Below are positions 1 to 64,000 of a stretch of 64,000 nt of DNA, piece after piece. Both the position numbers and the translations under genes were made by a program. Numbering within the stretch: position 1 is the first letter of the stretch; each line of letters begins with the position of its first letter. The notes below the pieces were generated by a model that did not search any database, was not told the DNA's origin, and worked only from the letters and a program-made list of their open reading frames with translations. Origin of the DNA: Planctomycetota bacterium (GTDB lineage Bacteria; Planctomycetota; UBA1135; JACQFD01). The stretch is taken from contig JAEUHX010000042.1 of the NCBI GenBank assembly GCA_016792805.1, forward strand, positions 1 to 64,000, in the 5' to 3' direction.

Positions 1-180
1 CTTCGTTAGAGGCCTACCCTCTCCGCCGGCCATTCCCACCGCGGCATGGATCAACCCGCCTCGAGCCCAAAGCCACGACCCAGTCGCCCTGGCTCACTAA
101 ACTCCTTCCTCGAGTTGTCTCAAAGTCATTGACAGGTTCCGGTTCAGCTTGCTGCCATCGCAACATCACTCGAGATCGAG

Positions 181-450
181 ATGGGGGAAACATTCCAACT
201 GCCTCCTTGGCCGATGGACGAAGTGATCCTCCGCGTCACCTCGAGCTTCGAAGAGGAGATTCCGGCCCTTTTGACCCTTGGGTCACCCGGAGGCGCTAGT
301 ATCATTGCGGACAAATCGGGTCACCGTTTCAGCCTTGGCTACGTGCGTCCCGGGAAGACACGCATTGAGATCGTCAGTGGCGCGAAGCCCCAGCACATCG
401 AGGTCATCGCGGTAGCTGGTGAGAAAGCCATTGCGACGCTTCCAAAGTGA
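181..450 (+). CDS. Small hypothetical protein (89 aa)
   Basis: I do not recognise the family. The protein starts at ATG 181; the same frame is closed by a stop at 130-132 and has no other usual start between, so this is the only reasonable start. It is soluble-looking, has no signal peptide or membrane segment, and its middle and end are rich in short beta-type segments (GASIIADKSG, RIEIVSGAKP, HIEVIAVAGE), as in a small beta-sandwich. A weak purine-rich stretch (CTCGAGATCGAG) precedes the start. It stands alone on the plus strand with no neighbour that suggests a job. It may be a genuine small gene or a chance frame; composition favours a gene only moderately. Confidence 0.4.
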   Translation: MGETFQLPPWPMDEVILRVTSSFEEEIPALLTLGSPGGASIIADKSGHRFSLGYVRPGKTRIEIVSGAKPQHIEVIAVAGEKAIATLPK

Positions 451-647
451 CCGTCAGCGGCGCGCGAAAGACTGTCGGAAATCTGGCATTCTACGGAGAA
501 GCGCGCTGTCTCTTTCGCCTCATCGAATCTAGGCCTCGATCGCGCACATGTCTCGTCCCGGGTGCGCTTGCGGCGGCGAAACTCGCGACCACATAACGGA
601 GCGGTGCTCCTCGACCTCCGCCCGGCGATACTCCCGCGGTGCGATTC

Positions 648-977
648 GTGAACCGCTGCCTCGCCGTCGTGCGCATCCGCCAGCCCTACGTCGATTGGAC
701 GAAGACGCTTCCCGACTCGGATGTCATCGCCTCGCTCGGTGAGGAGCCTCGAGCGTACTTATTGGCTGAGAATCCACAGGACGACCTCGACCTCGCGCTT
801 GCGGAATCCTGGAAGCGCATCTTCGAGTGCGAACTCTACGCCTGGCTCACCGACGACAACGCCTGGCCACGCGCCCGAACGCGCGAGCTCTTCGACGAGT
901 GGTTCGAGGTGACGCTCGCTTCGACTGTCGAGGATCTCTCGCCGTTTGAACTCGAGGTCGAGTACTTCGAATTCTGA
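648..977 (+). CDS. Conserved small acidic hypothetical protein
   Basis: The product begins MNRCLAVVRIRQPYVDW if GTG 648 is used; GTG 639 would add three residues. It is about 109 aa, acidic, and rich in Trp, Glu and Asp, with a patterned helical core (ESWKRIFECELYAWL, ELFDEWFEVTLAS). I recall a widespread family of roughly 100-residue bacterial proteins of unknown function with this layout (an N-terminal basic strand with a Q-P-x-x-D-W-type motif, then an acidic helical body), but the identification is from memory of the pattern only. No catalytic motif is visible. No SD sequence is clear. The gene is isolated, with degenerate DNA downstream. Confidence 0.6.
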   Translation: MNRCLAVVRIRQPYVDWTKTLPDSDVIASLGEEPRAYLLAENPQDDLDLALAESWKRIFECELYAWLTDDNAWPRARTRELFDEWFEVTLASTVEDLSPFELEVEYFEF

Positions 978-1031
978 CAAAGGTCGATCGGCGCCCTCGC
1001 GAAGCTGCCATGCTGTGTCGTGCGATTTGTG

Positions 1032-1193
1032 CAGCCTTCGGGAGCAGGGAGAGCGCTGCGTTTGATTGGAATCGCCGCCCGCCGCCTTCGCCACTCGCGT
1101 GCCCGCGTCGCGCAGCTCATCGCGCTGCTACAAATGCCGACCAGCGTGATCGAGGCCGTCGTGCGCGGTGCAAGGGGTGGGGAGCGCTGTTGA
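1032..1193 (+). pseudogene. Remnant of a small HTH protein (recombinase-associated type)
   Basis: One plus-strand frame ending in TGA at 1191-1193 reads ...IGIAARRLRHSRARVAQL followed by IALLQMPTSVIEAVV. This resembles the helix-turn-helix core (ARxxGVSRARVTQIxxLLxLxPxI) of small proteins that often sit beside serine recombinases in mobile regions. The frame has no convincing start and no room for the rest of the domain, and the flanking DNA codes for nothing recognisable, so it is best read as a decayed fragment. The identification rests on about 30 residues and could be coincidental. No recombinase gene is present nearby. Confidence 0.3.
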
Positions 1194-1253
1194 GAGCGTC
1201 GACGCTACGGCGCCACCACAAGCGCCAAGGCACAATTTCAGGCTTGGATGACC

Positions 1254-2252
1254 TCAGCGCTCAAGAATCTCAAGCGTCGAGGTGACTACCTTTGACTCGT
1301 TCCCGGTAGTCGTAGTCGTCTTGCTCCTAAGGGCCTGAGTCCGCTTCGCCACATGGCCCTGATTCGCGTCGAATGTTACCTCGCCACTTCCAGTCACTTC
1401 GAAGCCGGCTAGCCGTTGGTGTAGCAGAAACGGATCGTTGTTGGGATCGCCGTCGTCGGGGCGGCTCTCGGGCTTGATGAGGCTGCCGACGATCGACTCG
1501 GCGATTCGTACAATTCCAAGCTCCCGAGGGGCGCTCCTGTCGATTCGGTACGTCGCGGTGAACTCGATCACCCCAATGCCTGGCTTTCTGCGTTCTCCCT
1601 TTCGCGACCACGGCTGATTCGCTGCAATCGGCTCTTCGGGAAGGCAGCGTGCCATCACCGCGTCAAGGGAGCGAACAACAATTCGGGTGTCCGTGAACGT
1701 ATTAAAGATCACATTTTCCGCAGTTTCGGACCACTTCTCTGAGAGAGCAGGCGCAATCTCGTTGCTGTGGAGGGCGCCAGAGGTGCTCATCGACGCTTGG
1801 AAAATCTTCCCGATCATCGACGCTTTCTCGCGGAAATTTTGTTGCTCTCCCTTGCTGGCTGCCGCGACCTCTTCGGGCCTCGTTGAATCGAGATAGAACT
1901 TCGCGTTCCCAAGATCATCCATGACGGGAGATCGCAACGACTCGCAAATCATCTCGAGTTCGGCGGCCCCGTCTTGCGAGACGCTTTTGGCTCGAAGAAG
2001 CCACACTTGAGAGCCGGTTGCCGTCGCGGTCCATGCGAATGTTTGACCCCGTTGTTTTAGTTCCGCAGTCCGATCCACCTGTACTTCCAGTCGGTATCTC
2101 CGTTTCTGTCCTGCAGTCCACTTCCATCGCAACGATGCGGTTTCGCCAACGTCGGGCGTCCGAGATTGTGGCCACTTGTAGGCTACAATCATGAGTGAAG
2201 CGAAGACAGCTGCCAGAATCGCCAGCGTCGCCAGAAAGCGCTGATTCGACAT
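1254..2252 (-). CDS. Membrane-anchored hypothetical protein, DUF6263-like
   Basis: The 332-aa product has an N-terminal signal anchor (about residues 5-26, FLATLAILAAVFASLMIVAY) with no lipobox, followed by an extracytoplasmic domain that opens with a W-KWTAGQKRRYRLEV motif. That opening, a string of alternating beta strands, and the length are what I would expect of the DUF6263 group of exported proteins of unknown function in Planctomycetota and Bacteroidota; this is an inference from pattern. The start ATG at 2252 is the only one before the hydrophobic segment. It lies just downstream of FG-GAP protein 1 on the same strand and could be co-transcribed with it. Confidence 0.6.
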   Translation of the reverse strand: MSNQRFLATLAILAAVFASLMIVAYKWPQSRTPDVGETASLRWKWTAGQKRRYRLEVQVDRTAELKQRGQTFAWTATATGSQVWLLRAKSVSQDGAAELEMICESLRSPVMDDLGNAKFYLDSTRPEEVAAASKGEQQNFREKASMIGKIFQASMSTSGALHSNEIAPALSEKWSETAENVIFNTFTDTRIVVRSLDAVMARCLPEEPIAANQPWSRKGERRKPGIGVIEFTATYRIDRSAPRELGIVRIAESIVGSLIKPESRPDDGDPNNDPFLLHQRLAGFEVTGSGEVTFDANQGHVAKRTQALRSKTTTTTGNESKVVTSTLEILER

Positions 2253-2284
2253 GTTAGGAGACTATGAGCATTCTTGGCGGGCCG

Positions 2285-2476
2285 TCATGGCTGGATCGTT
2301 ATTGCCAAGCCATTCGACGTGCTGATCCCGTAGGGGAAGAGGAAGCAGGCGCTGAGCGGCCAAGCCCAGATGCTCTGCGCAAAGTAAGTCTTCCCGACCA
2401 GGCCGGGCGCTGCCGGGATGGGCAAGCCCACAGAAGCTGGTCCGGTCAAAGGCGCGACGGTCTCGATCGTGATCAG
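2285..2476 (-). pseudogene. Lost C-terminus of FG-GAP protein 1 beyond an in-frame TAG
   Basis: Reading on in the same frame after TAG 2477-2479 gives 63 sense codons and then TGA at 2285-2287. The translation contains IPAAPGLVGKTYFAQSIWAW and later STSNGLAIT, matching the end of the paralogue, which has IPNASALVGNTYYAMALWAW and STSKGLAIT. The stop codon sits where the paralogue has Glu encoded by GAG (its context is GCG ACG GAG ATT, against GCG ACC TAG CTG here), so a single G-to-T change explains it. There is no frameshift. The segment is a recent nonsense casualty, a readthrough extension, or a base-calling error. Confidence 0.85.
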
Positions 2477-4825
2477 CTAGGTCGCGGTGAACAGGCCGAC
2501 GTGGAGGACTGCACCAATACCGAAGGGATCGGATCCGGCGAGGTCCTGCGCATCGGTAATAAGCCAGAGCCCGGTAGTCAGCGGGGCAGGATTAGTACAC
2601 CTGAGGCCGAAGTCCATGTTCCCCACCTGGGGGGGCGACTGCGCCGACAATGCATGAACCCCAGCGCACCCCGATGTGCCAATCCCGTAAGAAGCCAATC
2701 CAGAATCGATGGGATTGATAGTGAGATGGAATACGTATGCGGCTCCGGACTGCGATGCACTGTCATCTAGCTGGTTACCATCAATCCCCGAGGCACTGCT
2801 ATCCTCGCTGGTTGCCCCTACGACCAATAAGCCACCAGAGATAGCAACTGCAGAGCCGAAGAAGTCGACGGCATTCGCATTTGAAGCCTTGAGGTAGGCT
2901 TGTTGACTCCAGGCTCTGCCGTTCCAAGAAAATATATAAACAGCACCAGAGGAAGTTGCGCTGTTATTGTATTGATCGCCATTTACGATGGTGGCATTGC
3001 TGTCTTCTTGATACGCGCCGATAACCAATGTCTCGCCTGAAATGGCAACAGCACTGCCGAACTCGTCGCCCAATTCAGAGTTCGACGCCTTGAGGTAAAC
3101 TTGTTGACTCCAAGTGCTGCCGGTCCGAGAAAACACGTACGCAGCACCAGCACGTTGCGAGCTGTTGTCGAACTGATTGCCATTCACAGAAGTTGCGTTG
3201 CTCGACTCTTGCGACGACCCCACGACAATTGTGTCACCATCGATTGCGACGGCGGCTCCGAAGCCGTCACCGGCGTCAGCATTCGACGCCTTGAGATACG
3301 CTTCTTGACTCCAAGTGCTGCTATTTCGAATAAAAACATAGGAGGCACCAGCGGATGGAGCGCTATTGTCATACTGATTGCCATTCACGCCCATTGCGCT
3401 ACTGTCTTCGCCCCATGCCCCGATGACGATGGTATTGTTCGCGATCGAAACGGCGGAGCCGAAGTGGTCCTCTGGATCAGTGTTCGATGCCTTTAGATAG
3501 GCTTCTTGACTCCAAGTGCTTCCACTTCGTATAAAAACGTAGGCGGCACCAGCGGAGGAAGCGACGTCGTAGGACTGCGTGCCATTCACACCTTTGGCAT
3601 TGCTGTCCTCAAAGAGCGCCCCAACTACAACAGTATCGCCCGAGATCGAGACAGAGGAACCGAACCGGTCATCGACTTCAGAATTAGAGGCCTTAAGGTA
3701 AGCCTGCTGGATCCAAGTGGCGGCATTGCGAACGAAGATGTACGCGGCGCCTGAGTTCAATGCACTGTTATCGGCTTCGTTGCCGTTTACGCCAGTAGCA
3801 CTACTGGCTTCGCCAAATGCCCCGACGACTATCGTGTCATGGGAGATCGAGACGGAAGCGCCGAAACAATCGAGCGCGCCAGTGTTTGACGACTTGAGAT
3901 ATGCCGGCTGGCTCCAAATCGAGCCGCTACGAACAAATACATATGCGGCTCCCGAGTTCATTGCACTGTTGTCGGCTTGATTGCCATTTACGCCTGTGGC
4001 ACTGCTGTCTTCTCCATGCGCTCCGACCACAACTGTATCTCCCGAAACCGCAACGGAGGACCCGAAGTAGTCAGTTACCCCAGGGTTCGACGCCTTCAGG
4101 TACGCCTGCTGTGCAACGGGATCGATCGTGAGCGGGTACTTCGCCGAAGTGTCATCGACAACGAGGCGCAGCCTATCATTCTGTGCATTCTTCCATCGCG
4201 CGTTGACCGGATGTCCGCCAGCATCTAGGACGGTGAGTCCGCTGTAGTTGAGCGCAGACCCACCCTGCGGATTGGTGAAGGACACATTTCGGCCATCGCT
4301 CGAGATCGCGGGTACAAGCGCGCTCCGGACCGCCACCTCGAGCGTGAGGGGCTGGACCGCGGTTCTCGGTCGCTCGGCAACGGTGAAACCGTGCTCGAGG
4401 CCCCGTCGCTCGTTGACATACCATTCCGTGATTCGACCATTCCAGTCGCGCGACAGGCGGCCGCCGTCTGCGGAGGTCGAGCGCGCCGGACCCGCGAGCG
4501 CCACCGGCTCGCCCCATCCATAGCCGACGAGTTCGAGCCCCCAGCTCCAGCCGCCGCCGTCGGGATTTGTGGTAAACCCGCGCTCGTCGAACGTCGTGAT
4601 CCAGCCCTGGCCGGGATTGCGCCCGCGCCAGCCGTTCCCCACCGCGACGATCTTGTGGCGTCCCGCGTCGTACGCCGCGCGAATGCTGGTCCAGTCCGAC
4701 GAAGAGAGTCCCGCGGGCGAGGCCGCCTCCGGCGCAGTGGATCCTTCGCCGATGGGGGGCGTGGCAGCCGCGGCCGACGCGATCGCGATGAGCACAAATA
4801 GCGGGGCGAGTTTTCCGATGCGCAT
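2477..4825 (-). CDS. Secreted seven-repeat FG-GAP protein 1 (amber-truncated)
   Basis: The 782-aa product has a signal peptide (residues 1-21, MRIGKLAPLFVLIAIASAAA), a conserved N-terminal domain (about 25-235), then seven repeats of about 63 residues from about 239 to 680. Each repeat reads like QQAYLKASN...D-FGSSVAISGDTVVVGA..EDS-A-GVNGNQ.DNSA..SGAAYVF, the FG-GAP pattern of integrin-type beta-propellers with an Asp/Asn-rich loop suited to calcium. Seven repeats fit a seven-bladed propeller. The end carries a Cys-containing module beginning GTSGCAGVHAL. The reading frame stops at TAG 2477-2479, but homologous sequence continues in frame to 2285, so the protein is truncated relative to its paralogue at 8416-10944. 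It is probably an exported cell-surface or extracellular adhesion or matrix protein; ligand unknown. Confidence 0.85.
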   Translation of the reverse strand: MRIGKLAPLFVLIAIASAAAATPPIGEGSTAPEAASPAGLSSSDWTSIRAAYDAGRHKIVAVGNGWRGRNPGQGWITTFDERGFTTNPDGGGWSWGLELVGYGWGEPVALAGPARSTSADGGRLSRDWNGRITEWYVNERRGLEHGFTVAERPRTAVQPLTLEVAVRSALVPAISSDGRNVSFTNPQGGSALNYSGLTVLDAGGHPVNARWKNAQNDRLRLVVDDTSAKYPLTIDPVAQQAYLKASNPGVTDYFGSSVAVSGDTVVVGAHGEDSSATGVNGNQADNSAMNSGAAYVFVRSGSIWSQPAYLKSSNTGALDCFGASVSISHDTIVVGAFGEASSATGVNGNEADNSALNSGAAYIFVRNAATWIQQAYLKASNSEVDDRFGSSVSISGDTVVVGALFEDSNAKGVNGTQSYDVASSAGAAYVFIRSGSTWSQEAYLKASNTDPEDHFGSAVSIANNTIVIGAWGEDSSAMGVNGNQYDNSAPSAGASYVFIRNSSTWSQEAYLKASNADAGDGFGAAVAIDGDTIVVGSSQESSNATSVNGNQFDNSSQRAGAAYVFSRTGSTWSQQVYLKASNSELGDEFGSAVAISGETLVIGAYQEDSNATIVNGDQYNNSATSSGAVYIFSWNGRAWSQQAYLKASNANAVDFFGSAVAISGGLLVVGATSEDSSASGIDGNQLDDSASQSGAAYVFHLTINPIDSGLASYGIGTSGCAGVHALSAQSPPQVGNMDFGLRCTNPAPLTTGLWLITDAQDLAGSDPFGIGAVLHVGLFTAT

Positions 4826-5530
4826 GCTCTGGACTCCAGGAATGTCAGGGCCGGCTATCGCGGTTCGAACGTCCGTCGGCCTCGATGTGAAGCTAACGGA
4901 TCGCTGCGGAAGGATGGCCGCCCTTGCGTCGGGAGAGTCTCAGGGCGGACGTCCAATCGCTCAAGCTCGGAAGTCGTGGAGCCTGAGGCGGCGGATTCCG
5001 CCTGGCTTCATTGCGACGGGAAGAACGTTGCGTTGCCGAGATCGCGGTAGCCGCCTCGGGCTCCCGGCCGATCAGTCGAAGGTGAGCTGATGCGAAGCTG
5101 CCGGAGTGCTCGCGAGCGGTAGAAGCGAAACGGGCTGGATCTCTTGGCGGCTGAAGGGGCGCGACGCTGGAGGCACCAGTCTGCACTGCAATTCGGGATC
5201 TGCTGGACCTTGCAGCGTACGCCGCGGGGCAGACCCACTAGCTGTTACTTTCACCCTTGAGAGTTTCTCACTTCCCCTGGACCAGAGATGGGGAGGACGT
5301 CACTCGTGAAGCGCATTCTGCGCAAATATGGCTATCCGCCGGACAAGCATGCGAAAGCGACGGAGACGGTGTTGGAGCAGGCGGAGGTGCTATCGGCGGC
5401 GTGGGTGGTGGGATGAGTGAGCTTGGGAGCATTGGCCTGGGCTTCCGTCTTGATGGGAGCCGAGGCTTCGCGGGCGCGGGCGCTCTCGGAGGGTACTCGA
5501 GGCCCATCCAGCTCGGCTAACGCCGATCAC
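4826..5530. other. Gene-free stretch
   Basis: About 700 bp between the start of FG-GAP protein 1 and the end of the frameshifted PDZ-type gene. Short open frames occur on both strands, but their translations are Arg/Pro/Gly-rich and look like GC-driven noise. I see no RNA gene, repeat or clear terminator. The promoter of the FG-GAP gene is presumably at the low-coordinate end; a GGAG-type sequence (CCTGGAGTCCAGAGC just before the ATG at 4825, minus strand) could serve as its ribosome-binding site. Confidence 0.5.
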
Positions 5531-6504
5531 TCATCGACTCGCGACACCAATCGAAATCGCGCGTCCGTGGCCATCAAATCTAATATCAAGGAAAAGCCAA
5601 GAATACCATAGCCCGCCCTTGCGGGCTCTCTTTGCGACGCAATAGGTCAGCATTGAAGAGTCTACAGCTAAACCCTTATCAGGCTCTCCCAGAATCGATT
5701 CGACACGCGCTCTCTCCGATCCGATTGGGAGTACCGGGAAAGGAGACTCGGGAGCATTCGCCATCTTGTAGGGTACGGTTCTGTGCACTCTGATTGCGAC
5801 TTCCATGCCTGAGAATCGAAAGCCATGGGCGAACATCCGTTGTTCGGAGAGCCTGACTTCAGATCGAGAATAGTATGCCACACTATAGATCTCGAGTCCT
5901 CTATAGTCAAAAAGAAGAACTCTCGAGGGTAGCGCGTGCCAAAATGAAGACTCGAGATACAATCCGTTGCCAGCGAAATATTGCTTTCATCGATTGCGAT
6001 AATTCTATGTCCTCTTCTAATAAGCGCGACATCAGCGAGGCTACCGGGAACCACATCGATCACCTCTGCTTTGCCGCCGATTGTCTTCAGGGACATTCCG
6101 TAGTACCGAGACGCGCTTGCCTGAATCTCGAGCCTGAATAGCCCTTCGCTCGGAATCTCGATGTCTACGCGACCGCCAACGTCTCTCCAGGCTGCGGAAG
6201 AATCGCGAGTAAGCTCGCATCTAGTCCCGGTAAGAGCGCTGATCAGTTCTCTAACCTCCCAGCACGTTACGCCCTTGATGTCCCTCAGTACAAGGAGAGG
6301 TCTCATCCCATCAGGATCTGAACGCTTCGTGAACGAGCACCAAAGACTTGCGCCATGCGTCTCGACGTCAACACCGTGCTTGGCGAGCTCATTCTCAATT
6401 TCCTTGGCGAGGTTTCGAGGGACAGACAAGCCGTACTTGGAGCAGTACGCCATGGCGAGCGCGAGTCCGACAATCAACGCAAGGTTAATAATCTTTCGCT
6501 GCAT
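5531..6504 (-). pseudogene. PDZ + SmpA/OmlA-like protein, split by a frameshift
   Basis: The gene starts at ATG 6504 (GAGG eight bases upstream) with a signal anchor (residues 5-22). It continues through a PDZ-like stretch (MSLKTIGGKAEVIDVVPGS, then RRGHRIIAIDESNI) to about RYPREFFF. From there the original frame degenerates and ends at 5668, while the frame one base away becomes protein-like (DYRGLEIYSVAYYS...). That second frame ends at 5531 with a segment ERARVESILGEPD...WLFLDIRFDGHGRAISIGV, the pattern of SmpA/OmlA-type lipoprotein domains. The switch falls at a five-base T run on the coding strand (5909-5913); one extra T restores a single frame of about 324 codons. It could be a sequencing error, a real frameshift mutation, or slippage. 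Confidence 0.65.
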
Positions 6505-6721
6505 TTGATATCCTCAGTGTAGTAGTCACAAAAGTGGTTGACATAGGACGGCACGCGGTCATGCCTCAGTGCGAGTTTGTATGATCTGTGCGGAAGCTTC
6601 GAGCGGCGAGGTCAGTGCTCCTCGCCTGGCGCCTCGAGTACCTGCGTTTCGTGGCGAGCAGGGTACTCTGGGCGATGGCGTGGCTGGGCACCTGATATGC
6701 GCAACTCCGGCGCGGCGCTCG

Positions 6722-7525
6722 TTACTTTGATCCGCTGATGGTTCGGCTCAGATTCTTGAATGTTGTAAACTCGAGCATGAGCTGTCCCGCGCCTTTGATT
6801 CCCGATCGAATGGCCTCAATGCGAACCTCCTCAGCGGTCTTTGCCGTAGAGTTTTGATTCTGCGCGTTCTGCGACGCAACCCGCGCGCGCGAGGCGATTG
6901 CGGCTTCCTCCAGGTATCGCTGGAATAGTCTCGCCGAGAAGATCTCCTGGTCGAGTTTCTTGATCTCTTGTTCTGCAATGGAACCACTGATGTTGATTGG
7001 GCGGAGGTTCTCAGCCCAGCCGGGTGTGCCCAGCTTCGATGGTGGCGCCTTTCGATTCTTACGCTTCGCCTCCCACTCTTGGACTGCGACCTTGTGTTTC
7101 TCGTTCGCCGCCGCATACCGAAGAACCCACTGCTCCCGCTCTGCGAGGAGGGTCGGCAGATGGAAGGTTCTCGGATTCGTTGGAGGAGCTTGAGCGGCGA
7201 CCGGACCCTCATTGGACTTCCGTGGAGCCGAGGCGGTGGTGCTCGATCTCGGATCGAGAGTTTCCGTCCGCGCGGACGGAACCCGTTGCGGCACCTGAGC
7301 GCGCGGCGGAGACAACACAATGAAGATGACGAGCGAGTAGAGGGCGAGGTAGACGATGGTGAAGCCGCCCCATTCTGGATTTGTGCGAAAGAGAGCGAAG
7401 GCTCCTGCCAAGGCTGCGTGAGAACGATCAAGGAAACTCGACTGCCGAACACCGGCTTCGGCAGAACGCTTAAGAGGGCGATCTACAATTATCCAGTTTG
7501 GGCGAGGAAGCATGACGACGGGCAT
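6722..7525 (-). CDS. Single-pass membrane hypothetical protein
   Basis: I do not recognise the family. Two in-frame ATGs at 7525 and 7513 (MPVVMLPRPNW) are better starts than the open frame upstream, whose translation is Arg-rich noise. The product is then about 267 aa: a short cytoplasmic N-terminus, one membrane segment (FTIVYLALYSLVIFIVLSP), a Pro/Ser/Thr-rich linker, and a charged helical domain likely to form a coiled coil (REQWVLRYAAANEKHKVAVQ, IAEQEIKKLDQEIFSARLF). It ends in a Ser/Lys-rich tail. No catalytic residues stand out. It lies alone on the minus strand, downstream of a gene-free stretch that contains repeat copy A. Confidence 0.55.
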   Translation of the reverse strand: MPVVMLPRPNWIIVDRPLKRSAEAGVRQSSFLDRSHAALAGAFALFRTNPEWGGFTIVYLALYSLVIFIVLSPPRAQVPQRVPSARTETLDPRSSTTASAPRKSNEGPVAAQAPPTNPRTFHLPTLLAEREQWVLRYAAANEKHKVAVQEWEAKRKNRKAPPSKLGTPGWAENLRPINISGSIAEQEIKKLDQEIFSARLFQRYLEEAAIASRARVASQNAQNQNSTAKTAEEVRIEAIRSGIKGAGQLMLEFTTFKNLSRTISGSK

Positions 7526-8415
7526 TTCTATCGTTGCAGAGATCTGAGCGAGTTGGGCCGCATGAAGCGTCCCTCTCTGACTAGCGCTTCCCTTCGTCGA
7601 ACCGAACACGTGGGTCGGCCATCGCCAGCGCGTCGATTCGCGCCCTTGCGGTCCAGACTTGTGTGCATGTTGGCCGGAGGCGAGCAGCGTGGGTGTGCGT
7701 TGCCGAACTGGATCCATTGGAATCCAGCCGCCGTGCTGCGAGATGCCATTCCGGGTGGTGCCGAACTGGTGCAGCTCCGGGAAGCGCGAAGGGGTGCCGG
7801 GCGCGACTGGTTTGGCTCAAGTCTGCGAGGCCGGCTGACGTCCTCCTCATTTTCTGGTCCACGGGGGAGCGCGAATTTCTCAGAATTCCCCACCGAGGAT
7901 CTCCATGCGAGAGAGCAAGTTCGAGCGGCGGGATGGGGCCACGCATTGCGAACGGCACGCCAGAGGAGATGGATGCGCACAAATGCCATGGGGGCGCGCA
8001 GGCAAGATCTCGCCCGAACGACGCTGGCACAGTTGCCGCCTGATTGCGTTGCGTAGGGCTCGCTGGCCAGCATTCAAGTCCCCGAGTGCACGGCGCGTTG
8101 CGAGCTTTGCCGGTGAGAGCGACCGGTCTTTTTGAATCTTTGCGCGCTCACTTTTCCCATACGGATCTGTGGTGTTCTCGAAGCGCGCCGAGAGCCGGTG
8201 GAGAGCTGGGCGAGAGCGCGGGCAAGGTAGCGCCGTCGTGCGGCAGTGAATGGGGGCCGGCCTTTGACGCGATCGTTCGACGACCCCGCCTAGAGCCGCC
8301 AAGGCGATGAACCGAGTGGGCGCGTCGCGTTCGATGGCGTGTGCGACACCGAATGGAGGCATCGCGGATGAAACCTTCAGAGGCGCCCCATCCGCGATCA
8401 GTGATCTTCAGCGGC
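7526..8415. other. Gene-free stretch holding repeat copy A
   Basis: Nearly 900 bp separate the single-pass membrane gene from FG-GAP protein 2. Several overlapping open frames exist on both strands, but all translate to Arg/Ser/Pro-rich, low-complexity sequence with no recognisable domain, and I do not accept any as a gene. The only structured item is the 164-bp repeat at 7923-8086, present again at 11113-11276. Confidence 0.55.
7923..8086 (+). repeat. 164-bp direct repeat, copy A
   Basis: This segment (from GAGCGGCGGGATGGGGCCAC to CATTCAAGTCCCCGAG) is repeated in the same orientation at 11113-11276 with the same length and, by my count, seven mismatches and no gaps (about 96% identity). The two copies bracket FG-GAP gene 2 (8416-10944). 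No frame is convincingly coding in both copies, there are no obvious terminal inverted repeats, and I cannot tie it to a known mobile element. It may be a non-autonomous dispersed repeat or the scar of a duplication. Confidence 0.9.
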
Positions 8416-10944
<2,529 letters not shown>

Positions 10945-11513
10945 CGGGGTGAGCTCCGTTGTGGTTGCATAAGGTGGGAAGGGGACCGGCCACCATCGAT
11001 CGATCAGCGTACTCGATTCTCAACTGCGAACGGCTTTTCGCAAGGGCGGCCGCAGAGTGGCGATCGTCGATCCCGGGCTCTGGCCGTCGGCGGCTCCACC
11101 ACAGCACGGGCCGAACGGCGGGATGGGGCTACGCATTGCGAACGGCAAGCCAGAGGAGATGGATGCGCACAAATGCCATGGGGGCGCGCAGGCAAGATCT
11201 CGCCCGAACGACGCTGGCACAGTTACCGCATGATTGCGCTGCGTGGGGCTCGCTGGCCAGCATTCAAGTCCCCGAGCTCAGTACGAACAGGTCTCCTCGC
11301 CCGTGAACAGCCCTGGTCACCGGGCGTGCCCACATCGAGCCCACGAAGTTGCTACAAATGGTTTCCTGCAGGCGGCCTTAAGCCACTCCGCACCGGACGC
11401 CGCGCGCCTCCTCGCAATGCCACACTTGCGCGCACCCCCATACCGCTCTCGCTCGAGGCGCGCCCGATCCCCGATCCAGCTTATGCCCACGCCGCCGCGG
11501 CGGCCTCACACAC
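10945..11513. other. Gene-free stretch holding repeat copy B
   Basis: About 570 bp between the start of FG-GAP protein 2 and the end of the receiver-Hpt gene. It contains the second 164-bp repeat (11113-11276). Open frames crossing it are Arg/Pro-rich and I do not consider them genes. No promoter or terminator can be named with confidence. Confidence 0.5.
11113..11276 (+). repeat. 164-bp direct repeat, copy B
   Basis: Same-orientation partner of 7923-8086, identical in length with about seven substitutions. It lies upstream (in the minus-strand sense) of FG-GAP gene 2, while copy A lies downstream of it, so the gene and both spacers form a repeat-bounded block of about 3.3 kb. Confidence 0.9.
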
Positions 11514-12353
11514 TTATCTTGCAAGCGTCGGCACCGCGCCTGCCCGCAGCGCCTCGAGTTCCGCGCGCGCGCGCGACCACTCGGATTCCACAGCTCGGAA
11601 CATATCGCCGAGGTGTGCGTCGTCGTGCGCGTCGGTTTTTCCGAGCGCCTCGAGCTCGGCAAAGAGCTTCGAGAGCGCAAGCGCGCCGAGCGACGCGCTG
11701 CTCGACTTCAAGCTGTGTGCAATATTCGATACGAGCGGAAGGTCGCGCGTCTCTCTGGCCTCCGCCAAGCGGCGCATTCGCTCGGGGGCGTCGCGCAAGA
11801 AGGTATCCACAATTCCAAACGCCGCAGACGGCGACCCGCCGCGCTTCGCCGAAAGCGCCAAAAGTGCACCGATCGTCTCGGCATGGATCGCGCTCGGCGC
11901 CGTTGCCGCAGTCGGGCTCAGAGGCTCCTTCGCCGCCGACCTTGCAGGCTCGCTGTGCCGCTCATTCACCCGAACACCCATTATCTGCGCCACCATCGCG
12001 AGAAGCGCGCCGGGCTCCACGGGCTTTTTACAAAAACCATTCATTCCGGCCTCGCGGCAGCGCTCCCGCGCGTCGTCCGCCATGCTCGCGCTCAGGCCAA
12101 GAATCGGAACCGCGCCATGGGGGGCCGCAAGCTTACGAATCGCGCGCGCCGCCGCGAATCCGTCCATCACCGGGAGCTGGCAATCGAGCACGACCGCCGA
12201 GAATAGCCGTCCCCGGCATGCCTCGACGGCTGCGGCCCCGTCGCCCACCGTCACCACCTCCGGCGCGCATTTCTTCAGCACATGCGTGAGGACGTGCTGA
12301 TGCACTTCGCTGTCTTCCACGAGCAGCAGGGCTTCACCGGCGCCAGGGCACAT
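11514..12353 (-). CDS. Receiver domain fused to an Hpt domain (orphan phosphorelay protein)
   Basis: The start at ATG 12353 is chosen because GGAGGAG lies eight bases upstream; longer frames begin in Arg-rich noise. The 279-aa product has a receiver domain (residues about 8-125: acidic pair in VEDSE, phospho-acceptor Asp57 in VVLDCQLPVMDG, signal Ser89, Lys110 in CKKPV) and then, after an Ala/Ser/Pro-rich linker, a histidine phosphotransfer domain with His213 in IAHSLKSSSASLG. This is the receiver-Hpt end of hybrid sensor kinases, here without any kinase or sensor part. It presumably takes phosphate from a kinase encoded elsewhere and passes it on. It lies downstream of the cytochrome gene on the same strand, about 220 bases away. 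Confidence 0.85.
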   Translation of the reverse strand: MCPGAGEALLLVEDSEVHQHVLTHVLKKCAPEVVTVGDGAAAVEACRGRLFSAVVLDCQLPVMDGFAAARAIRKLAAPHGAVPILGLSASMADDARERCREAGMNGFCKKPVEPGALLAMVAQIMGVRVNERHSEPARSAAKEPLSPTAATAPSAIHAETIGALLALSAKRGGSPSAAFGIVDTFLRDAPERMRRLAEARETRDLPLVSNIAHSLKSSSASLGALALSKLFAELEALGKTDAHDDAHLGDMFRAVESEWSRARAELEALRAGAVPTLAR

Positions 12354-12361
12354 ATTCCGTT

Positions 12362-12368
12362 CTCCTCC
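12362..12368 (-). promoter_or_regulatory. Strong ribosome-binding site deciding the start of the receiver-Hpt gene
   Basis: On the minus strand this reads GGAGGAG, eight bases before ATG 12353. It excludes the longer open frame, which would begin at 12521. Confidence 0.75.
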
Positions 12369-12572
12369 GCAGGGCGATCGGAGGGCCTGACCTCGGCAGG
12401 CGCGCGCCGCACCCATGGGCACCAGGCGGCCGCGGGTGATGCCGAGCAGGCCCTCGAGAGCCCTGCCATCGGCGATTCCATCGGCAAGCCGGCCCCCGTG
12501 GCTTGATGAGCGATCCATCACCGCTCGGCTGCTGCGGCGAGCCCGAACGGCTCGCGCATGAACCCCGAACCG

Positions 12573-14096
12573 CTACCGCGTCGGGTCCTTTCCGTGCTGG
12601 ATCTTCGGCCAGTACGCGTCGCGGTCGAAGTTCGGCGAATTCTCGTGGTCGTGGCACTTCTGGCACGTGACGTCTTTCACCAATTTCGCCGCCACCGCCG
12701 CGTGCTCCTCCGGCGTGAGCGCTGCTTTGTGTTGCTTCACATGTTCGCCACCCGGCCCATGGCAGCTCTCACACCCCACGTAATCTCGGGGATCCTTCGA
12801 CTCCTTCGGAACCGCGAGGAATCCCGTCGGCTCGCCTTCGGCCGCCAAATTGTGCCATCCCACCACATGACACTTGAGACACTGGGGATCCCATTGCCCG
12901 CCCTTCGATCGCTCCGACTTCTCGAGCGACTCATAGGCGTGGGCATGCTTCGAGTTCTTCCAGGTGGCGTACGAGGTGCGATGGCAGCTTCGACACGCGT
13001 CGCTTCCCACATATCCTCCCGCCGGCGGCGCAGGCTGCTTCCCCGCGAGCTTCTCGCGCCACTGATCGGCATGTAACTTCTCGCGATACCCGTCGATGAG
13101 CGACTGCACCTGCTCATCATTGGGAACCGACCCGTCGACCGTCATCACCCGATAACTCGCCGCGCGCACGCCGCCCTCTCCCGCGACGAAGCCGAGTTCG
13201 ACGACATGTTGCCCCTTTTCTCCGGCGCTCAGCAGCGTCGTGACCCCGTTGTTGTTTCGCGCGATCGCTTCGGGAGCCAGATCCGGACCACCCGAGCCTT
13301 CGGGGAGCGACGCAAGCACCACATCGATCTGTGGGATCTGCGATGCCACAGATCGCGCCTGCGCACGCAATCCATGGAACACGAGCACGTTCACGGGGCG
13401 CCCCGCGTCGGCGGCTCGCGGAGCCGCGAACTCCGCGCGCACGGCGTCCACGACGGCGGCCTGCTTGTCCGACTCCGCGAACGCCGACACGACGCGCACC
13501 GACCAACCCGCGCCGTCGGCCGATTTACCCGGGAGATCGGCTCTCTTAACAAATCGTCCGCTTGTGTCGGGCGACCCTTGCAGCGCCACGCATTTGTGCA
13601 GTATGGAGGGGTAGTAACCTGACGCTGTCATGTCCTCCATCAGTTGAGATCGAATCTCGAGTGCATTCTCACCATGCACCAGGTCGATCGGCGCCAACCC
13701 CACCGCGGAGATCGGCAGCAGCTGATAGATGCTCGCCGCGAACTCGCCGCGCACCTCCTCGATCTCGGCGCCGCTCTTCACGAGCGTCGCCGCATCGATC
13801 ACCACCGCGCCCGGGTCCGATCCGAGCGCCGCCATGAGCTTCATCCTCATGCGGCCGAGCCCGCCGAGCTGGCCGCCCGTGCATCCGCACGGCTCAAAGT
13901 TCCCATGCTTGGGGCCGATCAGCAGCAGCCGAAGTGCACTTTTCGGCAGCTCCTCCGGCAGCGCGGCCTTCGCGGCCTGGATCGGCGCCGGCTTCGTCGT
14001 CGTGCCACCCTCACCCACAGCGCGCGACGCGGTCGCGCCGAGCAGCGCTGCAAAAGCCAAAGAAGCGGAGAGGGCAAGCCGCACGGTCTCATTCAT
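12573..14096 (-). CDS. Exported multihaem cytochrome c with metallophosphatase-like N-terminus
   Basis: The 507-aa protein has a signal peptide (residues 1-26). A domain related to the UshA/5'-nucleotidase fold follows, opening with LLIGPKHGNFEPCGCTGGQLGGLGR, but the usual metal-binding Asp/His set is not obvious, so it may be catalytically dead. The last 150 residues hold four CxxCH haem sites (CRSCH, CLKCH, CESCH, CQKCH), like cytochrome c554-type tetrahaem domains. It is therefore a periplasmic electron carrier or redox enzyme. It starts ten bases after the DUF1573 lipoprotein gene, so the two form an operon. Electron partners cannot be told from the sequence. Confidence 0.85.
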   Translation of the reverse strand: MNETVRLALSASLAFAALLGATASRAVGEGGTTTKPAPIQAAKAALPEELPKSALRLLLIGPKHGNFEPCGCTGGQLGGLGRMRMKLMAALGSDPGAVVIDAATLVKSGAEIEEVRGEFAASIYQLLPISAVGLAPIDLVHGENALEIRSQLMEDMTASGYYPSILHKCVALQGSPDTSGRFVKRADLPGKSADGAGWSVRVVSAFAESDKQAAVVDAVRAEFAAPRAADAGRPVNVLVFHGLRAQARSVASQIPQIDVVLASLPEGSGGPDLAPEAIARNNNGVTTLLSAGEKGQHVVELGFVAGEGGVRAASYRVMTVDGSVPNDEQVQSLIDGYREKLHADQWREKLAGKQPAPPAGGYVGSDACRSCHRTSYATWKNSKHAHAYESLEKSERSKGGQWDPQCLKCHVVGWHNLAAEGEPTGFLAVPKESKDPRDYVGCESCHGPGGEHVKQHKAALTPEEHAAVAAKLVKDVTCQKCHDHENSPNFDRDAYWPKIQHGKDPTR

Positions 14097-14106
14097 CGGG
14101 CGTCAT

Positions 14107-15294
14107 TCAGCGTTGGGGGAGCCTGCGGGTCACCGCGCGGTATTCAATCCGCAGCTCGGGGTACTCCGCGATCGACGTAGGAATACGCACGGTTCCCCGG
14201 AGCCCGTTGGGCCCCGACTCGGGCAGACCCCGCTCCGCGCGGAGCGTCAGCAGAAACTCGCGCCCCTCTTTGCCGGCCACCGGCGCCACCGACACGGCAA
14301 GCCGATCGGCCGCATCTCCCTCGATCGTCGCCTTGCTGAGCGTCATCGAACGGCCTGGGTCGAGGAACCGCACACGCACCGGAATCGCCTCGGCGGGCCG
14401 ATCGATCTCCACGACTTGAAAGTGGAAGATGCCGGGGACCACGGACAGCTCGTCGGTAATCTGCGCGCCGAAGGGGATCTTCACCGTGCGCGGGCCGGCG
14501 ATATCCGCGTCGATCACAACTTCGCCGGTGAAAAACGGCCGCTTCAGCCCGGGACCAGCCGTCATGTGCACCAAAATCACCGCGCGCCCGCCCTTCAGCA
14601 CCTCTTCCAATTGTACTTTCATGCCGGGCGGCGCGCTCACGAGCTTCGATCCGAAAGGCGGATAGAGCGTCGGGTCGACGACGAGCACCTCCGCTGTCTG
14701 CGTCTGCTCCTCCTTCGTGCTCATCGGCTCGAATGCTACTTGTGTCGGATGCAACTGATATGCCTGGTCGATTTTTGCATTCAAGAATACGCGAGGCGGC
14801 TCCTTGATGGGCTCGCTCGTGACAATCGTGAGAATCGAAAGCTTCTCTTTGACTTCGATTCCAAAGCCCTGCGAGTCGAACGTGACATCGATCTCGCCCT
14901 CCTCGCCCGGCTGCACCACGAGCAGCGGACCGAGGGATTCACCCTTCCCGCGCGCGGATCGCACGACGGCGCCATCTTTTGTGATGTTCATCCGCATCGC
15001 CGTGCACCCGCAGCTCGCGTGCATGTCGAGCACTTCGATGGGCTTCGAGCCGGCGTTGCGAAATCGGTAGGTCGTCTGCGCGCGGCCGGGCCACTCCAGC
15101 GTGCCGAGGTCGCGCACGACCGGATCGAACACGAGCGCCGAATCGGAGCGGGCCTGGGAGGCTGGGCCCGGCGCGCCCTGCGGTTGGTGCGGGCCTTGTG
15201 CGCTCTTCGGCGGCACCGGCTTCGAGTCGGTGCACGCGGAGAGGCTCAGAGCGAGGAGCGCAAGCGCGCAGGGGAGTCGCATGGGATAGGGCAC
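14107..15294 (-). CDS. DUF1573-domain lipoprotein
   Basis: The 395-aa product has a lipoprotein signal peptide with lipobox LSAC (Cys at about residue 21), a Pro/Gln-rich linker, then a DUF1573-type Ig-like domain (about 55-130) whose hallmark is visible: DLGTLEWPG....TYRFRNAGSKPIEVLDM followed by SCGCTA. The rest (about 140-395) is further beta-rich sequence, probably more Ig-like repeats. DUF1573 proteins are common exported proteins of unknown function in Planctomycetota and Bacteroidota. The SCGC cysteines could bind metal or form a disulfide. Co-transcription with the tetrahaem cytochrome downstream suggests an envelope redox role, which is inference. Confidence 0.85.
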   Translation of the reverse strand: MPYPMRLPCALALLALSLSACTDSKPVPPKSAQGPHQPQGAPGPASQARSDSALVFDPVVRDLGTLEWPGRAQTTYRFRNAGSKPIEVLDMHASCGCTAMRMNITKDGAVVRSARGKGESLGPLLVVQPGEEGEIDVTFDSQGFGIEVKEKLSILTIVTSEPIKEPPRVFLNAKIDQAYQLHPTQVAFEPMSTKEEQTQTAEVLVVDPTLYPPFGSKLVSAPPGMKVQLEEVLKGGRAVILVHMTAGPGLKRPFFTGEVVIDADIAGPRTVKIPFGAQITDELSVVPGIFHFQVVEIDRPAEAIPVRVRFLDPGRSMTLSKATIEGDAADRLAVSVAPVAGKEGREFLLTLRAERGLPESGPNGLRGTVRIPTSIAEYPELRIEYRAVTRRLPQR

Positions 15295-15428
15295 GGGTTG
15301 GGCCTTCGGCGGTTGCTAGAAAACCGCGCGAGGCGCTCCAAGCGCCGTGCCACGAGGGGCGAAAGCTCTTGGGCGCCTCAGCGTAACGCGCGCCGCCCCA
15401 TCCCGGCAGGCGCGCCCATTCGGCTCGG

Positions 15429-15695
15429 CTACATCGGCGTGGGCGCGGCCACTTTGCGATAGCCGAGCGAAAGAAGCACCGAGAGCACCTCCGACCATGA
15501 TGGGAAGGGGCGGCGGTGCTTCGTCCGGTAGTCGTCCATCGCTTTCAGGAACTCGACGACCTCCGGCGACATCTCATCGGGCTTTTGTGGCCGATGATCG
15601 TCGGTCAGCTCCACGCCTCCCCAAGTACGGACCTTCGGCGTTCGAGTCGCATCTTTGCCCGACTTCGAGCCGAGCTTTTTCCTCGTCTCCTTCAT
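15429..15695 (-). CDS. Small conserved protein of unknown function (88 aa)
   Basis: A basic, Lys-rich N-terminus is followed by an acidic turn ([18 protein letters not shown]) and a helical C-terminal half ([36 protein letters not shown]). I recall short planctomycete proteins with this FLKAMDxY-RPFPxWSEVLxVLxxLGYRK ending, so I take it as a real conserved gene, function unknown. There is no membrane segment. It lies six bases after mtnA and is probably the third gene of a purC-mtnA operon. Confidence 0.65.
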
Positions 15696-15701
15696 TCCTC
15701 T

Positions 15702-16781
15702 TCAACCTCTCCGGACCAGGTTTTCGACCGTCTGGGGGGTGGGAGGTGAAGCGATTCCTGCCTCGGTCACGATCCCCGTGATGAGGGAGGCGGGTGTCAC
15801 ATCGAAGGCCGGGTTAAAGGCGCCTACGCCCGGCGGAGCCATGCGCACGCCGGCGATCTCCGTGACCTCCTCGGCCGCGCGCTCCTCAATCGGAATGCCC
15901 GAACCGTCGGCCAAGCCGAAGTCGAAGGTCGAGAGCGGCGCAACCACATAGAAGGGCACGCCGTAATGCTTGGCGATAATTGCAAGTCCACAAGTGCCAA
16001 TTTTGTTGGCGGCGTCGCCGTTGCGCGCGATGCGATCGGCGCCGACGAAGACGGCGGCGATTTTGTGAGTTTGCATCACGCGAGACGCCATGTTGTCGCA
16101 CACGACCGTGACCGGAATCCCTGCGGCGTGGAGTTCGTAGGCCGTGAGCCGCGAGCCCTGGAGAAGCGGGCGCGTTTCGTCGGCGAAGACGCGAAGCCGC
16201 TTTCCTTCGCGCGCGGCGGCATACATGACGCCGAGGGCCGTGCCGATGCCTGCCGTCGCCAGCGCGCCCGCGTTGCAGTGGGTGTAGACCGTGTCGCCGT
16301 CGCGCAGCAGCGATGCGCCATGGCGGCCGATACGCTCGCAGCGCTCGCGGTCGTCGGCGTCGATGGCGCGCGCGCGCTCGAGAGCCGCGGCGACGGCGTC
16401 TTCAGCTTTTGTGAGCTTCGGAGCGAGATTCTTGAGATGGGACAGAACCTCGTCGACGGCCCAGCCGAGGTTCACGGCCGTCGGACGCGAGCTCTTGAGG
16501 TACTCGCCGACCTTCGCCGCATGGGCGAGGAGTTCGGCAACGCCCGCGGCGCCGGCCGCGTGGGGGCGGAAGCCCTGGATCCCCACGATGAGCCCGTAGG
16601 CACCCGCCACGCCGATCGCGGGGGCGCCTCGCACGGCGAGGCGACGGATCGCATCGAAGACCTGCTCCACGCGGTCGAGCCGCAGCGTGCGCGTCTCGAG
16701 CGGAAGCCGCGTTTGATCGAGGATCTCGAGCGCGCCCGGCATGCCGCCGATCCAAGCCACCGTCGGGGGAAGTGCACTCAT
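15702..16781 (-). CDS. mtnA: S-methyl-5-thioribose-1-phosphate isomerase
   Basis: MtnA converts S-methyl-5-thioribose 1-phosphate to the ribulose form in the methionine salvage pathway, recycling the methylthioadenosine left by polyamine synthesis and other SAM-dependent reactions. The 359-aa length is usual. The family motifs are visible in order: RGAPAIGVAGAYG (about 53-65), THCNAGALATAGIGTALG (catalytic Cys), and GADRIARNGDAANKIGT (catalytic Asp). It overlaps the end of purC by four bases (16778-16781), so the genes are co-translated. No other methionine-salvage genes lie nearby. The related eIF2B-like subunits and ribose-1,5-bisphosphate isomerases share the fold, but the Cys and Asp motifs favour MtnA. 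Confidence 0.93.
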   Translation of the reverse strand: MSALPPTVAWIGGMPGALEILDQTRLPLETRTLRLDRVEQVFDAIRRLAVRGAPAIGVAGAYGLIVGIQGFRPHAAGAAGVAELLAHAAKVGEYLKSSRPTAVNLGWAVDEVLSHLKNLAPKLTKAEDAVAAALERARAIDADDRERCERIGRHGASLLRDGDTVYTHCNAGALATAGIGTALGVMYAAAREGKRLRVFADETRPLLQGSRLTAYELHAAGIPVTVVCDNMASRVMQTHKIAAVFVGADRIARNGDAANKIGTCGLAIIAKHYGVPFYVVAPLSTFDFGLADGSGIPIEERAAEEVTEIAGVRMAPPGVGAFNPAFDVTPASLITGIVTEAGIASPPTPQTVENLVRRG

Positions 16782-17713
16782 GCGCGTGCTCCCGCGAACT
16801 CGCCCGCCCGCGTCGCGAACTGCTCAGGGCTCTCGCCCGTCAATCGCACACAAATCTCCGAGTATTTGGCTGCGGTCTTCGCGATCACGTCGGCGGGGAG
16901 GGCAGGGGGAGGCGGGGTTTTCGACCAACCGGTGGAGAGGAGGTAGTCGCGCACGAACTGCTTGTCGTAGGAAGGTTGGGGTCCGCCCGGCAGATAGCGA
17001 TCGGCCGGCCAGAACCGGGAGGAGTCCGGTGTGAGGACTTCATCGATGAGTAGGATTTGCCCGCCGGCTTCGCCGAGCTCGAGCTTGGTGTCGGCGAGAA
17101 TCACGCCGCGCGTGGCGGCGAATTCGCTCGCATGGCGATACACGGCCAGCGCCGCGTCGCGACAGCGCGTCGCGCGCTCCGACCCGAGCTCGCGCACCAT
17201 CTCCTCGAAGCTCGAGGGACGATCGTGGCCGGCCTGCTCTTTCGTGGTGGGAGTAAGAATCGGCTCGGGGAGGCGATCGGACTCGCGCAGCCCCTTACGG
17301 ATCGGAACACCACAAATCGAGCCCGACTCGCGGTACTCGCTCCAGCCGGAGCCGGAAAGGTAACCTCGAATTACAAATTCGAAGGGGAACGGAGTCGCCT
17401 TGCGGCAGAGCATGGCGCGCCCGCGGAGGCGCTCGCGATCGGCCGCGCTGAGGCCCGGCATCTCCTGGACGCGCACGGTGATGCGGTGATTCGCAAGGAG
17501 ATGGGCCGTCCGCGAAAGCCAGAAATCGGTGAGGGCGGTGAGCACCACTCCTTTGCCCGGCACCGGCTCCGCCATCACCACGTCGAACGCCGACAGCCGA
17601 TCGCTCGCCACGAGGAGGAGCGCATCGCCGAGGTCGTACAGGTCGCGCACCTTGCCCGAGCGCACGGGAGAGCGTCCGGCGACCGGGGCGCCGACGTACG
17701 GAGGAAATGTCAC
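16778..17713 (-). CDS. purC: Phosphoribosylaminoimidazole-succinocarboxamide synthase
   Basis: PurC joins aspartate to CAIR using ATP, giving SAICAR, in de novo purine synthesis. The core motifs are present: RSGKVRDLYDLGD (nucleotide-binding start), SDRLSAFDVVM, VIRGYLSGSGW, ILADTKLELG and DKQFVRDYL. I place the start at GTG 17713 (MTFPPYVGAPVAG...), giving 311 aa, typical for the yeast ADE1-like form; an ATG at 17791 would add 26 Arg-rich residues with no family match. It heads a run of three minus-strand genes with mtnA (four-base overlap) and the small protein at 15429-15695. Purine synthesis and methionine salvage share no step, so the pairing may only be chance or reflect adenine recycling. 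Confidence 0.93.
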   Translation of the reverse strand: MTFPPYVGAPVAGRSPVRSGKVRDLYDLGDALLLVASDRLSAFDVVMAEPVPGKGVVLTALTDFWLSRTAHLLANHRITVRVQEMPGLSAADRERLRGRAMLCRKATPFPFEFVIRGYLSGSGWSEYRESGSICGVPIRKGLRESDRLPEPILTPTTKEQAGHDRPSSFEEMVRELGSERATRCRDAALAVYRHASEFAATRGVILADTKLELGEAGGQILLIDEVLTPDSSRFWPADRYLPGGPQPSYDKQFVRDYLLSTGWSKTPPPPALPADVIAKTAAKYSEICVRLTGESPEQFATRAGEFAGARA

Positions 17714-17934
17714 GGCCCGGAGTGTACTTCGGCGGAAAGCCGAATCCGCGCGCCGACCTCCCGCGAACTCCAGACGGGGCTCTCTGGGCATCTCCCCAAC
17801 GCGGCAGCAGCCGTCGCTTGACGCGCGCGAGCGCCCTCGTAGTCTCTCCGCCCCCAATCAACGGCGAAGCCCCGCTTTGCCGCCGATTGAGGTCAGCTCG
17901 CAGCTTCCGGCGCGCAAGCGCTCGCAAGCCGCAT

Positions 17935-18012
17935 GGTGGATGTAGCTCAGTTGGTTAGAGCACCTGACTGTGGCTCAGGGGGTCGGGGGTTCAAATCCCC
18001 TCATCCACCCCA
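17935..18012 (+). tRNA. tRNA-His (anticodon GTG)
   Basis: A complete cloverleaf can be folded. The acceptor stem is GTGGATG/CATCCAC, the D arm lies in GCTCAGTTGGTTAGAGC, the anticodon stem is CCTGA/TCAGG with loop CTGTGGC (anticodon GTG), and the T arm is GGGGGTTCAAATCCCC. The extra 5' G (17935) pairs with the discriminator C, the identity mark of tRNA-His, and the 3' CCA is encoded (18010-18012). It lies between the divergently oriented purC and uvrC genes. Confidence 0.97.
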
Positions 18013-18260
18013 TTGGCTGACTCGCGAGAGGCCGCATCGGGAGAGGCCGTAGGCGGAGATCCGGCGAGTGGAGTTTCCGCGGTAGGCATTGCCTTTGTCG
18101 GCGTGCGACCTCGTTCCGGCGTCCACTCCATGGAGTTCTCTGTCGCGGTGATGGGCGCTTCGTGCGTCGGTCGCAGACCAGGGCCGTGAGCCTCGCGCGG
18201 AGCGCGCCGCGCAGGCGGCGGATTCGAGTCGCAGCCGCGCGCTGTAGAACATGCCCGTCC

Positions 18261-20096
18261 GTGGATCCTTCCGCTTCGCCTATCCGCATCGAAGACGTTC
18301 CCGTCGCGCCGGGATGTTATGTATTCCGCTCGTTGGAGGGCGAGGCTCTTTATGTGGGAAAAGCCAAAGATTTGCGGTCGCGGGTTCGAAGTTACTTGAA
18401 AGAAGGGGGCGATGGGCGCCCGCTGATTCCGTTCCTGGCGCGCAAGGCGGCGAAGGTCGAGACGATCGTCACGCCGACGGAGGCGGAGGCGATCCTTCTC
18501 GAGGACACGCTGATCAAGCGGTTCAAGCCGCCGTTCAACCTGCGGCTCAAGGACGACAAGCAGTATTTATTGCTTCGGCTCGATCCGCAGGCGGAGTTCC
18601 CGCGGCTCGAGTGGGTTCGAAAGCGCCGGTCGGATCGGGCGCTCTACTTCGGCCCCTACGCCAGCACGGGCGCGCTGCGGCGGACGATTCGCTTTCTGTA
18701 TTCGATCATCCCGCTGCGGGATTGCACAGATAACGTTCTCAAGAATCGCTCGCGCCCTTGCTTGAAGCATGCGATTGGGCGCTGCTCAGCGCCCTGCGTG
18801 GGGCTCATCTCGAAAGAGGATTACCAAGCGCTCGTCGACCGTGCCGTCGACGTGCTGAGGGGCAAGACGGGCGACGTCGAAGCGATCTTACAGAAGAAGA
18901 TGGCGGAGGCGGCCGCTGCGCTCGAGTTCGAGAAGGCGGCCTCGCTGCGCGACCGGCTGGAGGCGCTGCGGCAGACGACGGAGCCGCAGGGAGTTCGGCT
19001 CGGGCGCGCCGTCGATCGAGACGTGTTGGGGCTTCACCGTGAGGGGGGGCGCGTGGCGATCCAATGGCTGCCGTTCCGCGGCGGGCGGCTCGAAGGCGGC
19101 AAATCTCATCTTTTCACGACGGAGCTTCCCGATGAGGAGGTGCTCGGATCGCTGCTTACACAAATCTACCGCGGCGACGCATTCATCCCGCGGGAATTGA
19201 TGCTTTCGCACGAGCCCCACGACCGTGAGACGATAGCCGCGTGGCTCGCGGAGAGGCGCGGCTCGCCGGTATTGTTGAGTATTCCGAAAAGTGGAGATGC
19301 GAAGCGCGCGGTGGCGATGGCGGTTGAGAACGCGCGCGTGGCACTTGCGGCGAAGGAAGGGGCGGAGGCATCGGCGCTCGAGGCTCTGGAGAAGCTGCGC
19401 GACCGCCTCGATCTCGAGGAGGTGCCGAGCGTGATCGACTGTTTTGACATTTCCACTCTTCAGGGGCGCGCAACGGTGGCCTCGCGCGTGCGATTTGTGG
19501 ACGGGCTGCCGGACAAGAGCGGATACCGGCGTTTCAAGGTGACGACGCTCTCGGGGCAGAACGATTTCGCGGCCATGGGTGAAGTGGTCGGGCGCGCGCT
19601 GCGGCGCGATCTCGAAGAGGGGACGCTGCCCGATTTAGTGGTCATTGACGGCGGCAAGGGGCAGCTCGGCGCCGCGCTGGCGGCCCGGGAGGAGGCGGGA
19701 GCCTACGAGGTCGCGATGGTCGGGCTCGCGAAAGACCGCACCGATTCGAGCGACGAGCGGACTGCACACAAAGGGGAGCGCGTGTTTCTGCCGGGGCGCG
19801 AGCTCCCGATCCCGCTTCCGCCGCGCACTTCGGAATGTCACTTGATGGAGCGGATTCGCGACGAGGCGCACCGCTTCGCGATCACCTATCACCGCCGTGT
19901 GAGGAATACGATCACGAGCGCCCTCGATGAGATCGAAGGCATCGGGCCGACGCGGCGGCGGGCCCTGCTTCGCGCCTTCGGATCGCTCTCGGCGCTCCGC
20001 GGGGCGACCGCGGAGGAGATTATAAATCGTCTGCCGGTGATCTCGGCGGAGCTCGCGGCGCGTGTCGTGGATGCACTTCGCGATCCGAGCGGATAG
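18261..20096 (+). CDS. uvrC: Excinuclease ABC subunit C
   Basis: UvrC makes the two incisions around a bulky DNA lesion after UvrA2B has located it. I use GTG 18261 (VDPSASPIRIEDVP), giving 611 aa, typical for the family; a frame back to 18162 adds only Arg-rich residues. Domains in order: GIY-YIG nuclease (about 17-95, with CYVF...LYVGKAK; the GIY part is changed to GCY), a Cys-rich segment (CLKHAIGRCSAPC), a UVR helix pair that binds UvrB (AILQKKMAEAAAALEFEKAA), an RNase H-like endonuclease (VIDCFDISTLQG, LVVIDGGKGQL), and a C-terminal helix-hairpin-helix (IEGIGPTRRRALLRAFGS). It stands alone downstream of tRNA-His. Confidence 0.95.
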   Translation: MDPSASPIRIEDVPVAPGCYVFRSLEGEALYVGKAKDLRSRVRSYLKEGGDGRPLIPFLARKAAKVETIVTPTEAEAILLEDTLIKRFKPPFNLRLKDDKQYLLLRLDPQAEFPRLEWVRKRRSDRALYFGPYASTGALRRTIRFLYSIIPLRDCTDNVLKNRSRPCLKHAIGRCSAPCVGLISKEDYQALVDRAVDVLRGKTGDVEAILQKKMAEAAAALEFEKAASLRDRLEALRQTTEPQGVRLGRAVDRDVLGLHREGGRVAIQWLPFRGGRLEGGKSHLFTTELPDEEVLGSLLTQIYRGDAFIPRELMLSHEPHDRETIAAWLAERRGSPVLLSIPKSGDAKRAVAMAVENARVALAAKEGAEASALEALEKLRDRLDLEEVPSVIDCFDISTLQGRATVASRVRFVDGLPDKSGYRRFKVTTLSGQNDFAAMGEVVGRALRRDLEEGTLPDLVVIDGGKGQLGAALAAREEAGAYEVAMVGLAKDRTDSSDERTAHKGERVFLPGRELPIPLPPRTSECHLMERIRDEAHRFAITYHRRVRNTITSALDEIEGIGPTRRRALLRAFGSLSALRGATAEEIINRLPVISAELAARVVDALRDPSG

Positions 20097-20533
20097 TGTC
20101 TCGATTGCGAAGTGTTATTTGGAACTCCCGACTGCTCGACAGGAACGGCGCGGCTTCGTGTGGCGATCCGCGCGCCAGGACCGACCCAGGCGCCATTCCT
20201 AGCAGTCCCTCATCTGTGATGCTGAGCTCGGTTGCCTCGATCCGATTCTTTTTGTGGGGGATTTGATTCCTGTTGTGGAGGATCTGATTGTTCTCGTGGG
20301 GAACGGGCGCGCCCGTTCCAATTCGGCGGCGCGTGCGCCGCCGGAGGAAGCATCGCGCGGCCCATCGGTCATCGCGCGGGGCAAGCCCCGCGCCATGGGT
20401 CGGCGCGTGCGCCGACCCTACGGACCGACTTATGTGGATGCCAGGATGGGGCCACGCTCCGCGAGATCGGTTGGCGCACGCGCCAACCCCAAGAATCCAC
20501 GGCGATTGGTGGTGTGCAGCCCTAATCTCGCCG
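20097..20533. repeat. Palindrome cluster 1 between convergent genes
   Basis: This 437-bp gap between uvrC and the convergent outer-membrane gene holds at least five GC-rich hairpins with two-base loops: GAACGGGC/GCCCGTTC (20301-20318), GGCGGCGC-GT-GCGCCGCC (20325-20342), GCGCGGGGC-AA-GCCCCGCGC (20374-20393), GTCGGCGC-GT-GCGCCGAC (20399-20416) and GGTTGGCGC-AC-GCGCCAACC (from about 20468). A 44-nt module shared with clusters 2 and 3 lies at 20179-20222. There is no coding sequence I can support. The hairpins may serve as bidirectional terminators or act like REP elements. Confidence 0.85.
20179..20222 (+). repeat. 44-nt module, copy 1
   Basis: Begins GACCGACCCAGGCGCCATTC and ends CATCTGTGATG. 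It matches modules at 49162-49205 (same strand) and 39635-39678 (opposite strand), each in a palindrome-filled gap between convergent genes. This is the most diverged copy. Confidence 0.7.
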
Positions 20534-22687
20534 CTAGAAGCGGAACGTCAGCACGAGCTTCGCGACGAAGTCCGTGTCCGTCGGCACGATCGAACGGTTC
20601 GGGAGCTCTTGCCAATTGTGATTCAGTACCACGAAGAGATCTTTGCCCGGCTCCAGGATCCACCGCAGCCGATTATTGATTCCGAAGCTCTCCGAGATGT
20701 TGTCGAATTGTGCCAGCGTCTGAATCGAGAGGTCGGGGCTTAGGTTCAGCTCCGTGCGCAGCCGCGTCACAAGCACATAGGCGTCGCCGCCCGGCAGCCG
20801 CAGCCAGCTCTGCTCCGTTTCGAGCGCCGCCTGCAGCGACCCATTGGGCCGCAGGGCCGCGGAGATCTGCAGGTCGTGGCGCTCGCCGTCGTCGAAGCGC
20901 CCTGTTTCGCCGTCGACTTCGACGACCAGATCGCGCCGATTGGCGGACTGTAAATTCACGCCGACCCGCGTCTGGGAGTACTCCTCCGCGGGCACGAGCA
21001 GCCCAGGGACGATCTCGAATGGGGCAGTTACTTTCTCGTAGGAAGGGACGACGCGAACGCGCGCTTCATCGCCCGACTCGAGCAGCGCTCCCACAAAAAA
21101 GGATCCCGCCGTATCCAGGAGGTCGCCGCTCAGATCAGTGAACGCTTGCGGCGTGACGCCGAAGAAAAGCTGCCGCACGTCGCCTCCGGGACGAGGCTGA
21201 TAGGCAAACGTTCCGTCATAGGCGCGTACGCCGCGGCGCCGCACGAATCCGAGGGCCGGATCGAAGTCATCGCCGATCTCTCTCGCCCGCGCGCGCCAAC
21301 GCCATAGATCGTTGGGGTAATCCACTTCGAGTCCCATGGCTCGATCGTTGCCATCGCGGCTTGGCGTGAACGACTTCAAGAAAAACGCCGAGACATCAAG
21401 ATTCTTCCCGCCCGCAAGCCGTCGCGTGACATATCTCCAATCGAATCCGCCGACCGTGTTGTCTTCGCGCCCGGAAGGATCTCCGGAGGTAATGAGCGTT
21501 CCCACCGTGTGCTCCGAATCGAGGTTGCGCCGGACGCGCGTCGCAAAAAGTTGCTGATTCTCGAGATCGCCGTCGCGATCGGTCTCGACTCCGAGCGCAC
21601 CAATACTCCAAGGACCCTCGTAGCCGCTTACTTTTGTTCCGGCGAGGATCGGGATCGCGCTGCCGTTGCGCGCAAGCCCGACGCGCCGGCTGAAGAAGGG
21701 CACAAGATCGCTCGAGCCGAACGTGCCGCCACCTGTCTCAAATGCGAAGACGCCCGCATCCTCGAGGAAGAACTTCCGCTTCTCAGGGAAGAAAAGTGGA
21801 AACCGCGTGAGGTTCACCTGGCGATCGTCGACTTCGGTCTCCGCAAAGTCTGTATTCGCCGTAAGCGCGCCGGTGATTCCGGGCGTCAGGCGATAAAACA
21901 ATTCGCCGCCGCCCGTGCCGAGCAGGTCGGAGTCGTCGGGAAGGCGCTGCCGCGACGCGCTGCCTCGAATGTAGGGCACGAGGTCGAGTCCGATGCCGGG
22001 CTCCAGGCCATCCAGCCCCTCCAGGTCGCCCGCCTCCGAAAGCCGGAAAAGCGGCGTATCGAAGCGCGCCGACGCCCAGTGCACCGCCTCGAGCTTGCGC
22101 CGAATGTTGCGATGATAATTGAACCCCCAGGTCGTCACCTCCGGGAGCGTCGCCATCGTTCGCACGGGAATCCGCAGCTCCGCAAACCAGCCCTCCTTTG
22201 TGATGCGCGCGCGGCCATCCCAGATGCCGTCCCAGGCTTTATTGAAACGGGCACCGTTTGAAGAGATGAGCGCGTCTCCGATGGAACCGCCGGGGCTGAT
22301 CTGAAAGAAGTAAGCATTCCTGTGGTCGTGCAGCGGATCGATCACGAGCTCCACGCGATCGTCCGGGTCGAGGTCGGCGTCGCGCCGCGGCTGCGTCGCG
22401 CGGATGGACTCAGGCTCCGAGTCATAACAGAAAAGTGCGATGTAGATTGCCTTCCCGTCCTGCGCAACGCGCACCTCCGTGCGCTCCGTTGGCTCCGCGT
22501 TCTCGAGCGGAAGCCGCTGCCGCGGCGGGGGAAGCGGCGCCACGGTGCTCCAGACTGGATCGCTGAGATCGCCGTCAATCGACGGAGCGTCCTCTGCGCG
22601 GATTCGCGTTACTTTTCCTGCCGGCCGCGGATGAGACGGCGCCGACTGCGGCGCCGCCAGCGCCGCCCACAGGGCGACAGCGAGCAC
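20534..22687 (-). CDS. Outer-membrane barrel protein with CBM9-like and DUF5916-type domains
   Basis: The 717-aa product starts at GTG 22687 with a short hydrophobic signal (MLAVALWAALAAPQSA). Residues about 28-215 form a CBM9-like domain recognisable by its opening, DAPSIDGDLSDPVWSTVAPL, and by YIALFCYDSEPESIR and DRVELVIDPLHD. The remaining 500 residues match the DUF5916 pattern (LDLVPYIRGSAS, TDFAETEVDDRQVNLTRFPLFF, PEKRKFFLEDAGVF) and are rich in alternating strands, ending in Phe (LVLTFRF), as beta-barrel outer-membrane proteins do. It may bind or take up a carbohydrate or other ligand; the substrate is unknown. It follows xerD by nine bases, probably in one transcript. Confidence 0.85.
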   Translation of the reverse strand: MLAVALWAALAAPQSAPSHPRPAGKVTRIRAEDAPSIDGDLSDPVWSTVAPLPPPRQRLPLENAEPTERTEVRVAQDGKAIYIALFCYDSEPESIRATQPRRDADLDPDDRVELVIDPLHDHRNAYFFQISPGGSIGDALISSNGARFNKAWDGIWDGRARITKEGWFAELRIPVRTMATLPEVTTWGFNYHRNIRRKLEAVHWASARFDTPLFRLSEAGDLEGLDGLEPGIGLDLVPYIRGSASRQRLPDDSDLLGTGGGELFYRLTPGITGALTANTDFAETEVDDRQVNLTRFPLFFPEKRKFFLEDAGVFAFETGGGTFGSSDLVPFFSRRVGLARNGSAIPILAGTKVSGYEGPWSIGALGVETDRDGDLENQQLFATRVRRNLDSEHTVGTLITSGDPSGREDNTVGGFDWRYVTRRLAGGKNLDVSAFFLKSFTPSRDGNDRAMGLEVDYPNDLWRWRARAREIGDDFDPALGFVRRRGVRAYDGTFAYQPRPGGDVRQLFFGVTPQAFTDLSGDLLDTAGSFFVGALLESGDEARVRVVPSYEKVTAPFEIVPGLLVPAEEYSQTRVGVNLQSANRRDLVVEVDGETGRFDDGERHDLQISAALRPNGSLQAALETEQSWLRLPGGDAYVLVTRLRTELNLSPDLSIQTLAQFDNISESFGINNRLRWILEPGKDLFVVLNHNWQELPNRSIVPTDTDFVAKLVLTFRF

Positions 22688-22696
22688 GTCCGATGC

Positions 22697-23611
22697 CTAC
22701 GCCCGGGGATGAAACTTCTCGTGAACGCGCTTCAGGCGCGCCGAGTCGACGTGGGTGTAGATCTGCGTCGTCGCGATGTCGGCGTGTCCCAGCATCTGTT
22801 GCACGCTGCGCAGGTCGGCGCCGCCCTGTAACAGATGCGTTGCGAACGAATGCCGCAGCTTGTGGGGCGAGACGCGGGAGAGCGGCAGATGCGCCGCACG
22901 AGCCGCCTGCTTGACAATTCTCCACAGATCTTCCCGCGCCAGCGGCCTGCCATTGCGCGAGAGAAAGAGCCTTCCCTCCGAAGCGCCCCGGTCGAGAAGC
23001 GGCCGTTCCGATTCCAAATATTCCTCCAGCGCCGCCGCCGCGCGGTCGCCCAGAATCACAAGCCGCTCCTTCGAGCGCTTGCCGAGCACGCGCATCGTCG
23101 CCGTCTCAAAGCTCACTCGATCCAACGTGAGATGCGCCGCCTCCGATGCGCGGATGCCCGTCGCATACAACACTTCCAAAATGGCGCGATTGCGCAGCGA
23201 GCCCTTCGCCGCCGTGACGGGACGCTCCACGATGCGCGCAGCCTCCGACGGCGTGAGCACCTCGGGCAGCTTGCGCCACGGGCGCGGCGTCGTGATCGAG
23301 GCCGACGGGTCGACGGCCACCATGCGCTCCGCCAGCAGGAATCGATACATCATCCGAATCGCCACGAGAGCCCGCGCGCGCGTCGAGGGCGCCCGAAGCT
23401 TGAGCGTCGCAAGAAACCGAAGAATCGGCGTCGCGTCCGGCACCTCGAAGCTCCCTCGCCCCGACTTCGCGAGGAACTCCGCGAACCGACGCAGCTCGCG
23501 CCGATAGGCTGCCACCGTCCAGGGGGATGCGCCCTGTTCCACGGTCATGCGGTCGAGGAATGCCTCGACTGCAGCCGTGAACTCCGGAGGGATAGCCTGG
23601 GACACCTCCAT
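22697..23611 (-). CDS. xerD: Tyrosine recombinase, XerC/XerD type
   Basis: The 304-aa product (start ATG 23611; a frame 10 codons longer exists) has the SAM-like N-terminal core-binding domain (about 1-100) and the catalytic domain (about 115-304). All active-site residues are visible: Arg154 in TGIRASEAAHL, Lys181 region in GKRSKERLV, His250 and Arg253 in SPHKLRHSFATHLL, His276 in MLGHADIATTQIY, and nucleophile Tyr285 in QIYTHVD. Full length and motif spacing fit a housekeeping recombinase that resolves chromosome dimers at dif with its partner. An integrase of a lost element is less likely, since no other mobile genes are near. I call it XerD rather than XerC from overall pattern only. Confidence 0.88.
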   Translation of the reverse strand: MEVSQAIPPEFTAAVEAFLDRMTVEQGASPWTVAAYRRELRRFAEFLAKSGRGSFEVPDATPILRFLATLKLRAPSTRARALVAIRMMYRFLLAERMVAVDPSASITTPRPWRKLPEVLTPSEAARIVERPVTAAKGSLRNRAILEVLYATGIRASEAAHLTLDRVSFETATMRVLGKRSKERLVILGDRAAAALEEYLESERPLLDRGASEGRLFLSRNGRPLAREDLWRIVKQAARAAHLPLSRVSPHKLRHSFATHLLQGGADLRSVQQMLGHADIATTQIYTHVDSARLKRVHEKFHPRA

Positions 23612-23771
23612 ACCGTGCGCACGCCAAGGGCCACTTCTCAAGGCTCTCGTTGACGCTCCCAGGGACGCGCACTACCTTCCCCGCCCCAAAACTCCGGGAG
23701 CAGCCGATGGGCTCCGTTGCGACGCACGGTCGCAGCCGCTCCTCGAGTTGCCCCGCACCGCCGATACCGGA

Positions 23772-24290
23772 ATGGTCAAGAAGTCCTCCAAGAGCAGCAG
23801 CGTCAAGAAGACCTCGATCACGGAGTCGTCGAAAGAGCCGGCCCCGCCGCCTCCGCCGATGCCAAAGTCGAAGCTCACGAAAGATGAGCTGAAGCAGTTC
23901 CGTAATGCGCTGCTCGCGCTCCGCGATCAGCTCACGAAGCAGGTGGGGAGCATGGAGTCGGAGGCGCTCACCAAGGGCGATTCCGACGTCAGCGTCGACC
24001 ACATGGCCGACCACGGCTCGGAAACCTTCGACCAGGACTTCACCCTCGGGCTCATCGAGAACGAGGAGCGCACGATCCAGGAGATCGATGAAGCGCTCGA
24101 TCGCATCGAGGAGGGGCACTACGGGGTGTGCGAGCGCTGCCACGAGTCGCCCGCCAAGGCGAACAAAATTGCGCCCCACATTCCCAAGGCGCGCCTCGAG
24201 GCGATCCCGTGGACGCGATTCTGCGTCGACCACGCGCGGGAGGCCGAGCGCGACCGCGAAGTCGAAGAAGCACAGGAAGACGAGGAGTAG
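23772..24290 (+). CDS. DksA/TraR-family protein with a variant zinc site
   Basis: The 172-aa product (ATG 23772) has a Lys/Ser/Pro-rich tail (1-35), a helical coiled-coil region (36-115, LTKDELKQFRNALLALRDQL...DEALDRIEEGHYGVC) and a C-terminal zinc-finger-like segment with Cys120 and Cys123 (CERC), IPKARLEAIPWTRF, then Cys151 and His154 (CVDH). The usual four-Cys site therefore reads C-C-C-H. DksA-type proteins enter the RNA polymerase secondary channel and mediate stringent control; others of the group have unknown roles. It ends in a run of Glu/Asp. It lies 71 bases upstream of lspA, an arrangement I recall as common. Whether it binds zinc or RNA polymerase is not known from this. Confidence 0.85.
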   Translation: MVKKSSKSSSVKKTSITESSKEPAPPPPPMPKSKLTKDELKQFRNALLALRDQLTKQVGSMESEALTKGDSDVSVDHMADHGSETFDQDFTLGLIENEERTIQEIDEALDRIEEGHYGVCERCHESPAKANKIAPHIPKARLEAIPWTRFCVDHAREAERDREVEEAQEDEE

Positions 24291-24295
24291 CGGTT

Positions 24296-24320
24296 GAGCC
24301 CGTACAGCACGGGCTCTTCT
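24296..24320 (+). terminator. Weak hairpin terminator after the DksA-type gene
   Basis: An eight-base perfect stem (GAGCCCGT/ACGGGCTC, loop ACAGC region) begins five bases after the stop codon and is followed only by TTCT. It may attenuate transcription into lspA rather than fully stop it. Confidence 0.4.
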
Positions 24321-24361
24321 CGATCTCCGTTCTGTTGGAAACTGTGGATTCGGCGACGCCG

Positions 24362-24895
24362 ATGGGCTTCCGCGGTAAACGCATCTTTTGGATTCTCGCC
24401 CTCGGCTTGGCCGCGGCCGATCTCTTCACCAAGTGGGCCGCCTTCGAGGCAGTGCGCACGCAAGGGGTGGCGAGCTACCTCCATGGCGGTGAAAAGGCCA
24501 TCACCGTCATCCCCGGTTTCTTCTACCTCACCGAAGTGTGGAATCCGGGAGGCATCTGGGGAATCGCGCAGGATGGGTGGAAGTCGACGGCGCTCGTCGT
24601 CTTCCGTGTCATCGCCGTGCCGGCTCTCGTCCTGCTCGCGGCGCGCACGCCGGCAATCGAGCGTCGTCTCGTGGTGGCGCTCTCCATGTTCTGCGCCGGC
24701 GCCATCGGCAACCTCTACGACAACCTGATCCACCGGAAGGGCGTTCGCGACTTTCTCGATTTCTTCCTGATTGGAGAGTCGGGCTACCACTACCCGACGT
24801 TCAATTTGGCCGACGCGTGCATTGTCTGCGCCGCGCTGCTCGTCGCACTCGACGCCGTCCTCCCGCGCCCGACACCACAAACCTCGCAGGCGTAG
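24362..24895 (+). CDS. lspA: Lipoprotein signal peptidase (prolipoprotein signal peptidase II)
   Basis: LspA is an inner-membrane aspartic protease that cleaves the signal peptide of lipidated prolipoproteins before the +1 Cys. The 177-aa product (ATG 24362) has four expected membrane segments and the family's motifs: the early Asp/Lys pair (LAAADLFTKWAAFE), the substrate-facing NPGGIWGI (normally NxGxAFG), catalytic Asp120 in GAIGNLYDNL, and catalytic Asp151 in FNLADACI. The 130-aa region upstream of the start in the same frame is Arg-rich and not coding. Several lipoproteins in this window (DUF1573, the Ala-rich lipoprotein, a secretin) are potential clients. Confidence 0.93.
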   Translation: MGFRGKRIFWILALGLAAADLFTKWAAFEAVRTQGVASYLHGGEKAITVIPGFFYLTEVWNPGGIWGIAQDGWKSTALVVFRVIAVPALVLLAARTPAIERRLVVALSMFCAGAIGNLYDNLIHRKGVRDFLDFFLIGESGYHYPTFNLADACIVCAALLVALDAVLPRPTPQTSQA

Positions 24896-25107
24896 CTGCC
24901 CGTGGCAAAAGTCATCCGAGCTGCGCGCGGGACTTTTTCGCGAGTTCATCGTCGGACCGCCTCGCCGTAACTCCTTGCTACGTCTACGGCGGTCCTTCTC
25001 GATCGCGCGGAAAATCCTCGCGCTCGCTCTGCGGAGCACTTTTGCCGCGGGCAGCTAGCAGCGCGCGCGCGGTGACTTCGCCCAGCGGCTGGTAAGATCG
25101 AAGCCGC

Positions 25108-26067
25108 GTGGCGGTCGACCTCTCGGTTTCGTTCGCGGGCGTGCAGTTCGCGAATCCTGTTTTCAGCGCCTCGGGCACGTACGGACACGGGCTCGAGATG
25201 AGTCATTTTGTATCCCCAGCGAAGCTCGGCGCACTCGTCGGGAAGACGGTGACGCGGCGCCCTCGCCCGGGCAATGCTCCTCCGCGCATGGCCGAGACGC
25301 CGAGCGGAATGTTGAATTCTATCGGGCTCGAGAACCGCGGAATTGAACATTACCGAAAAGAAGTATTACCGACGCTCCGGGGCTGCGGCACACGTGTGAT
25401 CTCCAATATTGGCGCGGAGTCGATCGACGACTTCGCGTTCCTGGCGGAACAGTTGGACTCGGAAGATGGGGTCTCGGCCCTGGAAGTGAATCTTTCCTGT
25501 CCCAACGTGGGCGGCGGCAAGCTCCCGTTCTCGACGGACTGCCGCAACGCGGAGGCCGCGATTCGTGCGGTTCGCGAGCGCACGCGCAAACCGATTCTCG
25601 CCAAGCTCTCCCCGAATGTGACCTCCATTGCGGAGATCGCGCGCGCCGTCGAAGCGGCGGGAGCCGATGGCATTACGGCGATCAACACGCTCCTCGGCAT
25701 GGCAATCGATTGGCGGAGGCGCGCCCCGATGCTCTCGACAACCGTCGGCGGTCTCTCGGGGCCGGCCATCAAGCCAGTGGCGCTGCGCATGGTGTTTGAA
25801 GTGGCGCGCGCCGTGCGCATCCCGGTGGTAGCGGCGGGCGGCGTGCGCTGCGCCGACGACGTTGCGGAGTTCCTCGTGGCCGGCGCGAGCGCCGTGCAGG
25901 TCGGCACCTGGAATTTCGTCGACCCAACGGGAATCGGCACCATCGTCGACGACCTCGAGCGCATTCTAGAAGCCGCGCGCGTTGCGAGCGTCCGCTCGCT
26001 GATTGGCTCCCTGCGGTCGCCCGCGCCGGTGCGCTTCGAGCAGGCCGACGCGCTCGTGGAGCGCTGA
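25108..26067 (+). CDS. pyrD: Dihydroorotate dehydrogenase, class 1
   Basis: PyrD oxidises dihydroorotate to orotate in pyrimidine synthesis, with FMN. The 319-aa length, the lack of an N-terminal membrane domain and the catalytic Cys131 in VNLSCPNVGGG place it in cytosolic class 1 (class 2 uses Ser). Other family motifs are NPVFSASGTYGHG (10-30), NSIGLENRG and AAGGVRCADDVAEFLVAGASAVQVGT (FMN phosphate site). Class 1B enzymes need a PyrK electron-transfer subunit; no pyrK is seen here, so it would have to be elsewhere or the enzyme uses another acceptor. It starts at GTG 25108. The 212 bases upstream hold no gene. Confidence 0.93.
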   Translation: MAVDLSVSFAGVQFANPVFSASGTYGHGLEMSHFVSPAKLGALVGKTVTRRPRPGNAPPRMAETPSGMLNSIGLENRGIEHYRKEVLPTLRGCGTRVISNIGAESIDDFAFLAEQLDSEDGVSALEVNLSCPNVGGGKLPFSTDCRNAEAAIRAVRERTRKPILAKLSPNVTSIAEIARAVEAAGADGITAINTLLGMAIDWRRRAPMLSTTVGGLSGPAIKPVALRMVFEVARAVRIPVVAAGGVRCADDVAEFLVAGASAVQVGTWNFVDPTGIGTIVDDLERILEAARVASVRSLIGSLRSPAPVRFEQADALVER

Positions 26068-26103
26068 GGGAAAGCGAGCCGCCATGACGCACGGAGGTCT
26101 GCT

Positions 26104-26967
26104 GTGAAACTCACAGAAATCACCGCGCAGCGGCTTCGTTCCGCCGTCGATCTCTATCTCCAGCTCGCTTATCCGCACGGGCTTCCGTCGCGCGTCAAGC
26201 TGCCGGCTGCGCTCGATTCCTCCGAAGATGTGGAGGAGATCCTGAGCGGATTCTTGAACGAGACGCGGACCTCTGGGCCGAGCCCGGTTCGGCGCTTCGC
26301 TTTGCGCCTGGGGAATGAACAATACCCGTTCATGAAGCTTGTCCTGCAAGAGTATCTTCTCGCGGATGAGTTCGTTTTTGTCGTCGACACCCACGACGAC
26401 ATGGACATCAAACCCAATTATCCTGATTACGAGCGCTGGCAGGCGCTTCGGGAGTCGAACGCCAAGCTGCGGGAGCGGATCGAGGCCACGTGGCGCGAGG
26501 CCGACCTCGATACGTGCTTGCGCCTGCGAGCGCGCGCAGAGGAATTGGCGGCGCGGCGCATGTGCCGCATGCGGGGACTCAAGGCTGTGGTGGTCGACGA
26601 CCAAATCGACCTCGCGGAGACCTTTGCGGCGATTCTGCGTGCCGACGGCTACGAGGTTTTCACCGCCCATGACGGCCGCAAGGGCTTTGAGCTGATCTCG
26701 ACTGTGAAGCCTGATCTCGTGCTGACCGACTTCGAGATGCTTCAGATGGACGGCCTCGAGCTGATCCGGCGGATGCGCGAGGTTCCCGAGCTCCGCTCGA
26801 TCCCCGTGATTCTGGCGACGGGCTCCAATCTGACGCTTGAGCAGATGCGCCAGGCGACCGGCTTTCTCTCGAAGCCCTTCGCCGCCGACGTGCTCGTTTC
26901 GATGGCCGACGAGCTCCTGCGCAAGCGTGCCGCTGGCACGAACGGCTCCGCGACAGCCGGCTCCTAA
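26104..26967 (+). CDS. Response regulator with an unrecognised N-terminal domain
   Basis: The 287-aa protein has a C-terminal receiver domain (about 158-275): acidic pair in VVVDDQID, phospho-acceptor Asp209 in DLVLTDFEMLQMDG, Thr/Ser in ILATGS and Lys in LSKPFA. The first 155 residues are a separate alpha/beta domain that I do not recognise. Phrases in it include VDLYLQLAYPHG, VEEILSGFLNE and FVFVVDTHDDMD, followed by a charged helix and, just before the receiver, a Cys/Arg/Met-rich hinge (RRMCRMRGLK). With the receiver at the C-terminus and no DNA-binding domain, the N-terminal part is the likely output. It lies 37 bases after pyrD and about 130 bases before secA. No kinase is adjacent. Confidence 0.8.
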   Translation: MKLTEITAQRLRSAVDLYLQLAYPHGLPSRVKLPAALDSSEDVEEILSGFLNETRTSGPSPVRRFALRLGNEQYPFMKLVLQEYLLADEFVFVVDTHDDMDIKPNYPDYERWQALRESNAKLRERIEATWREADLDTCLRLRARAEELAARRMCRMRGLKAVVVDDQIDLAETFAAILRADGYEVFTAHDGRKGFELISTVKPDLVLTDFEMLQMDGLELIRRMREVPELRSIPVILATGSNLTLEQMRQATGFLSKPFAADVLVSMADELLRKRAAGTNGSATAGS

Positions 26968-27096
26968 CTCCGGCGCTCCATTTCGCCCCGCGCCCCGCCT
27001 CCGTCCGGTGGCTTCGGCGCTGTTTCGGATTAGAGTCTTCGCCCCTCATTCGACTCGTTCGGCCCCTACCCCGTTCTTCCACAGGTCAGCGCGTAC

Positions 27097-30817
<3,721 letters not shown>

Positions 30818-30825
<8 letters not shown>

Positions 30826-32185
30826 TTCGGCGAACGCCAGCACGGCAGCCTTGCACGCGCCGAGGCGGCAAGCGGCGGCGCTCACCGTATTCGATTTGTT
30901 CTATGGCGCGGTCGGTCTCCTGGCCGCCGCTTGTGTGATTCCGGTTGCCGCGTGGCGCGCGCGCAGAGATGGTGCAGCAGGTGCCCGCTGGCGGGGGCGC
31001 CTTGCGCTCGGCGCCGTCCCCGTGCCGATCGGGAACGGCCCACGTGTCCTCTTCCATGGAGTTTCGCTCGGAGAGGTGAAGCTCGTGGCTCCGCTGCTGA
31101 GAGCGCTCACAGCCGTCGGAGCCAAGCTCGATCCGCTCATCACCTCCACGACCCCAGCAGGTCTCGCCGAGGCGGAGCGCCTGTTCGCAGAGCAGCCGCG
31201 CGCGGTGTGGCCGATCGATTTTCCGACCTGTCCTGGGCGGTTCCTGGCGAAGGCGAAACCGCAGTCGGTGATCCTCCTCGAGCACGAGCTCTGGCCGACC
31301 TTCCTTCGCCAGGCAGCGCGGCGCAGCATCCCTGTCGCCGTCGTCAGCGGGCGATTCTCACAAAAGAGCGCGAATCGTTGCTCGAGCGTCGCGGAGGTGG
31401 CCGCGCGGCGGCTCAGCGCCGTCGAATTGTTTGCAATGCAGTCGGAGCCCCACGCCGAGCGGCTGCGCCGATTGCGCGTTCCGGACTCAAGAATTGTGAT
31501 CTGTGGAAACGTAAAGTTCGACGGGCTCCCCGATCCTCGCGCCGTCCCGAGCGCCGAACTCCGCCGGTGCCTCGGGATCGAGCCCGGCGAGCAGGTGGTC
31601 GTCGCCGGCAGCACCCACGGACCCGAGGAGGGGGCATTGGCGCGCGCCGCCGCGGCGCTCCGCCAGCAGGGGCTCGAGCGGGTTCGGTGGATCTTCGTCC
31701 CGCGCCACACCCAGCGGTCCGAAGCCCTCGAGCAGGAGATCACCTCGATTCTCGGGCCTCCAGCTCGCCTCACGCGACTGCGCGCTGGTGCTCCCGCGCC
31801 GTCCGCCGGAACCCCGATTCTGATCGACACCCTAGGGGAGCTCGAGAGCGTTTACCGGTTCGCCACGATCGCCTTCGTGGGCGGCTCCTTGGGGAACGAC
31901 CGGGGTGGGCAGAACATGCTGGAGCCAGCGGCTTTAGGAGTACCCGTACTCCACGGTCCGCGGGTCGCCAACTTCATCGAGGCCGCTGAGCTTCTCCAGT
32001 CGGCAGGCGCATCGATGGTGGTGGCCGACGAAGCGGCTCTCCAAGCAGCGCTCGCAGAGTGGCTGCGCAACCCGGAAGAGGCCGCTCGCCGGGGAGCCGC
32101 TGGCCGCGCAGCGCTGGAGCCCCATCGGGGCGCCTCGGCGCGCATCGCTCGCGAGCTCCTTGATCGAGGCCTCGTCGCCCGCTAG
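30818..32185 (+). CDS. waaA: 3-deoxy-D-manno-octulosonic acid (KDO) transferase
   Basis: WaaA (KdtA) transfers KDO from CMP-KDO to lipid A precursor at the inner membrane, so this organism makes LPS. The likely start is GTG 30818, which overlaps the secA stop (GTGCATAA) by eight bases and gives 455 aa. Residues 24-45 are the usual N-terminal membrane anchor. Family motifs follow: FHGVSLGEVKL (80-90; catalytic Glu86, variant of HAxSVGE), ITSTTPAGLAEAERLF, LLEHELWPTFL, GNVKFD (about 230), AGSTHGPEE and the second-domain FVGGSLGNDRGGQNMLEPAALGVPV. Overlap with secA indicates translational coupling. No other LPS genes lie in the window. Confidence 0.93.
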
Positions 32186-32383
32186 CGCCGCCCGCAGGCG
32201 CCTCCCCGCGGGCGGAGCGCCCTTCTTCGGTCGCTTCCTCGAAGTCGCCTCAGGGAGCTGTCGCGGCTATGCTTCTCCGCTCATTTTCCGGCCGGCCACC
32301 TCGTCGAATCGCCGACGGGCGCGACGGCCTCACCCAAAAAGCCGCCTCAAGATCTCCACGCTCGCGCTCCGAGACCGCTCCCT

Positions 32384-35022
<2,639 letters not shown>

Positions 35023-35044
35023 GCGGGGTCCCATCGGATCCGTT

Positions 35045-35078
35045 GCGCGCCGGCACAAACCCGGCGCGCTTGCTTTTT
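35045..35078 (+). terminator. Rho-independent terminator after ahcY
   Basis: Nine-base perfect stem GCGCGCCGG / CCGGCGCGC with loop CACAAAC, followed by TTGCTTTTT. It begins 22 bases after the ahcY stop. Confidence 0.85.
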
Positions 35079-35106
35079 GGGGACGTTCGCCGACTCTTCT
35101 CGCCCG

Positions 35107-35577
35107 ATGGCATCCAACTCGTCGAGCGTCCGCGAGCAATTCCGAAACTGGGACACCGTCCGGCTTGAGCTCGAGCAGGTGTTGGATCGCGTTGACCCGG
35201 AGACATGGGATTGGAAGCCGGTGGCCCATCCGTCGGTCCGCTCGATCGGCGATCTCGTGCGCCATCTGTGCGATGCGGAGGCCTATTGGATCGATCGCGT
35301 GATCCACGGCAAGGAGTGGCTGCGCCACACGCGCGAGCTTTGGCCCGACGCGGAGGCGACTCTCCAGCGTTGGCGCGTGCTCCGGACGCAGACGCTCGCG
35401 TACCTCGACGGGCTCTCTCCGGCGCGACTCTCCGACACGAAGGTGGACCATCGAGGCAACCTCACGAGCATCGGCTGGATCCTCTGGCATGTCTTCCAGC
35501 ACGAAGCGCACCACCGCGGGCAGATCTACCAGCTCCTACGACTTCGGAACCCAGGCCGTGCGTCGCTCGTGGAGTAG
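35107..35577 (+). CDS. DinB-superfamily protein
   Basis: The 156-aa product (ATG 35107) fits the DinB/YfiT four-helix fold, whose members are metal-dependent thiol transferases or proteins of unknown function. Helix 2 carries His48-type residue in GDLVRHLCDAEAYW and the last helices carry the paired His motif WHVFQHEAHHRGQI; together these make the three-His metal site. Trp and Asp residues before the first motif (WDWKPVAHPSVRS) are also typical. There is no signal peptide. It follows the ahcY terminator, so it is probably transcribed on its own. Substrate unknown; bacillithiol- or mycothiol-type transferase activity cannot be assumed. Confidence 0.8.
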   Translation: MASNSSSVREQFRNWDTVRLELEQVLDRVDPETWDWKPVAHPSVRSIGDLVRHLCDAEAYWIDRVIHGKEWLRHTRELWPDAEATLQRWRVLRTQTLAYLDGLSPARLSDTKVDHRGNLTSIGWILWHVFQHEAHHRGQIYQLLRLRNPGRASLVE

Positions 35578-35688
35578 GTGAGTTCACCCCCGAGCTGAGC
35601 TCCTGCACTTTGCGCCGGCGGCCCGTTTCGCAGAGCGAAAATCGGGCGGGACCGGGTAGCCCATCGCTCTCTAGAATCTCGCGGCCAC

Positions 35689-36402
35689 ATGCAACACCGC
35701 CACCGCATTTCGAGTCGCTTCGCCCGCGCGGCGGGCTTCACCCTCATCGAGCTGCTGGCCGTCATGGCGATCATCGCCATCCTCATCAGCGCGCTCGCCA
35801 TTCAGGTCCCGAAGTACCTCGACAAGGCCAAAGTGACGGCCTGCCGGGCGAATCTCACCGATCTGTATCGGAACTTCACTCTTTACAAGGACCGGTTCAG
35901 CGATTGGCCGACGGAGTCGGGCATTCGGTTCTTCCTGACGCTTTGGCGGATGGATCCCGATTCGCACAACGAGTCGTTCGCGAAGCGGTTTACCTGTCCG
36001 GGCGTTCCGGCCAACAACCTCTCGGGGATCGCGGGGCGTCCGCCGGAGGAGTGGTTCAATGAGTGGGACACGCTCGATAGCACCTACACCGGCTACGCGG
36101 GGCGCGATCGCGAGCACTTCCCCAAGCTCGAGGTGAACGCGGGCAAGCAGGCGATCGTGGCTGACGACAACGAACTCGCCGACACCGACCACGATCCGCA
36201 GCCGAACCACACCTACACGACGCTGGCGCTCTTCGCCGACGGTTCGATTCAGGAGTACGACCTTCAGAAGCTGCGCATTGAAGGCGTGCTGCAGGAAAAG
36301 CAGTTCATCCTGCCTGGTCCCGATTGCGTGATCCCGGAGCTGAAGTCGCTGCTTCGAGACGCTCCGCTCTCGAAGAAGGCGACGGCGCCGAAAAAGAAGT
36401 AA
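35689..36402 (+). CDS. Type II secretion/type IV pilus pseudopilin
   Basis: The 237-aa product has the prepilin leader and hydrophobic stem: a basic leader ending ARAAG, then FTLIELLAVMAIIAILISALA, with Glu at +5 after the cleavage site. The globular part starts with PKYLDKAKVTACRANLTDLY, a GspG-like alpha-beta opening, and has two Cys that may form a disulfide. The rest is longer and more Asp-rich than a typical GspG. Proteins of this DUF1559/GspG-like style are numerous in Planctomycetota. A prepilin peptidase is needed and is not in the window. A terminator follows at 36459-36493. It lies far from the secretin locus at 55-64 kb. Confidence 0.85.
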   Translation: MQHRHRISSRFARAAGFTLIELLAVMAIIAILISALAIQVPKYLDKAKVTACRANLTDLYRNFTLYKDRFSDWPTESGIRFFLTLWRMDPDSHNESFAKRFTCPGVPANNLSGIAGRPPEEWFNEWDTLDSTYTGYAGRDREHFPKLEVNAGKQAIVADDNELADTDHDPQPNHTYTTLALFADGSIQEYDLQKLRIEGVLQEKQFILPGPDCVIPELKSLLRDAPLSKKATAPKKK

Positions 36403-36458
36403 TTGAGCCGCCGCGAGATTGACGACTTCACCAACCTCGCCGCTTTCCGTACCTTGCT

Positions 36459-36493
36459 GGCCTCCGCGGTCCGCCGCCGGAGGCCGGTTTTTT
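36459..36493 (+). terminator. Rho-independent terminator after the pseudopilin gene
   Basis: Stem GGCCTCCG / CGGAGGCC (36459-36466 with 36478-36485), then GG and a run of six T (36488-36493). Confidence 0.8.
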
Positions 36494-36532
36494 CGCCCGT
36501 CCAACCCTCGACCTGAACCCGCCTGCGTGCCC

Positions 36533-37153
36533 ATGAAGGCATTCGTCCTGAGCGCTGCACTCATCGCTTCCTGCGCGTCCCTCGCCGTCTCGACGTTCTC
36601 GCCGCCGGCGAGCGCGGGCGCCTCCGTGGCGGATGCCGCCGGTGAGAACTGGGCCATGGAGATTGAGATGTGCAATCCCATGCCGATCGTGGTCGGCGGC
36701 GGCTCGACACCCTCGCGCATCGTTTGGTTCGTTGCGTTTGACGTGGCGAACAAGTCGGGCGCGGCGCGGACGCTCACGCCTTTTGTGAAGATGCGCACCG
36801 AAACGGGGAAAGAGTACAACGCTACGTATGACCCCGATGCGCTGCGCGCGATCCGCGGCACGGCGATTCCCGAGGCGGTCGATATTTTTGAGCTGAACGG
36901 CCCGATTGAAGATGGCGCCAAGAAGCGCATGGTGGCGACCTTCGGCGATGTCGATACGTCCGCCAATCACCTCGACGTGCACCTCCAGGGATTTGCGGCC
37001 TCGCTTGTGCGCAACGGCGCCAAGTGGGACCAGATGAACCGCGAGTACCAGGCGTCGTTTCACCGCCCGGGACCGCCGAACCGAATTGTGCAGAGCCGCG
37101 TGAAGATGAAGAAGGCTGGCTGGACCGTCGTCGAGACAAAGAAAGTTCGCTAA
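36533..37153 (+). CDS. Exported hypothetical protein (206 aa)
   Basis: I do not recognise the family. The start at ATG 36533 gives a clean Sec signal peptide (MKAFVLSAALIASCASLAVS, cleavage after about PASAGA). The mature part is beta-rich: AMEIEMCNPMPIVVGG, IVWFVAFDVANKSGAARTLTPFVKM (an Ig-like strand pair), then a helical stretch with DTSANHLDVHLQGFAASLV, and a basic C-terminus (VKMKKAGWTVVETKKVR). The phrase VANKSGxxRxLxPFVKMRTETGKEYNA resembles exported proteins that modify a paired protein, but this is not an identification. It lies just after a terminator and four bases before the lipoprotein gene, so the two are probably one operon. Confidence 0.7.
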   Translation: MKAFVLSAALIASCASLAVSTFSPPASAGASVADAAGENWAMEIEMCNPMPIVVGGGSTPSRIVWFVAFDVANKSGAARTLTPFVKMRTETGKEYNATYDPDALRAIRGTAIPEAVDIFELNGPIEDGAKKRMVATFGDVDTSANHLDVHLQGFAASLVRNGAKWDQMNREYQASFHRPGPPNRIVQSRVKMKKAGWTVVETKKVR

Positions 37154-37156
37154 GCC

Positions 37157-37852
37157 GTGTCGAACTCTCGCCGAATCGCGGGATCGACGGGCCACGCTGA
37201 GGAGTGCGGCGCGCGCTTCTTGGGCCGTGCGCTCCCTGGAATTGTGCTGAGTGGATGGGTGCTTTTTCTTGCTAGTTGCACAGACAGCAGCAGCGAAAAG
37301 CCCAATCTGCCGGCGAACCTCGGCCCGAGGGCAGCGGCGGCGGCGGCCGCACAAAAGGGAATGAAGGGGGGCGGTGCGCCCCAGGGCGTGAAGCCGGCGA
37401 CCGCTGGGCCGAACGCCGGAATGCCGGGAGCGCAGAGACCGGGGGGAGTTGCGCCCGCATCTCTCGGAGTCCATGCCACCCAGCAAAGGCCCGGAGGCGC
37501 AGGGCCGCAAGCCGCGAAAGCCGGAGGCCTGGCTACGGCTGGAGCCGAGGCGGATGCGCCGCTCACGAAAGAAGCGCTGACCAAGCTGGTCGCCGACGCG
37601 ACCAAGCGCTCCGAAGAGATGCAGTCGGGTCTCAAGATCGCGCAGGTTCGTCACAAAGCGGCGCCCGCCGAAAAGCAGACGGCCGCCGCAGGCGACCTCG
37701 AGACTGCACAAAAAGAGCTCACGGCCGCAATGTCGAAGCTCGCCAACCTGAAGCTCGCCGGCCCCCGCGCGGCTTCGGCGATCGCCAAAGAATTCTCCAA
37801 TGCGGCGGGCCGCTTCGACAAAGCCCTCGCCGCTGCCCGCGGAAAACTGTAA
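37157..37852 (+). CDS. Ala-rich lipoprotein with a coiled-coil C-terminus
   Basis: The 231-aa product has a lipoprotein signal (hydrophobic IVLSGWVLFLASC, Cys at about residue 41; a long basic N-terminus precedes it and an internal start is possible). Then comes a low-complexity Ala/Gly/Pro linker (about 50-135) and a helical C-terminal third likely to form a coiled coil (LTKLVADATKRSEEMQSGL, QKELTAAMSKLANLKLAG). No enzyme motif is present. It may be an envelope structural or scaffold protein. It begins three bases after the stop of the exported protein upstream and is probably co-translated with it. Confidence 0.7.
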   Translation: MSNSRRIAGSTGHAEECGARFLGRALPGIVLSGWVLFLASCTDSSSEKPNLPANLGPRAAAAAAAQKGMKGGGAPQGVKPATAGPNAGMPGAQRPGGVAPASLGVHATQQRPGGAGPQAAKAGGLATAGAEADAPLTKEALTKLVADATKRSEEMQSGLKIAQVRHKAAPAEKQTAAAGDLETAQKELTAAMSKLANLKLAGPRAASAIAKEFSNAAGRFDKALAAARGKL

Positions 37853-38127
37853 CAGCGTCGAGGATCTGCCACGGGTTCAGTCCGCGCGCCGAGCCCATTC
37901 AACGTGCGTCTCCAGATAAAGAATCTGTAGCGTCTTTGCTCGCAAGCAGTTGTGATGAGAGACCGCCCCACGTCTCACTGGAAAAGAGGTTTCAGGTGTA
38001 GGTCATGGAATCCGCAGGCTTTCGGAGTGGAGTTTCTAGGATTGAGGTCTGTGCTTAGTCCATTCGGACGAAAGATGACGGGGTGATCCCTTGCGGACGA
38101 GCGCCCGCGGAGTAAGGCTACAAAGCC

Positions 38128-38520
38128 ATGATGCGAACTCCACTTCAGGTGTTGGGGCGGCAAGCGGTCTTGGCTGCTTGGGTTCTGCTTTGCGCGGGAG
38201 TGTGCTGGCATTTCGGGGCGGCCGGCTTCAGGTGGAGAACGGAGATCGACGTGGCCGCTAGTGCTTGGAATCCGATTACCATCTCAGTGGCGATTGTTGC
38301 ATACTCGTTTGCTTCACTCTTCTTGTGGCCTGTGGATCTTTCGCGCGCAATCCCTTTCATTACTGGAATCTGCGTGCTGGCAAGTGTCGTGCTTGGATAT
38401 GCGCTTGGCCCGCTCGCATTGATGCCGATGTTGCTCGTTGGTATCTGCGCAATGGTCTACTGCCGCGCCCGAGCCCTGAGCGCGAGCGCGTCTTCTGAAG
38501 ATTGGCGAGACCTCGCCTGA
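38128..38520 (+). CDS. Small multi-pass membrane protein
   Basis: I do not recognise the family. The 130-aa product has about four hydrophobic segments (VLAAWVLLCAGVCWHF, TISVAIVAYSFASLFLW, IPFITGICVLASVVLGYA, LALMPMLLVGICAMVY). It starts at ATG 38128. Base composition is a little lower in GC than the neighbours, so it may be a recent arrival. The 275 bases before it hold nothing I can name, and its end abuts the repeat-filled gap of 38.5-40.0 kb. Confidence 0.5.
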   Translation: MMRTPLQVLGRQAVLAAWVLLCAGVCWHFGAAGFRWRTEIDVAASAWNPITISVAIVAYSFASLFLWPVDLSRAIPFITGICVLASVVLGYALGPLALMPMLLVGICAMVYCRARALSASASSEDWRDLA

Positions 38521-38606
38521 GCCAATTCGAAGCCTCTCCGTCGGGAGATGGGACGATACCTAAAATTGACTTTCCAAGCGGACTTGGCGTGCCCAGAAGT
38601 TGATTT

Positions 38607-39560
38607 GTAGGGTCGGCGCACGCGCCGACCCATGGCGCGGGGCTTGCCCCGCGCGATGAGGAATCGTTTGCAGGCGTCGTCATCCGCGCGCGCACGCGCG
38701 CGCGAGATCGGCGCGGGCGACGCCCGCGCCCCACGGCATCGAATACAGATTCGAGCACGGAGAACGTTTCAAAAGTCAGCCGGACTGTGAAGTGGCCCTC
38801 CAGGGCAATTCCGTGCCGATGCTCTGGGTCGCGATGAAGAATCCACTTCTGAGCATGATCTCCTACAGGCTTTTCTTCATCCGCGCGCGCATGCGCGCGC
38901 GAGATCGTCTCGGGCAAGCCCGAGCCCTACGGCAGAACCTATGCCTGCACAGATACGGGATGGCGTGGAAAAGGGCGTGAGTCAATCTTGATGTGCACTG
39001 ATGTTGATCCGTAGGGTCGGCGCACGCGCCGACCCATGGCGCGGGGCTTGCCCCGCGCGATGAGGAATCGTTTGCACTCGTCGTCATCCGCGCGCGCATG
39101 CGCGCGCGAGATCGGCGCGGGCGACGCCCGCGCCCCACGGCATCGAATACAGATTCGAGCACGGAGAACGTTTCAAAAGTCAGCCGGACTGTGAAGGGGC
39201 CCTCCAGGGCAATTCCGTGCCGATGCTCTGGGTCGCGATGAAGAATCCACTTCTGAGCATGATCTCCTACAACCTTTTCTTCATCCGCGCGCGCACGCGC
39301 GCGCGAGATCGGCGCGGGCAAGCCCGAGCCCTACGGCAGAACCTATGCCTGCACAGATACGGGATGGCATGGAAAAGGGCGTGAGTCAATCTTGATGTGC
39401 ACTGATGTTGATCCGTAGGGTCGGCGCACGCGCCGACCCATGGCGCGGGGCTTGCCCCGCGCGATGAGGAGTCGTTTGCAGGCGTCGTCATCCGGGCGCG
39501 CACGCGCGCGCGAGATCGGCGCGGGCGACGCCCGCGCCCCACGGTATCGAATACAGCTTC
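38607..39560 (+). repeat. 404-bp tandem repeat (two full copies and a partial third)
   Basis: The unit begins GTAGGGTCGGCGCACGCGCC. Copy 1 is 38607-39010, copy 2 is 39011-39414, and a partial third copy starts at 39415 and diverges near 39560. Copies 1 and 2 have the same 404-base period and differ by scattered substitutions. Inside each unit are several hairpins, namely GTCGGCGC-AC-GCGCCGAC, GCGCGGGGC-TT-GCCCCGCGC, GGCGCGGGC-GAC-GCCCGCGCC and, late in copy 1, CTCGGGC-AA-GCCCGAG, separated by about 160 bases of unstructured sequence. Confidence 0.93.
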
Positions 39561-39634
39561 GCGATGCCCGCGCCCCGCGGCGACAGCGAAGGGCTCTTAT
39601 GGGATCTTGCCGCACCAGGTTGCACCCCCCTTCA

Positions 39635-39678
39635 ACTTCACAGATGAGAGACGGCGAGGAATGGGGCGTGGGTCGGTC
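39635..39678 (-). repeat. 44-nt module, copy 2
   Basis: On the minus strand it reads GACCGACCCACGCCCCATTC...CATCTGTGAAGT, nearly the same as 49162-49205. It lies across the left arm of the nested palindrome. Confidence 0.8.
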
Positions 39679-39824
39679 TTGGCGCGGCGAGTTCCGCAGA
39701 TGCGAGGCCATGGCGCGCGCAGAATCGGACTGGCGCGAAGCGCCGGTCCGATTCTGCGCAGCCACTGGGCCGCCGAGCATCGAGGACTGTCCGCTGCCGA
39801 GCCAAGACCGACCACGCCCCATTC
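39659..39824. repeat. Nested palindrome (166 bp), MITE-like
   Basis: Outer arms of 24-25 bp (39659-39683 GAATGGGGCGTGGGTCGG..., and 39801-39824 GCCAAGACCGACCACGCC...) are inverted copies with one indel. In the middle lies a 20-bp hairpin with one mismatch (39717-39736 with 39740-39759, loop GAA). I see no ORF and no clear target-site duplication. Confidence 0.85.
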
Positions 39825-40048
39825 TTCCCGCGGCATAACTCGACCGCCACGCGCGCACGCGCGCGTTCACCGGTCGGCGCACGCGCCGACCCCACATATC
39901 GATTGGACAGTAGCGTGCACGCACTGAACCCACATATCGACAAGGTAGTAGCGCGCACTCTCCAACCCCACTTGTCAGTTCTGCATCATCGAGCGCGCCC
40001 CAACCCAACTCATCGAGCTCGAGCGTCCGCGTCCCAACACACAACCGC

Positions 40049-40462
40049 CTACCGTCGTGGCAGCAGCCCGGCCATTCGAAGCATCTCCGTCCAGTGCTTC
40101 TCCGTCACGGGGAGAATCGAAAGCCGCGGTAGCCGCAACAATTCGAAGTCCGCAAAGGCCGGCGTCGCCTGCATCTCCTTCAGCGTCACCGGCTTCGTGA
40201 ACCGCTTCGCCACCAACAGATCCACCACCGTGAGCTTGGGATCCTTTGGGTCCTCATAGGGGGCGCGAATCACGCGCGCGAGCCCTACGGCCTGCCTTTC
40301 CTCTCCCGTGTGATAGATCACCACGTCGTCGCCCTCTTGGGCCGTCCGCAGGTGCTTCAGCGCCAGCGCGTTCGACACGCCGTCCCAGGTCGTGTGGCGC
40401 TCCTGCACCAAGTCATCGTACGAATACTCCGAGGGCTCTGTCTTGAAGAGGAAATGAGCCAT
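40049..40462 (-). CDS. EVE domain protein
   Basis: The 137-aa product spans one EVE (PUA-like) domain: MAHFLFKTEPSEYSYDDL at the start, TTWDGVSNALALKHLRTAQEGDDVVIYHTGEERQAVGLARV (about 23-65), then DPKLTVVDLLVAKRF and LLRLPRLSILPVTEKHWTEML near the end. EVE domains bind modified bases in RNA or DNA in other proteins; many stand-alone bacterial copies have no assigned role. Length is normal for a single-domain protein. It faces a repeat-filled gap at its 3' end and lies about 40 bases after the SDR gene on the same strand, possibly in the same transcript. Confidence 0.88.
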   Translation of the reverse strand: MAHFLFKTEPSEYSYDDLVQERHTTWDGVSNALALKHLRTAQEGDDVVIYHTGEERQAVGLARVIRAPYEDPKDPKLTVVDLLVAKRFTKPVTLKEMQATPAFADFELLRLPRLSILPVTEKHWTEMLRMAGLLPRR

Positions 40463-40502
40463 GGAACCGCAATGGTTGGAGATGCTTGAGTGCTAAAACC
40501 AC

Positions 40503-41285
40503 TTATCGTAGACAAGTAATACCGCGGCCGCCGTCCACCGGCAGCACAGCTCCCGTGATCCAGCCTGCTTTCTCGCTCGCCAAGTACGCGATCGCCTCGC
40601 TGGCGTCCGCAACCTGCCCCACATGTCCGAGCGGATGAGTTGCCTTTCCGCGCTCGAGGAATGCCGCATAGGCGGCCTCGTCCATTCCGCCGCGCCGGTG
40701 CAGTTCCGTCACGATTACCCCCGGTGCGATCGCATTCACCCGAATTCCGGCCGGTGCGAGCTCGAGCGCAAGGCAGCGCACCGCCTGCTCGACTGCCGCC
40801 TTGCTCACGCAATACGAGAAGACGCCGGGAAACGCGCGGAACCCCGTCGTGCTCGAGAGTGCAACGATGCATCCTGGGCGCTTCTTTAAATGTGGGACTG
40901 CACATTTCGCCGTGTGAACCACCGAGCGGACATTCATCCGCATCATGTGATCGAACGCCTCCATCGGCGTCGCCTCGAGCGACCCCGACGCAATGATCCC
41001 GGCCGCCGGAATCAACACATCGAGCCCGCCGAGCTCGCTCACGCAGCGCGCCACCGCCTGCTCCACCTGAGCCTCCACCGTCACATCGCAGGGGATTGCG
41101 ATCGCGCGTCCGCTCGCTCCCTCAATCTCCGACACCAGCGATTCAAGCCGCGCTCGGTCGCGTGCCACGCAGGCGACGCGGTCGCCCTGCTTCGCCAGAA
41201 GCGCAGCCGTCGCCCGTCCGATGCCGCTGGACGCGCCCGTAATGAAAGCCACGCGAGAGGATGCGCCGGATCGAGTCTCTGCCAT
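40503..41285 (-). CDS. Short-chain dehydrogenase/reductase
   Basis: An NAD(P)-dependent oxidoreductase of the classical SDR type. The start at ATG 41285 (MAETRSGASSRVAFITG) gives 260 aa, normal for the family; an upstream frame to 41384 is Arg-rich. Motifs: cofactor site TGASSGIG (16-23), DVT (67-69), AAG at 94-96 (usually NNAG, here PAAG), catalytic Ser144-145, and Tyr158-x3-Lys162 in FSYCVSKAAV. The C-terminal VDGGRGI is also typical. The last helix ends ITCLR. Substrate unknown. It starts about 100 bases from the divergent 2-oxoacid dehydrogenase gene, so the two may share a control region. Confidence 0.88.
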   Translation of the reverse strand: MAETRSGASSRVAFITGASSGIGRATAALLAKQGDRVACVARDRARLESLVSEIEGASGRAIAIPCDVTVEAQVEQAVARCVSELGGLDVLIPAAGIIASGSLEATPMEAFDHMMRMNVRSVVHTAKCAVPHLKKRPGCIVALSSTTGFRAFPGVFSYCVSKAAVEQAVRCLALELAPAGIRVNAIAPGVIVTELHRRGGMDEAAYAAFLERGKATHPLGHVGQVADASEAIAYLASEKAGWITGAVLPVDGGRGITCLR

Positions 41286-41382
41286 GGCAAGGAGAGTACG
41301 GATTCGCGGGGGCCGGTTCACCTGTCGGCGCCTGGCCGCCGCGAATGCTCGCCGCCGGCCGCGGTATCCTCCGCCGCTCACC

Positions 41383-43686
41383 ATGGCCGTCTCTCGCGCC
41401 GAGATTCTGGAGCGTCAGCTCACCCAGCGCCTCGAGCAGTGGCTCGCAGCCGCGCCGCCGCCGGCCCTCGCCGGTTCCCAGCCCATCCGGCCCGGTGCGC
41501 GCCTCGCCGCTACGGAGGCCTGCACGCTACTGGAGGCGATGTACTTGAGCCGCGCCCTCGATCTGGAGGCGCGGCGCCTCAAGCATCGCGACGCCGGCTA
41601 CTACACGATCGGTAGCTCGGGGCACGAAGGGAACGCGGTCCTGGGTCTACTGCTCCGCACCACTGACCCCTGCTTCCTTCACTACCGAGCCGGCGCCTGG
41701 ATGATGGCGCGTATGCGCAAAGGGGGAGCCGACGCCATCTACGACAGCATGCTCTCGTTCGTGGCGGCAGCGGAGGACCCGAGCGCCGGTGGGCGCCACA
41801 AGGTCTGGGGCTCACGCGAACTGTGGGTTCCTCCCCAAACGAGCACCATCGCGAGCCACCTTCCGAAGGCCATGGGTATGGCGTTCGCTCTTGAGCGCGC
41901 TGGACGACTTGGGCTTCCGGTTGAGATCCCGGCCGACTCGATCGTGGCATGCTCCTTCGGCGACGCTTCCGTCAATCACAACGTCGCGCAGTCGGGATTG
42001 AACACCGCCGGTTGGCTCACCCATCAGAGGCAGCCGGTGCCGGTGCTTTTCGTGTGCGAAGACAACGGGATCGGAATCTCCGTTCCCTCGCCCCATGGCT
42101 GGGTGGAGGCGATGCTCCGCTCTCGACCGGGGATTCGTTACTTTTCGGGAGACGGCCTCGATCTTGCCGACGCGTACCGCGCTTCTGCCGACGCGATTCA
42201 ATTTGTAAGAAGTCAACGAAAGCCCGCCATTCTCCACCTGCGCACCGTGCGCCTCCTCGGCCATGCCGGCAGCGACGTGGAGACCGAATATCATTCGCTC
42301 GCCGAGATTGAAGCCACCGAGCGCCGAGACCCGCTGCTCGCCGCGAGCGACCTCCTCATCGGCTCCGGCGCCCTCTCCGCCGTTGCTGCGATGGATTTGT
42401 GGAACTCGCTGCGGCAGCGCGTGCGCGAAGCGGCCGATCTGTGTGTTCGCAAGCGTAAGCTCGAGTCGCTCGCCGAGGTCGTGGCGCCGCTCGCGCCCTA
42501 CACGCCCGACGCGGTGGAGGCGGTCGCCTCCTCCTGCGCCGAGCCGGCTGCGCGCGCCGCAGCCTTCGGCGGTGAGGACAAGCTTCCCGAGCGCGCACCG
42601 CGCCCTCGGCCGCTCGCGACGCTGCTCAATGCGGGGCTCACCGACGCCATGGCGCAGCATCCGGATATCTTACTTTTCGGAGAAGACGTGGCCAAGAAGG
42701 GAGGCGTCTACCATGTGACGGCCGATCTGTTTGATCGCTTCGGCCCCGGCCGCGTGTTCAACACGCTGCTCGACGAAACTTCGATCCTCGGAATCGCGCT
42801 CGGCGCGGGCCACCTCGGGCTGCTGCCGATGCCCGAGATTCAATATTTGGCCTATCTGCACAATGCCGAGGATCAGCTCCGAAGCGAAGCGCTCTCGTTA
42901 CAGTACTTCTCCAACGGGAAGTTCCGCAATCCTGCCGTGGTTCGGATCGCGGCCTTCGGCTACCAGAAGGGATTCGGCGGACATTTTCATAATGACAACG
43001 CAATCGGAGTGCTTCGCGACATCCCGGGAATAGTGATCGCGGCGCCTTCGCGCGGAGACGACGCCGTCGAGATGCTCCGCACGGCGATCGCGCTGGCGAA
43101 AGTCGATGGGCGCGTCGTTGCCTTCCTCGAGCCGATCGCGCTGTATCACGAAAAAGATCTGTATGCTCCAGGCGACGGCGGCTGGTGTTTTCGCTATCCC
43201 GAGCCGGGGCGGTTCGCCGCGCTTGGGCGCGGGCGCCTCTACGTCGCGGGGCAGGGGCTCCCCGATGACGGCGGCGATCGCGATCTTCTCATTGTGAGCT
43301 ACGCAAACGGGCTTCGGCTTTCGCTCATCGCGGCGCAGCGCCTGCGGCAGCGCGGCATCGGCGCCCGCGTGCTCGATCTCCGCTGGCTTGCTCCGCTCCC
43401 GCTCGACGAAGTGCGCGAGCAGGCGCGTATTTGTGGTCGCGTGCTCGTGGTTGATGAGTGCCGCCACACCGGAGGTGGCGTGGCCGAGGCGCTCCTGGCG
43501 TCGCTCTCCGAGTCGGAGGAGACGCGGTCGATTCCGGCGGCGCGCATCACCGGTGCGGATACCTATATCCCGCTCGGTCCCGCGGCGAATTACTGCCTGC
43601 CTTCTGTGGATTCCATCGAAGCAGCGGCGGTCTCGCTCTTGCAGCGGTCCTGCCCCGCTTCCACGCCTTCGGCGGCGACCGCCTGA
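41383..43686 (+). CDS. Fused E1 alpha/beta 2-oxoacid dehydrogenase
   Basis: A thiamine-diphosphate enzyme that decarboxylates a 2-oxoacid as the E1 part of a dehydrogenase complex; here both subunits are one 767-aa chain (ATG 41383). Residues about 45-400 are the alpha part: GYYTIGSSGHEGNAV, the TPP motif GDASVNHN (193-200), and NGIGISVPS. After an Ala/Glu-rich linker, about 420-767 is the beta part: ILLFGEDVAKKGGVYHVT, DETSILGIALGAGHLGLLPMPEIQ and GQGLPDD. Branched-chain or pyruvate specificity cannot be told. E2 and E3 genes are not adjacent. The fused layout resembles that seen in some Bacteroidota and Planctomycetota enzymes. Confidence 0.88.
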   Translation: MAVSRAEILERQLTQRLEQWLAAAPPPALAGSQPIRPGARLAATEACTLLEAMYLSRALDLEARRLKHRDAGYYTIGSSGHEGNAVLGLLLRTTDPCFLHYRAGAWMMARMRKGGADAIYDSMLSFVAAAEDPSAGGRHKVWGSRELWVPPQTSTIASHLPKAMGMAFALERAGRLGLPVEIPADSIVACSFGDASVNHNVAQSGLNTAGWLTHQRQPVPVLFVCEDNGIGISVPSPHGWVEAMLRSRPGIRYFSGDGLDLADAYRASADAIQFVRSQRKPAILHLRTVRLLGHAGSDVETEYHSLAEIEATERRDPLLAASDLLIGSGALSAVAAMDLWNSLRQRVREAADLCVRKRKLESLAEVVAPLAPYTPDAVEAVASSCAEPAARAAAFGGEDKLPERAPRPRPLATLLNAGLTDAMAQHPDILLFGEDVAKKGGVYHVTADLFDRFGPGRVFNTLLDETSILGIALGAGHLGLLPMPEIQYLAYLHNAEDQLRSEALSLQYFSNGKFRNPAVVRIAAFGYQKGFGGHFHNDNAIGVLRDIPGIVIAAPSRGDDAVEMLRTAIALAKVDGRVVAFLEPIALYHEKDLYAPGDGGWCFRYPEPGRFAALGRGRLYVAGQGLPDDGGDRDLLIVSYANGLRLSLIAAQRLRQRGIGARVLDLRWLAPLPLDEVREQARICGRVLVVDECRHTGGGVAEALLASLSESEETRSIPAARITGADTYIPLGPAANYCLPSVDSIEAAAVSLLQRSCPASTPSAATA

Positions 43687-43690
43687 TCCC

Positions 43691-44905
43691 GTGAGCGCCG
43701 GAGCAGGCTCGAGGAGGTGGAGCTGGCGCATCGGCTCCTTCTTCGGCATCGACGTTTTTGTTCACACGACCTTCTTCCTGCTGCTGGCGGGAATGGGGCT
43801 CTATACCCTGATCACGATGCGCAGCGGGCTCGAGGCGCTGCGGAACGTGACTTATATGATTGCGGTTTTCGCCTGCGTCCTGCTCCACGAGTTCGGACAC
43901 GCGCTGATGGCGAAGCTCCACGGCATTCAGACTCGAGAAGTAATGTTGTTGCCGATCGGCGGAGTCGCGCGGCTCGAGCGCATGCCCAAGGAGCCGTGGC
44001 AGGAGTTCCTCATCGCATCGGCGGGGCCGGCGGTGAATCTCGTGCTGGCAGGCCTTTTTTGTGGCATAGCGTGGGGGATGAGCGACGGCTCCGACTCGGC
44101 GGCGACGCAGATCCTCGACGCCATTCTGAGGCCCATCTCCGTCGATGCCACTGATGCGCCGGAGGCTCCCGATCCCTGGATCGCCATGCTCCGGGTGAAC
44201 CTGCTCCTCGGAATGTTCAATCTTCTTCCGGGCTTTCCGATGGACGGGGGGCGCATCGTGCGGGCGATGCTGGCTTCGCTGCTCGACTACTCCCGCGCGA
44301 CACGCTGGGCCGCCAACGTGGGCGCCGTGGTTTCGCTCGGTCTCTCCGCATACGGGTTCTTTCAGAACGAGCCGCTCCTCATCCTCGTCGGATTGTTTGT
44401 CTTCATGTCGGGGCGCCAGGAAGCGGCAGCCGCCGCCGCACAGATCCTGCTTCGCGGGATCACCGTGCGCACGGCTATGACGACGCACTTTGTCTCCGTG
44501 CCCACCTACGAGTCGCTCGAGCACGCCGCGAGTCTCCTGCTGCGTACCTCACAGCACGACTTCCCCATGGTCGGCGACGACGGGCGCTATCTCGGGCTCC
44601 TGACGCGAAGTGATCTGTTGTCACAGATCGAGAAGCGCGGGCGCTACGCGCGGGTGATCGACGCAGCGCGCCGCGGGATCGAGACGCTCTCTCCGGAGGA
44701 CCTGATCGAGAACGTCCTGGAGCGGCACTCCGGCTCGCCTCCCCACGCGCTCCCCGTCGTGGAAGAGGGGAGAGTTGTTGGGCTGCTGACGGGCGACGGC
44801 ATCCAGAAGGTTCTGTGGCTTCGCGAGTCGCTCGGGCGCGAGCCCTCGGCGTCGGCAGAGCGCTCCGCGCGGCAGGCGCCTACTTCAGAACCTTCGTCGT
44901 CGTAA
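43691..44905 (+). CDS. Site-2-type (M50) metalloprotease with CBS pair
   Basis: An integral-membrane zinc protease of the S2P family that cleaves within membrane segments. Starting at GTG 43691 (four bases after the E1 stop), it is 404 aa. The zinc motif HEFGH is at residues 66-70 and the third-ligand loop NLLPGFPMDGGR at 177-188, between four to six predicted membrane helices. Residues about 250-380 form a CBS pair (MTTHFVSVPTYESLEHAASLLL, HDFPMVGDDGRYLGLLTRSDLL, HALPVVEEGRVVGLLTGDG), a known M50 subgroup layout in which CBS domains probably sense adenine nucleotides. Its substrate could be an anti-sigma factor or signal peptide remnant. It overlaps the end of the convergent propeller gene by 26 bases. 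Confidence 0.92.
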   Translation: MSAGAGSRRWSWRIGSFFGIDVFVHTTFFLLLAGMGLYTLITMRSGLEALRNVTYMIAVFACVLLHEFGHALMAKLHGIQTREVMLLPIGGVARLERMPKEPWQEFLIASAGPAVNLVLAGLFCGIAWGMSDGSDSAATQILDAILRPISVDATDAPEAPDPWIAMLRVNLLLGMFNLLPGFPMDGGRIVRAMLASLLDYSRATRWAANVGAVVSLGLSAYGFFQNEPLLILVGLFVFMSGRQEAAAAAAQILLRGITVRTAMTTHFVSVPTYESLEHAASLLLRTSQHDFPMVGDDGRYLGLLTRSDLLSQIEKRGRYARVIDAARRGIETLSPEDLIENVLERHSGSPPHALPVVEEGRVVGLLTGDGIQKVLWLRESLGREPSASAERSARQAPTSEPSSS

Positions 44906-46142
44906 CCGTTGCTTGGAGCAGCGCGCCGGCTGTGGCGTGGTAGAGAGTTCCCTTCGCCTTCGGAGCGCTCACGGCGCCGGTGATCGGATCCACTTTGGCG
45001 GTGAACCCGAGCACGACGGAAAAGGCTCCATCGGCGCGCGCGGGCCAAGGAACCTGCGAGCCGAGGAAAGTGCGCGAACCGAGATTTGTACCCTCGATGA
45101 TCTCGTTGCCGCTGAAGCAGTAGGTGGACATGCCCGAGAGCGATGCCACGTCAACTGCGCTCTGCGCACTATCGGTGAAGCTCAAAAATGCCTGAAGCTG
45201 GCCTGGAAAATAGGTGAGCGCCGCTTTTTCGTTGATCTTGAGGGTGCTCTTCCCGTGGCGCGCCACCGTACCGACGACGTTCGCCTGGAATCGAAGCGGC
45301 GCGAACGCGAGCCCCGCGGGCTGTGAACCGCTCGGCATCGCGACGGTGCCGGCGAGGTCGCCGTCCGGCTCGAAGACGAGGAGGCTGGAACTCCCTTCCA
45401 CCGCCACCAGCAGCCGGCCATCGGGGGTGAGCGCCAGGCCGCGGGGGACTGCGGTTCCGAGCGGGAGCTCGGCCGTCGTCGAACCATACACATCAAAACG
45501 CAAAATCTTGCGGTTGCCACGCGAGGCGACGAGCAACTCATTCCCCGGGCCGAAGAGCAGTTGACCGGGCTCCGAGAGGCCGGCATCGGCGCCGAACTCG
45601 CGGACGAGCTCGCCGCACGGATTGAACACAAAAATTGAGTTTGTGCCCGAGGAAGAGACATAGAGATTGCCGCGCACGTCGAGGGCCACGTCGCGCGGCG
45701 CCACCATCGGCATGCCGCCGCCGATGGTTCGCACGGGTGTGCCGGAAGAAGTGATCTCTGCCACGGCGCCGGCTCCGGCGGTCACCACAAATAGGTTCCC
45801 CGAAGGACCGAAGGTGATTCCCTGAGCGTCGGGCAGGAGCGTGTTGTCGCCGAGCTGTGCTACGACAGCGCCCGTCTCGTCGATCTCGAGGACGGCGCCC
45901 GGCGAATTGCGCACGACGTAGAGATGTCCATTGGCGCCGAAGGCGAGGTCGGGCAGTCCGGTTCCCTGAACGGTGGCGTGGCTGAAGGTCTTGCTCGGGT
46001 TTGGCGAGACGCCGAAGACCTGGCCCCCGACGTCGTCGGTGGCATAGAGGATCCCCGGCGGAAACGTTGGAGCCGGCGGCGGAGCCGGCGTGGCCGGAGA
46101 TATGGCGGCCGCAATCGCGGCCAGAGCAAAGACGCTGCGCAT
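44880..46142 (-). CDS. Secreted NHL/SMP-30-type beta-propeller protein
   Basis: The 420-aa product has a signal peptide (MRSVFALAAIAAAISPATPA) and a Pro-rich spacer, then about six NHL-like blades from about 30 to 290, recognisable by repeated G-L-F-G-x-x-G-x-L-Y/F-V-V patterns (LPDLAFGANGHLYVV, QGITFGPSGNLFVV, RDVALDVRGNLYVSS, GLALTPDGRLLVA). The C-terminal part, from about 300, is a separate beta domain with LKINEKAALTYFPGQLQAFLSF and ends in Lys. It probably binds a protein or polysaccharide outside the cell; a lactonase-type activity cannot be claimed. Its 3' end overlaps the M50 gene tail to tail. Confidence 0.8.
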   Translation of the reverse strand: MRSVFALAAIAAAISPATPAPPPAPTFPPGILYATDDVGGQVFGVSPNPSKTFSHATVQGTGLPDLAFGANGHLYVVRNSPGAVLEIDETGAVVAQLGDNTLLPDAQGITFGPSGNLFVVTAGAGAVAEITSSGTPVRTIGGGMPMVAPRDVALDVRGNLYVSSSGTNSIFVFNPCGELVREFGADAGLSEPGQLLFGPGNELLVASRGNRKILRFDVYGSTTAELPLGTAVPRGLALTPDGRLLVAVEGSSSLLVFEPDGDLAGTVAMPSGSQPAGLAFAPLRFQANVVGTVARHGKSTLKINEKAALTYFPGQLQAFLSFTDSAQSAVDVASLSGMSTYCFSGNEIIEGTNLGSRTFLGSQVPWPARADGAFSVVLGFTAKVDPITGAVSAPKAKGTLYHATAGALLQATVTTTKVLK

Positions 46143-46209
46143 CGAACACCCCCGTGCGAAACGATCGGACGCCCCTGAGCAGCCCCTTGAGAGCGAGGAA
46201 GAAATGGCT

Positions 46210-46935
46210 CTATGCGAGGGCCCGCGCAGCCTCCGCTGGGCCCAGCTCCCGGCACGCGCCCTCGGGGAGTGCGCCGAGGGAGAGCTTCCCGACGCGCAGA
46301 CGGTGGAGCCTCACCACGTGGAGCCCGATGTGTGCGCAGGCGCGTCGGATCTGCCGATTCTTGCCTTCGAAAATGCAGAGTTCGAATTGTGTCGGGCGGC
46401 GCCGGTCGCAGGTCACTTTTCCGGGGAGCAGCCGCGTTCCGTCGGCAAGCACCATGGGAGCCTCGAGGGCCGAGATCTCTTCGGCGCGCGGCTCCCGGTC
46501 GACCTCCACGCGATAGGCTTTCTCCACGTGGGAGCTTGGGTGGGTGGCGCGCTCACCGAACTGCGTATCATTGGTGAGAATCAATAATCCAGACGTCTCG
46601 AGATCGAGCCGTCCGACGGGGAATACGCGCGGCGCGCCGGCCGGGAGGAGGTCGTAGACGGTGCGGCGTCCGCGCTCATCGCTGCGCGTGGTCACAAATC
46701 CCGGAGGCTTGTGTAGTAGAAAGTAAACAAAAGGCGCGCGCCGCACCGCCTTGCCGTCGAGCGTGATCGCGGTGCGCGACGGGTCGATCCAAAGGTCGGG
46801 ATCGCGCACGACACGTCCCGCCACGGCGACGCGCCCGGCCTCGATGATGAGGCGCGCCTGCGAGCGCGACGCAGCGCCGAGCTTGGAGAGCGCTCGGGCG
46901 AGCGTGATGGGAGGACGGAAGCGGTCGGAGGGCAC
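46210..46935 (-). CDS. RNA pseudouridine synthase, RsuA/RluB family
   Basis: The enzyme converts a specific uridine in rRNA to pseudouridine. The 241-aa product has an N-terminal S4 RNA-binding domain (about 11-60, LARALSKLGAASRSQARLIIEAGRVAVAG) and a catalytic domain with the family's Asp111 in VGRLDLETSGLLILTND, plus KPPGFVTTRSDERGR and the RPTQFELCIFEGKNRQIRRACAHIG signature. The length and motifs suit RluB, RluE, RluF or RsuA; which rRNA site it modifies cannot be told. It is divergent from the GbsR-type gene, with the palindrome at 46992-47025 between them. Confidence 0.92.
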   Translation of the reverse strand: MPSDRFRPPITLARALSKLGAASRSQARLIIEAGRVAVAGRVVRDPDLWIDPSRTAITLDGKAVRRAPFVYFLLHKPPGFVTTRSDERGRRTVYDLLPAGAPRVFPVGRLDLETSGLLILTNDTQFGERATHPSSHVEKAYRVEVDREPRAEEISALEAPMVLADGTRLLPGKVTCDRRRPTQFELCIFEGKNRQIRRACAHIGLHVVRLHRLRVGKLSLGALPEGACRELGPAEAARALA

Positions 46936-46991
46936 GGGTGAGCAGGATAGCGCCGCGCCGGGTCGCGAGAAGCGGGGAGCCTGGAGGGGCT

Positions 46992-47025
46992 TTCTGACCT
47001 TTCAGGATTCTTTGAAAGTTCAGAA
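46992..47025. promoter_or_regulatory. Imperfect palindrome upstream of the GbsR-type gene (candidate operator)
   Basis: TTCTGACCTTTCA (46992-47004) and TGAAAGTTCAGAA (47013-47025) form an inverted repeat matching at 12 of 13 positions, with an eight-base spacer. It ends 20 bases before the regulator's ATG, between divergent genes, and is clearly more AT-rich than the surroundings. MarR/GbsR-type dimers commonly bind such sites in their own promoters, so it is the natural candidate for autoregulation of the operon. Binding is inferred. Confidence 0.65.
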
Positions 47026-47045
47026 GGTATCGATAGGTTTCGTGC

Positions 47046-47660
47046 ATGGCTCGAACACCGCGAGAGAACCCAAAGCCGGCCCCCCGCGACAGCGGCAAGG
47101 AGCCCGCGGAGGAAGGCTCCTTGGAGGAGATCCGCGGTGAATTCGTGCAGCTCTGGGGGCGCATGGCGCCCTTCTGGGGCATCTCGCCGAGTGAGGGGCG
47201 CGTCTATGGGTGGCTTCTTTCCCGCAGCGCGCCCGTCGACGCCGAGGAGATCGCGGCCGGGCTGCAGATGAGCCGCGGTGCCGTGAGCATGGCATGCACG
47301 GAGCTGGGCCATTGGGGAATTGTAGTGTCCGAGCGCGAGCCCGGCGGCCGCCGGCTTCTGTATCGAGCGGAGACGAATCTCGAGAAGGCGATTCGCAGCA
47401 TCATCACGACGCGGAAGCGGCGCGAGTGGGACCCGATCCTGGAGCACTTGCGAGAGTGGATTCCGAAGCTCGATGCGCAGCGGTCGAAGGACGCCGGCGA
47501 GTTTCGCGAGAGGCTGCAGTCGATCGAGTCGCTCGTCGCGATGGCCGACTCCATGGCGGAAGTGTTTCTGAAAGGAGGCATGGTTCGCCAGCTCGGTCTG
47601 AAAGTTTTGGTTTCGGCGGCGAGCGTCTTCGCCCGCTCCGCCTCGCGAGGTTCCCGGTGA
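47046..47660 (+). CDS. GbsR/MarR-type transcriptional regulator
   Basis: The 204-aa product carries a winged helix-turn-helix of the GbsR type: EIRGEFVQLWGRMAPFWGISPSEGRVYGWLL (about 27-57), then the recognition region VDAEEIAAGLQMSRGAVSMACTELGHWGIV (about 64-93) and a wing (SEREPGGRRLLYRAE). A helical, basic C-terminal half (IRSIITTRKRREWDPILEHLREW...) probably dimerises. GbsR proteins are best known for controlling osmoprotectant or choline genes, but related ones control unrelated membrane genes. It heads an operon with three small membrane-protein genes (GTGA overlap with the first) and has a palindrome in its promoter. Confidence 0.88.
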   Translation: MARTPRENPKPAPRDSGKEPAEEGSLEEIRGEFVQLWGRMAPFWGISPSEGRVYGWLLSRSAPVDAEEIAAGLQMSRGAVSMACTELGHWGIVVSEREPGGRRLLYRAETNLEKAIRSIITTRKRREWDPILEHLREWIPKLDAQRSKDAGEFRERLQSIESLVAMADSMAEVFLKGGMVRQLGLKVLVSAASVFARSASRGSR

Positions 47661-48040
47661 GCGCCGGTGCCGGCTGGTTCTTTGTGGGATTGGCCGGCCC
47701 CATGGTGCTTGCGCTCGCGGCGCGCTTCGTGCTCGGGAGGAGCTTGCGGGAGTTTCTCACAGAGGTCTGCCGCGGAGACCGCCGCGGCGCGTTCTGGTCC
47801 GATGTATTTACTCTCGGAATGTTGACGTCGGCACCGTTCGCCGCGTCTCTCCACGATGGGCTGCTACTGATGTCGGAGCCGAGCCGCGTGGAGGTCGCTT
47901 CCTCTGTTGCGCTTCAGTGGTTTCTTGGAGTGAGCGGCATCGCCGCCTCGCTCGCGATTCAGGCATTTTCACTGTACTTCTTCTTGGAGCGCGTGCGGTG
48001 CGATGACCCGCCGCCGGCGCGCCCGCTCGGAGGTTCTTAG
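47657..48040 (+). CDS. Three-helix membrane protein 1 of a paralogous trio
   Basis: Starts at GTG 47657, overlapping the regulator's stop (GTGA), and is 127 aa. It has three membrane segments (about 5-27, 48-66 and 88-112) with a short charged stretch between the first and second: L34, E36, R43, F46 and W47 in FLTEVCRGDRRGAFW. The same residues at the same positions occur in the next gene. The C-terminus (RCDDPPPARPLGGS) is likely cytoplasmic. No enzyme, transport or channel family is recognised. Confidence 0.75.
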   Translation: MSAGAGWFFVGLAGPMVLALAARFVLGRSLREFLTEVCRGDRRGAFWSDVFTLGMLTSAPFAASLHDGLLLMSEPSRVEVASSVALQWFLGVSGIAASLAIQAFSLYFFLERVRCDDPPPARPLGGS

Positions 48041-48042
48041 CC

Positions 48043-48429
48043 ATGGCGTCCGTCACGCTCGCTTGGGGTTTCGGTGCACTTCTGGCCGCGCTGCTCTCCG
48101 CGCTGGTCATGCTGCTTCTTCGCCGCCACATGCCGGCGGTGCTGACGGAGCTCGGCGGAAGCCAGCCTCGGGCGCACTTCTGGGCCGCGGTGCTCTCGCT
48201 CTGCGTGCTTCTCCTCGGGCTGTTCGCAGGAACCGGACCTTACAATATTGCTGAGATCGCGAAGGAAGGGGAAGATCGCCTCTTCTTTGAGCTGGTCTCG
48301 CAGGTGCGCTGGGCACTGGGCGGTCTTTTTGTATCGGTTCTGGTGGTCTCGATGCTTGTGATGCGACTGGTCTCCCGGCACGAGGAAGCGTTGAAGTACG
48401 CGAAGTCGCCGCCGCTGATTCCGCGCTGA
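48043..48429 (+). CDS. Three-helix membrane protein 2 of a paralogous trio
   Basis: Starts two bases after the previous stop; 128 aa. The layout copies that of the previous gene: membrane segment (about 5-27), charged motif with L34, E36, R43, F46 and W47 (VLTELGGSQPRAHFW), second segment (LSLCVLLLGLFAG), an extracytoplasmic acidic loop (NIAEIAKEGEDRLFFE), third segment (LGGLFVSVLVVSMLVM) and a short basic tail. Function unknown. Confidence 0.75.
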   Translation: MASVTLAWGFGALLAALLSALVMLLLRRHMPAVLTELGGSQPRAHFWAAVLSLCVLLLGLFAGTGPYNIAEIAKEGEDRLFFELVSQVRWALGGLFVSVLVVSMLVMRLVSRHEEALKYAKSPPLIPR

Positions 48430-48437
48430 GCGCTGCG

Positions 48438-48899
48438 ATGAGTCGCGAGTTTTCGGCGCCGGAAGGATTCGTCCTTTTGGCTGCGCTGGCGAATTTATTG
48501 CTCATTGCGGCGGTGACGGTGATTCCCGCACTTCGAAGTCTTTTGTGTGAGCTTGCGGGCACTCCAAGTCGGGGACAGTTCTGGACGCGGCTGACGGCCC
48601 TCTCAGCGGCAGCCGCGGTGCTCGCCGCTGCGCTCCTAGGATTTGTTCTCATGCAGCCTGGGTATCTGGAGCGGCTTTGCAATGCGATGCCGATTCGGAT
48701 CTACAGTGCAGAGCAGTTCGGGAAGCTATTGCTTCTCTTGGGATACTCGGCGGAAACGGCAAGCACCTCTTCGACGATGGTATTGTCGGCGGCGCTTCGT
48801 CTCGGGATCCTGGCGTTGGGAGCCTCGGCGGTCATTGTGCTCTGGGCCGCCACCCGAAGCCGGACTTGGCTCTTTGGACGCGGCGCTCCACCGCGGTGA
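48438..48899 (+). CDS. Three-helix membrane protein 3 of a paralogous trio
   Basis: Starts eight bases after the previous stop; 153 aa. The membrane segment (about 10-30) is followed by LLCELAGTPSRGQFW, which carries the trio motif two residues later (E38, R45, F48, W49). A second segment (LSAAAAVLAAALLGFVL), a longer loop (about 75-115, with PGYLERLCNAMPIRIYSAEQFG) and a third segment (LGILALGASAVIVLWAA) follow. Function unknown. The gap downstream holds palindrome cluster 3. Confidence 0.75.
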   Translation: MSREFSAPEGFVLLAALANLLLIAAVTVIPALRSLLCELAGTPSRGQFWTRLTALSAAAAVLAAALLGFVLMQPGYLERLCNAMPIRIYSAEQFGKLLLLLGYSAETASTSSTMVLSAALRLGILALGASAVIVLWAATRSRTWLFGRGAPPR

Positions 48900-49588
48900 T
48901 GTGTGCGGCTGGAGACTTGTAAGCATGGATGAACGGGGCGTGGTCGGTTTTGGCGTGGCAGCGGACAGTCCAGGAGGCCATTCCAGGATTCCTCCGAGCT
49001 GCGCGCGGGCCTCGACGGCAGGACGATCGACAATGGCGGTTCGTGCATGTGAGGTTCCTCTCGATCGATAAGTGGGATCGATAAGTGGTGTGGATAGGTG
49101 GTGTCGATAAGTGGTGTCGGCGCGTGCGCCGACCCTACGAGTCGGTTTCTGTGCACACCCAGACCGACCCACGCCCCATTCCAAGCCGTCGCGTATCTGT
49201 GAAGTCGTAGGGCGTGGGCATCGCCCGCGACGATTCGGCGGCGCATGCGCCGCCGGATGAAGCATCGCGCTGCAGATTCGTCATCGCGCGGGGCACGCCC
49301 CGCAGAGACCGATCGGCGCGTGTTTGCGAACCCGAGTAGAGAAGTGGAGTCGGCGCGTGTCTGCTAACCCTTGTAGATAAGTGGGGTCGGCGCGCGCGCC
49401 GACCGGTTCTCGCGCGCGTGCGCGCGAGGATGAGGAGGGGTGTAAACGATTCCTCATCGCGCGGGGCAAGCCCCGCGCCATTGTTCGGCGCGAGCGCCGA
49501 CCCTACGTGTCGACCTGACATGTGTGGCTTCGCGCCCGTCGGATTCTGCGCGCGCCATGGCATCTCGGCTGCGGAACGCGCCGAGATG
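48900..49588. repeat. Palindrome cluster 3 between convergent genes
   Basis: This 690-bp gap between the trio and the convergent HAD gene holds short tandem GATAAGTGGTGTC-like units (about 49061-49115), hairpins such as GTCGGCGC-GT-GCGCCGAC (49116-49133) and GCGCGGGGC-AA-GCCCCGCGC near 49460-49480, and the 44-nt module at 49162-49205. A hairpin GCATCTCGGC/GCCGAGATGC at 49560-49589 touches the HAD stop codon and may help terminate that gene. No coding sequence is supported. Confidence 0.85.
49162..49205 (+). repeat. 44-nt module, copy 3
   Basis: Begins GACCGACCCACGCCCCATTC and ends TATCTGTGAAGT. Same orientation as copy 1, opposite to copy 2. Confidence 0.8.
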
Positions 49589-50383
49589 CTAATTTTCTTT
49601 GGGCTGTGGTGCGCCCTGCGCCGGGAGTTCAGTGGCACTCAGCCCGGCGGAGGAGAGCGGCACTTGAAAATCGCGCACGAGCGCGTCGCGCAGCTCGTGG
49701 AAGTTCCGAATCTGATAATCGGGCTTTCCGCCGTTCGGGGGAAGCGAGTGCCGTCCCGACCGCCGCATCCAGACGCTCACCATTCCGAGGCTCTGGGAAG
49801 GATACACATCGAGCGTCGGGTTGTCGCCGACGTACATCGCTTCTTTCGGGTCGACGCCCACGGCCTCGCACGCCTTGCGGAAGAGCTTGGGATTGGGCTT
49901 GCTGATGCCGATTTGGTCGGAGATGAAGATGGCTCTCGGGTCGAGGAACTCGACAATTTTGAGCCTCACAATTTTCTCCGCCTGCTTGATCGTCCAGCCA
50001 GCGGAGATGATTCCGAGGATCAGCCCGCTTCGGCCGAGCTCGCGGAGCACTTCATACACATCGTCGTAGACGCGAAGTTCCCGCGACTTGGTCTCGTGGT
50101 AGGCCACGACGCCTGCGGCCACGAGGATGGCGGGGTTGCGGCCATTCAGCGCCCGCGCCGGAAGCCGCAGCAGAAGCTTGTCGAGGTGGTGCTCGTAGTT
50201 GCTGGTGAACTCGGCCACCACTTCATTCAGCTCGCGCACCAAGTCCTCGCGGTCTCCCTGAAGCCCGTGGGCAATCATGGCGTCGATGGCGGAGCGGCGC
50301 GCCTTGTCCGCGAAAACGGACGTCGAAAACAGCGTGTCGTCGATGTCGAAGAAGATCGCGCGCAGCGCCCGTTGCGAGGCCAT
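49589..50383 (-). CDS. HAD-superfamily hydrolase (subfamily IA)
   Basis: A 264-aa phosphohydrolase-type protein with all four HAD motifs: motif I FFDIDDTLFS (nucleophile Asp13, Asp15), motif II ILGIISAGW (Ser), motif III Lys in GISKPNPKLF, and motif IV YVGDNPTLDV. The cap is helical and lies after motif I (about 20-95), as in subfamily IA; the whole resembles the TIGR02253-type group. A Ser/Pro/Glu-rich tail of about 30 residues follows the core. Substrate unknown; phosphoglycolate-like molecules are only one possibility. It is divergent from the radical SAM gene. Confidence 0.88.
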   Translation of the reverse strand: MASQRALRAIFFDIDDTLFSTSVFADKARRSAIDAMIAHGLQGDREDLVRELNEVVAEFTSNYEHHLDKLLLRLPARALNGRNPAILVAAGVVAYHETKSRELRVYDDVYEVLRELGRSGLILGIISAGWTIKQAEKIVRLKIVEFLDPRAIFISDQIGISKPNPKLFRKACEAVGVDPKEAMYVGDNPTLDVYPSQSLGMVSVWMRRSGRHSLPPNGGKPDYQIRNFHELRDALVRDFQVPLSSAGLSATELPAQGAPQPKEN

Positions 50384-50655
50384 GGCGACAGTCTAGCTGC
50401 GCTCCATTCCCATAGACGTCACGGAGCCGGCGCGGCCGGGGTGGGGCAGGCATCGACCGTTCGTGGGGCCGCATGCATCGGCTCTGGCCCGGGAAGGGCT
50501 TCGTAGGTCGGAAAGTTCGGCCCGCCCCTTGGCGGCGGCACGCCGTTTGGACCAAGCTTCTCGCTGCCGGTGCGAGCCGTAGGGCCTATGGGCCCCGGCT
50601 GCGGCGGCACCTCCGACCCACACCGCGCCCACGCAACGATTCACGAAGCCCACCC

Positions 50656-52317
50656 ATGAGCCAGGCCACTGCCACTCTCGAGAACCCCTTTGCGGAGCTC
50701 GGCCGCGACACGAGCCCTGATGCGCGCGGCAAGGTCTATGCGCGGAACGCGGGGCGGCCCCAGCGCGTGCTGTTCGTGCAGGAGTGTGTGGCCCAGGAGC
50801 CGCTCGGCATCCAATGGATCTCACGGGCAGCGCGCGACGCCGGGCACTCGACGAAGTTCGTCCTGACACCCGATTCGAAGTGGATTCAGCGCATCAAGGA
50901 GTTTGAGCCGGACGTCATCGGATTCATGTGCACGACGGGCGTGCACAAGCACGTCATGGAGATGGCCAAGGCCATCCGCAAGCAATACCCGAACTTCCTC
51001 TCAGTTTTCGGCGGACACCATCCGACGTTTGTGCCGGAGATCCTTCAAGAGCCTCACGTGGATGTGGTTGTGAAGGGCGAAGGAGAGCAGGCGTTCGCGG
51101 AGATGCTCAATAATCTTCGCGATGGCCGTCCGATCGGCGATGTCAAGAATCTTTGGGTGAAGGAAGACGGCCACATTTTTAAGAACGATCTGCGGCCGCT
51201 CTTCGCAAACCTCGATATCAACGGATTCCCCGATCGGGAAACGCTCTACGAAGCGGCACCCATCTGGGCGAACAGCTATCGCAAGTGCTTCCAGGCTTCG
51301 CGAGGCTGTCCGTATAAGTGCTCGTTCTGCTTCCACCACGCGTGGAAGGAGAAGGTCTATCAGGCGGGAATGTCGGAGTACATCCGCATCCGCACTCCCG
51401 AGCACATGATTCGCGAGATCGAGTGGGTGCGCGATACGTGGGGAGTGAAAGAAGTGCACTTCGTCGACGACATCTTCAATCTGCGCACGTCGTGGGTGGA
51501 GGAGTTCTGCGACCTCTATATGCAGCGAATCAAGCTGCCCTACTCGGTGATTCTCCAGAGCAACCTGCTGACGGAGAAGGTCGCGAAGAAGCTCGGCGAG
51601 TCGGGCTGCGTCCAGGCACGCGTGGCGTTCGAGGCGGCCAACGACCGGCTGCGCAACGAGGTGCTCCGCAAGGGCACGATGCGCCACCACCTCACAAATT
51701 CCGCCAAGTACATTCGCGAGGCGGGGATCCGGCTCACGTCCCTCAATATTCTTGCGATCCCTGGGGGCACGTTCGAGGACGACCTCGAAACGTTGAAACT
51801 CAATATTGAGGCGCAGGTCAAGCATCCGCTCGTCTCGCTGATGCAGGCCTATCCGGAGACCGACATCAACGAGATGACCCGCGAGATGGGGCTTCTCGAT
51901 CAGGCGGCCGAATTCAATCCGAGGTTCAACCGCAACTCAATTCTGAAGCTCGAGCACGCGCGCTGGTCGGAGAATTTGCATCACCTCTTTCCCATCATCG
52001 TGCGATTTCCCTGGCTCTTCCGATTTGCGCCGGCACTCTCGAAGTTCCCCGGTGAGACGCTCGGCAAGACCTTCGTCGGCAAGCTCGTCACACAGTTCTA
52101 CCTCGTCTGCTACATGCTCTTCACCGAGTGGCTGATTGTGGAGTTGAACTACAATTGGCGGAAGATGCTCGGGCTGCAAAAGAATCGCGTCGTTGAATTT
52201 GTGCAGCGCGTGAGTGGAAAGACCTGGATCAAGATCCAGCAGGCGACGATCGGCAAGTACTCGAAGAAGCTCGCTCTCGCGATGGACGCGTCCGATTTCA
52301 CGGCGGACGCGCACTGA
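50656..52317 (+). CDS. B12-binding-domain radical SAM protein
   Basis: The 553-aa product (ATG 50656, MSQATATLENPF) has a cobalamin-binding Rossmann domain (about 35-160; PQRVLFVQECVAQEPLG, VIGFMCTTGVHKHVM, FLSVFGGHHPTFVPEIL), then a radical SAM core with the [4Fe-4S] cysteines C218, C222, C225 in RGCPYKCSFCF, and IRIRTPEHMIREIEWV and VHFVDDIFNL typical of the BchE-like and methyltransferase groups. The C-terminal 100 residues are helical and partly hydrophobic (LVCYMLFTEWLIVEL). Such enzymes methylate or rearrange small molecules or lipids; I cannot say which. The upstream 61 codons in frame are Arg-rich and unused. Confidence 0.9.
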   Translation: MSQATATLENPFAELGRDTSPDARGKVYARNAGRPQRVLFVQECVAQEPLGIQWISRAARDAGHSTKFVLTPDSKWIQRIKEFEPDVIGFMCTTGVHKHVMEMAKAIRKQYPNFLSVFGGHHPTFVPEILQEPHVDVVVKGEGEQAFAEMLNNLRDGRPIGDVKNLWVKEDGHIFKNDLRPLFANLDINGFPDRETLYEAAPIWANSYRKCFQASRGCPYKCSFCFHHAWKEKVYQAGMSEYIRIRTPEHMIREIEWVRDTWGVKEVHFVDDIFNLRTSWVEEFCDLYMQRIKLPYSVILQSNLLTEKVAKKLGESGCVQARVAFEAANDRLRNEVLRKGTMRHHLTNSAKYIREAGIRLTSLNILAIPGGTFEDDLETLKLNIEAQVKHPLVSLMQAYPETDINEMTREMGLLDQAAEFNPRFNRNSILKLEHARWSENLHHLFPIIVRFPWLFRFAPALSKFPGETLGKTFVGKLVTQFYLVCYMLFTEWLIVELNYNWRKMLGLQKNRVVEFVQRVSGKTWIKIQQATIGKYSKKLALAMDASDFTADAH

Positions 52318-52353
52318 TCGACTCTTCGGGGCTCACGGGCGTATGTTTCCATC

Positions 52354-52929
52354 GTGCCCGAACGCCTGAGGCTGGCCCGACCCGAGGACGCTTCGGCGAT
52401 CCAGGCGGTCTATGCGCCGTACGTGGAAACCACGTCGGCCAATTTTGAGCTTGTCGCTCCGACGGCGGCGGAGATGGAGCGCCGCATGGGCGAATCCCGC
52501 GGCCTCTATCCGTGGATTGCGCTCGACATGGACGGGCGCCTCGAAGGCTACGCCTATGCCACTGCCTGGCGGCCGCGCGCGGCCTACGGCTGGACGGTGG
52601 AGACCACGATCTACCTCTCGCCGACGGGCCGCGGAGGCGGCCGCTCGCGCCGGCTGTACAGTGCGCTCCTCGCGATTCTTGAAGCTCAACAATTTGTCGA
52701 GGCGGTCGGTACCATCGCGCTCCCCAATCGCGAAAGCGTCTGGCTTCACGAATCCCTCGGATACCGATGTGTGGGAATCGGGAAGCGCTTTGGCTTCAAG
52801 CTCGGCGAATGGCGCGACGTCGGCTGGTGGAGCCGCCCGCTCGCTGCACGGCGCACGCCGCCGCCTACGACTATCCCTGTCGTCGAACTCGACTCCCGCG
52901 TGATCGAGGAGGCGCTTGCGTTTCTGTGA
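52354..52929 (+). CDS. GNAT acetyltransferase, phosphinothricin-acetyltransferase-like
   Basis: Transfers an acetyl group from acetyl-CoA to an amine. The 191-aa product starts at GTG 52354 (MPERLRLARPEDASAIQAVYAPYVETTSANFE), matching the Pat/YncA-type opening (R-P-A-D...I..IY...V..T.A.FE), with GYAYATAWRPRAAYGWTVETTIYLSPTGRGGGRSRRLYSALL carrying the acetyl-CoA loop (about 70-110), and WLHESLGYRCVGIGKRFGFKLGEW near the end. An extra 25-residue tail (PTTIPVVELDSRV...) is unusual. Substrate unknown. It overlaps the next gene (histidine kinase) by four bases, so the two are co-translated. Confidence 0.85.
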   Translation: MPERLRLARPEDASAIQAVYAPYVETTSANFELVAPTAAEMERRMGESRGLYPWIALDMDGRLEGYAYATAWRPRAAYGWTVETTIYLSPTGRGGGRSRRLYSALLAILEAQQFVEAVGTIALPNRESVWLHESLGYRCVGIGKRFGFKLGEWRDVGWWSRPLAARRTPPPTTIPVVELDSRVIEEALAFL

Positions 52930-53840
52930 GCTTCCTCACGCCGCGGAGCCGCCACCGGGTCCTCGCCATCGCAATGGTCGTCTCGATCACGGCGGAGATC
53001 GTGCTCGGCTTTGCCTGGGTCGGGACCGCCGAGACGAGCGCGCGGGAGCGCTGGTGGGTGCTCGGCGCGACCACACTCGCAGTACTGGGCACCCTGAGCG
53101 GCGGCCTGTTGCTCCTCCGCATGTCGGTGCGCCAAGGGCGCGTCGAGGCGGAAAAGCTCGCAGCCGTCGAGATCGAGCGCACGAAGCGCCTTGCGGAAGT
53201 AGGACAGCTCGTGGCAGGCCTCGCCCACGAAGTCCACAATCCGCTCCAGGGACTGAGCGGTTACTTGGCGCTTCTCGATCGCGACGGGCTCGAGCCGGAG
53301 AAGCGGAAAGCCCATATCGCAGCCGCGCGCGCCGCACTCGTTCGCGTCGAGCGACTCACGCGCGATCTCCTCGACTACTCCAATCCGAGCGCACAGCGGC
53401 CGGTCGACGTGGCGCCCTACGATCTGTTTCAAAGCGTGCTGCGCCTCGCCGCAGCCGATCCTCGGTTTCAGTCGGCGACCATCGAGACGCGCGTGGAGAG
53501 CGGGGTGCCGAGCGTGCGGGTCGACGCCGCTGCGGCCGAGCGCATCCTGTTGAATCTGCTCCTGAATGCGCAGGAGGCGGGGGGCACGAGCGGCTGCCAC
53601 ATCACCCTCGTCGCGCGGCGCGCCGGAAACGGGGTCGATCTCGCTGTCGAGGATGACGGGCCCGGTGTGCTTCCGGCGATGGTTCCCCACCTCTTTGAGC
53701 CGTTCCGATCGGGTCGCGGTTCGACCGGCCTCGGCCTCTGGATCTGTGCAAATCTGGGACGCGCCAATGGAGGCGAGCTGCGTTACGAGCCAATTCGCCC
53801 ACGGGGCGCTCGATTTGTGCTTTCGCTCCCGACCTCCTGA
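52926..53840 (+). CDS. Membrane histidine kinase
   Basis: The 304-aa kinase starts at GTG 52926 (GTGA overlap with the acetyltransferase stop). Two membrane segments (about 10-32 and 45-65) enclose a very short loop, so no large sensor domain is outside the cell. The HisKA helix has phospho-acceptor His101 in VAGLAHEVHNPLQGL; the ATPase part has N box LLLNLLLNAQEA, G1 box EDDGPGV and the GSTGLGLWICANLGRANGG lid and G2 region. Its natural partner is the NtrC-type regulator 23 bases downstream. What is sensed is unclear; it may be the membrane state or an interacting protein. Confidence 0.9.
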   Translation: MSFLTPRSRHRVLAIAMVVSITAEIVLGFAWVGTAETSARERWWVLGATTLAVLGTLSGGLLLLRMSVRQGRVEAEKLAAVEIERTKRLAEVGQLVAGLAHEVHNPLQGLSGYLALLDRDGLEPEKRKAHIAAARAALVRVERLTRDLLDYSNPSAQRPVDVAPYDLFQSVLRLAAADPRFQSATIETRVESGVPSVRVDAAAAERILLNLLLNAQEAGGTSGCHITLVARRAGNGVDLAVEDDGPGVLPAMVPHLFEPFRSGRGSTGLGLWICANLGRANGGELRYEPIRPRGARFVLSLPTS

Positions 53841-53863
53841 TCGCGATTCTGCCGCGCGAACCT

Positions 53864-55309
53864 ATGCCCACATCCCGCATCCTGCTCGTGGACGACGAGC
53901 CGCTCGTGCTCGACTCCCTCGGGCAGCTCCTCGAAGCCGAGGGATTCGAGGTGATTCACGCATCGACCTGTGAGGCTGCGATCGCCGCCCTAAGCCGAGA
54001 GGGCGAGATCGATGTCGTGCTCACCGACCTGCGGCTCCCCGACGGCGACGCCATCGGGCTCCTCGGGCGCCTCAGCGATCTGCGCCCGAACGTGCCTGCG
54101 GTGGTGTTCAGCGGCGTGGGAACCTTACAGAACGCCGTCGATGCCATGAAGGCCGGTGCCCTGGACTTCCTCGCGAAGCCGGTTGACCCCGCCGCGTTGC
54201 TGGCGGTGGTCCGCCGCGCCATCGAGCACCGCGGTCTCGTGGAGGAGGTGCGACGGCTGCGCGCTGCCGTCGGACCGGAGTCGGATCTTCCGCGACTTGT
54301 CGGCTCGAGCCGGGCGCTCGCTGCCGCGGTCGCCATGGCGCGCCGCGCGGCAGCGAGCGACGTGCGCGTCCTGCTGCGCGGCGAGAGCGGTACCGGAAAG
54401 GAACTTCTCGCCCATGAAATTCACCGCTGGAGCCGGCGAGCGAAGAGACCTTTTGTGAGGTTGAACTGCGCCGCCGTCGCCGAGTCGCTCTTTGAAAGCG
54501 AGATGTTCGGTCACCGCCGCGGGGCGTTCACGGGTGCCACCGAGGACCGCGTCGGCGTGTTCGCCGAGGCCCACGAAGGGACGCTGGCGCTCGACGAGGT
54601 GGGCACGCTCCCAATGGACGCGCAGGCGAAGCTTCTGCGGGTGCTTGAGACCGGGGAGTATGCCCCGGTGGGTGATCCGCGGCGCCGACGCGCCGACGTG
54701 CGCGTCATCGCGATCACCAATGAGGACCTGGCGCAGCGCGTAAAGGCGGGGACCTTCCGCGAAGATCTGTATTTTCGCCTGAACGTCGTGCCAATTGTGG
54801 TGCCTCCGCTGCGCGAGCGAAAGGAGGACATCCGGGAGCTGGCGACGGCCTTTCTCGAGCAGATCGCCCGGCGTGAAGGGGGCGGCCGCAAGCGCCTCGA
54901 CGAAGGCGCACTGGAGGCGCTGGCGCGCCACGATTGGCCGGGAAATGTGCGCGAGCTTCGCAATGTTCTCGAGCACGCCTGCGTGCTCACCGACGGCGCC
55001 GTGCTGCGCGCCGCCCTTCTCGATGGGATTCTGGGGGCCTCGCTCTGGTCCGACGCGTCGGCGGCCGAGGCCACTGTGGTGGCCCCAGCGGCCGCCGCGC
55101 CAACGGGGGAAGCCGCCACTGCGCCCCGTTTTGGAGACGATCTGACGCTGCGGACGCAGACCGAACAATTCCAGCGCGAGCTCCTGCGCGAAGCGCTGCG
55201 CCGCAGCAGCGGGCGGAAGACCGAGTGTGCGCGCCTCCTCGGCGTCGACCCGCGCAACCTCGCCTACTACCTGCGCAAGCACGGCCTCTTCGACGGCACC
55301 GAGGCGTAA
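53864..55309 (+). CDS. NtrC-family sigma-54-dependent response regulator
   Basis: The 481-aa protein has a receiver domain (phospho-acceptor Asp55 in VVLTDLRLPDGD, Lys105 in FLAKPVD), a AAA+ domain with Walker A GESGTGKE (173-180), the sigma-54-contacting GAFTGA loop intact at 220-225, Walker B LALDEVG and the R-finger-bearing FREDLYFRLNV, and a C-terminal Fis-type helix-turn-helix (about 440-475, LLREALRRSSGRKTECARLLGVDPRNLAYYLRKH). An Ala/Pro-rich linker precedes the helix-turn-helix. It activates sigma-54 promoters once phosphorylated, most likely by the adjacent kinase. Target genes are not identifiable; the nearby pilus-type locus is one candidate. Confidence 0.93.
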   Translation: MPTSRILLVDDEPLVLDSLGQLLEAEGFEVIHASTCEAAIAALSREGEIDVVLTDLRLPDGDAIGLLGRLSDLRPNVPAVVFSGVGTLQNAVDAMKAGALDFLAKPVDPAALLAVVRRAIEHRGLVEEVRRLRAAVGPESDLPRLVGSSRALAAAVAMARRAAASDVRVLLRGESGTGKELLAHEIHRWSRRAKRPFVRLNCAAVAESLFESEMFGHRRGAFTGATEDRVGVFAEAHEGTLALDEVGTLPMDAQAKLLRVLETGEYAPVGDPRRRRADVRVIAITNEDLAQRVKAGTFREDLYFRLNVVPIVVPPLRERKEDIRELATAFLEQIARREGGGRKRLDEGALEALARHDWPGNVRELRNVLEHACVLTDGAVLRAALLDGILGASLWSDASAAEATVVAPAAAAPTGEAATAPRFGDDLTLRTQTEQFQRELLREALRRSSGRKTECARLLGVDPRNLAYYLRKHGLFDGTEA

Positions 55310-55406
55310 GGCGAGGGCCTCGGGCCACGCTGCCCCGCACATGGGAGGATCGGCTCCGCTCCACTCTGCTCAGGTCGATTCAGCCTCGCTCCCGCCCGAA
55401 AAGCAC

Positions 55407-55430
55407 GAGGGCCGCCCTAGGGCGGCCCTC
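55407..55430. terminator. Bidirectional hairpin between convergent genes
   Basis: Perfect palindrome GAGGGCCGCCC-TA-GGGCGGCCCTC between the regulator (ends 55309) and secretin 2 (ends 55473). Because it is symmetrical it can terminate both; T-runs are weak on either side (GCTGTTTCC on the plus strand). Confidence 0.7.
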
Positions 55431-55472
55431 GCTGTTTCCTGCTGCGGTCGGCGACTTAGCGCGGTCGGCGAC

Positions 55473-58112
55473 CTAGCGGGTCGACTCGAGCTTCTTGATC
55501 TCCTCGTAGGCGTCGGCGATTCGCGCGCGCACGAGGATCATCAGGTTCTCATTCTCCGAGTCGTAGCCTTCCTTCTTGAAGAAGAAGCCCAGGACCGGAA
55601 TGCGGCCGAGCCACGGCACTTCCGCGCGCGCCTCGACCTCGCGGAGCGTCTTGAGGCCGCCGATGAGCACCGCGCCGCCGTCGGGAACCACTGCCGTCGT
55701 GAAGGCGCTCTGCACCGCGAGCTGCGGCAGCTGGAAGGTGACCGCGCCGGCGAGACCGCCGAGCGTCGTCGTGAAATCGTTTAGCGCAACGACGCGCGCA
55801 ACGGTCGGCTGGAGCTCGAGCGTGATGTACTTCCGATTATAGTTAATAATCGGCTTCACATCGAGGACGACGCCCGACTGGAGAATATTGATCTTCGGCT
55901 CCGCGATGAACGACGCCTGCGCCACTTCGACGTCGTAATCGGCGATGTAGCTCTGCTGATTGACGACGGTGATGTAGGAGCGCTGAGCATTCGCCACAGA
56001 AAGGATCTGCGCATTCACCTCGTGCACGTCGAGGTTCTTCTCGACGGCCTTGAGGATGATCGACGCCTGGTCGCCCTTCAGCAGCGTGAACTGGAGGGCG
56101 AGGCCGCCGTTCTCCGTCAGCTTGCTGCCGAGCGGCTGGTCAAACAGATTCTCCGTGCGCACGAGCACCGAGCCGTCGACGCCGTTATCAAAGAAGCCGC
56201 CGGCCGAGGGCGCGCCGCCAGCGTTCGCCGGGAGGCCCGGGCCGTTGTTATCAATACCGGCGGACGCGTTGTCCTTCAGGCCATTCGTAAGGTCGTCGAA
56301 CTGGTTCGGCAGACCGCGGAAGTCGACGCCGATCGCCTGGAGGAAGTTCTCCGAGATCGTCACAAATCGGGCCTCGATCGTCACGAGCGACGAGGTGTAA
56401 CGGCGCAGGTCCGCGAGGAACCGCGACACCTGGCGCTGCACATCGATCGAGTGGGTCACGACAAGCTGCCCGTTGTACTGATCGAGGTGGACGCCCGGCT
56501 GCTCCCACGTGCCCGGAGCAATGGTGTCCTTGATGAGATTCGTGATCTCCTCCGGCGGGATCTGTTGCACCGGGTCGAACGCGGCGCCGAAGGGATTCTC
56601 GTCCGACGGGCCGCCCGACTTCGACTTCGTACCGGGGACCGAGAGGCGATAGATGCGCGGGCCCTGGAACGCCGTGAGGCCGAAGATCAGGTCGCTCACA
56701 TCGTGGGCGCGCGCGATCGGAGTGCCGAGCGCCGCCTCCGTCGTCGTAATCCAGACCACGCCGTCGCGCACGACAAAGGTAACATCTGCGACGCCGCCGA
56801 GGATCAGCGTGAGGGCGGAATCGATGCGGATCGGGTGGGGAAGCTCAATATTGAACGCCGCTCCCGCCGCGGTGACCTTCTCCTTTGCGGCGGGGGAGAC
56901 CACAAAAGGCAGCCCCGTTGCGTTGTGGAGGAAGCTCGCAATCTTCTCGATGTCGGTCTCGCCCTCGAGTTTCACCGACGGAAGCATCTTGGAGCGGAGC
57001 TGCTCGCGCACGATGCGCGTGTCCTCGGACTCGGCTTCGACCACGTCGAGGCTCGTCTTCTTGTCGCGCAGTTTCGAGATCGTGTCCCAGAACTCACGGC
57101 TTGGGAGCTCGATCGGCTTCGAGAAGCTCTGCAGCGTTCGCGCCTCGAGGTTCTCAATCTGCATCTCGGCGAAGCGCTGCTTGCGCTCGCGGAGATAGGC
57201 CTCGGAGGCCTTCTCGTCCTCGGCGGTGCGCGCCGCATCGCGGATCTCAAGCGCGATCGCGTTCCGCGGATCCTCGTAGAGGACCGCGTCGGCGATCTCG
57301 CGGGCCGCCTTGAAGTCGTTCACCCGGAAGGCATCGCGGGCGATCTGGAGCTTGCCGCGGATGACCTCGCTTCGCTTGGATCGCGCCTCGGCCTCTTGCT
57401 TGCGCAGGCGTTCCGTCGCGTCGGCTTCGGCCTTGCGTCGAGCCTCCTCGGTCTGAGCCTTGCGCACCGCGCCGATCTGATTCTTGAGGTTGCGCGCGCG
57501 GTCGCCCGCGTCGGTCATGTTCGCCGCGTAGGGCGACCAGCGGAGGATGTCGAGGGCGTGATCGACTTCGGCAGTGGCGCGGTCATACTCCTTCATGCCG
57601 AGGAGTTCACCGGCCTTCGACAGCGACTCCTCGATGTCGACGCGTGTCTTCTGCTCGCGCAGCCGCTCGGCGTCGGCGACCTCCTGGGGGACGAACCGGG
57701 CGCCGCCGCCCATGAGAGTCGCGATTCTGTCGCGCAGCCGAAGAACGCGCTCCGAGCTCGGCGTGAGGGCGCGGGCAGCCTCTGCCTCGAGACGGGCCTC
57801 CTCGAGGTTGCCGGCCGTGAGAAATGCCTCGGCCTTCTCGCAGTGCTGATCCGCGAGGAACGCGTTGCGCTGGGCGCGGAGCTCTGCTTCCTGTGCGCGG
57901 GACTGGAAATCTTGGGTGCCGCCGGTTTGGCCGCCCGCCATCGGGACAGCAGCCGACTTGGCCGCATCGCCCGCGCCGCCCGAATTGGGCTGCTGGGCGG
58001 GGGCCGGATTCGCCGGCTGTTGCTCCCCTTGAGAGGAACGGCAGGCGTCGAGGGCAACGGGGAGCGACAACCCCACTGCGACGAGAGAGACGCGGGACAA
58101 GTCGAGCTTCAT
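55473..58112 (-). CDS. Secretin with TPR-like N-terminus (secretin 2)
   Basis: Secretins form gated outer-membrane rings for type IV pili or type II secretion. Starting at ATG 58112 (MKLDLSRVSLVAVG...; an ATG at 58163 would add 17 residues) the product is 879 aa. It has a lipoprotein-type N-terminus ending LDAC (Asp at -2 is unusual), a Gln/Pro/Gly-rich linker, TPR-like and charged helical segments (about 60-330), an STN/N0-like domain (LEGETDIEKIASFLHNATGLPF), N-domains and a C-terminal secretin domain with VPDGGAVLIGGLKTLREVEARAEVPWLGRIPVLGFFFKKE. The last gene of the cluster; the 3' end abuts a palindromic terminator. Confidence 0.9.
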   Translation of the reverse strand: MKLDLSRVSLVAVGLSLPVALDACRSSQGEQQPANPAPAQQPNSGGAGDAAKSAAVPMAGGQTGGTQDFQSRAQEAELRAQRNAFLADQHCEKAEAFLTAGNLEEARLEAEAARALTPSSERVLRLRDRIATLMGGGARFVPQEVADAERLREQKTRVDIEESLSKAGELLGMKEYDRATAEVDHALDILRWSPYAANMTDAGDRARNLKNQIGAVRKAQTEEARRKAEADATERLRKQEAEARSKRSEVIRGKLQIARDAFRVNDFKAAREIADAVLYEDPRNAIALEIRDAARTAEDEKASEAYLRERKQRFAEMQIENLEARTLQSFSKPIELPSREFWDTISKLRDKKTSLDVVEAESEDTRIVREQLRSKMLPSVKLEGETDIEKIASFLHNATGLPFVVSPAAKEKVTAAGAAFNIELPHPIRIDSALTLILGGVADVTFVVRDGVVWITTTEAALGTPIARAHDVSDLIFGLTAFQGPRIYRLSVPGTKSKSGGPSDENPFGAAFDPVQQIPPEEITNLIKDTIAPGTWEQPGVHLDQYNGQLVVTHSIDVQRQVSRFLADLRRYTSSLVTIEARFVTISENFLQAIGVDFRGLPNQFDDLTNGLKDNASAGIDNNGPGLPANAGGAPSAGGFFDNGVDGSVLVRTENLFDQPLGSKLTENGGLALQFTLLKGDQASIILKAVEKNLDVHEVNAQILSVANAQRSYITVVNQQSYIADYDVEVAQASFIAEPKINILQSGVVLDVKPIINYNRKYITLELQPTVARVVALNDFTTTLGGLAGAVTFQLPQLAVQSAFTTAVVPDGGAVLIGGLKTLREVEARAEVPWLGRIPVLGFFFKKEGYDSENENLMILVRARIADAYEEIKKLESTR

Positions 58113-58283
58113 CAGAGGCCTATTCGCGACTGGTTTCGAAGCCGGGGCGCCATCGATCGGCAAGCTTTCGCGGGCCGAGGGCAGCGGTCCCAGTGGATAT
58201 TCGGTGAGGGATTTGTGAGTTCGGGGGAGGATTCGAAGCGGTGCGCGTCGCGGCAGTGAAGCCGCCGCGACGCGGCGATTCGC

Positions 58284-61055
58284 TCAGCGCAAGGCCTGGA
58301 CCGCCGCGTTTAGCTCCGACTTCTGGAGCAGCGTCGACGGCTTCTGCGGCATGCGCGGCTCGTGCTCCGGCGGGATCACGATCTTCACCGTCACGAGGAT
58401 CAACAGGCGGCGCTTCGACACCGACTGCCCCTTGCGATCGAAGAAGAACCCGATCACCGGAATGTCGCGCAGGAACGGCGTCCCTGCCGACTCGTTGCGA
58501 ATCTCGTCCACCGACTGGCCGCCGAGGAGCAGCGTGCCGCCGTCCGGAACGATGACCGTGGTGCGAACCTTGCGAACGGTAAGGTTCGGGAACTGGATCG
58601 TGACCGGCGTGCCGTTACCGACACCGACCGTGCGCTGCTCGATCGGCAGGCGCAGCGTCGCGAGCGTCGGGCGGAGCTCCAGCTTCACGAACTTGCGATC
58701 GGCGCTGACGACCGGGCGCACATCCAGGATGGCGCCGTCCTCGATCACGTCGATCTGCGGATCGGCGATCGAAGACGCCTGCGCGATTTCGACGCCGTAT
58801 CCCGCCACGTAGGCGAACTGGTTCGTCACCGCGATGTGCGAGCGCGCACCGCTGTGCACCAGCAGGCGCGGCGCCGTCACGAGCTCCACGCGCTGGCTCT
58901 TCTCCGTGGCGCGCAGAATCATTTCGTTCTGGCGATCACCGAGGCTGATCCACTGGAGCGAGAGGCCGCCCGAGTTCGTCAGGGGGTTCGAGCCGGAGAG
59001 CGTCTGGTCAAAGATGTTCTCCGTCTTGCCGAGCACCGGCGTGTTGCCCGTCGTCGTGAAGAAGCCGGGCTGATTGTTGGTGCCGAGCGGGCCAGGCTGG
59101 CCGGACGTGCCGGGGAGCGGCGACGCGCCGAAATCATCGAACGGCGTCGCGTTGCCGAGGCCGCCGGTCGGCGGAACGGCCGAGTTGCCGTTGTCGCCAA
59201 GGCCGCGCCAATCGATACCAATATCCTCGAGGAAATTATCTTCCGCGATGATGAAGCGCGTCTGCACTTCCACCATCAGATTGGTAATTTCCCGAAGATC
59301 ATTGAGGAAGCGCTCGAGCTGCGAGTGCACTTCCGGCGTCTGGCGAACTGTAAGCGTATTGGAGGAAGGCACAAAACGGATGACCGTCTTGGCTTCCGCA
59401 TCCTGCCACGACGCGGGCGCAATATTGGCCTGCACCAGCGACACGATTTGATCGCCCGTGAAGACCGGCGCCGGATCGGGATCGGCCGGGTTCGGGATGC
59501 CCTGGCCGCTCGGCGGAATGAGGGAGATGTCCGGGCCGGGGAAGTTCGGGACCGTTTGTGTAAGGTCCGCGACGTCGTAGTTTCGGTATTCCGTCGCGCT
59601 CTTCATGTCCTCCGGCGTGCCGATGAGCACATATCCGTCCTGGACGCGCCACGAGAGATTCTTGAGGAGCTTCAGCGTGTCGAGGAACGCGCGGACCGAA
59701 CGCTTGGGGAGCTCGACGGAAACGGCCTTCTGCCCCTCGTCCATCTCATTCACCTTCTGGCTCAGGACCACGTTGGCCTGAGTCAGGTTGCGAATGAACT
59801 GCACCACTTCGGTGATCGGGACGTTCGCGAAACGGGGCTCGAACGACGACGTCTCGAGCACGCGGAGGACCGCGGCGTCTTCGGGGTTGGTTTCGCCCGT
59901 CGACACCTGGAGCGATAGGGGCTGCCGATCCTGGATCGCCGCCCAGTGCTCCTTGTCGGGCTCAATCGTATTCGACTGGCCGAGGAGGAAGCGGCTGCCC
60001 TCATCGAAGGTGCGGCGCCACTGGCGCGTCATGTTCTCGCGCGCCTCGCGCATCCCTTCGCTGTTCTTCGCCTGGCGCACGATCTCGCGCAACTCGCGCG
60101 CGCGGTCGTTGGCCGGGTCGATCTCCAGCAGGCGGTCGAGATTCTCGGCCGCTTCCCGGTAGCGATCATTGAGGAATGCCACATTTGCGTCGGAGTAGAG
60201 GCGCCGGAGCTGCTCCTCAAGCATGCGCCGCTGCTGCGCCTCGCGCTCGAGTCGCTCGGCTTGAGCGCGCTCGCGCGACTCGACTTCCTGCTGCCGCAGG
60301 AACTCATCCTTGCGGCGAAGCGCTTCGTCGATCTTCGAAGCGACCTCCTTCTGCTTGCTGCGCTCGCCGGCGAGCAAGGGATAGAAGCCGAGGATGCGCT
60401 CGGCGGTGCGATAGCGCTGGATGGCGTCGTCGTGCTTGTTCAGCTCGAGGGCGCGGTCGCCCGAGTCGATCTCCTGCTGGACCTTGAGCCGAGCCTCCGC
60501 TTCGCGGACGCGCTCAAACTCGAGGCGATCCTGGAAATCCTGGGGACGCAGCGGGCCGGTCTCGCCGAGCGCAGCCTGGGCGCGCTGGAGCCAGTTTTGT
60601 GCATCCTTACTATTGGGGTCGATGGTTAGCGCCTCGGCGAAGGCCGTTCGCGCTCCCGCGAAATCGGCGCGCTCGTAGGCGTCGCGGCCCATCTTGAGGT
60701 ACTGCCCGACGAGGAAGTCGCGGCGCTCCGCCTTGACCTTCTCGATGTCCTGGGCGGCTTGGAACTCTCCTCCCTGGGCAACCGTCGGAGCAGGCTGGAC
60801 GGGAGCGGGGGTCGGCGTTTCCGCCGGCTTCACCGCTTCCGGCGCGGGCGCTTCCGCGACCGGCGCCTGCGGCGCCGGCTCAGCCGGGTTCTGCGACGGG
60901 GAGGCCACCGGCTCCGGGGACACAGCGGCCGTGGGCTCACTGGTCTGGGACCGAATGTGCTGCCTCTTGAAACTGCAGGACGTCAGCGGAAGGACCGTGA
61001 TCACCGCGGCAGGGGCGGCGACCACGAGCCAACGACGCAACGGATCGTTCGTCAT
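58284..61055 (-). CDS. Secretin with TPR-like N-terminus (secretin 1)
   Basis: The 923-aa product (ATG 61055; the frame to 61163 is Ser/Arg-rich) has a lipoprotein signal with lipobox LTSC (about residue 27), a long Pro/Ala-rich linker, a TPR-like region (MGRDAYERADFAGARTAFAEAL, FLNDRYREAAENLDRLLEI), a coiled-coil stretch, an STN/N0-type domain (ITEVVQFIRNLTQANVVLS, VRAFLDTLKLLKNLSWRVQDGYVLIG), N-domains and a secretin domain with VPDGGTLLLGGQSVDEIRNES followed by FLRDIPVIGFFFDRK. It resembles PilQ and GspD, with TPRs that may bind peptidoglycan or the inner-membrane parts. A second secretin gene follows 171 bases on. Confidence 0.9.
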   Translation of the reverse strand: MTNDPLRRWLVVAAPAAVITVLPLTSCSFKRQHIRSQTSEPTAAVSPEPVASPSQNPAEPAPQAPVAEAPAPEAVKPAETPTPAPVQPAPTVAQGGEFQAAQDIEKVKAERRDFLVGQYLKMGRDAYERADFAGARTAFAEALTIDPNSKDAQNWLQRAQAALGETGPLRPQDFQDRLEFERVREAEARLKVQQEIDSGDRALELNKHDDAIQRYRTAERILGFYPLLAGERSKQKEVASKIDEALRRKDEFLRQQEVESRERAQAERLEREAQQRRMLEEQLRRLYSDANVAFLNDRYREAAENLDRLLEIDPANDRARELREIVRQAKNSEGMREARENMTRQWRRTFDEGSRFLLGQSNTIEPDKEHWAAIQDRQPLSLQVSTGETNPEDAAVLRVLETSSFEPRFANVPITEVVQFIRNLTQANVVLSQKVNEMDEGQKAVSVELPKRSVRAFLDTLKLLKNLSWRVQDGYVLIGTPEDMKSATEYRNYDVADLTQTVPNFPGPDISLIPPSGQGIPNPADPDPAPVFTGDQIVSLVQANIAPASWQDAEAKTVIRFVPSSNTLTVRQTPEVHSQLERFLNDLREITNLMVEVQTRFIIAEDNFLEDIGIDWRGLGDNGNSAVPPTGGLGNATPFDDFGASPLPGTSGQPGPLGTNNQPGFFTTTGNTPVLGKTENIFDQTLSGSNPLTNSGGLSLQWISLGDRQNEMILRATEKSQRVELVTAPRLLVHSGARSHIAVTNQFAYVAGYGVEIAQASSIADPQIDVIEDGAILDVRPVVSADRKFVKLELRPTLATLRLPIEQRTVGVGNGTPVTIQFPNLTVRKVRTTVIVPDGGTLLLGGQSVDEIRNESAGTPFLRDIPVIGFFFDRKGQSVSKRRLLILVTVKIVIPPEHEPRMPQKPSTLLQKSELNAAVQALR

Positions 61056-61462
61056 AGAGAGCCCGAGGGAAAGGCGCAGCGCTGAAAGAGAGGAACTCGC
61101 GAGGGAGAACGAGGATCTTGGGGAGGCCCAATGGGCAGCCCCACGGGGCATCGAACGGGGCATCGAACTGTCGATCTCACCGCGCCGGCCTGCATTCGCC
61201 TAGTAGCGAAAGCAGCCGACCACGGAAGGACAATCCGACCGAGAGGCGTTCCGAACGACAATCCCTTGCTTCGGAGGCTCGAAGGGGCCAGCGCAGCGAG
61301 GAGGCTGTCGTGCGGATATTCAAAAAGAGCGATTGAGAACCGAAAAAGTCAGTGAGCGGTGGAGGCGAGCGGCGGCAGGAGCGGATCCCCGAGAAGCGCG
61401 CTCGCGGAGGCGAGGAGAGTCGATTCAAGCGGCGTCGTAACCGATTGCGCCCCGGGGCGAGT
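61056..61462. other. Gene-free stretch upstream of secretin 1
   Basis: About 400 bp with no gene I can support. It probably carries a promoter for the two secretins, making them at least partly independent of the PilN/PilO/PilP-like genes upstream. No sigma-54 or other promoter can be named. Confidence 0.4.
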
Positions 61463-62944
61463 TCATCGCCGCGGATCGGTGGCCTTTTCCTTGGAGGTCA
61501 GTGTCCAGGGCGCGCGCAGGGTGCGCTCGTTTCCGCAGCGATCGACAATTGTGATCACTGGATAGGCGACAGGCTGCTCCTGGGCGAGGATCCGGAAGAC
61601 GGGCGCTCCTTCGGTCACAGTCCGTGAGCCGTCGGCCTCGAACAGCGGGATCGCCATCTCGACGACCTCGGTTCGCAGCTCCCGCTCGATTTGGCGGACC
61701 GTCCAACCGGTTGCGAAGGCCGTCGAGCTGCCCACCTCTTCATGGAGGCGAACCGTCGTTTCCAGCGTCGCATCGGCGGAGGCTCCGATGGGACCGGCCG
61801 CGGTGCGACGCCGATCGACGATGCGAACTGCGAGCCGGCTTTCCGACGATTCCACAAATCGCAAAGGCTGCACCTCGAAGCGAATCGGAATGGTCACGGG
61901 CGCTGGAGGGCTCGACGCGCTGTGCCGCACTTCGACGCCCTCGACTCGGTCGATCTGCACGGTTCGAAGTGCGTACAAAACTCGCATTCCGGCGCAAGGC
62001 TCGCGATCGACGAAAGTCCGAATGGGGATCGTCGATTCAGAACCACTCGGCCGCGACTCAGGTCGGGCCGGATCCGATGGCATCGGATTCGAGGGAGGAT
62101 TTGCCGAGGAGTCCGAAGCCAGCGGCACGACCGCAATGAGCTTGGGAACTCCTGAGCCGATCCATCGCCAGATTTCCGTCCGCAGGAGCGCCACCGAGGT
62201 GGATCCCGGTAATTGTCGGAGGTTTCCCGGGTCGTCGGCCCAGGCGATGCGAACGCCATCGTCGGCGGCTTGAGCCACGACTCCCATGGGAGGCAAAAGC
62301 TCCGGCTCGCCGGCGTTTCGCGGACTGGCTTGAATGCCGCCCGGAAGATTGGTCGGAAGTACCGCACCGGGAGCGCTGCCCGTGGGGGCGCCACCGGTCG
62401 GGCCGGTGGCTCCGTCGGTCGCCGAAGGACTTGTGACTTCGGGGCCCACCGAAACTCCGGAGCCGTTCTCCGGTTGAGCAGCCGAGGCGCGAGCGAAAGC
62501 TACTGCTTGATCGATCTCGTACTTGGAAAAGAACCGGACCGGAATCGCCGTTTCTCCCAAAGATCCGCGCGACAGAGCTTCCTCAAATCGCTCTCGCAAG
62601 TCGGAGCGAACCATCTCTTGCGCACCTTCGCGATTCGAAGCCGTAAGGGCTGAAGGCGAGGGATCTGGCGCAAAAGTGATCGCCGACTTGGGATCGCCGG
62701 GCGTCGTAGGAACACCAGGCGAACCCGCCGGGGATGGCGGAGACGACTTGGAAGGAACGGAAGCAATGCTGTCGCCGGAGCCAGGGGTCTCCGTCGATAC
62801 CAGCCTCGCTCGGAGCTGCTCTGCCAATGCGTGTGTGGCATTCGCGTCGAGCAGCCGTCGGGCAAGAAGGGCGGGGACGATAGCGGCAGCCCCCAAAAGG
62901 GTCAAGGCAACGAGCCGGGCGCGGCGCTCAAAAAACGTCGTCAT
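61463..62944 (-). CDS. Membrane-anchored pilus-locus protein in the PilP position
   Basis: The 493-aa product has an N-terminal membrane anchor (about 10-30, LVALTLLGAAAIVPALLARRL), a Pro/Ser/Gly-rich spacer (about 60-200), and a beta-rich C-terminal half (PIRFEVQPLRFVESSESRLAVRIVDRRR, RELRTEVVEMAIPLFEADGSRTVTEGAPVFRIL). I find no clear family, but it sits between the PilO-like protein and the secretins, where PilP lies in pilMNOPQ loci; PilP links the inner-membrane PilN/PilO to PilQ. It is much longer than a typical PilP, so the match is positional only. It overlaps the PilO-like gene by four bases (62941-62944). Confidence 0.65.
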   Translation of the reverse strand: MTTFFERRARLVALTLLGAAAIVPALLARRLLDANATHALAEQLRARLVSTETPGSGDSIASVPSKSSPPSPAGSPGVPTTPGDPKSAITFAPDPSPSALTASNREGAQEMVRSDLRERFEEALSRGSLGETAIPVRFFSKYEIDQAVAFARASAAQPENGSGVSVGPEVTSPSATDGATGPTGGAPTGSAPGAVLPTNLPGGIQASPRNAGEPELLPPMGVVAQAADDGVRIAWADDPGNLRQLPGSTSVALLRTEIWRWIGSGVPKLIAVVPLASDSSANPPSNPMPSDPARPESRPSGSESTIPIRTFVDREPCAGMRVLYALRTVQIDRVEGVEVRHSASSPPAPVTIPIRFEVQPLRFVESSESRLAVRIVDRRRTAAGPIGASADATLETTVRLHEEVGSSTAFATGWTVRQIERELRTEVVEMAIPLFEADGSRTVTEGAPVFRILAQEQPVAYPVITIVDRCGNERTLRAPWTLTSKEKATDPRR

Positions 62945-63729
62945 CGGCTCTCTCCCGGTGTCGGTCGAATGCGGCGAAGCGTCACGGTCGCCACGACGGA
63001 CTGGTCCAAGTCGGCCGCACTCTTGGCGGTTACGATCGGGTCGCGCAGCGACGGCGTCGCCGGGCGCACGAGGACCTCCTCGAGCACATAAAAGGGCCCA
63101 CGGTCTCGCCTCCGGAGCAGGCCGAGTAGGAAGCTCCGATGACCTTCATATCCGGCTTCGTACTCGAATCGAACTAATCGGGTGGGCAGCCATCGCCCAT
63201 ACCGCACGGCGTCCTCCGGATCTTCCTCGACCGGAAACCGGAAGAACACCATGTCGATCGCGCCGGCGGCGATCGCCGCGCGGGAAAGATCACGAATCGT
63301 CGTCAGCCGGAACGCCGACTCCTCGGGATCGAGGGCTCCCTGGGGAAGAAGGGCTTCGATCGTCGGCCGCGACTTTCCCGTCTCTTGGGTGAGATCCTCC
63401 ACGAGCCGAGCCCGGTCAGCCGCCGTGCCACCACCGAGCAGAGGCTCGCGGCTCAGAAGCGACTGCGCCACGCTGCGGGCGATTTGTTGCGCATGAGCCG
63501 CTTTTTGTAGCTCCTCCCGAAGTCCGACGCCGCCGGCCGCGAAACCCTGGGCGACCTGGGACTTCTCCCGAATGCCCGCGCGAATGCGTTCCGCGTCGGT
63601 TCGCACGGTCGCCTCCTTGAGACCCGCCGCATGGGCGCGTGGCGCGACCCAAGCAACGAGCGCACCGAGAGAGCCGCCAGCCAGGAGTGCGACTCCAGCG
63701 AGCACGAGGCTCGAGCGGGCGTCGCTCAT
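62941..63729 (-). CDS. PilO-like inner-membrane protein
   Basis: The 262-aa product has a single N-terminal membrane segment (about 9-29, LVLAGVALLAGGSLGALVAWV), a helical linker (AHAAGLKEATVRTDAERIRAG) and a C-terminal alpha/beta domain (TTIRDLSRAAIAAGAIDMVFFRFPVEE, LVRFEYEAGYEGHRSFLLGLLR, YVLEEVLVRPATPS) of the ferredoxin-like type seen in PilO and GspM. The EYEAGYEGHRSFLLGLL phrase is typical of PilO-type secondary structure (a helix then VEEV strand). Membership is inferred from topology and position after a PilN-like gene. It overlaps both neighbours by four bases. Confidence 0.75.
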   Translation of the reverse strand: MSDARSSLVLAGVALLAGGSLGALVAWVAPRAHAAGLKEATVRTDAERIRAGIREKSQVAQGFAAGGVGLREELQKAAHAQQIARSVAQSLLSREPLLGGGTAADRARLVEDLTQETGKSRPTIEALLPQGALDPEESAFRLTTIRDLSRAAIAAGAIDMVFFRFPVEEDPEDAVRYGRWLPTRLVRFEYEAGYEGHRSFLLGLLRRRDRGPFYVLEEVLVRPATPSLRDPIVTAKSAADLDQSVVATVTLRRIRPTPGESR

Positions 63730-64000
63730 CGCTCCCCTTCGCCCGTTGGCTCGGAAGCGGTTGGAGCGAGCGCGCTGAACTCAAACCACTCGAAACGCGG
63801 CACTCCGGCGGCCTCCTGCGGCACGACGGTCGCCACTTCGACGGCACGGTGCCGCTGAAGCCGCACGCGCGTGAAGCCCGCCTTGATCAGGGGAAGCTCC
63901 ACGGAGTCCTGAAAGGAGGCAGCCTGTGCCGGGTGGTTCCGTGCTTCGTCGGCCAAGCGCGGGACTGCAATGATCGCTTGAAGTTCGATTCCCGAGTCGC
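63726..64000 (-). CDS. PilN-like protein, C-terminal part (runs off the window)
   Basis: An open minus-strand frame enters at the window edge, so the start lies beyond 64000. The visible 91 or so residues read DSGIELQAIIAVPRLADEA, then HPAQAASFQDSVELPLIKAG and FTRVRLQRHRAVEVATVVPQ, ending in an acidic tail. The position just before a PilO-like gene, with a four-base overlap, suggests PilN or GspL, but the segment alone does not prove it. A TTG at 63956 is not a plausible start, because the frame is open and protein-like above it. Confidence 0.55.
   Translation of the reverse strand, partial: DSGIELQAIIAVPRLADEARNHPAQAASFQDSVELPLIKAGFTRVRLQRHRAVEVATVVPQEAAGVPRFEWFEFSALAPTASEPTGEGER

Follow-up and report, generated by a model that had tools for sequence, protein, structure and literature searches.

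A gene for a GbsR/MarR-type regulator followed closely by three small genes for membrane proteins, here called MP1, MP2 and MP3, lies in the 64,000-nucleotide stretch of a Planctomycetota genome analysed in this work (the window). The locus raises the question of whether the three proteins belong to one family, how they are controlled, and what they might form in the membrane. The best overall explanation, in which our confidence is evenly balanced, is a CydE-type self-repressed operon whose new cargo probably forms a hetero-oligomeric complex in the membrane.

The operon and its three membrane proteins

The original prediction described a gene for a GbsR-type regulator and three membrane-protein genes in close succession (47046-48899), and the positions, overlap and gaps of all four were confirmed (Table 1). 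Codon-position GC is compatible with coding in all four genes, MP3 being the weakest case. The packing bears out a co-transcribed layout, but it does not imply that the three products are made in fixed proportion, as had also been suggested. A promoter scan did not find a canonical sigma-70 promoter. Between the operon and the gene that follows it, short GC-rich repeats and palindromes are clustered (49054-49514), with GATAAGTGG units at 13-bp spacing and TCGGCGCGTGCGCCGACC elements, several of them inverted.

Table 1. Features of the operon in the window, with counterparts in the genome of another family (G116).
Feature	Position	Strand	Remarks
Candidate operator, perfect palindrome CTTTCA-GGATTCTT-TGAAAG then TTCA	46999..47018	+	27 bp 5' of regulator start codon
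GbsR/MarR-family regulator, CydE-like, 204 aa	47046..47660	+	50-57% identity to regulators heading homologous loci
MP1, three-helix membrane protein, 127 aa	47657..48040	+	GTG start inside GTGA, overlaps regulator stop
MP2, three-helix membrane protein, 128 aa	48043..48429	+	2-bp gap after MP1; G116 counterpart L080:5165-5572(-)
MP3, three-helix membrane protein, longer second loop, 153 aa	48438..48899	+	8-bp gap after MP2; G116 counterpart L080:4800-5141(-)

The proposed paralogy of MP1, MP2 and MP3 is hardly visible by pairwise alignment: direct BLASTP of MP1 against MP2, which are 18% identical, gave E=0.033, and comparison of MP3 with either gave nothing meaningful. A profile made of nine homologues, none of them from the window, recognised all three, scoring MP1 at 43.5, MP2 at 70.5 and MP3 at 22.6 bits. 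When each protein was shuffled 2000 times with hydrophobicity classes preserved, the best scores against the same profile were 16.6, 21.4 and 13.4 bits, respectively, and no shuffle reached the real score (0/2000 each). The paralogy is thus borne out, and the shared profile, motif and topology make MP1-MP3 one homologous three-helix family. For a lineage-specific triplication, the AU test gave p 0.066 on a weakly supported tree with long branches.

The motif residues lie where they had been placed, at L34, E36, R43, F46 and W47 in MP1 and MP2 and at L36, E38, R45, F48 and W49 in MP3, with a constant E-to-R spacing. Across the family the motif reads L-x-[E/D]-x6-R-x2-F-W, in which L, R, F and W are invariant, together with one glycine in TM3; two members have D at the acidic position. 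Its retention in homologues is what the claim of paralogy had demanded. AlphaFold2 models agree with the predicted three-helix topology, with helices at 3-38, 41-70 and 77-113 in MP1 (pLDDT 87) and at 8-40, 43-71 and 111-145, plus short loop helices, in MP3 (pLDDT 76). Because the motif spans the tight TM1-TM2 turn in these models, its likely role is a structural one, capping the hairpin, and not that of an active site. The only conserved acid is located at this turn, and the family alignment revealed no conserved histidine, cysteine or buried charge pointing to a redox or transport site. The N terminus probably faces outwards, with the TM1-TM2 turn and the C terminus in the cytoplasm.

No match to MP1-MP3 was found above cut-off in Pfam or NCBIfam, nor any match in PHROG or PADLOC, and Foldseek against the PDB returned no match at E<=0.001, a PDB profile search likewise giving no relative. 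These structure searches, by profile and by fold, offer no functional relative, and the statement that no named system has this make-up stands for the membrane proteins. Furthermore, no description of a regulator with three such membrane proteins was found in the published literature.

The regulator and its candidate operator

The window regulator can be assigned to the GbsR family, MarR-type winged-helix regulators that have a C-terminal helical dimerisation region and are homologous to Mj223: profile A4 matches Mj223 (1ku9) at 2e-14 over positions 4-144. It thereby belongs to the same protein family (MarR superfamily, Mj223-like) as GbsR, OpcR and OpuAR of Bacillus, which regulate choline and osmoprotectant genes (PMC6207618, PMC7396694). 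In contrast to these, it falls far below the choline cut-off of the CudC model (6.6e-9, 35.8 bits against 218 bits, which is below the equivalog cut-off) and has no osmoprotectant genes alongside; a choline-type GbsR was rejected on these grounds. The operator differs too: that of B. subtilis GbsR lies downstream of the start site, with 4 bp between its half-sites, whereas those of the window are N8 apart.

For the regulator and its operator, unlike the membrane proteins, the claim of an unnamed system did not hold, since they are of the known kind of CydE/CioR-type GbsR autorepressors of cytochrome bd operons, exemplified by CydE-cydAB of Alishewanella and CioR-cioAB of Chromobacterium (PMC6096048, PMC11837568). 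Common to these and the window operon are a GbsR-type repressor as the first gene, autorepression (proposed in the window) and a membrane-protein cargo. The difference lies in the cargo: behind the window regulator there are no cytochrome bd genes, and MP1-MP3, three small three-helix proteins unrelated to CydAB, stand there instead.

The palindrome CTTTCA-N8-TGAAAG before the regulator gene is a new observation of this analysis, and it is the only 12/12 match both in the 64-kb window and in the 5.74-Mb genome. CydE of Alishewanella represses its own cytochrome bd operon and gives the DNase footprint TATTTCAGAAATTTCTGAAAGTTCA (PMC6096048), with which the window palindrome agrees in half-sites and spacing. 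The window operon matches the CydE operator TTTCA-N8-TGAAAGTTCA at 15 of 15 informative positions, and the next best site elsewhere in the 64 kb reaches 11/15. Upstream of regulator loci in three phyla the palindrome recurs as TTTCA-N8-TGAAA, the form that also precedes the window regulator, usually about 25-50 bp before the start. Scores of at least 10/12 were obtained at 20 of 46 regulator loci and at none of 920 shuffled upstreams; most loci without the palindrome fall in one group of close Acidobacteriota relatives. Comparison sequence of about 200 kb had sites scoring at least 11 at members of this gene family and nowhere else. The best plasmid matches of the window regulator (38% over 105 aa) are the gbsR genes heading cydD-cydC-cydA clusters in Rhizobium, and these clusters have the same palindrome about 22 bp upstream of gbsR. 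Nine genomic sites with one mismatch were considered as a wider regulon and look like chance, because they are mostly inside predicted genes and a reversed-pattern control gives four.

Control of the operon by its own regulator, as had been proposed, is therefore supported by a candidate operator. With its conservation, its match to the CydE footprint and the Rhizobium sites, no other part of the mechanism is as well supported as autorepression by a regulator of the CydE type, and we consider it likely that the operon is self-repressed, the binding of DNA being predicted from the palindrome.

The same regulator subfamily and, in several loci, the same operator are found in Acidobacteriota, in which the regulators of the L095 type are 47-56% identical to the L081 query. 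There, and in one Myxococcota record, the regulator gene overlaps a polyprenyl synthetase gene, and UbiE/MenG comes next in several Acidobacteriota loci. The cargo differs from that of the window, consisting of quinone/isoprenoid enzymes, and no three-helix gene was found at the Acidobacteriota and Myxococcota regulator loci. This arrangement was observed at L095, L096, L099, L106, L108 and their relatives, part of which carry TTTCA-N8-TGAAA upstream; their regulator is a possible regulator of quinone synthesis.

Distribution and possible co-assembly

Searches of related genomes with MP1 and MP2 yielded two relatives, a clear one in G004 and a weak one in G063, for which the regulator and the motif gave confirmation. 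A five-row profile then added seven more proteins. In all, the family has 12 members, which come from 9 of the 154 genomes searched in one planctomycete order. In an even draw of 294 genomes across the phylum it occurred only in the window's own genome; a single-protein search of an 85,000-genome collection with MP1 gave no match, and no relative of MP2 was found on plasmids. The regulator subfamily is present in 11 of the 154 genomes, seven of which also hold the membrane family (hypergeometric p 3e-8, kinship ignored); it occurs without the family in the other four and at all Acidobacteriota loci seen.

Neighbours of the membrane genes differ between genomes. At four loci (L062, L077, L081 and L082) the regulator adjoins a single membrane protein. 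At L078 and L079 the regulator and a membrane protein lie within one same-strand gene run that includes a TIGR01777-type epimerase, recognised by Pfam Epimerase and DUF1731 in L079 and by sequence similarity in L078; the L079 run also holds a DUF2071 protein and a DCC1-like oxidoreductase. In both, a large gene resembling a molybdopterin oxidoreductase precedes the run in the same orientation. Membrane proteins without an adjoining regulator occur at L061 and L080; G004 and G116 have such unaccompanied membrane proteins, and G004 also lacks the operator.

The pair in G116, a genome of another family, bears on whether the proteins assemble together. Its two membrane genes are in tandem in the order of MP2 and MP3, and upstream of them an 11/12 operator follows a terminator-like hairpin. 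The first, L080a, and MP2 are reciprocal best matches (37% identity, BLASTP 6e-11), as are the second, L080b, and MP3 (33% identity, BLASTP 3e-4), whereas the cross comparisons with the non-partner give E values of 0.3-0.5. Between this operator and the pair there is an open frame of 53 aa with one predicted helix (L080:5627-5788, minus strand), which starts where the operator ends and finishes with R-Y-E, as TM3 does in several members of the family. This frame may represent the first protein of a trio in reduced form.

That the MP2 and MP3 subtypes have stayed side by side, with their order unchanged and the same operator before them, gives indirect support to the hetero-oligomer that the original prediction had postulated, as it is how a conserved hetero-pair would look. 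The trio itself is not obligatory, because most homologous loci hold only one such membrane protein, and at those loci homo-oligomers suffice. Judged from sequence, co-assembly of MP1-MP3 into a hetero-oligomeric membrane complex has about an even chance of being correct.

Proposed function and rival explanations

In the proposed mechanism, a CydE-like GbsR homodimer would bind the palindrome just upstream of its own gene and block transcription of that gene and the three behind it, until an intracellular signal releases it; the position of the promoter and the releasing signal are what we infer. The three homologous three-helix proteins would then be made together and most likely assemble as a hetero-oligomeric membrane complex, in which the conserved E/D-R-F-W motif would cap the TM1-TM2 hairpin and TM3 would bear the conserved glycine. 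The likeliest setting would be stress acting on the part of the membrane concerned with respiration or quinones, since in other phyla regulators of this type control cytochrome bd or adjoin polyprenyl synthetase and UbiE/MenG. The window genome (91% complete) gave no match to PF01654, cytochrome bd subunit I, so the respiratory link comes from the regulator's kin alone. By this analogy we regard a role in respiration or with quinones as plausible, though less likely than not. The fuller proposal, that MP2 and MP3 form, together with MP1, an undescribed hetero-oligomeric membrane complex associated with respiration or quinones that has replaced cytochrome bd under a CydE-type repressor, the operator being kept and the cargo swapped, is on the unlikely side.

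The same self-repressed operon could instead encode diverged duplicates, each forming its own homo-oligomer and acting in parallel. The four loci in which a regulator adjoins a single membrane protein fit this possibility, as does the low identity of MP1 and MP2, which may have drifted to separate roles; the adjacent MP2-like and MP3-like genes of G116 count against it, and we hold it possible, but clearly less probable than a hetero-oligomer. A different arrangement would be a two-part sensing module in which the membrane protein senses the state of the membrane or of quinone and controls the repressor, for example by sequestering it, so that the operon is a sensor and not an effector. Several loci consist of the operator, regulator and membrane protein unit alone, and the window genome has no second perfect operator, which leaves the membrane proteins as the only evident target. 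However, membrane proteins without an adjoining regulator at L061 and L080, the regulators that occur without membrane proteins, and the response of GbsR relatives themselves to soluble ligands or metals make such a module improbable.

Short hydrophobic paralogues behind a MarR-superfamily repressor are a common exporter layout, which would suit two or three small exporter proteins of the multidrug type controlled by a ligand-sensing repressor. Such exporters have four helices and a conserved membrane glutamate, whereas the family has three helices, no membrane-embedded conserved acidic residue (its conserved acid being that of the TM1-TM2 turn) and no match to an exporter family in Pfam or NCBIfam; this candidate was rejected as very improbable.

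The CydE-type self-repressed operon with a new cargo thus remains the preferred reading. An unnamed family of small membrane proteins is now defined and linked to a class of regulators for which an operator has been footprinted by experiment. Planctomycetota, Acidobacteriota, Myxococcota and proteobacteria share the operator-repressor pair but differ in the genes under its control, and this changing cargo under one repressor-operator pair offers a clue to the signal that CydE-type regulators perceive.
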